From Aquabacterium humicola (lineage in GTDB: Bacteria > Pseudomonadota > Gammaproteobacteria > Burkholderiales > Burkholderiaceae_C): a stretch of 64,000 bases of DNA. The position numbers and the translations under genes were made by a program. The notes beneath the pieces are model-generated. The model was not told the origin of the DNA and did no database searches. It saw only the letters and a program-made list of their open reading frames with translations. Below, piece after piece: positions 1-64,000 of the stretch; position 1 is the stretch's first letter, and every line of letters begins with the position of its first letter. Location of the stretch: the NCBI RefSeq assembly GCF_030167915.1, contig NZ_JARGNB010000001.1, forward strand, positions 1,736,001-1,800,000. Reading direction: 5' to 3'.

Positions 1-1993
<1,993 letters not shown>

Positions 1994-2065
1994 GGCGCGC
2001 TCCTTCGAAAGGTCGTTCGGGCCGGAGGTTACTGCAGCGCAGCAAAGCGCTCAAGCTGAAATTTT

Positions 2066-2120
2066 GGGGTCTGACCCTATTTAATTGTTTTCAGAATGCC
2101 AATGCGATTAAATGGGGTCA
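2066..2120. repeat. REP-like imperfect palindrome beside the RAYT gene
   Basis: Two 14-base arms, TGACCCTATTTAAT (2072-2085) and ATTAAATGGGGTCA (2107-2120), are inverted copies with one mismatch around a 21-nt loop. A second small palindrome, GGGTCTGACCC, overlaps the left arm at 2067-2077. Sequence of the form GGGGTC-TGACCCC next to A/T-rich ATTAAAT is typical of ends and REP-like elements that accompany RAYT transposases. It begins 3 bp past the stop of the RAYT-like gene and its T/A-rich bases stand out from the GC-rich surroundings. No matching copy was noticed on the other side of the gene. It could also work as a transcription terminator for the genes to its right. Confidence 0.6.
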
Positions 2121-2122
2121 TA

Positions 2123-2800
2123 TCACTCAGCTGCGGTCGTTGCCTTCCGCGGTCGACCGCGCGGCCGCGGCTGCATGGGGCGCCCGGTGTGTTCGGCCAA
2201 CTGCGCAAGAAACGCGCCGTCGCCCACCGCCCAGCCCTTGTGCACGGCGGCGGCGAGTTGCTCGCTGCGCCGGGCGGACAGGCCCTCGTCCAGTCGCCGG
2301 CGGTAGGCGAGCTCGCGGTCGAACGGGGTGTTGCCCAGGCGCCAGTACTCGGCGCAGTCCGCCAGCACGGCATCGCGGCGGGATCCGAGATGGTGCGGGG
2401 CGCTCGTCCAGCCGCTGTCGGCCGGCGCCTGGCTGTCGATGAACAGCAGGCCATCGAGCACCGCGGCACCCGGCTGCAGAACTGTCGCCCGGTAGCGGCC
2501 GTCCCACAGGCCACCGCGCCGGCCGTGACGCCGGTTGTATGCGCTCACGTACCGCCGGCCGAGCGCCTGGACGAACAGGCTCAGCCCGTCTGTGTGCACC
2601 GGTGTCGCCAGCAGGTAGACCTGCGGCTCCAGCAGGGCGTAGGCATGCAGCGCGACCTGGTGCTGGGCGGCGGCCTCGCGCGACACCTGCAGGAAGGCCA
2701 CCCGGTCGGGCTCGTCGACGAAGAGTGGCACGCCCTCGAGCGCCCGCAGCGACAGCAGGTGCACATGACCCGCCAGCGCGAGCCGGGTCAGCCGGGCCAT
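2123..2800 (-). CDS. REP-associated tyrosine transposase (RAYT) family protein, degenerate active site
   Basis: This 225-aa protein follows the layout of Y1/RAYT transposases: an N-terminal MARL..L..GH start, a middle HAYALLEP segment, then GRRYVSAYNRRHGR..GLWDGRYRA holding the catalytic tyrosine (Y84/Y88 region), and a basic RGRPRK tail. In active relatives the middle segment reads MPNHVHLL, the HUH metal site. Here it is EPQVYLL (Q60-V61-Y62), so both histidines are missing, and the usual 'IELNPVRAG' stretch is replaced by FIDSQAPADSG. The ATG start is 42 bp after the dgt stop on the same strand. The ORF is open and full length, so it is either a recently inactivated transposase or a protein kept for another purpose. 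A longer upstream reading frame exists but only overlaps dgt antiparallel codons. Confidence 0.75.
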   Translation of the reverse strand: MARLTRLALAGHVHLLSLRALEGVPLFVDEPDRVAFLQVSREAAAQHQVALHAYALLEPQVYLLATPVHTDGLSLFVQALGRRYVSAYNRRHGRRGGLWDGRYRATVLQPGAAVLDGLLFIDSQAPADSGWTSAPHHLGSRRDAVLADCAEYWRLGNTPFDRELAYRRRLDEGLSARRSEQLAAAVHKGWAVGDGAFLAQLAEHTGRPMQPRPRGRPRKATTAAE

Positions 2801-2841
2801 CACCGCCTCATCCGCATCGCCCGCAAGCGCGAGCGCCGGGC

Positions 2842-3984
2842 CTACGCGCCCGCCGCACCGAAGGCCTCGCGGCCGGTCAGGCGGCGGTGCTCGCGGGCCG
2901 CGAAGCGATCGGTCATGCCGGCGATGTAGTCGGCCACCGCGCGAGCGAGGTCCTCGCGGCGCGCGAAGTCCGCTGGCATCTCCGCCGGACGTTCGAGGTA
3001 GGTCGCAAACAGCTCGCGCACCACGTCGCGCGCGGCACCCGTCGTGGCCATCACCTGCGGATGCCGGTAGAGCGCGCGCATCAGGAAGCGCTTGAGCTCG
3101 ACGATCTCGCTGCGCAAGGCGGGACTGAAGCGGATCAGGGGCCCCATCGATCGTGCGGCCCCCGCATCGGCCGGGGCGGCTTCGGCCAGGCGTTCGGCGC
3201 TGCTGTCGATCACGTCGTGCACCTGCTCGGACAGCATGCGCCGGATCACCTCGAAGAGCAGGCGCCGGCCCGCGAGCTGCGGATGCGCCTGCAGCGCCGC
3301 TGCATGGTGGCGCTGCAGCAGCGGCACGGCCTGCAGCTGTTCGGGCTGCAGCAGCCCCGATCGCACGCCGTCGTCGACGTCGTGCGCGTTGTAGGCGATC
3401 TCGTCGGCCAGGTTCGTCAGCTGCGCCTCGAGGCTGGGCTGGGTGCCGTCGAGGAAACGGCGGGCGACACCACCGGGTTCGATCGCTTCGAGGCGCTCGG
3501 CGTCGCTGCGGGCGCAGTGCTTCAGGATGCCCTCGCGGCTCTCGAAGCTGAGGTTCAGGCCGTCGAAGTCGGGGTAGCGCTGCTCCAGCAGGTCGACCAC
3601 GCGCAGGCTCTGCAGGTTGTGCTCGAAGCCGCCGTGCCCGCGCATGCACTCGTGCAACGCGTCCTGTCCGGCATGGCCGAAGGGCGTGTGGCCGAGGTCG
3701 TGGGCCAGCGCGATCGCTTCGACGAGGTCCTCGTTCAGGCCCAGGCCACGGGCGATCGAGCGGCCGAGCTGCGCGACCTCGATCGAGTGCGTGAGCCGCG
3801 TGCGGAACAGGTCGCCTTCATGGTTGACGAAGACCTGCGTCTTGTAGACCAGGCGCCGGAACGCGGTGCTGTGCACGATGCGATCGCGGTCGCGCTGGTA
3901 GTCGTCGCGCAGCCGCGCCGGCGCCTCGGCATGTCGCCGGCGGCGCGACTGCGCCGGGTGGCTCGCGTAGCGTGCCAGCGCCAT
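2842..3984 (-). CDS. dgt: deoxyguanosinetriphosphate triphosphohydrolase-like protein
   Basis: A 380-aa HD-domain enzyme that hydrolyses dNTPs (classically dGTP) to the nucleoside and triphosphate in the cytoplasm. The metal-binding HD residues are visible: RLTHSIEV with H66, then AHDLGHTPFGH with H95-D96, and a later LTNLADEIAYNAHDVDDG. Length fits the short, type-2 subgroup rather than the 505-aa E. coli Dgt. The chosen ATG gives the family start MALARYASHPAQSRRR and lies 5 bp after the aroB stop, so translation is probably coupled in an aroK-aroB-dgt operon. Exact substrate range within this subgroup cannot be told from sequence. Confidence 0.92.
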   Translation of the reverse strand: MALARYASHPAQSRRRRHAEAPARLRDDYQRDRDRIVHSTAFRRLVYKTQVFVNHEGDLFRTRLTHSIEVAQLGRSIARGLGLNEDLVEAIALAHDLGHTPFGHAGQDALHECMRGHGGFEHNLQSLRVVDLLEQRYPDFDGLNLSFESREGILKHCARSDAERLEAIEPGGVARRFLDGTQPSLEAQLTNLADEIAYNAHDVDDGVRSGLLQPEQLQAVPLLQRHHAAALQAHPQLAGRRLLFEVIRRMLSEQVHDVIDSSAERLAEAAPADAGAARSMGPLIRFSPALRSEIVELKRFLMRALYRHPQVMATTGAARDVVRELFATYLERPAEMPADFARREDLARAVADYIAGMTDRFAAREHRRLTGREAFGAAGA

Positions 3985-3989
3985 CGCGA

Positions 3990-5096
3990 TCAGCCGCGGG
4001 CGGTGTGCGCCTCGATCGACTCGGCCACCAGCGCATCGGGCGCGGCGCGCATCACCGCGCGGCCCAGGCCATCGAGCAGCACGAAGCGGATCTCGCCGCC
4101 TTCGGCCTTCTTGTCGACGCGCATCAGCGCCAGCCAGCGTTCGATGGGCATCCTCGGTGCTTCGACCGGCAGCCCGGCGCGGCCGATCAGCGTGCGCAGC
4201 CGGTCGAACAGCGGGCGATCGATCCGCCCCAGCCGCATCGAGAGCGCCGCGGCGAGCACCATGCCGCAACCCACCGCTTCGCCGTGCAGCCACTCGCCGT
4301 AGCCGAGCCCGGCCTCGATCGCATGGCCGAAGGTGTGGCCGAAGTTGAGGATCGCGCGCAGGCCGGCCTCGCGTTCGTCCTGGCCGACGACCCCCGCCTT
4401 GATCTCGCACGAGCGCTTGACCGCGTGGGCCAGCGCGTTGCTGTCGAGCGCAAGCAGGTCATCCAGGGACGTCTCGAGCCAGTCCAGGAAGGCGGCGTCG
4501 GCGATCGGGCCGTACTTGATGATCTCCGCCAGGCCCGCGGACAGCTCGCGCCGCGGCAGTGTCGCCAGCACATCGAGATCGCAGACCACGCGCGCCGGCT
4601 GGTAGAAGGCGCCGACCATGTTCTTGCCGAGCGGATGGTTGATCGCGGTCTTGCCGCCCACCGACGAATCGACCTGCGCAAGCAGCGTCGTCGGCACCTG
4701 CACGAAGGGCACGCCCCTCATGTAGCAGGCCGCGGCAAAACCGGTCATGTCGCCGACCACGCCGCCGCCGAGGGCGTAGAGCACAGTCTTGCGGTCGCAG
4801 CCCGCTTCGAGCAGCACGTCGAAGATGCGGTTCAGCGTCTGCCAGTCCTTGTGCACCTCCCCGTCGGGCAGCTCGACCCGCAGCACGCGCCGATGGTTCG
4901 ACCGCAGTCGCGCGGCCAGGCGGTCGCCGTAGAGCGGGCCGACGGTGGTGTTGGTGACGATCAGCGCGTCGGCCGAACGGGGCAAGCCGGCCCAGGCGGC
5001 GTCGTCGGCCAGCAGGCCCTGGCCGATCAGGATCTGGTAGCTGCGGTCGCCGAGCTCGATCGGCACCTGCTGCGTCTGAGCGCTGTGCGTTTGCAT
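3990..5096 (-). CDS. aroB: 3-dehydroquinate synthase
   Basis: AroB (368 aa) converts DAHP to 3-dehydroquinate, the second step of the shikimate pathway, using NAD and a divalent metal. Recognisable family motifs are [15 protein letters not shown] (nucleotide binding), [12 protein letters not shown]...GKN, the metal-ligand segment [12 protein letters not shown] and LHGEAVG. The preferred ATG gives [22 protein letters not shown]; an ATG 42 bp further upstream is in frame but would add an atypical extension. aroK lies 81 bp upstream and dgt 5 bp downstream, all on the minus strand, as in many proteobacteria where aroKB follow pilQ. Confidence 0.97.
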
Positions 5097-5177
5097 GCCG
5101 GGAGTGTAGAGGCCGCGCCTGTGGAGCCCCGCCCGCACTGGCGCGCCGCCGCCATCGGTCGCTGACCCGAAGCGCCG

Positions 5178-5747
5178 TCAGGACTGCGGCGGCATCGGCG
5201 TGCGGCCGATCGTCGCCGGCACGCGGCCGGGATCGATCAGTCCGGCGAGCTCGAGCTGCATCAGGATCATGTTGACCAGCGTCGGCACCGTCGGCCGGCC
5301 GGTTTCGATGACGTACTGGGCCGCGGCGCGGTAGAGCGGGTCGCGCTCGCGGTACAGGTCGCGCAGGCGGCGCAGCGGGTCGTTCACCTGCAGCAAGGGG
5401 CGCTGCGTGTCGTGCCGCACGCGCCGGAACAGCTCTTCCGGTGTCGAACGCAGGTAGACCACCGCGCCGGCCTGGCTCAGCGCGCGCCGGTTCGTCTCCC
5501 GCAGCACCGCGCCACCGCCGGTGGCCAGCACGATCTCGGGTCGCGCGCAGAGTTCGGCGATGACCGACTCTTCCTGGTCGCGGAAGGCCGCTTCGCCGTG
5601 CCGGTCGAAGTAGGTCCGGATCGGCATGCCGATCCGGTGTTCGATCTCGGTGTCGCTGTCGACGAACGGCCGCCCGAGCTGTCGCGCGAGCTGCCGCCCG
5701 ACCGTGGACTTGCCACAGCCGGGCATGCCGACCAACGCGATGGACAC
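5178..5747 (-). CDS. aroK: shikimate kinase
   Basis: AroK (189 aa) phosphorylates shikimate with ATP. The Walker A loop GMPGCGKST is at residues 7-15; the shikimate-binding D-D/R pattern (VDSDTEIEHR, then FRDQEE) and the GGGAV loop (TGGGAVLR) follow, and the lid segment RPLLQ is present. The start codon is 4 bp after the stop of the Ig-repeat lipoprotein gene, which indicates co-transcription with the pil operon. Length is slightly above the family norm because of a proline-rich C-terminal tail. Confidence 0.96.
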   Translation of the reverse strand: MSIALVGMPGCGKSTVGRQLARQLGRPFVDSDTEIEHRIGMPIRTYFDRHGEAAFRDQEESVIAELCARPEIVLATGGGAVLRETNRRALSQAGAVVYLRSTPEELFRRVRHDTQRPLLQVNDPLRRLRDLYRERDPLYRAAAQYVIETGRPTVPTLVNMILMQLELAGLIDPGRVPATIGRTPMPPQS

Positions 5748-5751
5748 GCGG

Positions 5752-7785
5752 TCAGTTCGGGTTCGTGCAGAGCGCCGCTTCCGGCCCCGTGCTACCCGGC
5801 AGGCGGACCATCACGACGCCGCTCTCCTGGAGGCCGTAGGGGCTCTCGACGAACGACGGCGCCGCATTGGTGTTGTTCACCTCGGTGGCCGGCACGGGCA
5901 GGTCGCCGACGAAGTTGGCACGACCTTCCGTGCCCGCTACGCCCGCGGCGCCGATGACGAGATTGAAGCGGACCCACGAGGCGACGTTCTTCGGGTACTC
6001 CAGGCGCAGGACGACGGAGCCGCTGGTATTGGTGCGGCTGGCGCCTTCGAACGACACGGCGACGTCAGCCTTTCGCGGCTCCAGTGCCGGTCGGCCGTTG
6101 GTGAGGTTGAAGCTGTTGTTGGCATCCTCGACGACACCGTTGCTGAACACCTCGGCGACACCGTTGCGGTTCAGGTCCTCGTTGTCGCAGGTCTTCTTGA
6201 TCACCTGGTTCCAGCGTTCGGTGCCCAGGGTCCAGAAGCCCTTCATGTACTGGAGCAGGTCCACCGTCGCGCTCACCTGCACGTCGGCCGCGGCCAAGCC
6301 GGACGAGTCGACGACCTGGACGACATACCGCTTCACGAACTTCAGCTTCGTGCTGTCTTCCTCGATCAGGTTGTTCGTGCCGATGGTGACCGACAGCGCC
6401 TGCGAGATGACCGTCAGCGTGGTCTTGGCCTCGTGCGGGCAGGTGCCTGCGGCGAAGTCCTCGGTGTGCCAGCATGCGCGCACGGTGACGCCATCCGTCG
6501 GGCTCAGCCGCGAGCCCGGCACGTAGGCGGTCGTCGCGACACCATTGGCGTCCGAGTACACCATCGTGGACCCGGACGTGAACGTGCCGCCGATCGACTG
6601 CTTGTCGCCGTCCAGGTCGAAGCGCACGCGAATGTTCTGCACCGGCGCGTTGTTGGCGGCAAGGAACAGCGCACGCACCGTCGCCTGGTTGTTGGTCGTC
6701 GCGGTGTTGACCGGAACCACGCTCGGGCTCGCCGAGACCGACGCCGACTGCACGGTGACCTGCACGGGATCGATCACCACCGCGCCGGACTGCACCTGGA
6801 CCGTCGACACGGTCTCGACGCCCGCGGCGGAGGCGCGGATCGTCAGCGGACCGGTGATCGCCGGCGCGGTGTAGTTGTACTCGTAGTCCCCGTTCGCATT
6901 CGTCGTGCCGGGGGTCTGCACGCCGCCGGGGCCGGTCACGGTGATCGAGCGCTGGGTGATCGGATTGCCACTGACGTCGAGCAGACGGTACTGGACCTTG
7001 CCCGGCTGACCGACGGCGATCGCCGCAGGCAGCAGCGTCGACTTCAACTCCGCACCGGTGATCTGCAGCGTGGCGGTGCGCGACAGCGTGCCGCTGCTGG
7101 CGGTGACGACGACCGGCCGATTGCCCTTGTCCTCGCCGATGCTGATGTCGCCGCTGACCTTGCCGTCCGCATCCGTCACCGCGGCGCTGACCTTGATCGT
7201 CGCGCCGTTGTTGACGGCCAGCGTGACCGGGATGCCGGCGATCGTATTGCGGTTGCCGTCCACGGCCACCACGGTGGCCTTGACGACCTGGGTGCCCGAG
7301 TTGTTCAGCTGCGACGACGACAGCGACAGCGTCAGATCCGACGCCCCGTTGTTGCCCTCGACGACCTGCAGCGTCGCGGTCTTCGTCAGGCTGCCGCTGC
7401 GGGCCGTGATGGTGATGGTGCGCGGCGTGCGGTCGGAGCCGATGCCGATCTCGGCGACCAGCTTGCCATCGGCGCCGGTCTTGGCGCCGGGCACGGTCAC
7501 GGTGGCGTTGCTGTCGGCGCTGACGGTGACGTCGGCATTCGCGACGGCGTTGTTGTTCGCGTCGAGCGCGGTAACGGTGGCGTTCACGGTCGCCGTGCTG
7601 CTGTTGGCGATCGTCGGCGAAGACAGCACCAGCACCAGACTGGAGACGGTCTGCGGATTGGTCGGGCCGACGAACGGCGTGCCGCCGCTGCCACCGCCGC
7701 CGCACGCGACGAGCAGCAGCGCCAGCATCGCGGCGAACCAGGTCCGCCAGGTCGTCAGGTGTCGGCCTGCTTGAGCAATCATCAT
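5752..7785 (-). CDS. large lipoprotein with bacterial Ig-like (Big_1/invasin-type) repeats
   Basis: A 677-aa exported lipoprotein. A signal peptide ends in LLLVAC with the lipobox cysteine at residue 28, followed by a Gly/Ser linker (GGGGSGG). Two clear tandem Ig-like repeats follow (about residues 45-140 and 150-245), with the Big_1 pattern 'ATVTALDANNNAVANADVTVS...T..DGKLVAEIGIG'; further Ig-like segments occupy about 255-345 and 350-450. The C-terminal third (about 450-677) is less repetitive. Start: two adjacent ATGs; the first follows AGG(TTCCTACCC). It sits 12 bp after pilQ and 4 bp before aroK, inside what is normally a pilQ-aroK junction, so it is probably made with the pilus machinery. 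Inferred role: surface or periplasmic adhesin-like or secretin-associated factor; no specific function is established here. Confidence 0.85.
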   Translation of the reverse strand: MMIAQAGRHLTTWRTWFAAMLALLLVACGGGGSGGTPFVGPTNPQTVSSLVLVLSSPTIANSSTATVNATVTALDANNNAVANADVTVSADSNATVTVPGAKTGADGKLVAEIGIGSDRTPRTITITARSGSLTKTATLQVVEGNNGASDLTLSLSSSQLNNSGTQVVKATVVAVDGNRNTIAGIPVTLAVNNGATIKVSAAVTDADGKVSGDISIGEDKGNRPVVVTASSGTLSRTATLQITGAELKSTLLPAAIAVGQPGKVQYRLLDVSGNPITQRSITVTGPGGVQTPGTTNANGDYEYNYTAPAITGPLTIRASAAGVETVSTVQVQSGAVVIDPVQVTVQSASVSASPSVVPVNTATTNNQATVRALFLAANNAPVQNIRVRFDLDGDKQSIGGTFTSGSTMVYSDANGVATTAYVPGSRLSPTDGVTVRACWHTEDFAAGTCPHEAKTTLTVISQALSVTIGTNNLIEEDSTKLKFVKRYVVQVVDSSGLAAADVQVSATVDLLQYMKGFWTLGTERWNQVIKKTCDNEDLNRNGVAEVFSNGVVEDANNSFNLTNGRPALEPRKADVAVSFEGASRTNTSGSVVLRLEYPKNVASWVRFNLVIGAAGVAGTEGRANFVGDLPVPATEVNNTNAAPSFVESPYGLQESGVVMVRLPGSTGPEAALCTNPN

Positions 7786-7797
7786 GGGTAGGAACCT

Positions 7798-9933
7798 TTA
7801 GCGAGTGGCGGGCCGCTCGGTCACGATCTTCGGCGTGATGAAGATCAGCAGCTCCGTCTTGTCCGAAATCTTGGTGGTGTTGCGGAAGAGGTGTCCGAGG
7901 ATCGGCACGTCGCCGAGGAAGGGCACCTTGTTGACGTCGGTTCGATCGTTCTGGGTGAAGATGCCGCCGATCACCACGGTGCCGCCGTTCTCCACCAGCA
8001 CCTGCGTCTGCGCATGCTTGGTATTGATCGCCGGGCCGGCCGTCGTCAGCTCACCCCGGCTGTCCTTGGCGACGTCGAGGTTCATGATCACGCTGCCTTC
8101 GGGCGTGATCTGCGGCGTGACTTCGAGCCGCAGGCTGGCCTTCTTGAACTGGATCGACGTTGCGCCGCTCGAGGTGGCGACCTGGTACGGAATCTCTTCG
8201 CCCTGCTCGATGACCGCCTTGGTCTGGTCCGACGTGATGACGCGCGGGCTGGAAACGATCTTGCCCTTGCCGTCGGCTTCGAGCGCGGACAGCTCGAGGT
8301 TGAGCAAGCGGTTGGCGGACGGGCTGAACAAGGACAGCGCGATCGACGCCGCCGAGGCGGTGCCCAGCGCGCTGGCGTTGGCCGGCAGGTTGAGCATCTG
8401 CGTCTGCGCGAAGTCGAGCTTCTCGTCGATCAGGTTGAGCTGCTTGCCGGCGGTGGTGTAGTTGCTGCCGATCTGCACGTAGTTGCCGCCGCCCACCTTG
8501 TAGCCGGGGATGCCGCCCGACAGGCCCCGCAGGTCCACCGCGCCGAGCTTGACGCCCAGCGTGCGACCGAAGGTGTCCTCGGCTTCGACGATGCGCGCTT
8601 CGATCAGCACCTGCCGCACCGGAATGTCGATCTTGGCGATCAGCGCCTGGATCTCCTCGAGCTTCGACGGAATGTCGCTGACGAAGAGCTGGTTCGTGCG
8701 CGATTCCCAGATCACGCTGCCGCGCGCGGTGAGGATGCGTGTCGTCGCCGTACTGGCGCCGCCGCCCTGCGACTGGCCGGTCAGGCCCTTGGCGACTTCC
8801 TCGGCCTTCGTGTAGTTCAGCTGGAACGACTGCGTGCGCAGCGGTTCGAGCTCGGCGATCTTCTTCTTCGACTCGAGGTCGACCTGTTCCTTCGCCGCCA
8901 GTTCGTCCTTCGGCGCGATCCACAGCACGTTGCCGGTCTTGCGCACGCCGAGGCCCTTGCTCTGCATGATGATGTCGAGGGCCTGGTCCCAGGGCACGTC
9001 CTTCAGCCGCAGCGTGACGTTGCCGGTCACGGTGTCGCTGGTCACGACGTTGAAATTGGTGAAGTCGGCGATGACCTGCAGCAAGGCCCGGACTTCGATG
9101 TTCTGGAAGTTCAGCGACAGCTTCTCGCCGCTGTAGCCCGGGCCCTGCGTGAGCTTGTTCGGATCGACCTTCAGCGGCCGGACCTCGAGCACGAACTGGT
9201 TGTCGCTCTGGTAGGCGCTGTGTTCCCAGCTGCCGCGCGGTTCGACGACCATGCGCACGCGTTCGCCGCTCTGGAACGTGGCCACGCTGTGCACCGGCGT
9301 GCCGAAATCGGTCACGTCGAGGCGGCGTCGCAGGTTCTCCGGCAGGGTCGAGCGCAGGAACTCGACCACCAGGCTCTGCCCCTGTTGCTTGATGTCCACG
9401 CCCACCTGGGTGCTCGCGAGCGAGACGATGACCCGCCCTGCACCATCCGGACCGCGGCGGAAGTCGATGTCGCGCAGCGGCAGCGCTTCACGGTTCTGCG
9501 GGGATGCGAAATGCACGCTCTCGGAAGGCGCCGCCACGGCGGGCGCGCCGCCCGCCTCCAGCACCAGCAGGAGCGCCTTGCCCTGCAGTTCGGCGCGGTA
9601 GTTCGAGGCCTGGCGCAGGTTCAGCACGAGACGCGTGCGCTCGCCGGCCTGGGCGATGTTGACCGTGCGCAGATTGCCCTGGTTGACCTCGACGCTGGAC
9701 CGTCCCATCGCATTGCCGACTCCCGGCAGATCGATCGCGATGCGCGGCGGCGTCTGCACCGAGAAGCCGTTGGGAATCGCCGTCAGCGGTGTCGTCAACT
9801 CGATGCGGACGACCTCGGCGCCGGCCTGTTGCGAAGTGGTGATCGACTGGATCGCGTTCTGTGCCAACGCGGCCAGCGGCGCGGCCAGCATCCATAGCCC
9901 GGCCACGAACCTCGCGCGCCACGTCTTGAGCAT
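7798..9933 (-). CDS. pilQ: type IV pilus outer-membrane secretin
   Basis: PilQ (711 aa) forms the multimeric outer-membrane channel for type IV pili. Order of parts: signal peptide (MLKTWRARFVAGLWMLAAPLAALAQ), two AMIN-type peptidoglycan-binding segments (about residues 25-120 and 150-250), a secretin/TonB short N-terminal domain (LSLNFQNIEVRALLQVIADFTNFN), an NolW-like domain and the C-terminal secretin domain with VIEQGEEIPY and VPFLGDVPILGHLFRN. I prefer the ATG at 9933 because CAGGAG lies 9 nt before it and it gives a clean signal peptide; an in-frame ATG at 9960 overlaps the pilP stop (ATGA) and would add nine residues. Penultimate pil gene of the pilMNOPQ operon. Confidence 0.96.
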   Translation of the reverse strand: MLKTWRARFVAGLWMLAAPLAALAQNAIQSITTSQQAGAEVVRIELTTPLTAIPNGFSVQTPPRIAIDLPGVGNAMGRSSVEVNQGNLRTVNIAQAGERTRLVLNLRQASNYRAELQGKALLLVLEAGGAPAVAAPSESVHFASPQNREALPLRDIDFRRGPDGAGRVIVSLASTQVGVDIKQQGQSLVVEFLRSTLPENLRRRLDVTDFGTPVHSVATFQSGERVRMVVEPRGSWEHSAYQSDNQFVLEVRPLKVDPNKLTQGPGYSGEKLSLNFQNIEVRALLQVIADFTNFNVVTSDTVTGNVTLRLKDVPWDQALDIIMQSKGLGVRKTGNVLWIAPKDELAAKEQVDLESKKKIAELEPLRTQSFQLNYTKAEEVAKGLTGQSQGGGASTATTRILTARGSVIWESRTNQLFVSDIPSKLEEIQALIAKIDIPVRQVLIEARIVEAEDTFGRTLGVKLGAVDLRGLSGGIPGYKVGGGNYVQIGSNYTTAGKQLNLIDEKLDFAQTQMLNLPANASALGTASAASIALSLFSPSANRLLNLELSALEADGKGKIVSSPRVITSDQTKAVIEQGEEIPYQVATSSGATSIQFKKASLRLEVTPQITPEGSVIMNLDVAKDSRGELTTAGPAINTKHAQTQVLVENGGTVVIGGIFTQNDRTDVNKVPFLGDVPILGHLFRNTTKISDKTELLIFITPKIVTERPATR

Positions 9934-9956
9934 GTTGCGGTTCTCCTGCAGTTCTT

Positions 9957-10499
9957 TCATCGCGCCTTCTCCTGCAACTGGAGCGTGCTGGGGCGCTCGA
10001 TCCATTCGCCGGCGGCGTCTTGCACGATCTCGCGCAGGGCCACCTCGGTCTCCGTGATGCGGGTGACCTTGCCGTAGTTCTGGCCCAGGTAGTCGCCCAC
10101 CTTGACCTGATAGAGCAGGTTGTCCACCCTCAGCAGCGCGAATTGCTGGCCTCCGCGCGTCACGCTGCCGACCATGCTCATGCTGTCCGTCGGATAAGCC
10201 TCCAACGGCTCCTTGCGGCGGTTCATCTCCGACGCCAGCAACGAGTTCGGCTGACGCGCCTCCTGCTTCAACGCGACGCTGAGCTTCTGGTTGCTGAAGG
10301 GATCGACCGATTGCGCGCCGTTGTAGGGCGCGGGGTCGAACTTCTTCGGCGGCGTCAACGCCTGCACATTCGGCTTGACGTCGCGCCGCTGCTGTTCCAT
10401 CCACGCGCCCAGGTCCTCTTCTTCGCCTGCGCACGCGGCCAGGAACACCGTCGCGAGCACCGGCACGAGCCAGCGCGACCTGCGGGCCGGAAGCTTCAT
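9957..10499 (-). CDS. pilP: type IV pilus assembly lipoprotein
   Basis: PilP (180 aa) is an inner-membrane lipoprotein linking the PilMNO platform to PilQ. The signal peptide ends LATVFLAAC, giving a lipobox cysteine near residue 23. A low-complexity stretch is followed by the PilP beta domain: LEAYPTDSMSMVGSVTRGGQQFALLR..., and VKVGDYLGQNYGKVTRI. Its ATG overlaps the pilO stop in an ATGA, indicating translational coupling. Confidence 0.95.
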   Translation of the reverse strand: MKLPARRSRWLVPVLATVFLAACAGEEEDLGAWMEQQRRDVKPNVQALTPPKKFDPAPYNGAQSVDPFSNQKLSVALKQEARQPNSLLASEMNRRKEPLEAYPTDSMSMVGSVTRGGQQFALLRVDNLLYQVKVGDYLGQNYGKVTRITETEVALREIVQDAAGEWIERPSTLQLQEKAR

Positions 10500-11191
10500 T
10501 TCTTGGCTCCCTTCGCCTTCTCGGCCTTCTGCTTGCGAATCTCCGCGATCTCGTTCACATCGAGGTAGCGGTAGGTGCGCGCCGTCGCCTCCATCGTCAG
10601 CTTGCCGGACGCATCGCGCGGCGGCGCGCTGATGGTCAGGTTGTGCAGCGTGACGATGCGCGACAGGTTGGCGACGTCCGCAGCAAACGACCCGATGTCG
10701 TGGTACCGGCCGCTGACGCGCAAGGAGATCGGCAGTTCGGCGTAGTAGTCCTTCAGCTCGATCTGGCCCGGCCGGAAGAGTTCGAACTCGAGGCCTCGGC
10801 CGAGACCGGCCGTGTTGATGTCGGACAGCAGCGCGTCCATCTCGGCCTTGCCCGGCAGTTGCTTCTCGAGCTGGGTCACGTACTCCTGGACCTGCTGCTT
10901 CTGTTTGCGCAGTTCGGTCAGGTTGACGGCCTGCGCCCACTTGCTGCGGAAGTCCTGCTTGAGCTGCGGCTCCTTGGCGCGTTCGGCTTCGAGCTCGTCG
11001 TTGGCGGTCTGGACGAAGGCGAACCAACCCAGCCCCAGCACGACCAGTGCGGCGGCGGACCAGGTGGCGATCTTCGGCAGGATGGGCCATTGACCCGGTT
11101 CACGGGCATTCAGGCCCCGGAACTGGGAGCTGGCCTTGCTGAATGCGCTGTTGAGGTCGAGGCTGGCGGGTCGAGTGGTGGTGGCCATCAT
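10496..11191 (-). CDS. pilO: type IV pilus inner-membrane platform protein PilO
   Basis: PilO (231 aa) forms a heterodimer with PilN in the inner membrane. One transmembrane helix lies at about residues 40-60 (WSAAALVVLGLGWFAFV), followed by a coiled-coil stretch rich in K/E/Q (LRKQKQQVQEYVTQLEKQLPGKAEMDALLSDI is its core) and a ferredoxin-like periplasmic domain with FRPGQIELKDYYAELPI. Start: the first of two ATGs, 6 bp after pilN, preceded by GAGG. Confidence 0.95.
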   Translation of the reverse strand: MMATTTRPASLDLNSAFSKASSQFRGLNAREPGQWPILPKIATWSAAALVVLGLGWFAFVQTANDELEAERAKEPQLKQDFRSKWAQAVNLTELRKQKQQVQEYVTQLEKQLPGKAEMDALLSDINTAGLGRGLEFELFRPGQIELKDYYAELPISLRVSGRYHDIGSFAADVANLSRIVTLHNLTISAPPRDASGKLTMEATARTYRYLDVNEIAEIRKQKAEKAKGAKK

Positions 11192-11197
11192 CGGTCC

Positions 11198-11836
11198 TCA
11201 GCTGGATTTGCCGGTGGGCCCGGATGCCGGTGCGGACGCCGCCGCCGGCGCCGATGCGGCACCCGGCTGCGTCAGCGACACGCGGATCGAGAAGTCATGC
11301 AGGCGGCGCTGCTGCTGGTCGCGCGCGGCGCCCGGCCCTGTCGGCTGGTTGACCGCCTTGATCTCGACCAGCTCCGGCCGCTTCAGCCATTGCGACTGGT
11401 TCGTGGTGTTGCGCAGCAGCTCGGACACGCGTTCGTTGGTCTGGGCGACGCCGGTGAGCGTGACGATCTCGCCCGCCTGCTTGATGGACGTGAAGTAGAT
11501 CCCTTCCGGCGTGTAGCGCACCAGTTCGTCGAGCAGGTAGACCGGCACGTTGCGGTTCGTCTGCAGGTCCTCGACGGCCTTCTGCCGCGCCTTCAGGCTC
11601 TCGATTTCCTGGCGCAGTTCGGCGATGTCCTTGATCTGCGCATCCAGGCGCGTGATCTCGGCGCGCAGGAACTCGTTTCGCTGCTGCTGCACCGACGTCA
11701 TGTGCTGCAGCACCAGCATCCAGATGCCGGCCGCCGCGATGCCCGCAACACCGGCAAGCCCCAGGCCGACGAAGAACGCACGCTTGCGCTGTCGCCGCTT
11801 TTCCTCGCGATGGGGCAGTAGGTTGATCAGGATCAC
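11198..11836 (-). CDS. pilN: type IV pilus inner-membrane platform protein PilN
   Basis: PilN (212 aa) binds PilM through its N-terminal motif, seen here as INLLPHREEKRR, then crosses the membrane once (about residues 22-42) and carries a coiled-coil and a periplasmic domain. The start codon is GTG, overlapping the pilM stop as GTGA. The C-terminus is extended with an Ala/Pro-rich tail (AASAPAAASAPASG). Partner genes flank it in the usual order M-N-O. Confidence 0.95.
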   Translation of the reverse strand: MILINLLPHREEKRRQRKRAFFVGLGLAGVAGIAAAGIWMLVLQHMTSVQQQRNEFLRAEITRLDAQIKDIAELRQEIESLKARQKAVEDLQTNRNVPVYLLDELVRYTPEGIYFTSIKQAGEIVTLTGVAQTNERVSELLRNTTNQSQWLKRPELVEIKAVNQPTGPGAARDQQQRRLHDFSIRVSLTQPGAASAPAAASAPASGPTGKSS

Positions 11837-12912
11837 TGCATGAACCTCCGCATCGCCAAGCCGCAGGCCGTCAGGTACGAGGGTGCGTCACGGCGGACCT
11901 TGGCCTCGCGCACCGTCGAGCCCAGCTTCATGTTCTCGAAGGGGTTGACCACCATCGAGGCGAAGCCCGTCAGCTCGGTGACCCGCTCCTTGAGGCCCGG
12001 CAGCGTGGCGGTGCCCCCGGCGAGCATCACGTAGTGCACCTTGTGGTGCGGCGTGCTGGTGAAGAAGTACTGCAGCGCCCGACCGATCTCCTGGGACAGG
12101 CTGTCGACGAAGGGGGACAGGATCACCGACTCGTAGTCCTCGGGCAGGTCACCGGCGAGCTTCTTCGCCTCCGCCTCCTCGAAGGAGAAGCCGTACTGGC
12201 GGGAGATCAGCTGCGTCAGCTGCGAACCACCGAAGGCCTGGTCGCGGTCGTACAGCATCTCCTCGTCGCGCAGCACCTTGAGGCTGGTGGTGTCGGCGCC
12301 GATCTCGAACAGGGCCACCAACGCGTCCTTGCCGGCGTTCGGCAGCGCACCGATGACCCGCGTCATCGCCAGGCGCGACGCATGCGATTCGATGTCCAAC
12401 ACCATCGGCTTCAGGCCGGCCGCTTCGGCCAGGCCCTGTCGATCCTGCACGCGATCCTTGCGCGAGGCCGCGATCAGCACCTCGACATCGCCGCCCGAGG
12501 TCGGGCTCGGCCCGATCACGCAGAAGTCGAGGCTCACCTCGTCGAGCGAGAACGGGATGTACTGGTTGGCCTCCGACTCGACCTGCAACTCGAGCTCTTC
12601 CTCGCGCAGGCCGGCCGGCAGCATGATCTTCTTCGTGATGACCGCCGACTGCGGCATCGCCATCGCCACGTGCTTGGTGCGGCTGCCGCTCTTCTGCACC
12701 AGCTTGCGCACGGCCTCGGCGACCTCGTCGAACTTCTCGATCTGGCCGTCGGTGATCCAGCCCTTCTCGAAGGGTTCGGAGGCAAAGCGCTCGACGACGT
12801 ATTCGCCGTTGGCCGCCTGGCCGAGCTCGACGAGCTTGGCGCTCGACGAGCTGATGTCCAGCCCGATCATCGGCGCATGCTTGCGGCCCAGCAGCAGGTC
12901 CATGAAGCTCAC
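11833..12912 (-). CDS. pilM: type IV pilus actin-like ATPase PilM
   Basis: PilM (359 aa) is a cytoplasmic FtsA/actin-fold protein that binds the PilN tail. Visible family features: IGLDISSSSAKLVEL (first phosphate loop), LPAGLREEELELQVESEANQYIPF, ALFEIGADTTSLKVL (second phosphate loop) and MLAGGTATLPGLKERV (adenosine motif). The start is GTG (VSFMDLLLGRK), matching the usual MSF-L start, with GGGAGA about 7 nt upstream; an internal ATG nine bases downstream is the alternative. First gene of the operon, divergent from ponA across 253 bp. Confidence 0.95.
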   Translation of the reverse strand: MSFMDLLLGRKHAPMIGLDISSSSAKLVELGQAANGEYVVERFASEPFEKGWITDGQIEKFDEVAEAVRKLVQKSGSRTKHVAMAMPQSAVITKKIMLPAGLREEELELQVESEANQYIPFSLDEVSLDFCVIGPSPTSGGDVEVLIAASRKDRVQDRQGLAEAAGLKPMVLDIESHASRLAMTRVIGALPNAGKDALVALFEIGADTTSLKVLRDEEMLYDRDQAFGGSQLTQLISRQYGFSFEEAEAKKLAGDLPEDYESVILSPFVDSLSQEIGRALQYFFTSTPHHKVHYVMLAGGTATLPGLKERVTELTGFASMVVNPFENMKLGSTVREAKVRRDAPSYLTACGLAMRRFMQ

Positions 12913-12966
12913 GTGCGGTCTCCCAACGGGCGGAACTTGTCCAAACTGGGGCGGAATAGGTACAGC

Positions 12967-12982
12967 AATTTCTTAAGAAATT
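12967..12982. promoter_or_regulatory. perfect 16-bp palindrome between pilM and ponA
   Basis: The sequence AATTTCTTAAGAAATT is its own reverse complement over 16 bases and is the most A/T-rich stretch of the 253-bp divergent pilM-ponA region. A TTGAAG hexamer read toward pilM lies just upstream of it. It sits about 55 bp before the pilM start, where a promoter or repressor site would be expected. Binding by any protein is inference; a chance palindrome is possible. Confidence 0.4.
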
Positions 12983-13165
12983 ACTTCAATGCTAGCAGTA
13001 AAGCCTTTGTGCGCCAAAGGAATTTCCCTGGGAGGCAGCAACAGCTCGTTGCGATTCTCCGACGTTTCGGAGCGCATTTGAAACAAGGCGCTGCGGCTCT
13101 CCGCGCACCTCGAAAGCGGCCTGAAACCGCCCTGGAGAGCGGCTTCTATACACTCGATCGCCAAG

Positions 13166-15532
13166 ATGAGTGAACCCTATCGAGACGCCGAGGCGCCAAC
13201 TTCTGCTCGCCGCCGAGCACTGCCTGCGTGGTCTCGTCCCGTGCTGCGCGCGCTCGCCTGGCTGGCCGGCGGAGTGTTCGCGGGCGCCCTCGCGGTGCTG
13301 ATGTTGCTTGCGGTTGCCTTGTCGGTGGCCTACCCGAACCTGCCGGAGATCAGCGGGCTCACCGACTACCGCCCCAAGCTGCCGCTGCGCGTGATCTCGG
13401 CCGACGGGGTGCTGCTGGGCGAGTTCGGCGAGGAACGCCGGCTGTTCACGCCGATCGACCGCATTCCGCCGGTGATGCAGCAGGCCGTGCTGGCGATCGA
13501 GGATGCCCGCTTCTACCGCCACAGTGGCGTCGACTACCTCGGCGTGATCCGTGCCGGCCTGGCGCAGTTCAACAAGGCGAAGAGCCAGGGCGCGTCGACG
13601 ATCACGATGCAGGTCGCGCGCAATTTCTACCTGTCGACCGAGAAGACCTTCACCCGCAAGATCTACGAGATCCTGCTGGCGCTGAAGATCGAGAGCCAGC
13701 TGTCGAAGAAGCAGATCCTCGAGGTCTACATGAACCAGATCTTCCTCGGGCAGCGGGCCTACGGCTTCGCGGCAGCGAGCGAGATCTACTTCGGCAAGCC
13801 GCTGCAGGACGTGACCGTCGCGGAGGCCGCGATGCTCGCCGGGCTGCCGCAGGCGCCGTCGGCCTACAACCCGATCGCCAACCCGCAGCGGGCCACGCGG
13901 CGCCAGCAGTACATCATCCAGCGCATGGTCGAGAACGCCTTCATCACCGAGGAAGAAGGCGAGGCGGCGCGCAAGCAGGTGCTGCGCTACCGCACGCCGG
14001 TGGACACCGGCGTGCATGCCGAATACGTCGCCGAGACGGTGCGCCAGCTGGTGCAGGCGCAGTACGGCGAGGAAACGACCACCCGCGGGCTCAACGTGCA
14101 CGTGACCGTCGACTCAGGCGACCAGGCTGCGGCCTACCGCGCGTTGCGCCGCGGGCTGCTGAACTACGAGCGCCGGCAGGTCTACCGCGGTCCCGAGGAC
14201 TACGTCGATCTGCCCAAGGACGCGAAGGAGCTCGACGCCCGGATCGCCGAAGCGCTGGCCGACCATGCCGACAATGACGAGCTGAAGGCGGCGGTCGTGC
14301 TCGAGGCGTCACCGCGCAAGGTGGTCGCGGTGCTGCAGTCCGGCGAGGCCATCACCGTGACGGGGGAGGGGCTGAAGCCGGTCACCTCCGGCCTGTCCGA
14401 AAAGGCCGGCCCGAAAACGCAGATCCGCCCCGGCGCGGTGGTGCGCGCGGTCAAGGGCGCCAAGGGCGACTGGACGTTGACGCAGCAGCCGGAAGTCGAG
14501 GGCGCGTTCGTCTCGATGGACCCGAACACCGGCGCGATCCGCGCGCTGGTCGGCGGCTTCGACTTCGGCAAGAGCAAGTTCAACCACGTGCTGCAGGCCT
14601 GGCGACAGCCGGGCTCGAGCTTCAAGCCCTTCATCTACTCCAGCGCGCTCGAAAAGGGCTTCACGCCGCTGACGGTGGTCAACGACGCACCGCTGTTCTT
14701 CGATGCCGGCTCCACCGGCAGCCAGCCCTGGGAGCCGAAGAACTACGACGGCAAGTTCGATGGCCCGATGCCGCTGCGCACCGCGCTCGCGAAGTCGAAG
14801 AACATGGTGTCGATCCGCGTGCTGCAGTCCGTGGGCGTGCACTACGCGCAGGAGTGGATCACGCGCTTCGGCTTCGAGGCCGACAAACATCCGCCCTACC
14901 TGACGATGGCGCTGGGCGCCGGCTCGGTGACGCCGATGCAGATGGTGAGCGCCTATGCGGTGTTCGCCAACGGCGGCCACCGGGTCAATCCGGCACTGAT
15001 CACCCGCGTCACCGACAGCAAGGGGCGCCTGCTGCTTGACACGCCGCCGAAGCCGGTCGACGAGTCGACGCGCGTCATCGACGAGCGCAACGCGTTCGTG
15101 ATGAGCCAGCTGATGGGCGAGGTCACGCGCGCCGGCACCGCCGCGCAGGTCTACCAGGTCTTCAAGCGCCCCGACCTGCACGGCAAGACCGGCACCACCA
15201 ACGACTCGATGGACGCCTGGTTCGCCGGCTACCAGCCGAACCTGGCGGCCGTGGTCTGGATCGGCTACGACAACCCACGCAAACTCGGCGACCGCGAAAC
15301 CGGCGGCGGCCTGTCGCTGCCGGTGTGGATCGAGTACATGACGCACGCGCTGAAGCGCCTGCCGGTCCAGGACGCGGCCGTGCCGGAGGGCCTGGTGCAG
15401 CGCGGCGGCGACTGGGTCTTCGAGGAGTACGCGGCCGGCGCCGGCGTCAGCAGCGTGGGCCTCGACGAAAAGGCACCGCAGGCGCCGAGCGACGAGGAGC
15501 GCCGCAGCATCCTCGACCTGTTCCGCCGCTGA
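13166..15532 (+). CDS. mrcA: penicillin-binding protein 1A (bifunctional peptidoglycan synthase)
   Basis: PBP1A (788 aa; also called ponA) polymerises glycan strands and cross-links them in the periplasm. One N-terminal membrane anchor (about residues 25-55) is followed by the GT51 glycosyltransferase domain with EDARFYRHSGVD and GASTITMQVARNFYL, an OB-like linker domain (about 320-440) and the transpeptidase domain with SxxK at S484-K487 (SSFK), SxN as SKN, and KTG at 674-676. All catalytic motifs are intact. Divergent from pilM, the usual arrangement in beta- and gammaproteobacteria. Confidence 0.97.
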   Translation: MSEPYRDAEAPTSARRRALPAWSRPVLRALAWLAGGVFAGALAVLMLLAVALSVAYPNLPEISGLTDYRPKLPLRVISADGVLLGEFGEERRLFTPIDRIPPVMQQAVLAIEDARFYRHSGVDYLGVIRAGLAQFNKAKSQGASTITMQVARNFYLSTEKTFTRKIYEILLALKIESQLSKKQILEVYMNQIFLGQRAYGFAAASEIYFGKPLQDVTVAEAAMLAGLPQAPSAYNPIANPQRATRRQQYIIQRMVENAFITEEEGEAARKQVLRYRTPVDTGVHAEYVAETVRQLVQAQYGEETTTRGLNVHVTVDSGDQAAAYRALRRGLLNYERRQVYRGPEDYVDLPKDAKELDARIAEALADHADNDELKAAVVLEASPRKVVAVLQSGEAITVTGEGLKPVTSGLSEKAGPKTQIRPGAVVRAVKGAKGDWTLTQQPEVEGAFVSMDPNTGAIRALVGGFDFGKSKFNHVLQAWRQPGSSFKPFIYSSALEKGFTPLTVVNDAPLFFDAGSTGSQPWEPKNYDGKFDGPMPLRTALAKSKNMVSIRVLQSVGVHYAQEWITRFGFEADKHPPYLTMALGAGSVTPMQMVSAYAVFANGGHRVNPALITRVTDSKGRLLLDTPPKPVDESTRVIDERNAFVMSQLMGEVTRAGTAAQVYQVFKRPDLHGKTGTTNDSMDAWFAGYQPNLAAVVWIGYDNPRKLGDRETGGGLSLPVWIEYMTHALKRLPVQDAAVPEGLVQRGGDWVFEEYAAGAGVSSVGLDEKAPQAPSDEERRSILDLFRR

Positions 15533-15554
15533 TCCCGCGACGGTCGCCGGCGCG

Positions 15555-15908
15555 TCAGGCGGCGTCGAAAGTGAGCGGCCGTCCGGCCTGCTCGCTGGCG
15601 AACGTGGACAGCGACGCGAAGAACTCGCTCTGATCGCGCGTATCGACCCAGCGGCCGTCAACGAAGCGGTAGTGGTGGCCGCCGCTGCGCGCGGCCACCC
15701 ACAGCTCGTGCAGCGGCGGCTGCGTATTGATGACGATCTTCGTGCCGTTGGGCAGGCTGAGCTCGAGCAGGCCACCGGTTCGGTGCACGTCGATGTCGAT
15801 GACGTCGTCCTGCAGCCAGCGGTCGATCGTCGCTTCGATGCCGGCCAGCACAGCATCGGTGCGCTGGTGGTATTCGCTGTCGGACAGCGGCGTGGCGGCG
15901 GACGTCAT
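15555..15908 (-). CDS. cyaY: frataxin-like iron-sulfur assembly protein CyaY
   Basis: A 117-aa frataxin homologue that binds iron and modulates Fe-S cluster assembly on IscS. Characteristic stretches are an acidic first helix (SEYHQRTDAVLAGIEATIDRW), the DDVIDIDVHRTGGLLEL strand, the GTKIVINTQPPLHELWVA core and FVDGRWVDTRDQSEFF. Start chosen at the ATG giving MTSAATPLSDSEYHQ; an in-frame ATG 11 bp upstream is less typical. Convergent with ponA and divergent from an lptM-like lipoprotein across 18 bp. Confidence 0.93.
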   Translation of the reverse strand: MTSAATPLSDSEYHQRTDAVLAGIEATIDRWLQDDVIDIDVHRTGGLLELSLPNGTKIVINTQPPLHELWVAARSGGHHYRFVDGRWVDTRDQSEFFASLSTFASEQAGRPLTFDAA

Positions 15909-15926
15909 GGTCGATATCATGCGGCG

Positions 15927-16094
15927 ATGAAACTGACGTCCAGTGTAGTCACGCGCACGCTGACCCTGCCGGCCGTGATGGCGGCGGCGGCGCTGCTCGG
16001 CGCCTGCGGGCAACCCGGGCCGCTGTACCTGCCATCGCCTGCTGGCGCCTCGGCGCCCGCGAAGGCAGCGTCGGCACCGCCGCCGGCGCGCTGA
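15927..16094 (+). CDS. lptM: small LptM-like lipoprotein
   Basis: A 55-aa lipoprotein. The signal peptide ends ALLGAC with the lipobox cysteine at residue 27, directly followed by GQPGPLYLP, the signature of LptM/YifL proteins, which assist maturation of the LPS translocon LptDE in the outer membrane. The tail is a short Ala/Pro/Ser-rich linker. It is divergent from cyaY as in many proteobacteria, but the lysA gene that commonly follows is absent here; the next gene is the convergent dppF. Confidence 0.82.
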   Translation: MKLTSSVVTRTLTLPAVMAAAALLGACGQPGPLYLPSPAGASAPAKAASAPPPAR

Positions 16095-16120
16095 AATGAA
16101 AACGCGGCCCTCGGGCCGCG
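16088..16120 (-). terminator. intrinsic terminator of the dpp operon
   Basis: CGCGGCC and GGCCGCG (16103-16109 and 16114-16120) form a perfect 7-bp stem around a CTCG loop. Read on the minus strand the stem is followed by TTTTCATTT. It lies 38 bp after the dppF stop and matches the direction of that operon. Confidence 0.75.
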
Positions 16121-16158
16121 TACTCCGGGTTGCGGCCCCGTCACGGCCGCGTCGTCCC

Positions 16159-17147
16159 TCAGATCCGCCCTTCGGTCACCGCGTGGCAGGCGATCTGGAT
16201 GCCCTTGAACGCCTGCAGCTCCGGCCGCTCGGTCGAACAGCGCTGGTTCGCATGCGGGCAGCGCGGATGGAAAGCGCAGCCGCTCGGCGGGTTCAGCGGA
16301 TTCGGCACTTCGCCCTGCACCGGCGTGCGCGCGCGGCCGGTCATGCCGATGTCCGGGATCGCATCCAGCAGCATGCGCGTGTACGGATGGCGCGGATTCG
16401 AGAACAGGTCGGCCTTGTCGGCCAGCTCGACCAGGCGGCCCAGGTACATCACGCCGACCGAGTCGCTGACGTGCCGCACCACCGCGAGGTTGTGCGAGAT
16501 GAACAGGTACGTGAGGCCCCGCTGCCGCTGCAGGTCCTTCATGATGTTCAGCACCTGCGCCTGCACCGACACGTCGAGTGCCGACGTCGGCTCGTCGCAG
16601 ACCAGGAACTCCGGCTGCGTCGCGAGGGCGCGGGCGATCGAGATGCGCTGGCGCTGGCCGCCGGAGAACTGGTGCGGGAACTTCTCCATGTCCGCCGCCG
16701 CCAGGCCCACGGACTTCAGCAGATCGCCGACCTGGCGTTTGAGTTCGTCCTCGTCGGTGACCAGGCCGTGTTCCTTCAGCGGCTCGGCGACGATGTCACG
16801 CACCTTCCAGCGCGGATTCAGGCTGGCATACGGATCCTGGAAGATCATCTGCATGCGCCGGTGCAGCGTGCGCCCCTCGGGCGTCGACAGCATCGTCTGC
16901 GTGTCCTGGCCATCGAAGCGGACCGTCCCTCGCGTCGGGCCGTACAGGCCGACCAGCAGCCGCGCGACCGTGCTCTTGCCGCAGCCCGACTCGCCGACCA
17001 GCGCGAGCGTCTTGCCCTTGTCGATCGAGAAGCTGACACCGTCGACCGCGTGCACGAACTGGCGCGGCTTGCGCTCGATCACGCGGTTCAGCCACGGCGC
17101 CGAGACATCGAAGACCTTGGCCAGCTCGCGGACCTCCACCAGCGCCG

Positions 17148-17151
<4 letters not shown>
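16159..17151 (-). CDS. dppF: dipeptide/oligopeptide ABC transporter ATP-binding protein (DppF/OppF type)
   Basis: A 330-aa cytoplasmic ATPase of a peptide importer. Walker [10 protein letters not shown], the signature [15 protein letters not shown], Walker [13 protein letters not shown] and the H-loop FISHNLAVV are all present. The C-terminal extension has the oligopeptide/dipeptide cysteine cluster ([15 protein letters not shown]), which in this family binds an Fe-S cluster. The ATG overlaps the dppD stop (ATGA). Last gene of dppBCDF. Confidence 0.92.
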
Positions 17152-18158
<1,007 letters not shown>

Positions 18159-18168
18159 GGGACTTCTC

Positions 18169-19128
18169 TCAACGCAGGCGCGGGTTCAGCGCGTCGCGCA
18201 GCCAGTCGCCGAGCAGGTTGACCGACAGCGCGATCATGATCAGCACGATGCCCGGGAAGATCGTGATCCACCACTCGCCGGAGAACAGGAAGTCCTGGCC
18301 GACGCGGATCAGCGTGCCGAGCGACGGCGACGTGGGCGGCACGCCGACGCCGAGGAACGACAACGTGGCTTCGGTGATGATGGCGGTGGCGATGTGGATC
18401 GTCGCCAGCACCAGCACGGGCCCCATCACGTTGGGCAGCACGTGGCGGCGCATGATGCGCGCCGGCGACACGCCGATCACGCGGGCGGCCTGCACGTATT
18501 CGCGCTGGCGCTCGACCATCGTCGAGCCGCGCACGGTGCGGGCGTACTGCACCCAGCCGGTCAGCGAGATCGCAATGATCAGCACGGTGAACGCGAGCGT
18601 GTCGTGCGCGTTCGGAAACATCGCCCGGCCGACGCCGTCGATCAGCAGCGCGATCAGGATCGACGGGAACGACAGCATCACGTCGCACACGCGCATGATG
18701 AACGCGTCGACCCGGCCGCCGACGAAGCCCGACAGCAGGCCCAGGCTGACGCCGATGATCACCGACACCAGCACCGACGCGAGGCCGACGAACAGCGAGA
18801 TGCGCGAGCCGTACATCAGCGCCGACAGGATGTCGCGGCCCTGATCGTCGGTGCCGAGCAGGTACTTGGGCTTGCCCTCGTCCTCCCAGGCCGGCGGCAG
18901 GCGCGCGTCCATCAGTTCCAGCGACGCGAGGTCGAGCGGGTTGTGCGGCGCGATCCAGTTGGCGAACAGCGCGCAGACGATGCAGATCGTCGCGATGACC
19001 GCGGCGATGATCGCTACCGGCGAGTTCTTGAAGCTGTGCCAGACGTCGCCGTCGAGGAAGCGCGCCATCGCGCCCGGCGCAGCAACCGGCGTGACGCTCG
19101 GTTGCGCCAAGGAAGTGTCGTTGCTCAT
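18169..19128 (-). CDS. dppC: peptide ABC transporter permease (DppC type)
   Basis: A 319-aa inner-membrane permease. An N-terminal membrane helix (about residues 37-60, IIAAVIATICIVCALFANWI) is followed by the OppC-type N-terminal segment (LGTDDQGRDILSALMYGSRISL) and five further helices. The EAA loop that contacts the ATPase reads YVQAARVIGVSPARIMRRHVLPN. Start is the ATG 2 bp after the dppB stop; a much longer in-frame upstream extension is a shadow of dppB. Confidence 0.92.
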   Translation of the reverse strand: MSNDTSLAQPSVTPVAAPGAMARFLDGDVWHSFKNSPVAIIAAVIATICIVCALFANWIAPHNPLDLASLELMDARLPPAWEDEGKPKYLLGTDDQGRDILSALMYGSRISLFVGLASVLVSVIIGVSLGLLSGFVGGRVDAFIMRVCDVMLSFPSILIALLIDGVGRAMFPNAHDTLAFTVLIIAISLTGWVQYARTVRGSTMVERQREYVQAARVIGVSPARIMRRHVLPNVMGPVLVLATIHIATAIITEATLSFLGVGVPPTSPSLGTLIRVGQDFLFSGEWWITIFPGIVLIMIALSVNLLGDWLRDALNPRLR

Positions 19129-19130
19129 GG

Positions 19131-20114
19131 TCAGTGCCCCGCGGCGCTGCGTTCGATGCGCAGTCGTGGATCGACCGCGAAGTACAGCAGGTCGACCACC
19201 AGGTTGATGGTGACGAAGATCAGCGCGATCAGGCAGAGGTAGGCCGCCATCACCGGGATGTCGGCGAACTGCACCGCCTGGATGAACAGCAGCCCCATGC
19301 CGGGCCACTGGAAGACCGTCTCGGTGACGATCGCGAACGCGATGATCGCGCCCAGCTGCAGGCCGGCGATCGTGATCACCGGCACCAGCGTGTTCTTCAG
19401 CGCATGGCGGAAATAGACGCTGCGGTCCGGCAGGCCACGGGCGCGCGCGAACTTGATGTAGTCGGTGCGCAGCACCTCCAGCATCTCGGCGCGCACCAGC
19501 CGCAACACCAGCGTCATCGGGAACAACGACAGCGTGAAGGCAGGCAGCAGCAGGTGCTTCAGGCCGTCGACGGTCAGCAGGCCGGTGCTCAGGTTGCCGA
19601 AGGCGACGACCTCGCCGCGGCCGAAGCTCGGCAACCACTTGAAGGTGACCGCGAAAACCAGGATCAGCAGGATGCCGATCAGGAAGTTCGGCAGCGAGAC
19701 GCCGAGCAGCGAGCCGGTCATCACCACCTGCGACAGGAAGCTGCCTCGCTTGAGCGCGGCGAACACGCCGAGCGGTATGCCTAGGAACAGGCCGAGCATG
19801 GCCGCGACAGTCGCCAGCTCGAGCGTGGCCGGAAAACGTTCGGCGATCAGCGTCGACACCTTGCGGCCCTGGCGCAGGCTGAGGCCGAACTCGCCCTGCG
19901 CGGCATTGCCGATGAACTTCGCGAACTGCACGAAGAAGGGCTGGTCGAGGCCGAGGTCGCGGCGCAGGTCTTCACGCTGCTGCGGAGTCGCGTCCTGGCC
20001 GAGCAGGTTGGTCACAGGATCGCCGACATACTGGAACAGCGTGAAGGCGATGAACGCCACGGTGACCATGACGACCATGGCCTGGAGCAGTCGGCGGAGG
20101 ATGAAGGCAAGCAT
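19131..20114 (-). CDS. dppB: peptide ABC transporter permease (DppB type)
   Basis: A 327-aa permease starting MLAFILRRLLQAMVVMVTVAFIAF, typical of DppB/OppB. Six membrane helices are visible, and the EAA loop reads YIKFARARGLPDRSVYFRHALKN. No good Shine-Dalgarno sequence precedes the ATG. It is the first gene of the operon; no periplasmic binding protein gene accompanies it, so the importer must use a binding protein encoded elsewhere. Confidence 0.92.
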   Translation of the reverse strand: MLAFILRRLLQAMVVMVTVAFIAFTLFQYVGDPVTNLLGQDATPQQREDLRRDLGLDQPFFVQFAKFIGNAAQGEFGLSLRQGRKVSTLIAERFPATLELATVAAMLGLFLGIPLGVFAALKRGSFLSQVVMTGSLLGVSLPNFLIGILLILVFAVTFKWLPSFGRGEVVAFGNLSTGLLTVDGLKHLLLPAFTLSLFPMTLVLRLVRAEMLEVLRTDYIKFARARGLPDRSVYFRHALKNTLVPVITIAGLQLGAIIAFAIVTETVFQWPGMGLLFIQAVQFADIPVMAAYLCLIALIFVTINLVVDLLYFAVDPRLRIERSAAGH

Positions 20115-20299
20115 CGGGGGTGGCTGTGATCGCGCGGGCTTGTGGGTTCGGCTTGTGGCCGACCGACAGCAAAGCCCGCACCGCGCTCGTGCGTTGGCGG
20201 ACAAGGGCGCCATGATCCGCAAATCGCATGCCGGGCACAAAGGGGGAAACACCCGTTCCCATGCACACGGGCATCTGGCCGCCGGAATTGCAGCGCCCC

Positions 20300-20330
20300 A
20301 AAAAGAAAAACCGCCCCGAAGGGCGGTTTT
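20300..20330 (-). terminator. intrinsic terminator of the porin gene
   Basis: CCGCCC and GGGCGG (20311-20316 and 20321-20326) pair around a CGAA loop. The minus-strand transcript continues into TTTTTCTTTTT, a strong U tract, 34 bp after the porin stop codon. On the plus strand the stem is followed by TTTT only, so it may work weakly in both directions. Confidence 0.85.
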
Positions 20331-20359
20331 CGCGGACCGGGCCGAAGCCCGGTGACCGA

Positions 20360-21394
20360 TCAGAACGAGTGGCGAATGCCCAGCTCGTAGCCGGTGGCGT
20401 TGCCGCCGCCGTTCGGCGACGGAGCAGCCAGGCCGTTGTTGGAGACGGTCTTCGTCTGCGCGCCGTCGTTGGCGACGCGGGCGTACGTGGCGTACATCTG
20501 CGTGCGCTTCGACAGGTTGTAGCCGTAGCCGATGGCCAGCTTCTTCCAGTCGTTGTTGCTGTTCTTCAGGTCGTAGTCGCTGTAGGCAGCGCGCAGTTCG
20601 CCCTGACCCAGCGGCACCACGACGCCAGCCAACCAAGCGTTGATCTTGGTGTTGCCCGCGCCGTTCTTCTCCTGGTCGAACTGCACCATCGGGGTGATGA
20701 CGCCGAAGTTGTACGACGCACCGAAGTTCGTGTACTTCGTGTCGGTGCCCGAGGTGGCACCCTTGGTCTTGCCGTATGCGCCATGCACCGACAGCGGGCC
20801 GGCAGCGTAGCCGACACGACCACCGAAGTAGTCGTTGGCCTTCTTGCCGGTGGCGTTCAGGTTGCTTTCGCCGAAGGCGTACATGATCTGGCCGCTGAAG
20901 CCGCCCAGATTGCTCGGCAGGAAGTAGCTGACCGAGTTGTTGGCACGGACCGAGTTCGTCGGGGTGCCGGCAGCGCCGATCAGGTTCGGGGTCAGCGCCT
21001 GGCCGACGCCGTTGGTGCCGAACGGGTCATAGACGGTCGTGTTCCAGAAGGTCGGGACATAGTCGCGGCCCAGGCGGATTTCGCCGAAATTGCCCATCAG
21101 GCTGACGGTCGAGCGACGCTGCCAGGTCTGGCCGGCGGCGTTGCCGTCGTCGTTGGTCAGCTGGCCTTCGATGTGGAAGCCCGCGCGCAGGCCGCCACCG
21201 AGGTCTTCCACGCCGCGGAAGCCCAGACGGCTGCTGTTCAGGCCGGAGTTCGTCATGCCCTTGTTGGACTTGCCACCGGCCGAAACGTGGGCGTAGGCGG
21301 CGTCAACGATACCGAACAGCGTGACCGACGACTGCGCAGACGCAGCACCCGCGAAAGAGGCGAGCGCGGCGAGAGCGAGCAGAGACTTTTTCAT
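20360..21394 (-). CDS. outer-membrane general porin (Omp32/Bordetella-type)
   Basis: A 344-aa trimeric porin of the beta-proteobacterial porin_4 group. The signal peptide is [21 protein letters not shown], and the mature protein starts [16 protein letters not shown], the usual first strand. Typical landmarks are [45 protein letters not shown] (eyelet arginines) and the C-terminal [10 protein letters not shown], ending in Phe as required for BAM insertion. AGGAGA precedes the ATG. It is upstream of dppB on the same strand but separated by a terminator, so it is its own transcript. Confidence 0.95.
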
Positions 21395-21672
21395 TGCGAC
21401 TATCTCCTAGGTTGAACAAGAGGTCCCGATCCCGTAGAGAACCCGCCCTCCGGGAACGGCGCGGGCCGGTCAGGCCAACCTCCTCATCGGAAGTTGCGGC
21501 TATTCCACCAGACGGCCGCACCGGTTGCAAAGAAATGGGCCGAAAAACGCCGTCACTTGTTGCCTCACAACAACGGGCAAATCAGGGTCACGGAATGCCG
21601 CAGGAACGGGCTGCAAAGGCCTTGGCGCAGCGCTTGGCCAGAGGCCAGCACACCCTGCGCTATGCTCGCCAC
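21395..21672. other. intergenic region between porin and coq7
   Basis: These 278 bp separate divergent genes. They hold the candidate porin promoter and a small hairpin TTGTTG-CCTCA-CAACAA (21557-21573) that could be an operator. Short reading frames entering it from coq7 lack conserved content, and no small gene was recognised. Confidence 0.4.
21502..21530 (-). promoter_or_regulatory. candidate sigma-70 promoter for the porin
   Basis: Read on the minus strand, TTGCAA (21525-21530) and TGGAAT (21502-21507) are separated by exactly 17 bp. They lie about 110 bp before the porin ATG, implying a leader of roughly 100 nt. The -10 match is only moderate, so this is a best guess from spacing and position. 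Confidence 0.35.
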
Positions 21673-22293
21673 ATGCCCGGAATCGATGCGCTGATCAGCA
21701 GCGCGGACATGGCGCTGCGCACCCTCAGCCGCAGCGCCCGCTCGGCGCGGCCGATGCCAGCCGCCGAGCCCGCGACCCTGTCCGAGCCCGAACGCCGCCT
21801 GTCCGGTGCGCTGATGCGGGTGAACCATGTCGGCGAGGTCTGCGCGCAGGCGCTTTATGCGGCCCAGGCGCTCACCGCCCGCACGCCGGAGCTGCGCGCG
21901 CAGATGAGCGCGGCCGCGCGCGACGAAACCGATCACCTGGCCTGGACCGAACGCCGGCTCGATGAACTGGGCGATCGCACCAGCCTGCTCAATCCGCTGT
22001 GGTACGCCGGCGCGTTCGCGATCGGCCTGGTGGCCGGCCGCGCGGGCGACCGCTACAGCCTGGGCTTCGTCGTCGAGACCGAGCGCCAGGTCGAGCAGCA
22101 CCTCGCGGGCCACCTCGAACGGCTGCCTGCGGCCGACCACCGCTCGCGCGCCGTCGTCAGCGTGATGCAGGCCGACGAGGCCCGCCATGCCGATGAAGCG
22201 CAGCAGGCCGGCGCCGCGCCGATGCCGGCGCCGGTGCGCTGGCTGATGCGGGCCGCCGCGCGCGTGATGACGCGCACCGCCCACGTGCTCTGA
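21673..22293 (+). CDS. coq7: 2-polyprenyl-3-methyl-6-methoxy-1,4-benzoquinone monooxygenase
   Basis: Coq7 (206 aa) hydroxylates demethoxyubiquinone in ubiquinone synthesis, at the membrane. The carboxylate-bridged di-iron ligands can be placed in two EXXH-type helices and two further glutamates: [38 protein letters not shown] and [11 protein letters not shown]. The ATG giving [18 protein letters not shown] matches family starts; longer in-frame upstream extension runs into the porin leader. Bacteria use either UbiF or Coq7; this window shows Coq7. Confidence 0.93.
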
Positions 22294-22362
22294 CCGGGAC
22301 CCTCCGGACTCGACCGCCCCCGTCCAGGCAGGGCGACGCGGCAACGCCCGCTGTGCGTCGGG

Positions 22363-22785
22363 TCAGGCGGCGACGATCTCGTGGCTGGTGGTGATCTCGG
22401 CGGTCTTGCCGAGCATGATCGTCGCGGAGCAGTACTTCTCGTGCGACAGCTCGATCGCCCGGGCCACCGCCGCTTCCGGCAGGTTGCGGCCGCTGACGGT
22501 GAAATGCATGTGGATACGGGTGAAGACCTTCGGCTCGCTCGGCGCGCGCTCGGCCTCGAGCTTCACGCGGCAGTCGGTCACGTCATGGCGGCCGCGCTTG
22601 AGGATCAGCACCACGTCGTAGGCCGTGCAACCGCCGGCGCCGACGAGCAGGGTTTCCATCGGCCGCGGCGCGAGGTTGCGCCCGCCGCCGTCCGGCGCGC
22701 CGTCCATCGTCAGCAGGTGACCGCTGCCGGTCTCCGCGACCATCGCCATGCCGGCATCCGGCACCCAGCGAATCGTGCACTCCAT
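22363..22785 (-). CDS. OsmC/YhfA-family protein
   Basis: A 140-aa OsmC-fold protein. OsmC relatives are thiol peroxidases or of unknown role (YhfA group). The two redox cysteines are in VGAGGCTAYDVVL and HEKYCSATIML, at the expected distance. The ATG follows GGTGGTGAAG. It is convergent with coq7; the short gap between them holds no obvious terminator. The YhfA subgroup assignment rests on the GGCTAYD and SHEKYCSA context. Confidence 0.85.
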   Translation of the reverse strand: MECTIRWVPDAGMAMVAETGSGHLLTMDGAPDGGGRNLAPRPMETLLVGAGGCTAYDVVLILKRGRHDVTDCRVKLEAERAPSEPKVFTRIHMHFTVSGRNLPEAAVARAIELSHEKYCSATIMLGKTAEITTSHEIVAA

Positions 22786-22864
22786 GTCTTCACCACCTCG
22801 TACGGTGCGCGCGGCGCACCCTGCGCGGGCGCTGCGCACCAGGCCCTGGAGCGCCGACCCTAGA

Positions 22865-23015
22865 TCAGATCGAAGCCATCATATTGCAGCGCAACATCCA
22901 CGACGTTAGACTGGCTTCGCTGCATCGCTCGAACCCGAGCTCGATGCGACCGATTGTCTCCTCCACCTCCCCAATGGTGGATTCGGCCCGGGGCCACAAG
23001 CCCCGGGCCTTTTTC
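22865..23015 (+). ncRNA. candidate structured small RNA or leader with its own terminator
   Basis: About 150 nt between the divergent OsmC-like gene and ilvA can fold into a chain of hairpins: CGAAGCCA (22871-22878) pairs perfectly with TGGCTTCG (22912-22919), enclosing a small TTGC-AGC-GCAA hairpin; 22922-22947 form a bulged stem (GCATCGCTCG with CGAGCTCGATGC); TCCACC/GGTGGA pair at 22962-22981; and a perfect 9-bp stem GGCCCGGGG/CCCCGGGCC (22985-22993, 23001-23009) is followed by TTTTTCT. This last element is a strong plus-strand intrinsic terminator with no protein gene ahead of it. It therefore ends an independent small transcript or attenuates ilvA. No Ile/Val/Leu/Thr-rich leader peptide was seen. 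No match to a known RNA family was recognised. Confidence 0.55.
22985..23014 (+). terminator. strong intrinsic terminator upstream of ilvA
   Basis: A perfect 9-bp GC stem with a 7-nt loop (CCACAAG) is followed by five T residues on the plus strand. It lies 88 bp before the ilvA start. On the minus strand no T run follows, so it does not serve the OsmC-like gene. Confidence 0.85.
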
Positions 23016-23101
23016 TATGTCGGTCGGAGCGCGATCTATCATCCCGCGCCCCTTTCTCCCCACTTCCCGCCCCGATCGATTCCCGAACCGAGCCCTCGGC
23101 C

Positions 23102-24625
23102 ATGGCGCGCGCGCAGCATCCCGACTACCTGAAGAAGATCCTCACCGCCCGCGTCTACGACGTGGCGATCGAATCGCCGCTGGACCCGGCGCGCAGCCTG
23201 TCGCGGCGCCTGGGAAACCACGTGCTGCTCAAGCGCGAGGACCAGCAGCCGGTGTTCAGCTTCAAGCTGCGCGGCGCCTACAACAAGATGGCGCACCTGA
23301 CGAAGGAACAGCTCGACCGCGGCGTGATCTGCGCGTCGGCCGGCAACCATGCGCAGGGCGTCGCGCTCAGCGCGCGCCGGCTCGGCTGCCGCGCGGTCAT
23401 CGTGATGCCGGTGACGACGCCGAAGCTGAAGATCGACGCAGTCGCTGCGCTCGGCGGCGAGGTCGTGCTGCACGGCGACAGCTATTCCGACGCCTACCAG
23501 CATGCGCTCGAGCTGCAGCAGGCCGACGCGCTGACCTTCGTGCACCCGTTCGACGACCCCGACGTGATCGCCGGCCAGGGCACCATCGGCATGGAGATCC
23601 TGCGCCAGCACCAGGGCCCGCTCGACGCGGTGTTCGTCGCCATCGGCGGCGGCGGCCTGATCTCCGGCGTCGCGTCGTACATCAAGGCGGTGCGGCCGGA
23701 GGTGAAGGTGATCGGCGTGCAGACGCGCGACTCCGACGCGATGGTGCGTTCGGTGAAGGCCGGCAAGCGCGTGACGCTGCCTGACGTCGGCCTCTTCTCC
23801 GACGGCACCGCCGTCAAGCTGGTCGGCGAGGAGACCTTCCGCCTCGCGCGCACGCTGGTCGACGACTTCGTGATCGTCGACACCGACGAAGTCTGCGCGG
23901 CGATCAAGGACGTGTTCCAGGACACCCGCAGCATCCTCGAGCCCGCCGGCGCGCTCGGCGTGGCGGCGATCAAGCAGTACGTCGCGCAGCACAAGCTCAA
24001 GGGCCAGACGCTGGTGGCGATCACCTGCGGCGCGAACATGAACTTCGACCGCCTGCGCTTCGTCGCCGAGCGGGCCGAATTCGGCGAGCAGCGCGAGGCG
24101 CTGTACGCCGTGACGATCCCCGAGGAGCGCGGCTCCTTCCGCCGCTTCTGCGAGCTGATCGGGCCGCGCGCGGTGACCGAGTTCAACTACCGCATCTCCG
24201 ATCCGCAGCAGGCGCATGTCTTCGTGGGCGTCGCGATCAGCCGCCGCGACGAGGCCGACAAGATCGCGCGCAGCTTCGAGCGCCACGGCTTCCCCACGGT
24301 GAACCTGACCGACGACGAGCTGGCCAAGGAGCATGTGCGGCACATGGTCGGCGGCCGCAGCGAGCTGGCCGAGCACGAGCGCCTCTTCCGCTTCGTCTTC
24401 CCCGAGAAGCCCGGCGCGCTGATGCGCTTCCTGTCGTCGATGCACCCGGAGTGGAACATCAGCCTGTTCCACTACCGCAACCAGGGCGCCGACTACGGCC
24501 GCATCCTCGTCGGCATCCAGGTGCCGCGCGGCGACCAGCGGGCCTTCAAGGACTTCCTCGACGCGCTCGCCTACCCCTACGTCGAGCAGACCGACAACCC
24601 GGTCTACCGCCTGTTCCTGCGCTGA
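23102..24625 (+). CDS. ilvA: threonine ammonia-lyase, biosynthetic
   Basis: IlvA (507 aa) deaminates threonine to 2-oxobutyrate, the first step to isoleucine. The PLP lysine is K55 in SFKLRGAYNK; SAGNHAQGVALSA binds the cofactor phosphate side and AIGGGGLISGV is the glycine loop. Two ACT-like regulatory domains fill the C-terminus (about residues 330-420 and 425-507), as in the isoleucine-inhibited biosynthetic form, so feedback control by isoleucine is expected. The ATG at MARAQHPDYL fits the family. The cobT-like gene follows 51 bp downstream. Confidence 0.95.
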   Translation: MARAQHPDYLKKILTARVYDVAIESPLDPARSLSRRLGNHVLLKREDQQPVFSFKLRGAYNKMAHLTKEQLDRGVICASAGNHAQGVALSARRLGCRAVIVMPVTTPKLKIDAVAALGGEVVLHGDSYSDAYQHALELQQADALTFVHPFDDPDVIAGQGTIGMEILRQHQGPLDAVFVAIGGGGLISGVASYIKAVRPEVKVIGVQTRDSDAMVRSVKAGKRVTLPDVGLFSDGTAVKLVGEETFRLARTLVDDFVIVDTDEVCAAIKDVFQDTRSILEPAGALGVAAIKQYVAQHKLKGQTLVAITCGANMNFDRLRFVAERAEFGEQREALYAVTIPEERGSFRRFCELIGPRAVTEFNYRISDPQQAHVFVGVAISRRDEADKIARSFERHGFPTVNLTDDELAKEHVRHMVGGRSELAEHERLFRFVFPEKPGALMRFLSSMHPEWNISLFHYRNQGADYGRILVGIQVPRGDQRAFKDFLDALAYPYVEQTDNPVYRLFLR

Positions 24626-24676
24626 GGGCTGACGGCGCACACGCCGCGATCCGCAGCCGCTGCTTACACTTCACGC

Positions 24677-25765
24677 ATGTCGCTGAACCGCTCGCTGATC
24701 ACGCCGACGTCGAGCCCGCTGCTCGAGCGGGCGCTGATCGACAAGCTCGAGCGGCGCGGCACGGTCGTCGGCAGCCTCGGTGAACTCGAACCCGTGGCCG
24801 TGCGCCTCGGGCTGATGCAGAACACGCTGAAGCCGCGCTTCCGCGACCCGCAGCTGGTGCTGTTCGCCGCCGACCATGGCCTGGCGGTCGACGGCATCCA
24901 GACGCCGCAGCTGCCGCAGTCGCACGAGCAGGTGCTGCAGCTGCTGACCGGCCAGCTGCCGGTGTCGGTGTTCGCGCGCATCCAGGGGCTGGAACTGTCG
25001 GTGATCGACTGCGGCCTGGCCGCCGAGATCGGCCCGCACGACCGGCTGATGCCGCGCAAGATCGCGCACGGCACGCGCAATGCGCGGGTCGGTCCGGCGA
25101 TGGCGCTGGAGCAGGCGCATGCCGCGATCCGCGCCGGCATGGAGATCGGCGACGCGCTGCGCGGCAACCTCGTCGCCTGCGCCGGCATCGGCGTCGGCGC
25201 GCACGAGGCCGCCGCGCTGGTGCTGGCGCGGCTGACGCAAAGCCCGGTGCGCGACCTGCTCGTCAGCGGACCGCAGATGAGCAGCGAGGCGCTGGCGCAC
25301 CTGATGATGATCGCGCAGGGCGCGCAGAGCCGGCACCGCGAGGTCACCGACGCGGTCGAGGTGCTCGCCGCGTTCGGCGGCTTCGAGACCGCGGTGATGG
25401 TCGGCGTGATGCTGGTCGCGGCGAGCAAGCGCCACCTGATCATGGTCGACGGCATGGCGGCCTGCGCGGCACTGATGGTGGCCTCGCGCATCGCCGCGTC
25501 GGTCACCGACTACTGCGTCTTCTGCCGCAGCCACAGCCACCGCGGGCTGGACCAGGCGCTGAACCTCTTCAACGCCACCGCGCTGCTCGAGCTCGGCCTC
25601 GACAGCATCGACGGCACCGGCGCCTGCCTGTCCTGGCCACTGGTGCGCAGCGCCGCCGCGCTGCTGACGGAACTCGCCGACGGCGAGGACCCGGGGCCGT
25701 CGCGGCCCTCGGCGATGGGCGGCGAACCGAGCGGCTTCGACGACAGCGCCGTGCTGCGCAGCTGA
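24677..25765 (+). CDS. divergent CobT-family phosphoribosyltransferase-like protein
   Basis: A 362-aa protein aligning end to end with nicotinate-nucleotide:dimethylbenzimidazole phosphoribosyltransferase (CobT): LVLFAADHGLAVDGI, LLTGQLPVSVFARIQGLELSVIDCGL, AVEVLAAFGGFETAVMVGVMLVAA and HLIMVDGMAACAAL match the family fold. Three family signatures are changed: GEMGIxNTT is AGIGVGAHE, SHxSAExG is CRSHSHRGL, and the catalytic GEGxGA loop is IDGTGA, with Asp where the general base Glu is normal. No cobalamin genes are nearby. It may be a CobT using a different base, a related enzyme, or a regulatory paralogue. It ends 4 bp from the convergent gspC. Confidence 0.7.
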   Translation: MSLNRSLITPTSSPLLERALIDKLERRGTVVGSLGELEPVAVRLGLMQNTLKPRFRDPQLVLFAADHGLAVDGIQTPQLPQSHEQVLQLLTGQLPVSVFARIQGLELSVIDCGLAAEIGPHDRLMPRKIAHGTRNARVGPAMALEQAHAAIRAGMEIGDALRGNLVACAGIGVGAHEAAALVLARLTQSPVRDLLVSGPQMSSEALAHLMMIAQGAQSRHREVTDAVEVLAAFGGFETAVMVGVMLVAASKRHLIMVDGMAACAALMVASRIAASVTDYCVFCRSHSHRGLDQALNLFNATALLELGLDSIDGTGACLSWPLVRSAAALLTELADGEDPGPSRPSAMGGEPSGFDDSAVLRS

Positions 25766-25769
25766 CGCC

Positions 25770-26483
25770 TCAGCGCGTCGCGTTCACCGGCTCGCTGGGC
25801 GCCATCGGCGCCTGCACCGCCGCCGCCGGCGGCGTCACGCCGAAGGGCAGCGGACTGGCCTGCGGCATCGCCTGGGCACCGGGATTCGGCACCACCCCGA
25901 ACGGTGCGGCCGTGCGCTGCGTGGGCCGCGGGCGCCCCATCGGCTGCGGCGCCGGCATCGGCGCGGCGGCGCCGTACGGCAGCGGCGCCGGTGGTGGCGG
26001 CGTGGCGCCGGGCGCCGCGGCGCCGGCACGCGGCAGGTCGCCGCGCGCGGCATCGGGCAGGGCCGGCAGCTCGAGCGCCACGCGCGGCTGGCCGCCGGCC
26101 GGCGCCAGCTCGACCCGGCGGTGGCCGATCGCCGCCACGGTCCACTCCGCATCGACCCGGCCGCCAAGCGCGACCGGCTTGGGCGCACCGCCGTCGACGG
26201 CGATCAGCGCCAGCCCGTTGCGGTGGCCGGCTGCGGGCGCGACCACGCCCACCAGCTTGAAGCGGCTCTCGATGGCCGGCGGCGGCGCGACCTCGGCGAT
26301 CGCCGCCTCCGCGGGCGGGCCGAACAGCCGGGCCAGGTCGCCGGCGACCGGCGGCGTCGCGGCGCCGGCCTGCGCGGCCTGCGCCGGCACCGGCAGCGGT
26401 TTCGCTAACAGCCGAAATCCCCAGAACAGCGCGCTCGCGGCGACCGCAGCCCAGATGACAAACGCGAACACGCGCGAACTCAT
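25770..26483 (-). CDS. gspC: type II secretion system inner-membrane protein GspC
   Basis: GspC (237 aa) links the inner-membrane platform to the GspD secretin. One N-terminal membrane helix (about residues 5-27) precedes the homology region 'SRFKLVGVVAPAAGHRNGLALIAVDGGAPKPVALGGRVDAEW' (about 75-120). No PDZ or coiled-coil domain follows; the C-terminal half is Pro/Ala/Gly-rich, as in the short betaproteobacterial form. I use the ATG at 26483; an in-frame GTG at 26501 would add six residues. It is divergent from gspG with about 50 bp between them, so one short region must drive both. Confidence 0.85.
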   Translation of the reverse strand: MSSRVFAFVIWAAVAASALFWGFRLLAKPLPVPAQAAQAGAATPPVAGDLARLFGPPAEAAIAEVAPPPAIESRFKLVGVVAPAAGHRNGLALIAVDGGAPKPVALGGRVDAEWTVAAIGHRRVELAPAGGQPRVALELPALPDAARGDLPRAGAAAPGATPPPPAPLPYGAAAPMPAPQPMGRPRPTQRTAAPFGVVPNPGAQAMPQASPLPFGVTPPAAAVQAPMAPSEPVNATR

Positions 26484-26533
26484 GCGGGCATTATCATTCA
26501 CCGCTTTGGCCGATCGCCCTTCCCTGCAGCGCC

Positions 26534-26980
26534 ATGCCGACCCCGCTTCGCCCGATGACCCGCCGCCCGGCCCACGCGCGGGGTTTCACGCTGATCGAGC
26601 TGCTCGTGGTGCTGGTCATCATCGGCGTGCTGGCCAGCCTGATCGTGCCCAACCTGCTCGACCGCACCGACGACGCGCGTGCCACCGCCGCGCGCACCGA
26701 CGTCAACAACCTGATGCAGGCCCTGAAGCTCTACAAGCTCGACAACCAGCGCTTCCCGACCGCCGAACAGGGCCTCGAGGCGCTGGTCAAGAAGCCGACC
26801 GGCGGCCCGACGCCGCCGAACTGGCGGCCGTACCTCGAGAAGCTGCCAAAGGACCCCTGGGGCCAGCCCTACCAGTACGTCAATCCGGGCGTGAAGGCGG
26901 AGATCGATGTGTTCAGCTTCGGCGCCGACGGTCAGGCCGGCGGTGAAGGCAAGAACGCCGACATCGGGTCCTGGCAGTAG
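26534..26980 (+). CDS. gspG: type II secretion major pseudopilin GspG
   Basis: GspG (148 aa) is the main subunit of the secretion pseudopilus. The prepilin peptidase site is ARG|FTLIELLVVLVIIGVLASLIVPNL with cleavage after G17 and Glu at +5 (E22). The C-terminal part has the GspG core RFPTAEQGLEALVKKPT and DPWGQPYQYVNPG, and a calcium-site-like FSFGADGQAGGEG. First gene of gspGHIJKLMNDEF. Confidence 0.96.
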   Translation: MPTPLRPMTRRPAHARGFTLIELLVVLVIIGVLASLIVPNLLDRTDDARATAARTDVNNLMQALKLYKLDNQRFPTAEQGLEALVKKPTGGPTPPNWRPYLEKLPKDPWGQPYQYVNPGVKAEIDVFSFGADGQAGGEGKNADIGSWQ

Positions 26981-26990
26981 CCGGACCGCG

Positions 26991-27461
26991 GTGGCTGCCA
27001 GCCGCCGGCGCCGGGCCCACGGCTTCACGCTCGTCGAGCTGCTGGTCGTGCTCGTGCTCGTCGGCATCGCCGCCGGACTGGTGGCGCTCGCGCTGCGCGA
27101 CCCCTCGTCGGCGCGCCTCGAACAGGAAGCCGCGCGGCTGTCGGCGCTGCTCGAAGCCGGCCGCGCCGAAGCGCGGGCGCTGGGCCTGCCGGTGCGCTTC
27201 GAGCTCGGCAGCAACGTGCCCGGCGAGGGCTTCCGCTTCGTCGGCCTGCCGCCGCAACTGAAGCTGCCGCAGCACTGGCTCAACGAGGACCTGCAGGCGG
27301 AGATCGGCGGCGCGCGCGCGTTGCTGCTTGGACCCGAGCCGCTGATCGGCCCGCAGCGCATCACCCTGCGCCTGGGCGAGCAGCAGGTGGTGATCGCGAC
27401 CGACGGCCTGGCGCCGTTCTCGCCGCTGCCGGCCGCATCGACCGACGCCGCCACGCCATGA
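26991..27461 (+). CDS. gspH: type II secretion minor pseudopilin GspH
   Basis: GspH (156 aa) starts at a GTG 10 bp after gspG, giving VAASRRRRAHG|FTLVELLVVLVLVGIAAGLV, a class-III signal cut after G11. The rest matches the FimT/GspH fold (RLEQEAARLSALLEAGRAEARALGLPVRFE). A longer in-frame reading upstream overlaps gspG and is not favoured. Confidence 0.85.
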   Translation: MAASRRRRAHGFTLVELLVVLVLVGIAAGLVALALRDPSSARLEQEAARLSALLEAGRAEARALGLPVRFELGSNVPGEGFRFVGLPPQLKLPQHWLNEDLQAEIGGARALLLGPEPLIGPQRITLRLGEQQVVIATDGLAPFSPLPAASTDAATP

Positions 27462-27817
27462 GCCGCCGCGCCGGGTTCACGCTGGTCGAGGTGCTGGTCG
27501 CGCTGGCGATCGTGGCCATCACGCTGTCGGCCGGACTGAAGGCGGCCGGTGCGCTGACCAACAACGCACAGCGGCTGGCCGACGTCACCGCCGCGCAGTG
27601 GTGCGCCGACAACCAGCTGACCAACCTGCGCCTCGCGCGCCAGTTCCCCGGCACCGGCGACAGCGACTTCGAGTGCCAGCAGCTCGGCCGCGAGTACCGC
27701 GGCCAGCTGCAGGTGCGGCCGACGCCGAATCCGAACTTCCGCCGCGTCGAGGCCCGCGTGCTGGACGACCAGGGGCAGCTGCTGGTGACGCTGACCACGA
27801 TCCTCGGCCGGCTATGA
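27458..27817 (+). CDS. gspI: type II secretion minor pseudopilin GspI
   Basis: GspI (119 aa) is a tip pseudopilin. Prepilin site RRAG|FTLVEVLVALAIVAITLSAGLKA, followed by the GspI pattern AQWCADNQLTNLRLARQFP. Its ATG overlaps the gspH stop (ATGA). Confidence 0.94.
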   Translation: MSRRAGFTLVEVLVALAIVAITLSAGLKAAGALTNNAQRLADVTAAQWCADNQLTNLRLARQFPGTGDSDFECQQLGREYRGQLQVRPTPNPNFRRVEARVLDDQGQLLVTLTTILGRL

Positions 27818-28473
27818 ACGACCGCCGCGCTGCTTCGGGGTTCACGCTCGTCGAGGTCCTCGTCGCGCTGCTGATCATGTCGGTGATCGCGGTGATCGGC
27901 TGGCGCGGTGTCGACAGCATGGCGCGTTCGCGCGAGATCGCGCAGGCCGCGTCGGAGCAGAGCCTGAGGATGTCGGCGATCGTCGGCCAGTTCGAGCAGG
28001 ACCTGCAGGCGCTTCAGGAAAGCGCCAGCGTGCCGGCGCTGAGCTTCGACGGCGCCGCGCTGCGGCTGACGCGGCGCAGCGACGCCGGCCTGCAGGTGGT
28101 CGTCTGGGCGCTGCGCGAAGGCCGCTGGCTGCGCTGGGCCGGGCCGGTGACGACGCGCGCCGGCGCGCTGCAGGAATCCTGGATGGCCAGCCAGCAGCTG
28201 CAGGGCCAGGAACCGGGGCAGCTGACGCTGCTCGAGGGCGTCGCGTCCTGGCAGGTCTACTTCTACCGCGGCGGCTGGAGCAATGCGCAGTCGAGCGCCG
28301 ACGTCGCCGCCGCCCCGACCGCTGCGTCGCCGGCCTCGGCACCTTCCACGGACGGCGGCCAGCCGCCGCCGCAGGCCCCGCGGGCCCTGCTGCCCACCGG
28401 TGTGCGCATCGTCATCGAGCTGCCCGCGGGCAAGCTGACGCGCGACATCGCGCTCGGCCCGCAAGCCACATGA
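27814..28473 (+). CDS. gspJ: type II secretion minor pseudopilin GspJ
   Basis: GspJ (219 aa) joins GspI and GspK at the pseudopilus tip. Prepilin site AASG|FTLVEVLVALLIMSVIAVIGWRGVDSM with cleavage after G9. The mid-part reads FEQDLQALQESASVPALSFDG and LRLTRRSDAGLQVVVWAL, typical of GspJ. The insert rich in Ala/Pro (about residues 160-195) is a probable linker. ATG overlaps the gspI stop. Confidence 0.93.
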   Translation: MNDRRAASGFTLVEVLVALLIMSVIAVIGWRGVDSMARSREIAQAASEQSLRMSAIVGQFEQDLQALQESASVPALSFDGAALRLTRRSDAGLQVVVWALREGRWLRWAGPVTTRAGALQESWMASQQLQGQEPGQLTLLEGVASWQVYFYRGGWSNAQSSADVAAAPTAASPASAPSTDGGQPPPQAPRALLPTGVRIVIELPAGKLTRDIALGPQAT

Positions 28474-29462
28474 GCCGGCACGCGACGTTCCGCCCGCGCC
28501 AGCGCGGCGCCGCGCTGCTGGTGGCGATGGTGCTGCTCACGCTGGTGGCCACGCTGGCCGCCGGCATGGTCTGGCAGCAGTGGCGCGCGGTGCAGGTGGA
28601 GATCGCCGAGCGCGGCCGCGCGCAGCTGGGCTGGATCCTCAACGGCGCGATCGACTGGGCGCGGCTGATCCTGCGCGAGGACGGGCGCACCGACCTGCAG
28701 AAGGGCCAGGCGGTCGATCACCTCAACGAGACCTGGGCCAAGCCGCTCGAGGAAGCGCGGCTGTCGACCTTCCTCGCCGCCGACAAGGACAACAACGCCG
28801 ACGACAGCGGCCCCGACGCCTTCATCGCCGGCACCATCGTCGACGCGCAGGCGCGCTACAACCTGCGCAACCTCGTCAGCGCCGAACGCAAGGTGCTGCC
28901 GGCCGAGTTCGAAGTGCTCAAGCAGCTGTGCGCCCAGGCCGGCCTGGCTGCCGACGTGCCGGAACGGCTGGCCAGCGGCCTCGCCGCCGCGACCGCGGGC
29001 ACCGAGGACGCGCCGCTGCTGCCGCTGCGCCTGGACGACCTGGCGTGGCTGGGCATCGACGGCGCCAGCATCGAGAAGTTGCGCCCGCTGGTCTGGCTGC
29101 AACCGCCGCAGGCCGGGGGCGGCACCGGGGCGACGGTCAACCTGAACACCGCCCCGCGCGACGTGCTGGCCGCCGTGCTGGGCATCGATCCGGGCCGCGC
29201 CGAAGGGCTGGTGCAGACCCGCAACCGCCAGGCGTTCGGTTCCGCGGACGAGGTGCGCACGCAGCTGAACATCGCCAACGAGGCCTGGACAGCGATCGCG
29301 GCGCGCATCGGCGTGCAGTCGCAATACTTCGAGGTGCGCGGCCGCATGCGGCTGGACGACCGGGTGCTCGAGGAAACCGCGCTGCTGCGGCGCGATCCGA
29401 ACGGTGGCGTGCTGCTGCTGCAGCGCCAACGCCAGCACCTCGTGCTGGCGCCGCGTTCGTGA
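28470..29462 (+). CDS. gspK: type II secretion minor pseudopilin GspK
   Basis: GspK (330 aa) caps the pseudopilus. A short positively charged leader ends at QRG13, followed by AALLVAMVLLTLVATLAAGMVWQQW; like other GspK proteins it lacks Glu at +5. The large helical domain carries IVDAQARYNLRNLV and TVNLNTAPRDVLAAVL, the usual GspK signature. ATG overlaps the gspJ stop. Confidence 0.93.
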   Translation: MSRHATFRPRQRGAALLVAMVLLTLVATLAAGMVWQQWRAVQVEIAERGRAQLGWILNGAIDWARLILREDGRTDLQKGQAVDHLNETWAKPLEEARLSTFLAADKDNNADDSGPDAFIAGTIVDAQARYNLRNLVSAERKVLPAEFEVLKQLCAQAGLAADVPERLASGLAAATAGTEDAPLLPLRLDDLAWLGIDGASIEKLRPLVWLQPPQAGGGTGATVNLNTAPRDVLAAVLGIDPGRAEGLVQTRNRQAFGSADEVRTQLNIANEAWTAIAARIGVQSQYFEVRGRMRLDDRVLEETALLRRDPNGGVLLLQRQRQHLVLAPRS

Positions 29463-29578
29463 GCGGTTCGACAGCGCGCGGCCTTTGCCACAATGCGGCC
29501 CCGCCCGTCGCGCCGGCGCACCGTCGCCGCGCGATCGACGTCGGCCCGCCATCCGTCTTTACGTCCTCCCGCTAGCCT

Positions 29579-30826
29579 ATGTCGATGCTCGTCATCCAGT
29601 TGCCGCCCCGTGCGCGCGCCGAAGGCGCCGCGCCCGATGCCGCGGCGCTGCCGCTGGCCTATGTGCAAAGCGGCGACGGCCTGAGCCCGGGCGTCCAGGG
29701 CCACGCGACGCTGGCGCAGCTGCCGAAGGCCGACAGCCTCGTCGCCGTCGTGCCCGCCTCCGAGATCGGCTGGCACCGCGTGCCGCTGCCGAAAGCCCCG
29801 GCAGGGCGCCTGCGCGCCGCACTGCTGGGCCTGCTGGAAGAAGGCCTGCTCGACGACGACGACCAGGTCCACCTGGCGCTGGCACCGCAGGCGAAGCCGT
29901 CGCAGCCGACCTGGGTCGCCGCGCTGCACCGTCCGTGGCTCGCCGGCTGGATCGCGGCCATCGAAGCGGCAGGCCTGACGCTCGAGCGCGTCGTGCCCGC
30001 GCACTGGCCGCAGGAACCCGGTATCGCCCACGTCTTTCCCGGCGGCCGCATCGACGGCGCCGATCCGGTGCCCTGGCTGACGCTGGCCGACGCCGACGGC
30101 GTGCTGACGATGCCGCTGGGCGGCGGCCTGGCGCGTGCCCGCCAGCCCCAGTGGCAGGCGGCCGCGCTGCGCTGGACCGCCGAACCCTCCGTGATCGCCG
30201 CCGCCGAACGCTGGCTCGGCGCGCCGCTGCAGGTGCAGACCGAAAGCCAGTCGACGCTCGCCGCCGCCCGGTCGCCGTGGAACCTGCGCCAGTTCGATCT
30301 GGCACCGCGCCACCGCGGACTGCGCGCGGTGCGCGAGTTCGCCAAGCAGTGGGCCGGTCCGGCCTGGCGGCCGGTGCGCTGGGGCCTGGCGGCGCTGCTC
30401 GCGCTGCAGGTGGTCGGCCTGAACCTCGCGTCCTGGCAGCAGCAGCGCCAGCTGCAGCTGCGCCAGCAGGAGATGACGGCGCTGCTGCGCAGCACCCACC
30501 CGCAGGTGCGTTCGATCGCCGATGCGCCGCTGCAGATGCGGCGCGAGACCGAACTGCTGCGCAGCGCCGCCGGCCAGCCGGGCGAAGGCGACCTCGAGCC
30601 GCTGCTGGCGCTTGCCGCCCGTGCGTGGCCGGAGGGCCAGGCGCCGGTGCAGCAACTGCAGTTCCAGCCGGGCCAGCTGAGCCTGGCCGCGGCCGGCTGG
30701 ACGCCGCAGCAGGTCGAGCAGTTCCGCAACCGCATCGAGGGCGCCGGCGTGCGCGTGACGTCCGATGGCGGCCGTCTTGTCGTGCGCACCGAGGCGGCCG
30801 CGGCACGCACGGGAGCGCAGCCATGA
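29579..30826 (+). CDS. gspL: type II secretion platform protein GspL
   Basis: GspL (415 aa) binds the GspE ATPase through its cytoplasmic actin-like half and the GspM dimer through its periplasmic half. Residues 1-250 form the cytoplasmic part (LVAVVPASEIGWHRVPLPK; RLRAALLGLLEEGLLDDDDQVHLAL), a single membrane helix lies near 265-283, then a coiled coil (QQQRQLQLRQQEM) and a ferredoxin-like domain. A 116-bp gap separates it from gspK; TTCGAC and CACAAT hexamers 16 bp apart there could be an internal promoter, but this is weak. Confidence 0.9.
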   Translation: MSMLVIQLPPRARAEGAAPDAAALPLAYVQSGDGLSPGVQGHATLAQLPKADSLVAVVPASEIGWHRVPLPKAPAGRLRAALLGLLEEGLLDDDDQVHLALAPQAKPSQPTWVAALHRPWLAGWIAAIEAAGLTLERVVPAHWPQEPGIAHVFPGGRIDGADPVPWLTLADADGVLTMPLGGGLARARQPQWQAAALRWTAEPSVIAAAERWLGAPLQVQTESQSTLAAARSPWNLRQFDLAPRHRGLRAVREFAKQWAGPAWRPVRWGLAALLALQVVGLNLASWQQQRQLQLRQQEMTALLRSTHPQVRSIADAPLQMRRETELLRSAAGQPGEGDLEPLLALAARAWPEGQAPVQQLQFQPGQLSLAAAGWTPQQVEQFRNRIEGAGVRVTSDGGRLVVRTEAAAARTGAQP

Positions 30827-31311
30827 GCCGTTCGGACTGGCGCCAGCAGCTGGCCACCGCATGGGGCCAGCGCAGCGAGCGCGAGCGCCGCCTGGTGCTG
30901 GTCGCCGGCATCGTGCTCGGCGCGTACCTGCTGTGGCTGGCGATCGTTCCGGCCTGGCGCACGCTGCGCACGGTGCCGGCGAAGCAGGCCGTGCTCGAAG
31001 CACAGTGGCACAGCATGCAGCGCCTGGCGGTCGAAGCGCAGGCGCTGCGCGCGACACCGCCGCTGCCGCCCGAGCAGGCCCGCGCCGCATTGCAAGGCAG
31101 CGCCCAACGTTTCGGCGACGCCGCGAAGCTCGTGCTGCAGGGTGAGCGCGCGATCCTGACGATCACCGGCCTGCCGGCCGAACAGCTGGCCGCCTGGCTC
31201 GCCGAAGTGCGCATCAACGCACGCGCCCGCGTCATCGAGAGCCAGCTGCAGCGGACCCCGCAGGGCAGCTACGCCGGCACCGTGGTGCTGGTGCTGGGAG
31301 CGCCCGCGTGA
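30823..31311 (+). CDS. gspM: type II secretion platform protein GspM
   Basis: GspM (162 aa) is a bitopic inner-membrane protein: basic N-terminus (RSERERRLVL), one helix (about residues 26-44), a coiled coil, and a ferredoxin-like periplasmic domain ending [14 protein letters not shown] overlaps the gspL stop. Confidence 0.9.
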   Translation: MSRSDWRQQLATAWGQRSERERRLVLVAGIVLGAYLLWLAIVPAWRTLRTVPAKQAVLEAQWHSMQRLAVEAQALRATPPLPPEQARAALQGSAQRFGDAAKLVLQGERAILTITGLPAEQLAAWLAEVRINARARVIESQLQRTPQGSYAGTVVLVLGAPA

Positions 31312-32146
31312 AGGCGGCACCGGCCGCGGCGCTGGCCGCCGAACGCGCCTGGCAGCGGCTGCAGCACGCGACGCGACGCGCCGCGCTGTGGGGCGTGCTG
31401 CTGGGCGGGCTGCTCGGCCTGGTGCTGTTCGCGCCGGCGAGCTGGCTCGCATCGGCCGTGCATCGCGCCAGCGGCGAACGCCTGCTGCTGGCCGATGCGC
31501 GTGGCAGCGTCTGGGCGGGCGACGCGGTGCTGGTGCTCGCCGGCGGCCCCGGCAGCCGCGATGCATCGGCCCTGCCCGGCCGCGTGCAGTGGCGGCTGCG
31601 GCCGCACTGGCGCGGCCTGCTGCTGAAGACGCGCCAGCCCTGCTGCCTGCACGAGCCGCTGCGCCTGGAGCTGCGGCCGGCCTGGGGCGGCTTCACGCTG
31701 GTGCTGCCGCCGCGGCCCGAGGGCATCGGCCGCTGGCCGGCCCGCTGGCTGGCGGGACTCGGCACGCCCTGGAACACGCTGCAGCTCGGCGGCACGCTGC
31801 AGCTGGCCAGCACCGGCTTCACGCTGCGCATGGTCGAAGGCCGCGCCCGCCTGGACGGCACGCTGGAGCTGCGGCTGATCGGCGCGTCGTCGACGCTGGT
31901 GCCGGTCGACCCGCTCGGCAGCTACCGGCTGCAGTTGCGCGGCGATGCGGCCGGCGGCGATGCGGCGACGCTGACCTTGCAGACGCTCGACGGCGCGCTG
32001 CAGCTCGCCGGCAGCGGCCAGTGGACCGGCGCCCGCCTGCGCTTCCGCGGCGACGCGCGCGCCGCGCCCGGCCAGGAGAACGCGCTGGCCAACCTGCTCA
32101 ACATCATCGGCAAGCGCCAGGGGGCGCTGTCCGTCATTTCGATTGG

Positions 32147-32150
<4 letters not shown>
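31308..32150 (+). CDS. gspN: type II secretion protein GspN
   Basis: GspN (280 aa) is an accessory protein present in some type II systems. GTG start overlapping the gspM stop (GTGA). One N-terminal membrane helix (about residues 26-48) and a beta-rich periplasmic domain with [19 protein letters not shown] and [12 protein letters not shown], typical of the family. A conserved CC pair (QPCCLHEPL) may form a disulfide. Confidence 0.85.
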
Positions 32151-34336
<2,186 letters not shown>

Positions 34337-34344
34337 GGCCGCCC

Positions 34345-35766
34345 ATGGGCTCACGCCACCCCCTGCCCTACGCCTTCGCGAAGGCCCACACGCTGCTGCT
34401 CGAGGACGACGGCGCGCGGCGCACGCTGTGGGCCGCGGAGAGCACGCCGGCGAGCGCGCTGAGCGAGGTCGCGCGGCTGTACGACATCTCGAACGTCGAG
34501 CACGAAGCGGCGGCGACGCTGACCGCGCGCATCTCCGCGGTCTACGCCGGCGGTGAATCGAGCGCCGCGGCGGTGGTCGGCGAGGTCGAGAGCGCGGTCG
34601 ACCTGTCGCGGCTGCTGCAGGACCTGCCGGCGGTCGAGGACCTGCTCGAAGCCGCCGACGACGCGCCGATCATCCGCATGCTCAACGCGCTGCTGACCCA
34701 GGCGGCGAAGGACGCGGCCAGCGACATCCACATCGAGCCTTACGAGCGCAGCTCGTCGGTGCGTTTCCGCGTCGACGGCACGCTGCGCGAGGTGGTGCAG
34801 CCCAACCGCGCGCTGCACGCGGCGCTGATCTCGCGCCTGAAGATCATGGCCGAGCTCGACATCGCCGAGAAACGCCTGCCGCAGGACGGCCGCATCTCGC
34901 TGCGCATCGGCGGGCGGGCGATCGACGTGCGCGTGTCGACGCTGCCGTCGGCGCACGGCGAGCGCGCGGTGCTGCGCCTCTTGGACAAGACCGAATCGAA
35001 GTTCACGCTCGAGGCGCTGGGCATGAGCGGCGAGGTGCTGTCGGCCTTCGACCGCCTGGTGCACCAGCCGCACGGCATCGTGCTAGTCACCGGCCCGACC
35101 GGTTCCGGCAAGACGACGACGCTGTACGCGTCGCTCGGCCGCATCGACACCTCGACCACCAACATCCTCACCGTCGAGGACCCGGTGGAATACGAGCTGC
35201 CGGGCATCGGCCAGACGCAGGTCAACCCGAAGATCGACCTCACGTTCGCGAAGGCGCTGCGCGCGATCCTGCGCCAGGATCCGGACGTCATCATGATCGG
35301 CGAGATCCGCGACTTCGAGACCGCGCAGATCGCGATCCAGGCCTCGCTGACCGGCCACCTCGTGCTCGCGACGCTGCACACCAACGATTCGCCGAGCGCG
35401 GTGACGCGACTGATCGACATGGGCGTCGAGCCCTTCCTGCTGAGCTCGTCGCTGCTGGGCGTGCAGGCGCAGCGCCTGGTGCGCAAGCTGTGCACCACCT
35501 GCCGGCGCGAGGATGCGCAGGGCCACTGGCATCCGGTCGGCTGTCCCGAGTGCGGCATGAGCGGCTACAAGGGCCGCACCGGCGTCTACGAGCTGATGGT
35601 CGCCGACGACAAGCTGCGCGAGCTGATCCACAACCGCGCGCCGGAAAGCGCGCTGTTCGACGCCGCGCAGGCCGCCGGCTACCGCACGATGCGCGAGGAC
35701 GGCGAGCGGCTGGTCGCCGAGGGCATCACCTCGCTCGAGGAGCTGCTGCGCGTCACGCGCGACTAG
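34345..35766 (+). CDS. gspE: type II secretion ATPase GspE
   Basis: GspE (473 aa) is the cytoplasmic hexameric ATPase. N-terminal GspL-binding domain (about residues 1-110), then Walker [10 protein letters not shown] (about 250), Asp box ([21 protein letters not shown]), Walker B ([14 protein letters not shown]) and His box ([13 protein letters not shown]). The zinc-binding tetracysteine is present as C383/C386 and C400/C403. Starts 8 bp after gspD. Confidence 0.96.
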
Positions 35767-35783
35767 CATCCATAAGACGCGTC

Positions 35784-36998
35784 ATGCCCGCCTACAAGTA
35801 CGAAGCGCTCGATGCCGACGGCAAGACCCGCAAGGGCCTGGTCGAGGCCGAGAACCCGCGCGCCGCGCGCGGCCAGCTGCGCGGCCAGGGGCTGGTGCCG
35901 CTGGCGGTCGACGCGGTGGCCATCGCGGCCCAGGCCGGCGACAGCGTGAGCTTCAGGCGCCGCGCCTTCAGCAGCACGACGCTCGCGGTCTGGACGCGCC
36001 AGCTCGCCGGCCTGGTCGGCGCCGGGCTGCCGCTGGAACGTGCGCTGACCGCGCTGGCCGACGAAGCCGAGACGCCCGGTCAGCGGGAGCTCGTCGCGCA
36101 CCTGCGCGCCGAGGTCAATGCCGGCGCGCCGTTCGCGCGCGCGCTGGCCTCGGCCCCGCGAGAGTTCGACGACGTCTACCGCGCGGTGATCGCCGCCGGC
36201 GAGCAAAGCGGCGCGCTCGGCCAAGTGCTGGAGCGGCTGGCCGACGACCTCGAGGAACGCCAGGCGCTGCGCGCCAAGCTGATCGGCGCCGCGCTGTACC
36301 CGGCCATCGTCTCGCTGATCGCGCTGGTGATCGTGGTCTTCCTCGTCACCTACGTCGTGCCGCAGGTCGCCGGCGTCTTCACCACCCGCAAGCAGGCGCT
36401 GCCGATCCTGACGGTCGGCCTGCTCGCGCTGAGCGACTTCATGCGCCACTGGGGCTGGCTGCTCGCGCTGGCGGTCGCCGGCGCCATCGGCGCGCTGCTG
36501 CTGGCGCTGCGCAGTGAAGCCTTCCGGCTGCGCTTCGACGCCGGATGGCTGAACCTGCCGGTGCTCGGGCGGCTGGCACGCGGCTACAACGCCGCGCGCT
36601 TCACCGGCACGCTGGCGATGCTGGCGGCCTCGGGCGTGCCGATCCTGAAGGCGCTGCAGGCGGCCGCCGAGACGCTGAACAACCGTGCGCTGCGCGCCGA
36701 TGCGATGGACGCGCTGGTGCAGGTACGCGAAGGCGCGCCGCTGGCCGCCGCGCTGGCCGCGAAGAAGCGCTTCCCGGGCCTGCTGCCAATGTTCGCGCGC
36801 CTGGGCGAGCAGACCGGCGAGCTGCCGCGCATGCTCGAACGCGCCGCGCGCCAGCTGTCCATCGAGGTGCAGCGCCGCTCGATGGCGCTGGCGACGATCC
36901 TCGAGCCGCTGCTGATCGTCGGCATGGGCGGCATCGTGATGACGATCGTGCTCGCGGTGCTGCAGCCGATCATCCAGCTGAACACCTGGGTGAAATAG
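35784..36998 (+). CDS. gspF: type II secretion inner-membrane protein GspF
   Basis: GspF (404 aa) is the polytopic core of the platform. It has the family start MPAYKYEALDADGKTRKG, two cytoplasmic T2SSF domains (about residues 70-190 and 270-395) with LVGAGLPLERALTALADEAE and MLAASGVPILKALQAAAETL, and three membrane helices. Last gene of the gsp operon. Confidence 0.96.
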   Translation: MPAYKYEALDADGKTRKGLVEAENPRAARGQLRGQGLVPLAVDAVAIAAQAGDSVSFRRRAFSSTTLAVWTRQLAGLVGAGLPLERALTALADEAETPGQRELVAHLRAEVNAGAPFARALASAPREFDDVYRAVIAAGEQSGALGQVLERLADDLEERQALRAKLIGAALYPAIVSLIALVIVVFLVTYVVPQVAGVFTTRKQALPILTVGLLALSDFMRHWGWLLALAVAGAIGALLLALRSEAFRLRFDAGWLNLPVLGRLARGYNAARFTGTLAMLAASGVPILKALQAAAETLNNRALRADAMDALVQVREGAPLAAALAAKKRFPGLLPMFARLGEQTGELPRMLERAARQLSIEVQRRSMALATILEPLLIVGMGGIVMTIVLAVLQPIIQLNTWVK

Positions 36999-37138
36999 GG
37001 CTCGCCCCAGGCGCTACGCGCCAGCCCCCCGGGGCCGCTCGGCCGCTTTGCGGCCATGGCGCGCAGCCGCCTTGGGGCGGCCCGGCGGCGGCTGCCACTT
37101 GACCTGGGGCGGGGCCGATCGCGCGGCCCTTGCCCCGA
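36999..37138. repeat. GC-rich palindromic intergenic spacer after gspF
   Basis: This 140-bp spacer between two converging genes is almost pure G/C with several overlapping inverted repeats (for example GGCGCTACGCGCC, and CGGCCGC-TTT-GCGGCC). Its last part (CTTGGGGCGGCCCGGCGGC) resembles the spacer at 59265-59387, which suggests a dispersed palindromic element of the kind common in this group. It may end transcription from both sides; no U tract was seen. Confidence 0.35.
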
Positions 37139-39136
37139 TCACAGCTTCATCGGACCGATGTACTGCTGGCCCCAGGCCAGGCCGGTGACGAACATCGTGC
37201 GCGGCACGCTGTTCTGCGTCACGCCGCCGTGGTACCAGTTCAGCCACAAGGCGCGTACGCCGAGGTCGCGCACCGGCGCGATCAGGTCCGAGCGCAGGGG
37301 CGCGGTGTACAACGGCTTCGAGCGGAATACGAGGCCGGTGCGCTCGAAGACGAGGCGGCCGTCGATCCACGCCCGCAGTTCGCCGTCCGGCAGGAAGCCC
37401 GGTGCCGCGTCCATCACGGTGTTGAGCTTCAATTCCGTCTCGACGCAGTACCACTCGTTGGCGTAGATGATGCCGCCGAGCCCGCCGCGCTTGCCCCAGA
37501 AGATCTTCGAGTTCGTATCGCCGGTGTAGCTGTAGCCCGGCGGGTTCAACGGACCGAAGTCGTACAGGTGGAAGCCCGGGCGGATGCCCTCCTCATTCGG
37601 ACCGCCACAGTAGGCGTCGCAGTCGGACCACGCCAGCCGCATCTGCCAGCCGCGTCCGCCGCCCGAGGAGCCGCTGCCGCCGCCGTAGCTGGTCGTGTGG
37701 TCCGGCGTGAAGCCGAACTTGCCGGCCCAGTCGGTCCAGTTGGGGGCGATCTGGCCTTCCTTGTGGTAGACGTTGTAGCGCTTGACCGGGTCACGCAGGT
37801 AGCGCGTGCCTTCAGGCGTGCCCAGGCGCAGGTAGTAGCGCACGAAGATGCGCGGCAGGCGGCCGAACAGCGGCTCGGGCATGAAGATCGAGCCACTGGC
37901 AGCGCCGGTGCCGCCGTAGCCGACGACATCGCCGTCCTTCGTCGCATCGGCCTTCATGTGCATGCGCAGCGCGCCCATGCCCGCCGCCAGCGGCTTGAAG
38001 CCTTCGAGCCCGTAGTCGGACTTCACCAGCTCGGGCAACCCGTCGGCATTGGTCCGGATGATCTTGCCCAGGCCCTTGTGCGGCAGCTTGCTCGTGTTCG
38101 GCGTGCCGCCCCACAGGGCCGGATCGAATTCGCGCGACGCCCACTTGTTGATCGGCTCGCCCGGATGGATGAACTGGTCCACCGTCGATCCGTCCACGTA
38201 GCGGTGGGCGCCGATGATGCCGGGTGCCGACGTCAGGCCGGCGTCGAGCCGGCCGACCGAGGCCGAGCCCGCCACGCCCTGCTGCACCGGATCGGTGTTC
38301 ATCGGCGGGTCGAGCAGGAAGACCTGGATCACGGCGGCGACGTTGCCGGGGTGCTCGACGACCGTCAGCGTCATGCTGGCGGACAGCACGGCCTTGCTGG
38401 GGCGGTCGAACTCGATGAAGCACGGCGTCGACACATTCGGCGTGATCGAGCTCGGCGTGCCCGGCTTCATCACCGCGGTGATGATGCAATTGAGCGCCTC
38501 CTGCGTGCCGTCGGTGTAGTGCACCTGCAGGGTCGGCTTCGGGTAGGTCTTGTTCCAGCAGCCGGCGATCTTTCGCGGCCCCAGCGTGGTCGCCAGCCGG
38601 AACGCACACCAGCGGTTGTCCTGCTGCACCCGCTTCAGGACATCAGAAACGTCGATCGTGTACGCCTTGACCAGCGCGGTCGGGGCCTTCAGCGTCACCA
38701 CGCTCGCCCAGGGCGTCGGGCCGTGGCGAACGCCGGCGCGATCCAGCCAGTCGCCGCCGACCTTGTCCCAGGGCCAGCCGCAATAACGATCGACGAACTC
38801 CGAGCTGGGACCCCAGACGGACGTGCGCGCCGTTCCGCCGGGGATGCGCGGTTCCTGAATGTCCCAGGACGAGGCCTGGAAAAGATACTTGTGGCCGTTG
38901 CGGTAGCGAGCGCTGGAGGCCACCGGCACAGGGTTGATCGGCGGCTCGCCTCGGCTGGCCGAGGCGACCGGAACATTCTCGGCGGCCGAGGGATCGTCGG
39001 GTCGGCCGACGACACGCAACGCTTCCTGATTCGTCTCCCCCTCGTCGAGACCCTCACCGCCGCCGCAGGCGCCGAGCAATGGCACGCCGCCGAGCAGCGC
39101 ACCGTTCTTCAATACTTCGCGTCGAGTCTTTCCCAT
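37139..39136 (-). CDS. secreted Tat-lipoprotein with lyase-like C-terminal domain, function unknown
   Basis: A 665-aa exported protein. The N-terminus has a twin-arginine motif (KTRREVLKNGALLGG) running into a lipobox LLGAC with C24, then a Gly/Glu linker. The C-terminal half contains RIFVRYYLRLG, WQMRLAWSDCD, NEWYCVETELKLNT and DGELRAWIDGRLVFERTGL, a pattern seen in jelly-roll polysaccharide-lyase-like proteins (PL14/PL20 style); this is recognition by pattern only. The N-terminal half (about residues 60-330) has a separate beta-rich region with a DVSDVL/KPTLQVHYTDGT motif. AGAGGTT precedes the ATG. It lies directly after the type II secretion operon on the opposite strand, and could be secreted by it or stay at the surface. 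Confidence 0.6.
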   Translation of the reverse strand: MGKTRREVLKNGALLGGVPLLGACGGGEGLDEGETNQEALRVVGRPDDPSAAENVPVASASRGEPPINPVPVASSARYRNGHKYLFQASSWDIQEPRIPGGTARTSVWGPSSEFVDRYCGWPWDKVGGDWLDRAGVRHGPTPWASVVTLKAPTALVKAYTIDVSDVLKRVQQDNRWCAFRLATTLGPRKIAGCWNKTYPKPTLQVHYTDGTQEALNCIITAVMKPGTPSSITPNVSTPCFIEFDRPSKAVLSASMTLTVVEHPGNVAAVIQVFLLDPPMNTDPVQQGVAGSASVGRLDAGLTSAPGIIGAHRYVDGSTVDQFIHPGEPINKWASREFDPALWGGTPNTSKLPHKGLGKIIRTNADGLPELVKSDYGLEGFKPLAAGMGALRMHMKADATKDGDVVGYGGTGAASGSIFMPEPLFGRLPRIFVRYYLRLGTPEGTRYLRDPVKRYNVYHKEGQIAPNWTDWAGKFGFTPDHTTSYGGGSGSSGGGRGWQMRLAWSDCDAYCGGPNEEGIRPGFHLYDFGPLNPPGYSYTGDTNSKIFWGKRGGLGGIIYANEWYCVETELKLNTVMDAAPGFLPDGELRAWIDGRLVFERTGLVFRSKPLYTAPLRSDLIAPVRDLGVRALWLNWYHGGVTQNSVPRTMFVTGLAWGQQYIGPMKL

Positions 39137-39431
39137 AACCTCTTTCCGGCACAGTGAGAGGCGAAAGGCCGGGGCTGGCCCGTACGCACGCTGGACTGTG
39201 CTTGATGACGGCACGCAGGGGTGCCGGGTCGGCGGCTCGGCGCCCTGCTGGTGTGGCACCGAGAAGAATAAATCGCTCCTGGGAGAAGCGATGCAGGAAG
39301 TGTATGGGTGGATGCAGGCGTCACCTGAGCAAAAGGACGCGCTTCATGGGTGAGCAACTGCAACCGTCATTGCCAGAGGCCAACGGCGCTCGCAATCTCG
39401 ACATGTCCCCGCGCCCCCGGTCCAGCCGGCC
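39137..39431. other. intergenic region upstream of the 665-aa lipoprotein gene
   Basis: This 295-bp stretch must hold the promoter of the lipoprotein gene. A short inverted repeat ATCGCT...AGCGAT (39272-39292) is its only clear structure. Short reading frames through it show no conserved protein features, and I see no RNA gene. Confidence 0.4.
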
Positions 39432-40913
39432 CTACAGGCGGGCCAGGAACGCGTCGCGCTCGCGGGACAGCGCCGCGCCCTCGCCGCCGCTGGTCGCGCC
39501 GGCCGCGTAGTGGTGGGCCCAGCGCACGGCCGCCTCGCGGGCGGCGGCGGCGCCATCGGGCCGGCCCTCGGCGTGCAGGCGCAGCATGCGCTGGCGGTAC
39601 AGCTCGGCCACCTGCAGCGACGCGCCCAGGTGGTCGACCGCGTCGGTGATGCACTGCTCGGCTTCGGCGAGGCGGTCGGCGCGTTCGAGCAGCTGCGCGG
39701 CCAGCCACCAGTCGGGCCCGCTGTCGCTGCGGCCGGTGGCGACGACGAAGCTGCCGAAGACCGCCGACTGAAGGATCAGCTCGGCCATGTTCGCGGCCCG
39801 CACCGCACCTTCGGGCAGCGCGGTGACCCGCGCGCGCAGCACGCGGTCGGCGTCCGGACCATCGATCAGCATATGGAACTGCTCGAGCGGCTGGTCGCCG
39901 TCGAAGATGTTGCGCAGCGCCAGGGCCTCGATGCGTCCCTGCCGCACCCGCAGGCACTCGGGCGCCGGGTAGTCGCGGCGGGCCTGCGCTTCCAGGCGGT
40001 CCAGCAGGCCGTCGACGTCGCCCTCGTCCAGCGCCAGCAGGTCCAGGTGCACCTGGACCGCGCCCTCCGGCTCGAAGACCAGCACCCGGCGGCCGTCGTC
40101 GATCGCATGCCAGCCCAGCGGCACCGTCAGCTGCGCGCTGACCGCGCCGCAGCCGAGGGTCGCGCAGTGCTGCGGCTCGTCGATCGCGAGGACCCGCGGC
40201 ACGAGGCCGACGCCGGCATCGCGCAGCCGTGCATTGATCGGCTGCTCGGGATCGAGCGCGGCCGCGCCTTCGGCGCGCGCATGCGCAGCCCAGGGGCTGG
40301 CCTGCTCGGGCATCGCCTCGGCGACCTCGGCCACGGTGATGCCCTCGGACAGGTCGGCCGGTGCGGACGGTTCGGCTGCCTCGGCCGGACTCAGCGGCAC
40401 GGTCGCACCGGCCGACTGCTCGAGCGCGAAGGTCTCGACGCTCGCGATCCAGATGCGGGCCAGCGCGTCGGCCAGCAGCGCCGGCGCGGTCAGCGTCATG
40501 TTGATCAGCCGGCCACCGTCCTCGGCGAACGCGAAGCGCACCGTCAGCGGGCCGACCTCGCTGGGCTGCACCGCCTCGCCGATCAGCGCCGGCAGCGCGC
40601 CGAGCCGGCCTTCGGCGATCTCGCGGACCTCGAGGCCATGGTGGGACAGCAGGTAGCGCGCCCAGTCGCCGACGCAGCCGTCGCTGTAGGCGGGACGCGC
40701 GGCGACGGCCCAGACGATCGCCGCATGCGGCGCGGTCACCGCCGCCAGCGGCACCAGGCGGCTCGGATCGCCGAAGTCGGGCACCTCGTCGGGCAGCGGG
40801 TGCCCGATCCAGTCGGGCGGCAGGCGAACCGCAAAACCCAGGCTCGCGATGCGCGACGGGAACAGGCGCAGCGGCAGCTCGCCCGGCTGCGTCATCTCGG
40901 GGGTGTCGGCCAT
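39432..40913 (-). CDS. uncharacterised 493-aa protein with two DcrB-like domains
   Basis: Not recognised as a named family. No signal peptide or membrane helix is visible. Two similar segments look like the beta-sandwich of DcrB/PsbP-type proteins: residues about 20-165 (LGFAVRLPPDWIGHPLP ... LTVRFAFAEDGGRLINMTLTA) and about 255-385 (SAQLTVPLGWHAIDDGRRVLVF ... RNIFDGDQPLEQFHMLI). They are joined by an acidic Ala/Pro/Glu linker, and a C-terminal helical region (about 400-493, LAAQLLERADRLAEAEQCITDAVDHL) resembles TPR-like helices. GAGGAG precedes the ATG. The 66-aa gene lies 87 bp upstream on the same strand, so they may be co-transcribed from the shared promoter module there. Confidence 0.55.
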   Translation of the reverse strand: MADTPEMTQPGELPLRLFPSRIASLGFAVRLPPDWIGHPLPDEVPDFGDPSRLVPLAAVTAPHAAIVWAVAARPAYSDGCVGDWARYLLSHHGLEVREIAEGRLGALPALIGEAVQPSEVGPLTVRFAFAEDGGRLINMTLTAPALLADALARIWIASVETFALEQSAGATVPLSPAEAAEPSAPADLSEGITVAEVAEAMPEQASPWAAHARAEGAAALDPEQPINARLRDAGVGLVPRVLAIDEPQHCATLGCGAVSAQLTVPLGWHAIDDGRRVLVFEPEGAVQVHLDLLALDEGDVDGLLDRLEAQARRDYPAPECLRVRQGRIEALALRNIFDGDQPLEQFHMLIDGPDADRVLRARVTALPEGAVRAANMAELILQSAVFGSFVVATGRSDSGPDWWLAAQLLERADRLAEAEQCITDAVDHLGASLQVAELYRQRMLRLHAEGRPDGAAAAREAAVRWAHHYAAGATSGGEGAALSRERDAFLARL

Positions 40914-41000
40914 CGCGGTCTCCTCACAGGCCCGGCCGGGCCGCTGCCAGCGGCCTGATCCCCTCGAGGGTCCGGGCCACCGGCGTACAGGGGTCGATCG

Positions 41001-41201
41001 TCAGCGTCGGGCGGCCGGGGGCAGGCGCAGGCTGACGAAGAGGTCGCGCAGCGCCAGGTCGGCGTCGGTGCGCAGGTGCGGAAACAACTCGGTCAGCGCC
41101 AGCTGGGCCTGCGCCTCGCGGCCGAGCTGGGCGGCACTGGCCGGCAGGACCGGGCGGCTGGTGGCGGCACGGGCGGTGGCAACGGCGGCGGGCGGGGTCA
41201 T
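41001..41201 (-). CDS. small 66-aa protein, unknown function
   Basis: A short gene starting MTPPAAVATARAATSRPVLPASAAQLGREAQAQ and ending LFPHLRTDADLALRDLFVSLRLPPAARR. CAGGAG lies 8 nt before the ATG. The N-terminus is Ala/Pro-rich and probably disordered; the C-terminus is likely helical. There is no signal peptide. Support for it being a real gene comes from the good ribosome binding site and the 65-bp upstream module shared with the globin and the 80-aa gene at 48673-48915. Longer in-frame upstream readings would run through that module. Confidence 0.6.
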   Translation of the reverse strand: MTPPAAVATARAATSRPVLPASAAQLGREAQAQLALTELFPHLRTDADLALRDLFVSLRLPPAARR

Positions 41202-41233
41202 CGCGAATCTCCTGGCAGCGTCTGGCTCGCCGG

Positions 41234-41298
41234 GCAGTGTGGGAAGCGCGTGCATCAGCGACGCTTCAGTCCAGGCTAGCCCAGGTTTCGTTTGTTGC
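41234..41298 (-). promoter_or_regulatory. shared 65-bp promoter module, copy 1 (66-aa gene)
   Basis: On the minus strand the box GCAACAAACGAAACC (41284-41298) is followed after exactly 43 bp by ACACTGC (41234-41240), with GCGCTTCCC just before it; the ATG at 41201 is 32 bp further on. The box is identical over 15 bases to copy 3 and matches copy 2 at 12 of 15. Within the spacer, GA at offset 16-17 and TG at offset 26-27 are the same in all three copies. It is not a recognisable sigma-70, sigma-54 or FNR site. Confidence 0.65.
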
Positions 41299-41312
41299 CG
41301 AGCCCCGGACGG

Positions 41313-41377
41313 ATAACAAAGGAAACCATTTGGCGGCCGGCGCGACACCGGGGTGCATCGATCCCCGCGCACACTGC
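41313..41377 (+). promoter_or_regulatory. shared 65-bp promoter module, copy 2 (globin)
   Basis: ATAACAAAGGAAACC (41313-41327) is followed after 43 bp by ACACTGC (41371-41377); the globin ATG is 36 bp further downstream. It faces copy 1, so AACAAA[C/G]GAAACC forms a 13-bp dyad (12 of 13 matching; arms 41284-41296 and 41315-41327) between the divergent 66-aa and globin genes. Confidence 0.62.
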
Positions 41378-41413
41378 GCGGCCATCGAGACCAAAGCCAG
41401 GGAACCCTCCGAC

Positions 41414-41830
41414 ATGACGCCCGACCAGATCCGCCTCGTGCAGGCGAGCTTCGCCCGCGCGAAGACCGGCTCCGCCGACCTCGCCGCGCACTTCTACCGC
41501 CGGCTGTTCGAGATCGATCCGGCGCTGCGCCAGCTCTTCCGCGGCGACATGCACCAGCAGGGCGAACGCCTGCTGCAGATGCTGGGCGCGGCGGTCGGCC
41601 TGCTCGGCCGGCCGGAGACGCTGTTCCCGGTGCTGCATTCGCTGGGTGCGCGCCACGCCGGCTACGGCGTGCAGCCGGCGCACTACGACAGCGTCGGCAG
41701 CGCGCTGCTCGACACGCTGGCCGAGGCGCTCGGCCCCGGCTTCACGCACGAGCTGCACGCGGCCTGGACCCGGCTGCTGGCGGTGGTGCGCCAGGAGATG
41801 CTGCAGGACGCGACGCTAACCCTGAATTGA
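41414..41830 (+). CDS. single-domain bacterial haemoglobin
   Basis: A 138-aa globin of the Vitreoscilla-haemoglobin/flavohaemoglobin type without a reductase domain. MTPDQIRLVQASF is the A helix, FYRRLFEIDPALRQLF holds the CD-corner Phe, the E-helix region reads DMHQQGERLLQML with a Gln at the distal site, and LGARHAGYGV holds the proximal histidine, followed by HYDSVGSALLDTL. Such proteins bind O2 or NO in the cytoplasm. Start: ATG with family-like N-terminus. The last 15 bp overlap tail-to-tail with the end of the convergent hybrid kinase gene. Divergent from the 66-aa gene and carrying the same promoter module. Confidence 0.92.
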   Translation: MTPDQIRLVQASFARAKTGSADLAAHFYRRLFEIDPALRQLFRGDMHQQGERLLQMLGAAVGLLGRPETLFPVLHSLGARHAGYGVQPAHYDSVGSALLDTLAEALGPGFTHELHAAWTRLLAVVRQEMLQDATLTLN

Positions 41831-44782
41831 CGCGTCACCGGCGTCGAGCAGCGCGGCCACCGCGCGCAGCAGGTCGGCCTTGGCGAAGGGCTTGTCGAGC
41901 CCGGCGCAGCCGGTCTCGTCGAGGAAGCGCCGCGCGCCGGTCGACAGCGTGTCGCCGGTGACGAAGAGCACCCGCCGGGCCAGCGCCGGGTGCTGCTCGC
42001 GCAGCGCGCGCCACAGCGCCGAGCCGTCCATGTCGGGCATGCGCAGGTCGCTGATCACCGCGTCGAAAGCCGCCATCGACAGCATCTCCAGCGCCACCGC
42101 GCCCGATTCGGCGGTGGTCACCTCGTAGCCGGCCGACTCCAGCATGTCGCGCATCAGGCCGGCAATGTCGGCCTCGTCGTCGACGACCAGGATGCGCGCG
42201 AGCGCCGGCGCATCGGCCGCTGCGTCGGTGGCCACCGGCGGCGCGGCGGCCTCGGCCGCCGGCGCGGCGTCCAGCGGCAGGCTGAGGCGGAAGCAGGCGC
42301 CGCCGGTCGTCCGCTCCAGCCGCAGCTCGCCGCCGTGCGCACGCGCCAGCGACCGCGACACCGCCAGCCCGAGCCCGGTGCCGATGCCTTCGGCCTTGGT
42401 GGTGAAGAAGGGCTCGAAGATCTGCGCCTGCGCCGCCTCCGGCACGCCGGGGCCGTTGTCGACCACGCGCAGCCAGGCGTGCGGGCTGCGGTCCGCGCGC
42501 GGTGCCTCGACGCCGCTCGAGACGATCACGCGGCGCGGCAGCGCTTGCGCCGCGATCGCCTGCTGGGCGTTGATCAGCAGGTTCAGCACCACCTGGCCGA
42601 TCTGGTCGGCATCGGCCTGCACCCGCGGCAGCGCCGGGTGAAGGTCCAGCTGCAGCTCGATGTCGTGGCTGCGCCAGGTGTAGGCCAGCATCTCGGCGGC
42701 GGCGCGCGCGAGCTCGTTGAGGTTCACCGCGCCGCGCTGCGCCGGCCTGCTGCGGGCCATGTTCAGGAAGGTGCGCACGATGCGGCCGCAGCGTTCGGCC
42801 GCCTCGCGGATGCGGGCGGCGTCGTCGCGCAGCGCATCGCGCGAGGCCGGATCGTCGCCAGCGGCCGCATCGCCGAGCTTCTCCTCCAGCAGCCCGGCGC
42901 GGCCCATCACCACCGCCAGCGGGTTGTTCAGCTCGTGCGCGACGCCCGCCAGCAAGCCGCCCATCGCGCCGAGCTTCTCGCTCTGCCGCAGCGCCTCGCG
43001 CTGGCGCTCGATCTCGTGCTGCGCGGCGCGGCGCTCGGTCAGGTCGACCATCGACGCGGTGAAGTGCACCTCGCCGTCGAGCTCGGTGCGCCACAACAGC
43101 ATCTCGACCGGGAACTCGCGGCCGTCGCCATGCAGCGCGACGATCTCGACGCGGCGGCCGATGAAGTCGGCGCGCCGGCCGGCGACCAGCTGCAGCAGGC
43201 CGGCTTCATGCTCGGCCCGGAAGCGCTCGGGAAACAGCGTCGTGACGCGGCGGCCGAGCGCCTGCTCGCGCGGCAGGCCGAACATCGCCGAGGCGGCCGG
43301 GTTGAACTCGAGGATGCGGCCCGCGGCGTCGGTGGCGACGATGGCCGCCAGCGCATGGTCGACGATCGCCGAGTTGAAGGCCTCGCGCTGGTGGGACGCA
43401 CGCTGCGCACGGAAGGTCAAGGTCACCGCATCGACCCAGCCGCGCCAGCGCGCCGGCAGCGCCGGCGGCCGCGCGCCGGCGTCGACCGACAGCGCCCGCA
43501 GGTAGGCCAGCACGTCGAGCGCCGGCGCGATCATGCGGCGCGACAGCAGCCACTGGCCGGCGACGAAGGTCAGCAGCAGCGCCGCGGCGAGCAGCGCGTT
43601 GGGCGCCAGGCTGGCCAGCACCTGGGCGCGCAGCGTCGCCTCGGGCAGCGCGACCAGCGTGGCCCAGGGCGCGCCGTCGCGCGCCGCGCCGGCGAACAGC
43701 CAGCCGCCGTCGCGCTGCACCCGGCCGGGCTCGTGCAGCGCGTTCCGGGCGGCGGTGACCGGCAGCCCCGCCGGCAGGTGCTCGGCCAGCGCCACCGCGA
43801 GCTTCGGCCGGTCGGCACCGGGCGCCCAGGGTTGGCCCGGCGGCTGCAGCGGCGCCGCGGAATCGGCCATCACCTCGCCCACACCGCCACTACCAGCGGC
43901 GCCGCCGTCGCGCTGCATCGCGCTGACGATCCAGTGCCGCGCGCCGTCGGCGCGCGACCAGTCGGCCACGCGCTGCTGCAGTGCGTCGAGCCGGAAGTCG
44001 ACCGAGACCTCGCCGACGTAGTCGCCGGCGACGATCAGCATCGCGCCGTGCGAGACCACCAGCTGGCCGTGCAGCTGGCTGACGTCGGGCGCCCCCCACC
44101 AGGTCGTGCGCGGCGCGTGGCGGCGCAGCCAGTCGCGGCTGGAGGCCGACGCCTTGACGCGGATCGGCGCGATGCCGGTCAGCCCGTCGCTGCCCAGCGC
44201 CTGCACGATGCGTTCGGCCGGCAGGTAGGGATAACCGAAGGAGGTGTTGACGTCGACGCCGGCGAACCAGGTGGCCTCGAAGCCGGGCGCCCGCTGGTGC
44301 GCGATGCGTGCCTGCTGCACGAAGGCGGCGGCGCGCTGGACCCACGACTCGGGCATCGGCCGGCCATCGGGCTCGGCCCACCAGACCTGGCCGAAACGCT
44401 CCCGCGCGGCCGCTGGCGCCGCGTCGAGCGACCAGCCGTCCGGCCGTCCGGCGAAGCTGCGCGGCGACAGCGCCTGGCGCAGCGCCGGCCCGGCATCGGG
44501 CGGCGCATGCCACTGCGCCTGCAGCATCGCGCGCAGGTCGTGCACATGGTCGACCGCCGGCCGCGCCAGCTGCTCCAGTTCCTGCGCCCGCTGCTGCAGC
44601 CGCAGCAGCAGCGCCTGTTCGGCCGCACCGATGCGCTGGCGGTACTGCACGGCGCTCAGCACGGCCAGCAGCACCAGCAGCGGCAGGCCGAGCAGCCAGA
44701 CCAGGCGGCGCGGCGCCGCGAGCACGCGCTGGTCGGGCATCGACATCGCTGCCGACGGCGCCGGCCCCGGCGTGGCGGTCAC
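41816..44782 (-). CDS. hybrid sensor histidine kinase (second of tandem pair)
   Basis: A 988-aa membrane kinase. Order: cytoplasmic tail, membrane helix (RLVWLLGLPLLVLLAVLSAV, about residues 27-45), periplasmic sensor region (about 50-330, Cache-like by layout), second helix (LLAAALLLTFVAGQWLL), a PAS domain (SAIVDHALAAIVATDAAGRILEFNPAASAMFG), HisKA with GVAHELNNPLAVVMGRA (His phosphosite), HATPase_c (VDNGPGVPEAAQAQIFEPFFTTKAEGIGTGLGLAVS) and a C-terminal receiver (ILVVDDEADIAGLMRDML ... VISDLRMPDMDG). A GTG start overlaps the upstream kinase stop as GTGA; an ATG 36 bp inside is the alternative. Close paralogue of the preceding kinase, diverged mainly in the sensor region. Confidence 0.9.
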   Translation of the reverse strand: MTATPGPAPSAAMSMPDQRVLAAPRRLVWLLGLPLLVLLAVLSAVQYRQRIGAAEQALLLRLQQRAQELEQLARPAVDHVHDLRAMLQAQWHAPPDAGPALRQALSPRSFAGRPDGWSLDAAPAAARERFGQVWWAEPDGRPMPESWVQRAAAFVQQARIAHQRAPGFEATWFAGVDVNTSFGYPYLPAERIVQALGSDGLTGIAPIRVKASASSRDWLRRHAPRTTWWGAPDVSQLHGQLVVSHGAMLIVAGDYVGEVSVDFRLDALQQRVADWSRADGARHWIVSAMQRDGGAAGSGGVGEVMADSAAPLQPPGQPWAPGADRPKLAVALAEHLPAGLPVTAARNALHEPGRVQRDGGWLFAGAARDGAPWATLVALPEATLRAQVLASLAPNALLAAALLLTFVAGQWLLSRRMIAPALDVLAYLRALSVDAGARPPALPARWRGWVDAVTLTFRAQRASHQREAFNSAIVDHALAAIVATDAAGRILEFNPAASAMFGLPREQALGRRVTTLFPERFRAEHEAGLLQLVAGRRADFIGRRVEIVALHGDGREFPVEMLLWRTELDGEVHFTASMVDLTERRAAQHEIERQREALRQSEKLGAMGGLLAGVAHELNNPLAVVMGRAGLLEEKLGDAAAGDDPASRDALRDDAARIREAAERCGRIVRTFLNMARSRPAQRGAVNLNELARAAAEMLAYTWRSHDIELQLDLHPALPRVQADADQIGQVVLNLLINAQQAIAAQALPRRVIVSSGVEAPRADRSPHAWLRVVDNGPGVPEAAQAQIFEPFFTTKAEGIGTGLGLAVSRSLARAHGGELRLERTTGGACFRLSLPLDAAPAAEAAAPPVATDAAADAPALARILVVDDEADIAGLMRDMLESAGYEVTTAESGAVALEMLSMAAFDAVISDLRMPDMDGSALWRALREQHPALARRVLFVTGDTLSTGARRFLDETGCAGLDKPFAKADLLRAVAALLDAGDASIQG

Positions 44783-47703
44783 GACAGCAGACCGGCGACG
44801 CCCGCGAGCAGGTCGGCCTTGGAGAACGGCTTGTCGAGCTTCGGGCAGCCGGTGCCGTCGAGGAACTCGCGGGCGCCGGGCGACAGCGTGTCGCCGGTGA
44901 TGAACAGCATGCGCCGCGCCAGCGCCGGGTGGCCGCGCACGATCTCGGCGCGCAGCGCGGCGCCGTCCATGTCGGGCATGCGCAGGTCGCTGACGACGGC
45001 ATCGAAGCGCGCGGTGTCCAGCAGCTCCAGCGCGACGGCGCCGGACTCGGCCACCGCGACATCGTGGCCGGCGGACTCCAGCATGTCGCGGATCAGCTCG
45101 GCGACCTCGTTCTCGTCGTCGACGACCAGCACCCGCGACCGCTCGTGCGTCGTCGCGTCGTCGAGCGGCGTGGTGGCGCTCTCCGGCCCCGCCTCGCCGG
45201 ACAGCGGCAGGCTCAGCCGGAAACAGGCACCGCCCAGCGGCGCGACCGACTCCAGCACCAGGTGGCCGCCGTGGTCCTTGGCCAGCGAGCGCGACACCGC
45301 CAGGCCCAGCCCGGTACCGATGCCGTCGGCCTTGGTGGTGAAGAAGGGCTCGAAGATCTGCTCGGCCAGCTCCGGCGCGATGCCGGGACCGCTGTCGGCC
45401 ACGCGCAGCCAGACACGCGGCTCGCGGCCCGGGCGCGGCACCTCGACGCCGGTGGACACCTGCACGCGGCGCGGGCCGTTCTGCACGTGGCTCAGCGCCT
45501 GCTGCGCGTTGACGAGCAGGTTCAGCACGATCTGGCCGATCTGGTCGCCGTCGGCATTCACGGCGGGCAGCCGATCCGCCAGTTGCAGATCCAACTGGAT
45601 GCCATGGCTGCGCCACGTGTACGCCAGCATCTCGGTGGCTGCCTGCACCAGCTCGTTGAAGGCCACCGGCTCGCGCTGCGTGGGCTTGCTGCGCGCCATG
45701 TTCAGGAAGGTGCGCACGATGCGGCCGCAGCGTTCGGCGGCTTCGCGGATGCGCTGGGCATCGGCCGCCAGCTCCGGCGCGTGGCTGCACTTCTCCTCGA
45801 GCAGGCTGGCGCGGCCGAGCACGATGGCCAGCGGGTTGTTCAGCTCGTGCGCGACGCCGGCCAGCAGGCTGCCCATCGCCGACAGCTTCTCGCTCTGGCG
45901 CAGCGCGTCGCGCTGGCGTTCGATCTCCAGCGCCTGGCGGCGGCGCTCGGACAGGTCGACCATCGACGCGGTGAACACCGCCTGGCCCTCGACGTCGGCA
46001 CGCCACAGCAGCATCTCGACCGGGAACTCGCTGCCGTCGGCGCGTTGCGCCTGCATCTCGATGCGCTTGCCGAGCAGCCTGGCCGGCGCACCGTCGGCGA
46101 TGCGCCGCATCGCGCCCTCGTGCGCGGCGCGGAAACGCGGCGGGATGACGATCTGGCTCACCGGCCGGCCGACGGCCTGCGCGCGCGGCAGGCCGAACAT
46201 CGCCTCGGCCGCGGGATTGAACTCGACGATGCGGCCCTGCTTGTCGGTGGCCACGAGGGCCGCCAGCGCGTGGTCGACGATCGCCGACTTGAAGGCCTCG
46301 CTGCGGCGCTCGGCCGCGCGCGCGGCGCGCTGCTCGTCGAAGGTGCGGGTGATCACATGCGCCCAGCTGCGCCAGCGCTGCGGCAGCTCGGGCTCGGGGG
46401 CGTTGACGTCGAGCGACTTCGCGTGCAGGTAGCCCATCACGCCGAGCGCCGGCTGGATCACGCGCCGGCGCAGCATCACCTGGGCACGCAGGAAGAGGCC
46501 CAGCAGCGCCAGGCCGATCAGCGTGAACGGCGCCAGCCCCGGCAGCACCTGCGCCAGCAGCGCGCCGTCGCCGAGCGCGAGCACCAGCGTCCACGGCGCG
46601 TCGGCGACATCGAGCGCGACGACGCGGTGGCCGGCCAGGGCCAGCGCGCGCCCGCCGGAGCGCTGCGCCTCGGCCAGCGCCGCGGCATCGAAGCCGGCCG
46701 GCAGCGCGCGCGGCGTGGTGCTGGGGCCGTCGTCGGACGCCATGCGTTCGGCCAGCACTTCGCCATGGGCATCGAGCACCCACCAGTAGACCTGCTTCAG
46801 CGTGCCGACCGGCCGCGCCGCCGCGACGCGGGCGATGCTCGCCAGCCGCACCTCGGTGCCCACGACGCCGCGGAAATCCTCGCCGACATAGACTGGCTGC
46901 GCGTGCAGCAGGCGCGGCGCCGCGGTGCCGCTGCGCTGCACCGGCGCCCAGTAGCCGCGCTGCTCGGGGTTGCGCTCGGGCCGGCCGTTGGCGAACACCG
47001 GCGAGGCATAGGCCTGCTCGACCAGCGCCGGGATCGTCGGCACGCCGCCCGCGTCGAGCAGGGCCTGGCTCGGCAGCCAGGGGTAGTGCACCAGCAGCTT
47101 CTCGGGCCAGCCCAGAAACAGCGAAGCCGCCAGGTCGGCATGGCGGCTGTGGGCGATCTCGGTGGTGCGCGACAGCGACTGCAGCAGCGCCAATGTCGCC
47201 TCCGGCGGCGGGGCGCCGGCGTGCGGCCACAGCAGCTGTGCGCTGCCGCCGTGCAGCAGCGGCGGCAGCTCGTCGAGCGCGTAGCCGTCCGGCACAGCCT
47301 CGTCGCCGCGGCGCTTGAGCGCATCGCGCAGCGCGCGGTCCGCGGGCTGGGGCGAGGTCAGCACCAGCTCACGTTCGGCGACGAGGCGCAGATCGGCGAC
47401 ATGGTCGGCCGCGACGCGCGCCAGCACCTGCAGCGCGGCATGCTGCTGCGTGGCCTGGCGCTCGAGCTCGGCGAGCACGGCGATGCGCGACTGCCAGGCC
47501 TGCCACAGCGCCAGCACCAGCAGCAGGCCGAACAGCGGCAGCGCGCTCAGCCACAGCTGGCGGCCGTAGCGGCGCTCGAGCGCGACGGCCGACACGTCCG
47601 GCGACAGGCGGTAGCGCCCGGTGTCGTCCAGGTTGACCTGAGCCGCCCGCGTGGCGGGCGTGTCGGCCAGGTCGTCGCCGGATCGGTCGACCCGGTGGTC
47701 CAT
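44779..47703 (-). CDS. hybrid sensor histidine kinase (first of tandem pair)
   Basis: A 974-aa kinase of the same layout: helix (LWLSALPLFGLLLVLALW), periplasmic region (about residues 70-330), second helix (FTLIGLALLGLFLRAQVML), PAS domain (SAIVDHALAALVATDKQGRIVEFNPAAEAMFG), HisKA with GVAHELNNPLAIVLGRA, HATPase_c (VADSGPGIAPELAEQIFEPFFTTKADGIGTGLGLAVS) and receiver (VLVVDDENEVAELIRDML ... VVSDLRMPDMDG). The ATG at 47703 overlaps the stop of a three-codon minicistron (TGATG) just after the regulator gene; a GTG one codon earlier is possible. Part of the operon regulator-kinase-kinase. The AERCGRIVRTFLNMARS stretch is identical in both kinases. Confidence 0.9.
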   Translation of the reverse strand: MDHRVDRSGDDLADTPATRAAQVNLDDTGRYRLSPDVSAVALERRYGRQLWLSALPLFGLLLVLALWQAWQSRIAVLAELERQATQQHAALQVLARVAADHVADLRLVAERELVLTSPQPADRALRDALKRRGDEAVPDGYALDELPPLLHGGSAQLLWPHAGAPPPEATLALLQSLSRTTEIAHSRHADLAASLFLGWPEKLLVHYPWLPSQALLDAGGVPTIPALVEQAYASPVFANGRPERNPEQRGYWAPVQRSGTAAPRLLHAQPVYVGEDFRGVVGTEVRLASIARVAAARPVGTLKQVYWWVLDAHGEVLAERMASDDGPSTTPRALPAGFDAAALAEAQRSGGRALALAGHRVVALDVADAPWTLVLALGDGALLAQVLPGLAPFTLIGLALLGLFLRAQVMLRRRVIQPALGVMGYLHAKSLDVNAPEPELPQRWRSWAHVITRTFDEQRAARAAERRSEAFKSAIVDHALAALVATDKQGRIVEFNPAAEAMFGLPRAQAVGRPVSQIVIPPRFRAAHEGAMRRIADGAPARLLGKRIEMQAQRADGSEFPVEMLLWRADVEGQAVFTASMVDLSERRRQALEIERQRDALRQSEKLSAMGSLLAGVAHELNNPLAIVLGRASLLEEKCSHAPELAADAQRIREAAERCGRIVRTFLNMARSKPTQREPVAFNELVQAATEMLAYTWRSHGIQLDLQLADRLPAVNADGDQIGQIVLNLLVNAQQALSHVQNGPRRVQVSTGVEVPRPGREPRVWLRVADSGPGIAPELAEQIFEPFFTTKADGIGTGLGLAVSRSLAKDHGGHLVLESVAPLGGACFRLSLPLSGEAGPESATTPLDDATTHERSRVLVVDDENEVAELIRDMLESAGHDVAVAESGAVALELLDTARFDAVVSDLRMPDMDGAALRAEIVRGHPALARRMLFITGDTLSPGAREFLDGTGCPKLDKPFSKADLLAGVAGLLS

Positions 47704-47722
47704 CACTGCGCCATCACTGCGC
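47701..47722 (-). repeat. 11-bp tandem duplication creating a three-codon minicistron
   Basis: Two perfect copies of GCGCAGTGATG (minus strand) lie head to tail across the regulator-kinase junction. Each contains TGATG. In the first, the regulator's stop TGA overlaps an ATG which reads Met-Ala-Gln-stop; that stop overlaps, in the second copy, the ATG of the kinase. The junction thus has two successive stop/start overlaps. Confidence 0.85.
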
Positions 47723-48481
47723 GTTCGGCACGAACACGTAGCCGACGTTGCGCACGGTCTTGATGACCTCCGGCTTGTCCGGGTTGCGCTCGATCTTGCG
47801 GCGCAGCCGCATCACGCGCAGGTCGATCGAGCGGTCGAACACGTCCCAGCCGCGGTTGTGCGCCTGTTCCATGATCTGGTCGCGGTTCAGCGGCCGGTTC
47901 GGATGGCGGGCGAACAGCGCCAGCAGGTCGAACTCGGCGGCGGTGATCGGGATCTCGGCGCCGTCGGCACCGAAGAGGCGGCGCTCGTCGAGGTCGAGCT
48001 GGCAGGCGCCGAAGGCGATGCGCTGGCCGGGCGGGGCCACCGGCACGACGGCCGCCGGCGCGTTCGCCGCGGCGGCCGGCGCCTCGGCGGTGCTGCCGAT
48101 GCGGCGCAGCAGCGCACGCACACGGGCCAGCAGCTCGCGCGTCTCGAAGGGCTTGGGCAGGTAGTCGTCGGCGCCGAGCTCGAGGCCGACGATGCGGTCG
48201 ACCGCTTCGCCGGCCGTGGTCAGCATCACCAGGCCGACGCGCGGGTGCGTGTCGCGCAGCCAGCGCGCGAGCGACAGGCCGTTCTCGCCCGGCATGTTGA
48301 CGTCGAGGATCGCGACGTCGGGCAACGAATCGGCGAACAGCTGGCGCGCGACGGCGGCGTCCTGGGCGGTGCGCACCTCGAAGCCGTGGCGGCCGAAATA
48401 TTCGGCGAGCAGCGAACGCAGCTCGCCCTCGTCATCCACCACCAGCAGGCGCGGAACGGGATCGGGTTCAGTTGAAGTCAT
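47714..48481 (-). CDS. OmpR-type response regulator
   Basis: A 255-aa two-component regulator. Receiver domain: acidic pocket VVDDEGE (D16-D17), phospho-acceptor D60 in VAILDVNMPGENG, and DDYLPKPFE with the conserved lysine. An Ala/Pro-rich linker (about residues 125-150) leads to the winged-helix DNA-binding domain (ITAAEFDLLALFARHPNRPLNRDQIME; RSIDLRVMRLRRKIE; KTVRNVGYVF). I prefer the ATG at 48481, preceded by GGGAG; an ORF extending to 48571 would add a 30-residue unstructured tail. First of three genes with the two hybrid kinases; no HPt protein is encoded nearby. Tandem 13-bp repeats upstream suggest autoregulation. Confidence 0.92.
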   Translation of the reverse strand: MTSTEPDPVPRLLVVDDEGELRSLLAEYFGRHGFEVRTAQDAAVARQLFADSLPDVAILDVNMPGENGLSLARWLRDTHPRVGLVMLTTAGEAVDRIVGLELGADDYLPKPFETRELLARVRALLRRIGSTAEAPAAAANAPAAVVPVAPPGQRIAFGACQLDLDERRLFGADGAEIPITAAEFDLLALFARHPNRPLNRDQIMEQAHNRGWDVFDRSIDLRVMRLRRKIERNPDKPEVIKTVRNVGYVFVPNAQ

Positions 48482-48600
48482 CGCGGTCACTCCCGGGGCC
48501 GCAACCGGGGCCGCGACGGAAGCCATGGCGGGCCGTGCGGAACGATCGGCGGTGGTAGGCATGGCAAGCATGGTGGTGGCGGCGATCCTGTGAGGGGCGG

Positions 48601-48670
48601 GTTTCAGCGCGGCTTCGATTCAAGCCGCGCCATGATTCAATTGTTTCAGCGCTGTCGTTCAGCGTTGTCG
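48601..48670 (-). promoter_or_regulatory. direct repeats and stem-loop upstream of the response regulator
   Basis: Two adjacent 13-bp repeats, TTCAGCGCTGTCG (48645-48657) and TTCAGCGTTGTCG (48658-48670), differ at one base; the 10-mer GTTTCAGCGC at 48643-48652 recurs at 48601-48610. Tandem head-to-tail repeats are the usual binding layout for OmpR-family regulators. Between them, GCGCGGCTT/AAGCCGCGC (48607-48615, 48622-48630) form a perfect 9-bp stem with a 6-nt loop but no U tract. The region separates the 80-aa gene from the regulator. Confidence 0.5.
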
Positions 48671-48672
48671 CC

Positions 48673-48915
48673 TCAGGCGACCAGGCCGGCGGCCGGCCAC
48701 AGCGCGATCAGCGCGGCGGCGAGCGTCGCGCCGTACAGCAGCGCCGGCACCGGGCGACTCACGGCGGACGGGGCAGCCATGGCGTCGTCGCCGCCCAGCA
48801 GGTCCTCGGCGAAGGCTTCGCTGCGGTACAGCCAGGTCGGCAGGCCGGCCTCGTCCGCGTCGAGCATCGGCGCGGCGGTGAAGGCGGCGGCGGGCATCGT
48901 GGCGGTGGCGGTCAT
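48673..48915 (-). CDS. small 80-aa membrane protein, unknown function
   Basis: An 80-aa protein starting MTATATMPAAAFTAAPMLDADEAGLPTWLYRSEAF, with an acidic middle (EDLLGGDD) and one C-terminal hydrophobic helix (VPALLYGATLAAALIALWPAAGLVA), which would place it as a tail-anchored inner-membrane protein. CAGGAG lies 8 nt before the ATG. It precedes the regulator-kinase-kinase operon on the same strand and carries copy 3 of the 65-bp promoter module. It is not homologous to the 66-aa protein beyond Ala-richness. Confidence 0.62.
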   Translation of the reverse strand: MTATATMPAAAFTAAPMLDADEAGLPTWLYRSEAFAEDLLGGDDAMAAPSAVSRPVPALLYGATLAAALIALWPAAGLVA

Positions 48916-48955
48916 GGCGGGCTCCTGGGACGGCGGTTCTGTGTTCGGGGTGACG

Positions 48956-49020
48956 GCAGTGTCGGCAGCGCCCGTTTCAGGCGGCCTTCGCCGGCGGTCG
49001 ACGCGGGTTTCGTTTGTTGC
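48956..49020 (-). promoter_or_regulatory. shared 65-bp promoter module, copy 3 (80-aa membrane protein)
   Basis: GCAACAAACGAAACC (49006-49020, minus strand) is followed after 43 bp by ACACTGC (48956-48962), preceded by GCGCTGCCG; the ATG at 48915 is 40 bp further on. The 15-mer is identical to copy 1, and the segment GCGCTnCCnACACTGCC is shared with copy 1 at the same spacing. Confidence 0.65.
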
Positions 49021-49171
49021 GTTGCAGGAGGGCCGCGGAAGGTTTTGGCCGGCGACGGGCGCGAGCCTTGCTAGGTGCACAAGGTCAACTGCGCCCGGAA
49101 CGTGATCCTTTTCAGTTGCTCACCCCGGCCGCCGTCTGCTGCAATGCAATCGCTGACTTCGGGAGCACGCC

Positions 49172-50197
49172 ATGTCTCACCTGCCCTCCGAATCGACGTC
49201 GACCGATCTGGTGCCGGTTCGCCACGCACCGCATCGCGGCGGCATTCCGATCGCCAACATGCGGCGCGTCTACCGCTGCGAGGAGGTCGAGCGCCGGCTG
49301 ACCAAGCTGCCGCCGAAGGAGCACGAATCGCTGCGCAGCACCTATGAGCGCATGCTCGAAAAAGGGGCGGAGCGCTTCCAGGTCAAGCCCTCGGGCCTGC
49401 CGGCGATGGACCACCTGTACGAGGAGCTGCCGAACTTCCACGAAGCGCTCGACGACATCCGGCGTCAGCTTGCGCTGTGCCAGGACAGCCGCGACGCGCT
49501 GGAAATCACGCCGATGCTGCTGCTGGGCCCCCCGGGCGTCGGCAAGACGCACTTCGCGCGCGAGGTCGCCCAGCTGCTGGGCACCGGCATGGGCTTCGTC
49601 TCGATGAGCTCGCTGACCGCCGGCTGGGTGCTGTCGGGGGCGTCGTCGCAATGGAAGGGCGCGCGGCCGGGCAAGGTGTTCGAGACGCTGGTCGACGGCC
49701 AGTACGCGAACCCGGTAATGGTGGTCGACGAGATCGACAAGGCGCGCGGCGAACATGCCTACGACCCGCTGGGCGCGCTGTACAGCCTGCTGGAGCACGA
49801 CACCGCCGAGAGTTTCATCGACGAGTTCGCCGAGGTCGCGGTCGACGCCAGCCAGGTGATCTGGGTGGCCACCGCCAACGACGAGCGCGCGATCCCCGAG
49901 CCGATCCTCAACCGCGTCAATGTCTACGAGGTGCAGATGCCCGACCGCGACGCCGCGCGCATCATCGCGCTGCGGCTGTACGCCGGCATCCGCGGCCACC
50001 ACCACTGGGGCCAGCGCTTCGCGCCGGAGCCGGCTGAAAGCGTGCTCGAGCAGATGGCCGGGCTCGCGCCGCGCGAGATGCGGCGCGCCTGGATGACGGC
50101 CTTCGGCAATGCGCGGCTCGACGGCCGCGATGCGATCGAGCTGAAGGACCTGCCCGATCCGCACGGCAAGCGCAGCCCCATCGGCTTCATGCAGTAG
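49172..50197 (+). CDS. AAA+ ATPase, Lon-type ATPase module without protease
   Basis: A 341-aa soluble AAA+ protein. An N-terminal helical region (about residues 35-95, YRCEEVERRLTKLPPKEHESLRSTYERML) is followed by Walker A GPPGVGKTH (about 113-121), Walker B VMVVDEIDK, sensor-1 IWVATANDE, an arginine-finger segment (IPEPILNRVNVYEV), and a C-terminal lid helix bundle (LAPREMRRAWMTAFGNAR). The AAA module resembles that of Lon, but no Ser-Lys protease domain follows. GGGAG precedes the ATG. Substrate unknown; a remodelling or regulatory role is inferred. Confidence 0.82.
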   Translation: MSHLPSESTSTDLVPVRHAPHRGGIPIANMRRVYRCEEVERRLTKLPPKEHESLRSTYERMLEKGAERFQVKPSGLPAMDHLYEELPNFHEALDDIRRQLALCQDSRDALEITPMLLLGPPGVGKTHFAREVAQLLGTGMGFVSMSSLTAGWVLSGASSQWKGARPGKVFETLVDGQYANPVMVVDEIDKARGEHAYDPLGALYSLLEHDTAESFIDEFAEVAVDASQVIWVATANDERAIPEPILNRVNVYEVQMPDRDAARIIALRLYAGIRGHHHWGQRFAPEPAESVLEQMAGLAPREMRRAWMTAFGNARLDGRDAIELKDLPDPHGKRSPIGFMQ

Positions 50198-50254
50198 CCG
50201 CCCGGCCGCGATCCGGGCCGGGCCGGGCCCGGCGGCGCCTAAGATGCGCCGACC

Positions 50255-51187
50255 ATGGGCCCTCCTGCCGCCGACCGCCTCGCGAACCGCCTGGCCAATC
50301 GTCTCGTCGTCGCGCTGTCGTCGCGCGCGCTGTTCGACTTCGAGGACGAGAACCGCATCTTCGAGGCGCACGACGACCGCGCCTACATGGCGCTGCAGCT
50401 GGCGCGCCTGGACGAGCCGGCGCGGCCGGGTGTCGCGTTCTCGCTGGTTCGCAAGCTGCTGGCGTTCAATGCGGCGGGCACACCGCAGGTCGAGGTGGTG
50501 ATCCTGTCGCGCAACGACCCGGTGTCGGGCATGCGCGTCTTCCGCTCCTGCCGCCACTACGAGCTGCCCATCGAGCGCGGCGTCTTCACCCGCGGCGCGG
50601 CGCCGTGGCGCTACCTGAAGCCGCTGGCCGCGCAGCTCTTCCTGTCGACCAACGAGGCCGACGTGCGCTCGGCGCTCGATGCCGGCGTGCCGGCCGCGCG
50701 CGTGCTGCCGCACAGCGCGCGGGCCAGCGAGCGCCACCCCCACGAGGTGCGCATTGCCTTCGACGGCGACGCGGTGCTGTTCTCCGACGAGGCGGAGCGC
50801 GTCTACCAGCGCGACGGGCTCGACGCCTTCCAACTGCACGAGCGCACGCAGGCGACAACGCCGCTGGCGCCCGGACCGTTCAAGCCGCTGCTGGCCGCGC
50901 TGCACAAGCTGCAGAAGCTCGATGACGCCGATTCCGCCGGCATGCGCATCCGCACCGCGCTGGTCACCGCCCGCAGCGCACCGGCCCACGAACGAGCGAT
51001 CCGCACGCTGATGGACTGGCACATCGAGATCGACGAGGCGATGTTCCTCGGCGGCCTGCCGAAGGGCGAGTTCCTGCGCGAGTTCGAGCCCGACTTCTTC
51101 TTCGACGACCAGACGCGCCATGTCGACGGTGCGGCGCCACACGTGCCCGCGGGGCATGTCGCGGCCGGCGTCGCCAACCTGCGCTGA
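50255..51187 (+). CDS. 5'-nucleotidase of the cytosolic NT5C1-like family
   Basis: A 310-aa HAD-type nucleotidase (PF06189-like pattern). LVVALSSRALFDFEDENRIFE holds the modified first HAD motif, VEVVILSRNDPVSGMRVF the second, and RIAFDGDAVLFSDEAERVYQ the later acidic motif; FLSTNEADVRSALDAGVPAARVL is also typical. Such enzymes dephosphorylate nucleoside monophosphates. It starts 57 bp after the AAA+ gene on the same strand and may share its transcript. Confidence 0.8.
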   Translation: MGPPAADRLANRLANRLVVALSSRALFDFEDENRIFEAHDDRAYMALQLARLDEPARPGVAFSLVRKLLAFNAAGTPQVEVVILSRNDPVSGMRVFRSCRHYELPIERGVFTRGAAPWRYLKPLAAQLFLSTNEADVRSALDAGVPAARVLPHSARASERHPHEVRIAFDGDAVLFSDEAERVYQRDGLDAFQLHERTQATTPLAPGPFKPLLAALHKLQKLDDADSAGMRIRTALVTARSAPAHERAIRTLMDWHIEIDEAMFLGGLPKGEFLREFEPDFFFDDQTRHVDGAAPHVPAGHVAAGVANLR

Positions 51188-51246
51188 ACGCCGGCGAAGC
51201 CGTCCACCGGCGACTCCGCAGGACGCGCCGATCTGGCGTTATGCCC

Positions 51247-51981
51247 TCAGGGTTTCGACACCGGGTTGTCGAACGAATACTCGCGCAGCCCCGCGAGGTC
51301 CAGCACACGAAGCCCGCCGTACTCGATGCGGATCACGTTCTGGTCCTGCAGCGCGCGCAGCGCCTGGTTCACCCGCTGGCGCGACAGGCCGACGAGGTAG
51401 GCGAGCTCCTGCTGCGTGATGCGCAGCAGCTCGCCGACGCCGGGGTAAAGGATGGGGTGGAACAGCGCCGCGAGGCTGCGCGCGACCCGCGCGTCTGGGT
51501 GGTTCTGGCGGTCGATCTCGCGCGCGGCGATGAACTGCCCGAGCCGCTCGTTGAGCTGGTTCATCACGAAGCGGTTGAACGGGATGCTGCGGTCGAGCAG
51601 CGCATGGAACTCGTCGATCGGCAGTCCGGCCACCGTGCTGCGGCGCAGGGCTTCGATGTTGTAGCGGTAGACCTCGCGCTTGAGCAGCGTGCCTTCGCCG
51701 AACCACGCGCCGGGCGGGATGCCGGTGAAGGTGATCTGCGCGCCGCCCTTGCTGTCGTTGCTCATCTTCAGCAGGCCGTCGACGACGCCGAACCAGTAGG
51801 TCGGCGCACGCCCGACGCGGCAGATGCGGTCGCCGGGTTCGGCATGCGCGACGACCAAGATGCGCGCCATGCGCTGCCGGTCGTCGGCATCCAGCACCCG
51901 CAGCCACGGGATGCTCTGCAGTTCCGCCGACGAGGGCGAGCGCGCACGCTCGCGCAGCGACGACGCGGCCGACATGACCAT
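51247..51981 (-). CDS. Crp/Fnr-family transcriptional regulator
   Basis: A 244-aa regulator. The N-terminal cyclic-nucleotide-binding-like domain (about residues 25-140) has RVGRAPTYWFGVVDGLLKMS and PPGAWFGEGTLLKRE; no Fnr-type cysteine cluster is present. The C-terminal winged helix reads LLRITQQELAYLVGLSRQRVNQALRAL, with the recognition helix at SRQRVNQAL. Start at the ATG with AGGAG 7 nt upstream; a TTG and another ATG lie close by in frame. It is divergent from the ligase/liv operon over 149 bp and is the natural candidate to control it. Effector unknown. Confidence 0.88.
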   Translation of the reverse strand: MVMSAASSLRERARSPSSAELQSIPWLRVLDADDRQRMARILVVAHAEPGDRICRVGRAPTYWFGVVDGLLKMSNDSKGGAQITFTGIPPGAWFGEGTLLKREVYRYNIEALRRSTVAGLPIDEFHALLDRSIPFNRFVMNQLNERLGQFIAAREIDRQNHPDARVARSLAALFHPILYPGVGELLRITQQELAYLVGLSRQRVNQALRALQDQNVIRIEYGGLRVLDLAGLREYSFDNPVSKP

Positions 51982-52130
51982 GCTCAATCTCCTACCACGG
52001 GAAAGTCCGCTCGGGTCGGACCCTAGGATTGTCGTTGGACCGACATCATGACGTCAAACTTGTCCCTAGCATCCGCGTCCAACGAGGTCCCGGTCACTCG
52101 ACCGGTCCGCCTCGCCCGAAGGAGCCGCAG

Positions 52131-54077
52131 GTGCAAACGACCTTCCCCCGCTTGATGCTCGACCACGCCCGCCAGCGGCCGCATGCCGCGGCGTTGCGCG
52201 AGAAGCTGTACGGCATCTGGCAGACCGTCACCTGGGGCGAGCTGGCGGTGCTGGTGCGCCGCATCGCCTGCGGCTTCGTCGAGGCCGGCGTGAAGCGCGG
52301 CGAGCACGTCGTCGTGATCGGCGACAACCGGCCGCGGCTGTACGCATCGATGCTGGCAGCGCAGTCGCTGGGCGCGATCCCGGTGCCGCTGTACCAGGAC
52401 GCGGCTTCGGCCGAGTTCGTCTTCCCGCTGAACAACGCCGAGGTGCGCTACGCGGTGGTCGAGGACCAGGAGCAGGTCGACAAGCTGCTCGAGATCCGTC
52501 CGCAGTGCATGCATCTGGCGCGCATCTGGTACGACGACGACCGCGGCCTGCGCAAGTACGACGAGCCGGGGCTGGCTTCGCTCGATGCGCTGGCATCCGA
52601 GGGTGCACAGCGCGACCAGCGCGACCCGGGGCTCTACGACGCGCAGGTCAACGCCGGCCAGCCGCACGACGTCGCGGCGATGTTCTTCACCTCCGGCACC
52701 ACCGGCAACCCGAAGGGCGTGGTGCACACGCACTTCACGCTGCTCGACCGCGCCAACGCCGGCAAGGTCTTCGACAAGCTGACCGCCGACGAGGAAGTGC
52801 TGGCCTACATGCCGCCGGCGTGGATCGGCCAGAACATCTTCAGCTACGCCCAGTGGCTGGCTTGCGGCTATGTCGTCAACTGTCCCGAGTCGGCGGCCAC
52901 CGTGACGATCGACCTCAAGGAAGTCGGCCCGACCTACTACTTCGCGCCGCCGCGCATCTTCGAAGGCCTGCTGACGAGCGTGATGATCCGCATGGAGGAC
53001 GCTGGTGCGTTCAAGCGCTGGCTGTTCCACCGCTGCATGGCGGTCGCGCGCCGCGTCGGCCCGGCGCTGATGGACGGCAAGCCGGTCAGCGGGCTCGACA
53101 AGCTCAAGTGGAAGCTCGGTGACCTGGCGATCTTCGGCCCGCTGCGCAATACGCTGGGCTTCTCGCGGGTGCGCGTGGCCTACACCGCCGGCGAGGCGAT
53201 CGGGCCGGACCTGTTCACCTTCTACCGCTCGATCGGCATCAACCTGAAGCAGCTCTACGGCTCGACCGAGACGGCCGTGTTCGTCTGCCTGCAGCCGGAC
53301 AACGAGGCCAAGGCCGACACGGTCGGGGTGCCGATCGCCGGCGTCGAGATCAAGCTGGCCGACTCGGGCGAGATCCTGGTGAAGTCGCCGGGCCTGCTGA
53401 AGGAGTACTACAAGAACCCGGCCGCCACCGCCGAGGTGCTGACCGCCGACGGCTGGTACCACACCGGCGATGCCGGCTTCCTCGACGCCGGCGGGCACCT
53501 GAAGATCATCGACCGCGCGAAGGATGTCGGGCGGCTGATCGGCGGCCCGAACGACGGCGCGATGTTCGCCCCGAAGTACGTCGAGAACAAGCTGAAGTTC
53601 TTCCCGCACATCAAGGAAGCGGTGGCCTTCGGCGACAAGCGCGAACGGGTCTGCGCCTTCATCAACATCGACTTCGAGGCCGTCGGCAACTGGGCCGAGA
53701 AGCGCAACCTGCCCTATGCCGGCTACACCGACCTGGCGCAGAAGGCCGAGGTCTACGAGCTGATCCGCGACTGCGTCGAGAAGGTCAACGCCGACCTCGC
53801 CGCCGACGAGAAGCTCGCCGGCAGCCAGATCAGCCGCTTCCTGATCCTGCACAAGGAGCTCGATGCCGACGACGGCGAGTTGACCCGCACCCGCAAGGTC
53901 CGTCGCGGCCACATCGGCGACAAGTACCAGGTGCTGGTCGACGCCCTGTACGGCGGCAAGACCGAGCAGTTCATCGAGACGGCGGTGAAGTTCGAGGACG
54001 GGCGCTCTGGCGCCGTGTCGGCCACCTTGAAGATCGTCGACGTGAAGACCTTCCCCGCTGTCCGGAGAGCCGCATGA
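52131..54077 (+). CDS. AMP-dependent acyl-CoA ligase (long-chain-type)
   Basis: A 648-aa adenylate-forming ligase. The GTG start is preceded by AAGGAG with 6 nt spacing and gives VQTTFPRLMLDHARQRP; an upstream ATG at 52029 would add a poor extension. The AMP-binding P-loop is FTSGTTGNPKGVVHTH, the adenine motif is LKQLYGSTETAVF, and the hinge region is WYHTGDAGFLDAGGHLKIIDRAKD. Length and the C-terminal region (FINIDFEAVGNWAEKR) fit the long-chain FACS-like group more than short-chain ligases. It is the first gene of the operon; the livG start overlaps its stop (ATGA). Probable role: trapping the imported carboxylate as its CoA ester. Confidence 0.88.
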   Translation: MQTTFPRLMLDHARQRPHAAALREKLYGIWQTVTWGELAVLVRRIACGFVEAGVKRGEHVVVIGDNRPRLYASMLAAQSLGAIPVPLYQDAASAEFVFPLNNAEVRYAVVEDQEQVDKLLEIRPQCMHLARIWYDDDRGLRKYDEPGLASLDALASEGAQRDQRDPGLYDAQVNAGQPHDVAAMFFTSGTTGNPKGVVHTHFTLLDRANAGKVFDKLTADEEVLAYMPPAWIGQNIFSYAQWLACGYVVNCPESAATVTIDLKEVGPTYYFAPPRIFEGLLTSVMIRMEDAGAFKRWLFHRCMAVARRVGPALMDGKPVSGLDKLKWKLGDLAIFGPLRNTLGFSRVRVAYTAGEAIGPDLFTFYRSIGINLKQLYGSTETAVFVCLQPDNEAKADTVGVPIAGVEIKLADSGEILVKSPGLLKEYYKNPAATAEVLTADGWYHTGDAGFLDAGGHLKIIDRAKDVGRLIGGPNDGAMFAPKYVENKLKFFPHIKEAVAFGDKRERVCAFINIDFEAVGNWAEKRNLPYAGYTDLAQKAEVYELIRDCVEKVNADLAADEKLAGSQISRFLILHKELDADDGELTRTRKVRRGHIGDKYQVLVDALYGGKTEQFIETAVKFEDGRSGAVSATLKIVDVKTFPAVRRAA

Positions 54078-54937
54078 CCGCCACCACCGCCTACGCGACG
54101 CTAACGGCCGACAACCATGGCACCGGTCAAGCCGCCAACGATGCCGCCGCGCCCGCGGCCCGCGTCGCCGGCCCAGTGGTGCTGGACGTGCGCAACATCT
54201 CGCTCGCCTTCGGCGGCGTCAAGGCGCTGACCGACATCTCGTTCGACGTCCGCGAGCACGAGATCCGCGCCATCATCGGCCCGAACGGCGCCGGCAAGAG
54301 CTCGATGCTCAACTGCATCAACGGTGTCTACACGCCGCAGCAGGGCTCGATCACCTTCCGCGGCAAGACCTTCAGCCACATGAACTCGCGCCAGGTCGCC
54401 GAGATGGGCATCGCGCGCACCTTCCAGAACCTGGCGCTGTTCAAGGGCATGAGCGTGATCGACAACATCATGACCGGCCGCAACCTGAAGATGAAGTCGA
54501 ACATCTTCCAGCAGGCCTGGCGCCTCGGCGCCGCCGAACGCGAGGAGATGCAGCACCGCGAGTTCGTCGAGCACATCATCGACTTCCTCGAGATCCAGGC
54601 CTGGCGCAAGACACCGGTCGGCCGGCTGCCCTACGGCCTGCAGAAGCGCGTCGACCTCGGCCGGGCGCTGGCGATGGAGCCGCAGGTGCTGCTGCTCGAC
54701 GAGCCGATGGCCGGCATGAACGTCGAGGAGAAGCAGGACATGTGCCGCTTCGTGCTCGACGTCAACGAGGAGTTCGGCTCGACCATCGTTCTGATCGAGC
54801 ACGACATGGGCGTGGTGATGGACATCAGCGACCGCGTCGTCGTGCTCGACTACGGCAAGAAGATCGGCGACGGCACGCCCGACGAGGTGCGCCGCAACGA
54901 GGACGTCATCTCGGCGTACCTCGGCACCTCGCACTGA
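54074..54937 (+). CDS. livG: branched-chain amino acid-type ABC transporter ATP-binding protein (LivG type)
   Basis: A 287-aa ATPase of the HAAT family. Walker A GPNGAGKSS, Q-loop FQNLALFKG, a signature in the form LPYGLQKRVDLGRAL, Walker B VLLLDEPMAGMN and H-loop IVLIEHDMGVVMDIS. The first 30 residues (MTATTAYATLTADNHG...) are an extra unstructured tail. The substrate is probably an aromatic or other hydrophobic carboxylate rather than leucine, judging by the ligases in the operon. Confidence 0.92.
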   Translation: MTATTAYATLTADNHGTGQAANDAAAPAARVAGPVVLDVRNISLAFGGVKALTDISFDVREHEIRAIIGPNGAGKSSMLNCINGVYTPQQGSITFRGKTFSHMNSRQVAEMGIARTFQNLALFKGMSVIDNIMTGRNLKMKSNIFQQAWRLGAAEREEMQHREFVEHIIDFLEIQAWRKTPVGRLPYGLQKRVDLGRALAMEPQVLLLDEPMAGMNVEEKQDMCRFVLDVNEEFGSTIVLIEHDMGVVMDISDRVVVLDYGKKIGDGTPDEVRRNEDVISAYLGTSH

Positions 54938-54953
54938 GCAGGCAGAAACGACC

Positions 54954-55883
54954 ATGGGCTTCTTCCTCGAAACCTTCATCGGCGGCCTGATGAGCGGCAT
55001 GCTCTACGGCCTGGTGGCGCTCGGCTTCGTGCTGATCTTCAAGGCCTCCGGCGTCTTCAACTTCGCGCAGGGCGCGATGGTGCTGTTCGCCGCGCTGGCG
55101 ATGGCGCGCTTCTCCGACTGGATCCCGAAACTGATGGGCCTGGACAACAAGGTCCTCGCCAACCTGCTGGCCTTCGTCGCGGCGATGCTGGTGATGATCG
55201 CCGTCGCCTGGCTGATCGAGCGGCTGGTGCTCGGCAAGCTGGTCAACCAGGAGGGCGTGACCCTGCTGATGGCCACGCTGGGCATCACCTACTTCCTCGA
55301 CGGCTTCGGCCAGACCATCTTCGGCAGCGACATCTACAAGATCGACGTCGGCCTGCCGAAGGACCCGCTGTTCCTGATGGACACCCTGTTCCAGGGCGGC
55401 ATCCTGGTGAACAAGGAAGACCTCTACGCCGCGGTGATCGCCGCCGCGCTGGTGATCGTGCTGAGCCTGTTCTTCCAGTACACCGGCACCGGCCGCGCGC
55501 TGCGTGCGGTGGCCGACGACCACCAGGCCGCGCAGTCGATCGGCATTCCGCTGAAGCGCATCTGGGTCATCGTCTGGTCGGTCGCCGGCTTCGTCGCGCT
55601 GGTTGCCGGGATCATCTGGGGCAGCAAGCTCGGCGTGCAGTTCTCGCTGTCGGTGCTGGCGCTGAAGGCGCTGCCGGTGGTGATCCTGGGCGGGCTGACC
55701 TCGGTGCCCGGCGCGATCATCGGCGGGCTGATCCTCGGTGTGGGCGAGAAGCTGTCCGAGGTCTTCGTCGGCCCGCTGGTCGGCGGCGGCATCGAGATCT
55801 GGTTCGGCTACGTCGTCGTGCTGCTGGTGCTGCTGGTGCGGCCGCAGGGGCTGTTCGGCGAGAAGATCATCGATCGCGTCTAA
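54954..55883 (+). CDS. livH: branched-chain amino acid-type ABC transporter permease (LivH type)
   Basis: A 309-aa inner-membrane permease with about eight helices. Typical LivH start (FIGGLMSGMLYGLVALGFVLIFKASGVFNFAQGAM), and the coupling loop GRALRAVADDHQAAQSIGIPLKRIW. Follows livG by 16 bp. Confidence 0.93.
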   Translation: MGFFLETFIGGLMSGMLYGLVALGFVLIFKASGVFNFAQGAMVLFAALAMARFSDWIPKLMGLDNKVLANLLAFVAAMLVMIAVAWLIERLVLGKLVNQEGVTLLMATLGITYFLDGFGQTIFGSDIYKIDVGLPKDPLFLMDTLFQGGILVNKEDLYAAVIAAALVIVLSLFFQYTGTGRALRAVADDHQAAQSIGIPLKRIWVIVWSVAGFVALVAGIIWGSKLGVQFSLSVLALKALPVVILGGLTSVPGAIIGGLILGVGEKLSEVFVGPLVGGGIEIWFGYVVVLLVLLVRPQGLFGEKIIDRV

Positions 55884-55908
55884 CGCACAAACACACCGGA
55901 GACCGATC

Positions 55909-56973
55909 ATGCTCTACCGCGAGAACGGCCAGTTCAAGACCTCCTACCGTGCCGACCAGCAGATCTTCCCGATCCTGCAGGACAAGGTCGTGATGCTGTC
56001 GCTGCTGGTGCTGGCGGCCGTCGCCGTGCCGCTGGTCGCGCCGGAATACCTGTTCCGCGCGATCCTGATCCCCTTCCTGATCCTCTCGCTCGCCGCGCTG
56101 GGGCTGAACATCCTGGTCGGCTACTGCGGCCAGATCTCGCTGGGCACCGGCGGCTTCATGGCGGTGGGCGCCTACGCGGCCTACAACTTCTTGATCCGCA
56201 TCGACGGCATGCCGCTGGTGCTGGCGATCCTGATGGGCGGCGTCTGTGCGACGGTGGTGGGCGTGGTGTTCGGCATTCCGTCGCTGCGCATCAAGGGCCT
56301 GTACCTGGCGGTCGCGACCCTGGCGGCGCAGTTCTTCACCGACTGGGCCTTCCTGCGAATCAAGTGGTTCACCAACGACTCGTCGTCGGGCTCGGTGTCC
56401 GTCGGCGACCTGTCCATCCTGGGCTGGAAGATCGACACGCCGGCCGAGAAGTACCTGTTCTGCCTCGCCTTCGTGCTGGTGTTCGGGCTGATCGCGAAGA
56501 ATCTGGTGCGCGGCCACATGGGCCGCGCCTGGATGGCGATGCGCGACATGGACGTCGCGGCCGCGGTGATCGGCATCCGGCCGATGCACGCGAAGCTCAC
56601 CGCGTTCGCCGTCAGCTCGTTCTTCGTCGGCGTCGCCGGCGCGCTGTGGGGCTTCGTGCACCTGGGCTCGTGGGAGCCGGCGGCCTTCTCGATCGACCGC
56701 TCGTTCCAGCTGCTGTTCATGGTGATCATCGGCGGCCTGGGCTCGATCATGGGCAGCTTCTTCGGCGCCGCGTTCATCGTCGTGCTGCCGATCGTGCTGG
56801 ACAACCTGCCGTACTGGTTCGGCATTCCGATCGACACGGCCCTGGCCTCGCACCTGACCTTCATGATCTTCGGCGCGCTGATCGTGTTCTTCCTGATCGT
56901 CGAGCCGCACGGCATCGCGCGGCTGTGGTCTACGGCCAAGGAAAAGTTGCGGCTGTGGCCGTTCCCGCATTGA
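55909..56973 (+). CDS. livM: branched-chain amino acid-type ABC transporter permease (LivM type)
   Basis: A 354-aa permease. The LivM hallmark GLNILVGYCGQISLGTGGFMAVGAYAA and coupling loop GRAWMAMRDMDVAAAVIGIRPMHAKL are present. A cytoplasmic N-terminal 28 residues precede the first helix. Starts 25 bp after livH; the longer reading frame beginning inside livH is a shadow. Confidence 0.93.
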   Translation: MLYRENGQFKTSYRADQQIFPILQDKVVMLSLLVLAAVAVPLVAPEYLFRAILIPFLILSLAALGLNILVGYCGQISLGTGGFMAVGAYAAYNFLIRIDGMPLVLAILMGGVCATVVGVVFGIPSLRIKGLYLAVATLAAQFFTDWAFLRIKWFTNDSSSGSVSVGDLSILGWKIDTPAEKYLFCLAFVLVFGLIAKNLVRGHMGRAWMAMRDMDVAAAVIGIRPMHAKLTAFAVSSFFVGVAGALWGFVHLGSWEPAAFSIDRSFQLLFMVIIGGLGSIMGSFFGAAFIVVLPIVLDNLPYWFGIPIDTALASHLTFMIFGALIVFFLIVEPHGIARLWSTAKEKLRLWPFPH

Positions 56974-57037
56974 GTCTTCGGGACTCACAAGAGCACTGAC
57001 GAGTGCAGTAAAGCAGTACCCACCTCTGGAGGCAGAC

Positions 57038-58369
57038 ATGAACATGAAGTCCCTTGCGTTGACAGCCGGCGTCGTTGCGGCGGCTTGCAGCACCCTGCTC
57101 TCGGCGCCGGCGTTCGCGCAGGCCAAGGAGCAGTTCTTCCCGGTGCTCGTGTACCGGACCGGCGCCTACGCGCCCAACGGCGTGCCCTTCGCCAACGGCT
57201 ACGTCGACTACCTGAAGCTGGTGAATGCCCAGGGCGGCATCAACGGCGTCAAGCTCAGCTTCGAGGAGTGCGAGACCGGCTACGCCACCGACAAGGGCGT
57301 CGAGTGCTATGAGCGCCTGAAGGGCAAGAACGGCGGCGCCACGGTGTTCCAGCCGCTGTCCACCGGCATCACCTTCGCGCTGACCGAGAAGGCACCGACC
57401 GACAAGATCCCGCTGATCACCGCCGGCTACGGCCGCAGCGAATCGGCCGACGGCGGGGTCTTCAAGTGGAACTTCCCGCTGGTAGGCACCTACTGGGTGG
57501 CCGCCGACGTGCTGGTGCAGCACATCGCGAAGAAGGAAGGCGGCTTCGACAAGCTCAAGGGCAAGAAGATCGCCCTCGTCTACCACGACAGCCCCTACGG
57601 CAAGGAGCCGATCGCGCTGCTCACCGAGCGCAGCAAGATGCACGGCTTCGACCTGAGCCTGCTGCCGGTGGCCCACCCGGGTGTCGAGCAGAAGGCCACC
57701 TGGCTGCAGATCCGCCAGAGCCGGCCCGACTACGTCTTCCTGTGGGGCTGGGGCGTGATGAACTCCACCGCGGTGAAGGAAGCCGTGGCCACCGGCTATC
57801 CGCGCGAGAAGATGTACGGCGTGTGGTGGGCGGCCGCCGAGCCCGACGTCAAGGACGTCGGCGACGGCGCGAAGGGCTACAACGGCCTCGCGCTGCAGCA
57901 CGGCGCCGGCAAGGGCAAGGTGCACACCGACGTGCTGAAGATGGTGCACGACGCCGGCCAGGGCACCGGCCCGAAGGAAGAAGTCGGCACCGTGCTGTAC
58001 ACGCGCGGCCTGATGAGCGCGATGCTGGCGGTCGAAGGCGTGCGCCGCGCGCAGGAGCGCTTCGGCAAGGGCAAGGTGATGAGCGGCGAGCAGACCCGCT
58101 GGGGCCTGGAGAACCTCGCGCTCGACCAGAAGAAGCTCGAGGGCCTGGGCTTCGCCGGCGTGATGCGCCCGGTCTCCACCAGCTGCAACGACCACATGGG
58201 CGCCGCCTGGGCGCGCGTGCAGACCTGGAGCGGCAACGCCTGGCAGTTCACCTCCGACTGGTACCAGGCCGACGAGCAGATCCTCAAGCCGATGGTCAAG
58301 CAGGCCGCCGACAAGTACGCCGGCGAGAAGAAGCTCACCCGGCGTGCCCCGGAAGACTGCCAGAGCTGA
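57038..58369 (+). CDS. livK: periplasmic binding protein of the Liv-type transporter
   Basis: A 443-aa type-I periplasmic binding protein (Peripla_BP_6). Signal peptide MNMKSLALTAGVVAAACSTLLSAPAFA, then QFFPVLVYRTGAYAPNGVPFANGYVDYLKLVNAQGGINGVKL, typical of the HAAT family. The larger size and Trp-rich ligand region (YGVWWAAAEPDV) suggest a bulkier ligand than leucine. TGGAGG precedes the ATG. Between it and livF are two strong hairpins, consistent with higher production of this component. Confidence 0.9.
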   Translation: MNMKSLALTAGVVAAACSTLLSAPAFAQAKEQFFPVLVYRTGAYAPNGVPFANGYVDYLKLVNAQGGINGVKLSFEECETGYATDKGVECYERLKGKNGGATVFQPLSTGITFALTEKAPTDKIPLITAGYGRSESADGGVFKWNFPLVGTYWVAADVLVQHIAKKEGGFDKLKGKKIALVYHDSPYGKEPIALLTERSKMHGFDLSLLPVAHPGVEQKATWLQIRQSRPDYVFLWGWGVMNSTAVKEAVATGYPREKMYGVWWAAAEPDVKDVGDGAKGYNGLALQHGAGKGKVHTDVLKMVHDAGQGTGPKEEVGTVLYTRGLMSAMLAVEGVRRAQERFGKGKVMSGEQTRWGLENLALDQKKLEGLGFAGVMRPVSTSCNDHMGAAWARVQTWSGNAWQFTSDWYQADEQILKPMVKQAADKYAGEKKLTRRAPEDCQS

Positions 58370-58388
58370 TCTCGAGTCGAGCTGATCC

Positions 58389-58439
58389 CGAGGGCCCGGG
58401 CCGGGCCCTCGTTCAAGCGCAGCGGGCTGTGCTTGAACG
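58389..58439 (+). promoter_or_regulatory. paired hairpins in the livK-livF spacer
   Basis: CGAGGGCCC (58389-58397) pairs with GGGCCCTCG (58403-58411), and CGTTCAAGC (58410-58418) pairs with GCTTGAACG (58431-58439). Both stems are perfect over 9 bp, and they share two bases so cannot both be complete. No U tract follows either. Likely an mRNA stabiliser or partial terminator after the binding-protein gene. Confidence 0.55.
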
Positions 58440-58457
58440 AGTCAAGGAAGACGCTGC

Positions 58458-59264
<807 letters not shown>

Positions 59265-59387
59265 TGAGACCCCCCCGTAGCGGCCTGGCGGCCGCCTCCC
59301 CCCAGGGGGCGCCACCAGCGGCCCGGCAGAGCCGGTTCCGCGGTGGCCGCTTGAATGAGCCCGGCATGCGCGCGCGGAGCTTCTTCG
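59265..59387. repeat. palindromic GC-rich spacer after livF
   Basis: The 123-bp spacer contains CCCCCAGGGGG and CCGGC-AGA-GCCGG (59323-59335), the kind of paired palindromes found repeatedly between genes in this bacterial group, and resembles the spacer after gspF. The small gene that follows must be translated from a transcript crossing it or from a promoter inside it. Confidence 0.35.
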
Positions 59388-59690
59388 ATGAGTGATGACT
59401 TCTTTGCACTTCCCCCTTTCAGACCTGCGGAAGCCCTGGTGCAGCTGAAGCGCACGTTGCGCGACCTGCGCACGCTGACCGAACGCGGCAACGCCTACGA
59501 GCTGAAGGGCTCGCGCATGATCGAGCTCGACGCCGGCGACAAGCAGATCGACGCGCGCCTCGCGAAGCGCCCGATGCGCGGCGGCACGCCGGAGTGGGAC
59601 CGTTTCGTGCTTGCAGGCAGCCCGGACGTGCGCAAGTTCACCGACGAAGTCAAACGCCGGCTCGCGCGCTGGACCGAGGAGGATCGATGA
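59388..59690 (+). CDS. small 100-aa protein upstream of PaaK-like ligase, unknown function
   Basis: A 100-aa soluble protein starting MSDDFFALPPFRPAEALVQLKRTLRDLRTL and ending DVRKFTDEVKRRLARWTEEDR. Mixed alpha/beta, charged, no signal peptide. The ligase start overlaps its stop (ATGA), so the two are translationally coupled; both begin with MSD(D)FF. A role as a partner of the ligase is inferred from position only. Confidence 0.65.
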   Translation: MSDDFFALPPFRPAEALVQLKRTLRDLRTLTERGNAYELKGSRMIELDAGDKQIDARLAKRPMRGGTPEWDRFVLAGSPDVRKFTDEVKRRLARWTEEDR

Positions 59691-60949
59691 GCGATTTCTT
59701 TGACGCGCAGGAGACGCGCGATCCCGCCGCGCGCGAAGCGGCGCTGCTGGCCGCGCTGCCGGGCCAGGTCGCCCGTGCGCAGCAGGCCAGCCCGGCGATG
59801 GCCGAGCTGCTCGACGGCATCGATGCACGAGCGGTGACGAGCCGCGCCGCGCTGGCAACGCTGCCGGTGCTGCGCAAGCACGAGCTGCTGGAGCGGCAGA
59901 AGGCGCAGCGCGCGGACGATCCTTTCGGTGGTTATTCGGCGATCGGCTGGAAGGGTGTCGCCGGCGGCCGCGGCGCGAAGCGCGTGTTCCAGTCGCCCGG
60001 GCCGATCTACGAACCCGAAGGCATCGCAGGCGACTACTGGCGCATGGCCCGCGCGATCTACGCCGCGGGCTTTCGCGAGAACGAGCTGGTGCACTGCAGC
60101 TTCAGCTACCACCTGACGCCGGCCGGCGCGATGATGGAAGCGGGTGCGCACGCCATCGGCTGCACCACCTTCGCCGGCGGCATCGGCAATACCGAGCTGC
60201 AGCTACAGGCGGTGGCCGATCTCAGGCCGCACGGCTACATCGGCACGCCGAGCTTCCTGAAGATCCTGGTCGAGAAGGCCGCCGAAACCGGCGCTCGCAT
60301 CGGCTCCATCACCAAGGCGATGGTCGGCGGCGAGGCTTTCCCGCCGTCGCTGCGCGACTGGCTGCGCGAGCGCGGCATCGAGGGCTACCAGAGCTACGCC
60401 ACCGCCGACGCCGGCCTGATCGCCTACGAGACCACCGCCCGCGAAGGCCTGGTGCTCGACGAGGCGGTGATCCTCGAGATCGTGCGCCCGGGCACCGGCG
60501 ATCCGGTGAACGACGGCGAGGTCGGCGAGGTCGTCGTCACCGTGCTGAATCCCGACTACCCGCTGATCCGCTTCGGCACCGGCGACCTGTCGGCGGTGCT
60601 GCCGGGGCCCTGCCCGACCGGCCGCACGAACGCGCGCATCCGCGGCTGGCTGGGCCGCGCCGACCAGACGGCCAAGGTACGCGGCATGTTCGTGCACCCG
60701 AGCCAGGTCGCCGAAATCGTCCGCCGTCATCCCGAGGTGGTGCGCGCGCGCCTGGTGGTCTCCGGCGAGATGGCCAACGACCGCATGACCCTGCGCGCGG
60801 AAGTGGCGAATGCGCCCGATGGCCTCGCCGCGGCCATCGCCACCAGCATCCGCGACATCACCAAGCTGCGCGGCGAGGTGGAGTTCACGCCGCCGGGCGG
60901 CCTGCCCAACGACGGCAAGGTGATCGAGGACGCACGCAGCTACAGCTGA
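59687..60949 (+). CDS. phenylacetate-CoA ligase-like adenylate-forming enzyme
   Basis: A 420-aa PaaK-family ligase. Landmarks: VFQSPGPIYEP in place of the usual glycine-rich P-loop (SSGTTG), GYIGTPSFLKILVEKAAETG, GYQSYATADAGLIAYE (adenine motif) and YPLIRFGTGDLSAVLPG. The phosphate-loop region around residues 90-110 lacks the full consensus, so activity should be checked. GAGGAG precedes the ATG. With the long acyl-CoA ligase at the operon start, this makes two CoA ligases flanking one transporter. Confidence 0.82.
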   Translation: MSDFFDAQETRDPAAREAALLAALPGQVARAQQASPAMAELLDGIDARAVTSRAALATLPVLRKHELLERQKAQRADDPFGGYSAIGWKGVAGGRGAKRVFQSPGPIYEPEGIAGDYWRMARAIYAAGFRENELVHCSFSYHLTPAGAMMEAGAHAIGCTTFAGGIGNTELQLQAVADLRPHGYIGTPSFLKILVEKAAETGARIGSITKAMVGGEAFPPSLRDWLRERGIEGYQSYATADAGLIAYETTAREGLVLDEAVILEIVRPGTGDPVNDGEVGEVVVTVLNPDYPLIRFGTGDLSAVLPGPCPTGRTNARIRGWLGRADQTAKVRGMFVHPSQVAEIVRRHPEVVRARLVVSGEMANDRMTLRAEVANAPDGLAAAIATSIRDITKLRGEVEFTPPGGLPNDGKVIEDARSYS

Positions 60950-61087
60950 GTCCGGCAGGCCGGAAACTGATCCAGCGCAACGCGCCACGATGCGGGCCGT
61001 TGACTAGGTAGTTCCCGACAGTCGGCGGGATCGACCCGCTCTTAGCATCCGGCTTCCCTACCGTCCCCGAAAGACCAGGAGACCGAG

Positions 61088-62056
61088 ATGAAGAAGCTGC
61101 TGCTCGCCACCACGTTGGCCGCCATCGCCGGCACCGCTGCCGCCGAGTACCCCGAGAAGCCCATCACCATCGTCGTGCCCTTCGCGGCCGGTGGCCCGAC
61201 CGACAAGGTCGCCCGCGACCTCGGCGAGGCGCTGCGCACGAAGATCGGCCAAGTCATCGTGATCGAGAACGTCGGCGGCGCCGGCGGCACGCTGGGTGCG
61301 TCGAAGGTGTCGAAGGCGGCGCCGGACGGCTACACGCTGCTGCTGCATCACATCGGCATGGCCACCTCGCCGGCGCTGTACCGCAACCTGCCCTACAAGA
61401 CGCTCGAGGACTTCGAGTACCTCGGCATGATCAACGAGGTGCCGATGACCGTCGTCGGCCGGCCCACCCTGCCGGCCAACAACATGGCCGAGCTGCTGAA
61501 GTGGCTCGAGCAGAACAAGGGCAAGATCAACCTCGCCAATGCCGGCCTGGGCGCCGCGTCGCACCTGTGCGGCCTGCTGTTCCAGCAGAGCCTGAAGATC
61601 GACATGACCACGGTGCCGTACAAGGGCACCGCGCCGGCGATGAACGACCTGCTCGGCGGCCAGGTCGACATCATGTGCGACCAGACGACCAATACCACCG
61701 GCCAGATCGAGTCCGGCAAGATCAAGGCCTACGCGGTGACCACGGCCAAGCGCCTGACGACGCCGGCGCTGGCCAAGCTGCCCACGCTCGACGAGTCCGG
61801 CCTGAAGGGCTTCAACGTGTCGATCTGGCACGGCCTCTACGCGCCCAAGGGCACGCCGAAGGCCGCGCTCGACAAGATCAACACCGCGCTGAAGGCCGCG
61901 CTGAAGGATGCCGACTTCATCAAGCGCGAAGAAGCGCTCGGCGCCGTCGTGGTGACCGATGGCCGCGTCAACGGTGCCGAGCACAAGAAGTTCGTCGAGG
62001 CCGAGATCAACAAGTGGGGCCCGGCCATCAAGGCTGCCGGCCAGTACGCCGATTGA
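61088..62056 (+). CDS. Bug-family periplasmic solute receptor (TctC type)
   Basis: A 322-aa tripartite-tricarboxylate receptor-like protein. Signal peptide MKKLLLATTLAAIAGTAAA, then EYPEKPITIVVPFAAGGPTDKVAR, the first Bug motif; GGAGGTLGASKVSKAAPDGYTLLLHH and TVPYKGTAPAMNDLLGGQVDIMCD follow. These proteins bind small carboxylates; no TctAB membrane partners are nearby, as is common for the large Bug set of Burkholderiales. Ligand unknown. Confidence 0.93.
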   Translation: MKKLLLATTLAAIAGTAAAEYPEKPITIVVPFAAGGPTDKVARDLGEALRTKIGQVIVIENVGGAGGTLGASKVSKAAPDGYTLLLHHIGMATSPALYRNLPYKTLEDFEYLGMINEVPMTVVGRPTLPANNMAELLKWLEQNKGKINLANAGLGAASHLCGLLFQQSLKIDMTTVPYKGTAPAMNDLLGGQVDIMCDQTTNTTGQIESGKIKAYAVTTAKRLTTPALAKLPTLDESGLKGFNVSIWHGLYAPKGTPKAALDKINTALKAALKDADFIKREEALGAVVVTDGRVNGAEHKKFVEAEINKWGPAIKAAGQYAD

Positions 62057-62098
62057 TCGTCGACCGAGCCTGAAGCCCGGGCCGGCGCAGGGCGCCGG

Positions 62099-62539
62099 TC
62101 AGGCGATCTGGAGCGGAATCGTCACAGGACCGTCGTTGGTCAGGCTGACCTTCATGTCGGCCCCGAACTGCCCCGCCGCCACCTGTGGGTGGCGTGCGCG
62201 GGCCAGTTCGAGCACTTTCTCGTAGAGCCGCCGGCCCAGCTCGGGACCGGCCGCACCGGTGAAGCTCGGGCGATTGCCGCCCGACACGTCGGCCGCCAGC
62301 GTGAACTGGCTGACGATCAGCAGCCCGCCGCCGATGTCGACGACGCTGCGGTTCATCTTGCCGGCGTGATCGCTGAAGATGCGCAGCTTCAGCAGCTTGT
62401 CGACCAGCTTGCCGGCCTGCAGGTCGGTGTCGCCGGGTTCAGCGCAGACCAGCACCAGCAGCCCGGCGCCGATCGCGCCCACGACCTGGCCGTCGACCTC
62501 GACGCGGGCCTCGCTGACCCGCTGCACCAGCGCCAGCAC
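62099..62539 (-). CDS. dtd: D-aminoacyl-tRNA deacylase
   Basis: DTD (146 aa) clears D-amino acids (and Gly from tRNA-Ala) from mischarged tRNAs. The family start [16 protein letters not shown], the SQFTL motif ([20 protein letters not shown]) and the Gly-cisPro motif near the end (TNDGPVTI) are present. The start codon is GTG with no clear Shine-Dalgarno sequence; it begins 7 bp after the upstream gene, so translation may be coupled. The tyrS-dtd neighbourhood is usual in this group. Confidence 0.94.
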
Positions 62540-62546
62540 GAAGCCG

Positions 62547-62954
62547 CTAGCGACCGCTCGCGGCGGCGGCCTTGTCCAGCCGCGCCAGCTCCACGCGCAG
62601 GAAGTCGCCGGCCGGCATCTCGCGCCCGTCGGTCAGGCGCACCCAGTAGAGCTGGCCGGTGGTCGTCGAGCGCGTGCCGCAGAGGGTGATGAAGTCCTCG
62701 GCGGTCTTGATGTCGTCCGAGTAGTACCGGAGCTTGCCGCGCAGGAACTGCACCGCGGTGTCGGTGTCGTGTTCCTTGCCGTTGCGCACGAGGCGCATGT
62801 CCTTGCGCGTGCCGACCATCACGATCAGGCGCTCGATGCGCGCCATCTCGGCGGCCGGAGGACCGGCCTGTGCGGCGCCGGCGAGGCCGGAAATCAGGGC
62901 CCCGAGCAGGCAGCAGAAGCCGCGGCGGCCGGTCGACGTCAACATGACGGTCAT
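62547..62954 (-). CDS. small exported protein, DUF5329-like
   Basis: A 135-aa protein with a signal peptide ([21 protein letters not shown]) and a compact domain: [65 protein letters not shown]. This matches the pattern of DUF5329 proteins (periplasmic, function unknown). The ATG at 62954 is used; an in-frame ATG at 62945 is an alternative; neither has a good Shine-Dalgarno sequence. Between tyrS and dtd on the same strand. Confidence 0.75.
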
Positions 62955-63059
62955 TGTGAAGGAGCCGGCAGCGGCCGGATCGACGCGAAAGCCCGGGGTT
63001 TCCCGGTCATTGCCGGCGATCCGGTCCGAAACCGGCGCCGGCATTGCGGGCGATGGCGC

Positions 63060-64000
63060 TCAGGCCGTCAGCGTCACCCGCGCGAACTTGCGCTTGCCCA
63101 CCTGCACGACGCAGGTGCCGGCGTCGACCTTCAGCCCGCGGTCGCTGATCACTGCCCCGTCGATGCGCACGCCGCCCTGGTCGATCAGGCGCAGCGCCTC
63201 GCTGGTCGACGGCGCCAGGCCCGCCTGCTTCAGCAGCGCGCCGATCGCCAGCGGCGCGCCGCCCAGTTGCACCTCGTCGATCTGGTCCGGGATGCCGCCG
63301 CGGGCGCGCAGCTCGAAGTCGCGCTCGGCGCCGTCGGCCGCCGACGCACCGTGGAAGCGGGTGACGATCTCGCGCGCGAGCATCACCTTGGCGTCCTTCG
63401 GATTGCGACCGCCTTCGACCTCGGTCTTCAGCGCCGCGATGCGTTCGGCCGGCAGCGCGCTCAGCAGCGTGAAGTAGCGCCACATCAGCGTGTCGCTGAT
63501 CGACAGCAGCTTCGCGAACATCGTGTTCGGTGCTTCCGTGATGCCGATGTAGTTGCCCTTGCTCTTGGACATCTTCTCGACGCCGTCCGTGCCTTCGAGC
63601 AGCGGCATCGTCAGGATGCACTGCGGCTCCTGGCCGTACTCCTGCTGCAGGTGCCGGCCCATCAGCAGGTTGAACTTCTGGTCGGTGCCGCCGAGCTCGA
63701 GGTCGGACTTCAGCGCCACCGAGTCGTAGCCCTGCATCAGCGGGTACAGGAACTCGTGCACGCTGATCGGCGTGCTGGCGTGGAAGCGCCTGTGGAAGTC
63801 GTCGCGCTCCATCATGCGCGCCACCGTGTAGCGCGCCGCCAGCTGGATCATCCCGCGCGCGCCGAGCGGGTCGCTCCATTCGCTGTTGCGTCGGACCTCG
63901 GCGCGCTCGATGTCCAGCACCAGCGCCAGCTGATCGAAGTAGGTCTTGGCGTTGTCCTCGATCTGCTCGCGCGTCAGCGGCGGGCGGGTCGAGTTGCGGC
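63060..64000 (-). CDS. tyrS: tyrosyl-tRNA synthetase, 3' part only
   Basis: TyrS charges tRNA-Tyr. About 313 C-terminal residues are visible; the N-terminal start and HIGH-type motif lie beyond the right edge. The KMSKS loop is intact (GVEKMSKSKGNYIGI), with ELGGTDQKFNLLMGR for tyrosine/AMP binding upstream. A C-terminal S4 RNA-binding domain follows (TSEALRLIDQGGVRIDGAVI). It fits the TyrZ-like subgroup common in betaproteobacteria. The frame is open to the window edge. Confidence 0.95.
   Translation of the reverse strand, partial: RNSTRPPLTREQIEDNAKTYFDQLALVLDIERAEVRRNSEWSDPLGARGMIQLAARYTVARMMERDDFHRRFHASTPISVHEFLYPLMQGYDSVALKSDLELGGTDQKFNLLMGRHLQQEYGQEPQCILTMPLLEGTDGVEKMSKSKGNYIGITEAPNTMFAKLLSISDTLMWRYFTLLSALPAERIAALKTEVEGGRNPKDAKVMLAREIVTRFHGASAADGAERDFELRARGGIPDQIDEVQLGGAPLAIGALLKQAGLAPSTSEALRLIDQGGVRIDGAVISDRGLKVDAGTCVVQVGKRKFARVTLTA

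Follow-up and report, generated by a model that had tools for sequence, protein, structure and literature searches.

Face-to-face promoter modules beside a globin gene of Aquabacterium humicola and a candidate OmpR-type regulon

What controls the globin gene of Aquabacterium humicola that stands back to back with a gene for a 66-aa protein (p66), each preceded by a copy of the same promoter-like module? The initial annotation of this locus proposed a specific regulator common to the two genes. We analysed the whole 64,000-nucleotide stretch that contains the pair (hereafter, the window). The face-to-face modules are very probably promoters activated by the OmpR-family response regulator (RR) encoded at 47714-48571, within a self-regulated regulon of about 20 promoters.

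Promoter modules in the window

The two boxes match in 12 of 13 letters, and in both modules ACACTGC follows after exactly 43 bp. ACACTGC is located 32 nt from the start codon at 41201 on the minus strand and 36 nt from the one at 41414 on the plus strand. The spacers have GA at offset 16-17 and TG at offset 26-27 in common. All these features had been described in the initial annotation and were reproduced here. A search of the whole genome (7,386,564 bases) for box-N43-ACACTGC revealed three exact matches, all inside the window, with none for the reversed control; 100 dinucleotide shuffles gave 0 matches against the three in the window. When up to three mismatches were allowed, five matches were found in the same genome and, again, none with the reversed control. 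Among 100 relatives, a search with up to two mismatches returned 12 places in six genomes, A. humicola included, compared to one place for the reversed control. Singleton matches were seen in relatives G029 and G077.

The box had been reported once toward each divergent gene. Both copies are present, but a third exact copy of the module and a degenerate fourth copy, both on the minus strand, had been overlooked (modules 3 and 4 in Table 1). The proposal that the two boxes form a 13-bp dyad did not survive as a statement about a fixed element: in ten distinct divergent pairs among the loci examined, the gap between boxes is 12-22 bp in nine and 54 bp in one. A fixed 13-bp operator dyad was therefore rejected, as the spacing varies; the dyad simply marks where two divergent promoters meet.

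Table 1. Features of the window (positions are those of the window; R1, profile described in the text)
Feature	Position	Strand	Details
p66, 66-aa protein	41001..41201	-	no Pfam or NCBIfam match
Promoter module 1, toward p66 gene	41234..41296	-	box 41296-41284; half-sites TGAAGC 41268-41263, TGATGC 41257-41252; -10-like CACACT 41241-41236; R1 32.0 bits, E 6e-9
Promoter module 2, toward globin gene	41315..41377	+	box 41315-41327; half-sites CGACAC 41343-41348, TGCATC 41354-41359; -10-like CACACT 41370-41375; R1 32.7 bits, E 4e-9
Single-domain globin, 138 aa	41414..41830	+	Pfam PF00042, 70.9 bits (cut-off 22)
Hybrid histidine kinase 2	41816..44746	-	PAS, HisKA, HATPase, REC; Pfam on 41819-44641; start inferred from ORF listing
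Hybrid histidine kinase 1	44779..47706	-	dCache-like periplasmic sensor (structure model); PAS, HisKA, HATPase, REC (Pfam)
RR, OmpR/PhoB-family response regulator (proposed regulator)	47714..48571	-	Pfam Response_reg, Trans_reg_C
Promoter module 4 (degenerate), directly 5' of RR gene	48585..48650	-	PWM match; half-sites CGAAGC 48617-48612, TGAAAC 48606-48601; -10-like CAGGAT 48590-48585; R1 27.1 bits, E 2e-7
p80, 80-aa protein	48673..48915	-	YRSEAFAEDL at 48799-48828; no Pfam or NCBIfam match
Promoter module 3, toward p80 gene and regulator operon	48956..49018	-	half-sites CGAAGG 48990-48985, TGAAAC 48979-48974; -10-like GACACT 48963-48958; R1 35.7 bits, E 4e-10
CRP-like protein	51247-51987

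The module follows the response regulator

A sequence profile, R1, was built from 25 sites in 19 genomes of other genera, with none from the genus of the window. Sites with 15- or 17-bp spacing, the near-twin locus L059 and three weaker matches (one in L065, two in L082) were left out of the training set. R1 finds all four sites of the window, with E values from 4e-10 to 2e-7. A fifth match in the window (13076-13132, plus strand) is weak (13.1 bits, E 0.0055) and probably arises by chance.

Orthologues of the RR were collected by a protein search of 299 genomes of the family. The 34 genomes, including that of A. humicola, that have an orthologue with at least 64% identity were counted as RR-positive, and the same-genus genome G018 was added to make 35. 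R1 matches were present in 34 of the 35, with 2 to 22 sites each; only G137 had none. Among the RR-positive genomes without a training site, 15 of 16 contained matches. In a set of 45 RR-negative genomes, hand-picked from those of 5 Mb or more rather than comprising all of them, four had a match, one each, with best E values of 0.0019-0.0099 (34/35 vs 4/45, Fisher 5e-17). Twelve further RR-negative genomes, searched with laxer filters, yielded three with one match (best E 7e-4), so that the pooled count is 7/57, once and weakly in each case. G016, a same-genus genome outside both sets, has one match (E 0.005). At the level of the order, where 150 genomes were scanned irrespective of the RR, matches at E 1e-4 or better were found in four of the 149 other genomes. 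The adjacent OmpR-type regulator, whose binding the initial annotation had suggested testing, thus emerges as the best candidate (34/35 vs 7/57).

The same comparison bears on a different protein as the binder, with the local RR a mere neighbour. Another OmpR-like RR, 59% identical, is encoded elsewhere in the genome (C6:41516-42307, locus L083), and a site similar to the modules (37.9 bits with the PWM) precedes its own gene, making cross-talk possible; the CRP-like protein of the window is the other candidate. Furthermore, R1 matches occur in three of six genomes, scanned with laxer filters, whose RR homologue reaches only intermediate identity (48-55%). However, the profile tracks the local RR orthologue as described above, and none of the four window sites contains an FNR- or CRP-like palindrome with fewer than three mismatches; the initial annotation had likewise stated that no FNR/CRP site fits. 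We consider binding by another protein improbable. The motif and the RR could also be inherited together without direct binding. The matches in the intermediate group suggest that the operator code may not be restricted to the strict RR orthologue and may be shared across a wider RR clade. Two genomes of this group are G177, with a match at C45:9253-9309 (E 9e-7), and G257, with two matches, one of them at C2:668278-668319.

Among the best 80 of 288 RR relatives are orthologues from Aquabacterium, Rhizobacter, Roseateles, Pelomonas, Piscinibacter, Rubrivivax, Leptothrix, Rhodoferax and Variovorax, as well as distant ones (about 56-64% identity) from gammaproteobacteria such as Thiocapsa and Thiodiazotropha. 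R1 was run around these loci in one scan of 52 of the 80 and in another of all 80. Around the distant orthologues (L191-L204, L213-L218) it found little, and the operator may have diverged there. One exception is L214, where a globin gene is preceded by a strong site.

Conservation of the promoter upstream of globin genes

The globin was also compared with the flavohemoprotein (Hmp) model, which it matches with 63.4 bits against 432 and in the globin part only; it is not a flavohemoprotein by this measure. A homologue is present in 31 of the 80 named RR loci (the best 80 of 288). Together with the window this gives 32 globin genes, and a promoter site is located 12-72 nt upstream of 20 of them and 195-278 nt upstream of eight more, with a small ORF in between. 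Before the remaining four of the 32, no site of 14 bits or more was detected. In the named globin loci outside the overlap with the training set, 17 of 20 have the promoter. The initial annotation would have been contradicted by a lack of conservation upstream of orthologous globins; with the promoter preceding 28 of 32 globins in RR loci, the link between promoter and globin is conserved. The small ORF that separates promoter and globin in eight loci encodes the peptide RSEAFAED in seven and RSEAFYED in L160.

Promoter anatomy

The 43-bp spacer carries the half-sites YGAARC and TGAWAC at a distance of 11 bp from each other, and the GA and TG dinucleotides common to modules 1 and 2 are parts of them. 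The second half-site is followed, after 10 bp, by a hexamer nAnnnT, which in modules 1-3 of the window reads (C/G)ACACT. This geometry was assessed with boxes chosen by AACAA[ACT][CGT]GAAAC alone in 67 loci (1,288,815 b): the window plus 66 named loci that have no overlap with the training set. Identical 93-mers were removed. The set contains some closely related loci, as well as the window and its genus, from which the idea had arisen. The search yielded 47 boxes, compared to none in five Markov shuffles. A recognisable last half-site (the best of four offsets) was present in 37 of the 47. GA occurs 11 bp before it in 30 of these 37, compared to 0-1 at phases 8-10 and 12-14, and nAnnnT follows after a gap of exactly 10 bp in 33 of 37, compared to 0-1 at gaps 5-9 and 11-15. 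Direct repeats with an 11-bp period at a fixed distance above a σ70 -10 element are what is expected of an OmpR/PhoB-type promoter, and 30/37 and 33/37 of the boxes, respectively, show the two parts of this arrangement.

The box itself has the layout AC-N4-GNNAC in three of the four window sites and in 23 of 25 aligned training sites; the latter count is not independent, since a similar box had been used to choose these sites. According to the accessible portion of PMC7867234, an OmpR site has GXXAC at its centre and a conserved AC at a distance of 9 nt, and in three of the four window sites an AC likewise lies 9 nt from that of GXXAC. The agreement of the box with the OmpR layout, together with the 11-bp repeat, points to two tandem pairs of OmpR-like half-sites above a σ70-type -10 element. 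Counting from the -10 element, the lower pair spans positions -39 to -23 and the box positions -67 to -56, both approximately.

A and T at positions 2 and 6 of the -10 hexamer are the usual σ70 pair. The earlier statement that no known sigma factor fits was therefore too strong, since the ACACTGC end holds a σ70-type -10 element. An alternative sigma factor, with the box serving as a remote element of its promoter, would agree with the strict spacing and with the lack of a σ70 -35 sequence in the initial annotation. On the other hand, a sigma-only element would not be expected to have direct repeats spaced by 11 bp or a box some 43 bp above the -10, and the A and T of the hexamer fit σ70. The σ54 sequence TGGCAY-N5-TTGC, which is also the -24/-12 element of PrsR/RpoN promoters, has no match better than three mismatches in the four window sites. 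We regard this explanation as very improbable. Like σ54, FNR and CRP sites were discarded as candidates, having no good match in the four window sites. A bare GG-N10-GC is present in single copy in the p66 region and in the globin region, and its location differs between the two.

The sign of regulation is a separate matter. The second and third half-sites cover the -35 region, so bound RR might shut the promoters in one condition, and OmpR acts either way, as an activator or as a repressor, according to the part of PMC7867234 that is available. In the aligned sites, however, no -35 hexamer other than the half-sites stands out and the -10 is weak, and the fixed 10-bp distance to the -10 element is the spacing that would be expected for an activator in contact with the polymerase. 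We find repression unlikely and favour activation. In an activated promoter, phosphorylated RR would bind four GNNAC-type half-sites per module. The upstream pair, AC and GNNAC spaced by 9 bp, would be that of the box, and the downstream pair, 11 bp apart, would replace the -35 element and assist σ70 RNA polymerase at the weak -10 (nAnnnT), which begins 10 bp beyond the last half-site.

The regulator and its kinases

The 80-aa ORF is followed by the RR gene and then by the genes of two hybrid histidine kinases, the last of which ends beside the globin gene. The RR contains a receiver (PF00072 Response_reg, 91.9 bits) and a winged-helix domain (PF00486 Trans_reg_C, 79.7 bits). Its residues D46, D47, D90 and K140 are invariant in 24 aligned orthologues, as in a conserved receiver; we take them to be the acidic pocket, the phospho-acceptor Asp and the Lys. 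The best curated relative is OmpR (NCBIfam NF007005), with a score of 233.7 bits, below the equivalog cut-off of 331, and the PhoB model TIGR02154 scores 161.1 bits with a cut-off of 296.2, so the RR qualifies as an orthologue of neither. The RR probably starts at an internal ATG at 48481 (255 aa), which has an RBS-like GGAG. A distance of 13 nt separates the end of module 4 from the first ATG in the RR ORF, and hence either the start of the RR or the role of this site is uncertain. The type of promoter described here would also feed back on the RR's own operon.

Residues 1-470 of kinase 1 were modelled by AlphaFold with a pLDDT of 89.5 (29 sequences). In Foldseek the model matches dCache ligand-binding domains of chemoreceptors and of CqsR; the best solved domain has an E value of 1.6e-6, with modest TM-scores. 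Pfam dCache_1 is matched by 19 of 29 kinase 1 homologues and not by kinase 1 of the window itself. The resemblance of the predicted sensor to dCache domains suggests that the signal is probably a small periplasmic molecule. The hybrid kinases would feed such a small-molecule signal into the system, kinase 1 through its dCache-type periplasmic sensor. Since both kinases are hybrid and no Hpt domain was found with Pfam in ten neighbouring proteins, the phosphorelay is incomplete on paper.

Targets of the regulon

In the genome of A. humicola, R1 finds 22 sites at E 0.01 or better and 29 at 0.05. A script-chosen start codon lies 20-70 nt downstream of 17 of the 22; the other five, the RR site among them, are doubtful or have an unsure start. 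Apart from the globin, p66, p80 and the RR, predicted targets include SecB, an alpha/beta hydrolase, secreted or membrane-like proteins of unknown function, and two paralogous 70-71-aa proteins. The idea of a specific regulator for the globin and the small protein is thus supported, but the regulon is not limited to these two genes; it is genome-wide and includes the operon of the regulator itself. Globins, the hydrolase, a 360-aa protein and a 53-58-aa protein recur as targets across genomes. The SecB assignment (C9:6415, L127) is based on 209 bits against an equivalog cut-off of 181, and a secB gene behind a promoter site would link the regulon to protein export. The paralogous 70-71-aa proteins are encoded at C5:72248 (L128, no Pfam match) and C17:4393 (L134), each behind a promoter site.

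Downstream proteins were inspected for PEP-CTERM-type tails in a sample of 52 rows, consisting of the 22 A. humicola sites and 30 sites from three genomes. The rows hold 49 distinct proteins, because an opposite-strand site was taken for divergent pairs in L118, L239 and L250. Seven of the 49 have such tails. Five of the seven pass the TIGR02595 cut-off; L135, the one from A. humicola, and L249 have weak matches to PEP-CTERM subfamily models only. There are 19-113 PEP-CTERM matches per genome (at least so many for two genomes), and about 0.6 would be expected beside 70 sites, assuming 0.92 genes per kb (Poisson 3e-6). The outputs of the system would then be the globin, small proteins often with RSEAFAED, PEP-CTERM exoproteins and other envelope proteins.

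Comparison with known systems

Among the closest known systems is EnvZ/OmpR of E. coli and Yersinia. The RR family is the same, and the box shows the combination of a GXXAC half-site and another AC at 9 nt that is given in the available text of PMC7867234. In contrast to EnvZ/OmpR, the RR scores below the OmpR equivalog cut-off, the kinases are hybrid with a dCache-type sensor, an extra 11-bp pair stands at a fixed distance to the -10, and the targets are different.

PhoB sites are placed over the -35 region just above the -10, as are the half-sites described here. Pho boxes are also direct repeats with an 11-bp period, being composed of 7-nt repeats with a 4-nt spacer in the excerpted account of PMC3131613; the repeat is CTGTCAT there, whereas here it is TGAAAC/TGATAC.

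Two-component control of PEP-CTERM genes is known in related bacteria, where PrsK/PrsR acts with RpoN (PMC9850573, in part). That system employs a Fis-type regulator and -24/-12 promoters, unlike the OmpR-type regulator and -10 promoter proposed here. Two other systems were set aside, judging from partial texts: BiofilmReg (PMC5192318), which has a CreB-type RR with a CHASE2 kinase, and EmbRS of Rubrivivax (PMC3684757), which has a LuxR-type RR and a 10-TM kinase.

No account of this RR two-component system or its regulon was found in the open-licence literature searched, and the OmpR-type regulon is apparently undescribed. A two-component system conserved in many Burkholderiales thereby gains a candidate regulator, an operator code and a list of targets. 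A single-domain globin and exosortase-type matrix proteins become tied under one putative control, apart from the PrsK/PrsR-RpoN route.

Small proteins with the RSEAFAED peptide

Relatives of p66 were found in two same-genus genomes only (L015 and L016 of 35 loci; L144 and L146 of the best 80 of 288). The product of the gene behind module 3, p80, has a C-terminal hydrophobic segment, as judged by eye, and contains RSEAFAED. A codon pattern for this peptide was found at 20 places in 17 of 35 RR-positive genomes and in none of 45 RR-negative ones, with 0 for the reversed control in the 80 genomes. All 20 places have a same-strand promoter site 41-218 nt upstream, three of them weak (15.8-18.5 bits). 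A looser regular expression applied to 81 loci returned 19 ORFs, all with RSEAFAED and all behind a promoter site, two of which are weak.

The proteins are 47-95 aa long. The position of the peptide ranges from the N-terminal to the C-terminal part, and the residue preceding it is often Y, F or W. The proteins are otherwise unalike, with a hydrophobic C-terminus in only some of them (by eye). Its codons vary, which argues that the constraint acts on the peptide. The string RSEAFAED was not found in the open-licence literature searched. Systems of this kind are familiar. Within the reach of our searches, novelty lies in how the operator is laid out, in the joint occurrence of a globin and PEP-CTERM proteins as targets and, most of all, in the RSEAFAED proteins.

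We tentatively propose that these proteins form a hidden class in which the peptide serves for docking to a single partner common to them all, the likeliest being this two-component system, while the rest of the scaffold can vary; they may then be RR-induced feedback or connector peptides. A precedent for a small protein from an RR-controlled promoter (predicted in our case) is MgrB, which belongs to the PhoP regulon; according to the available portion of PMC8404706, this small membrane protein inhibits the kinase of the PhoPQ system. Unlike MgrB, the RSEAFAED proteins vary in layout; the likeness lies in the promoter context, and the feedback is putative. The motif makes it easy to test whether these proteins are small regulators of a new kind. 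In L254, L267 and L269, an extra small ORF with RSEAFAED precedes a gene that is similar in all three and encodes a protein of about 327 aa that looks membrane-bound.
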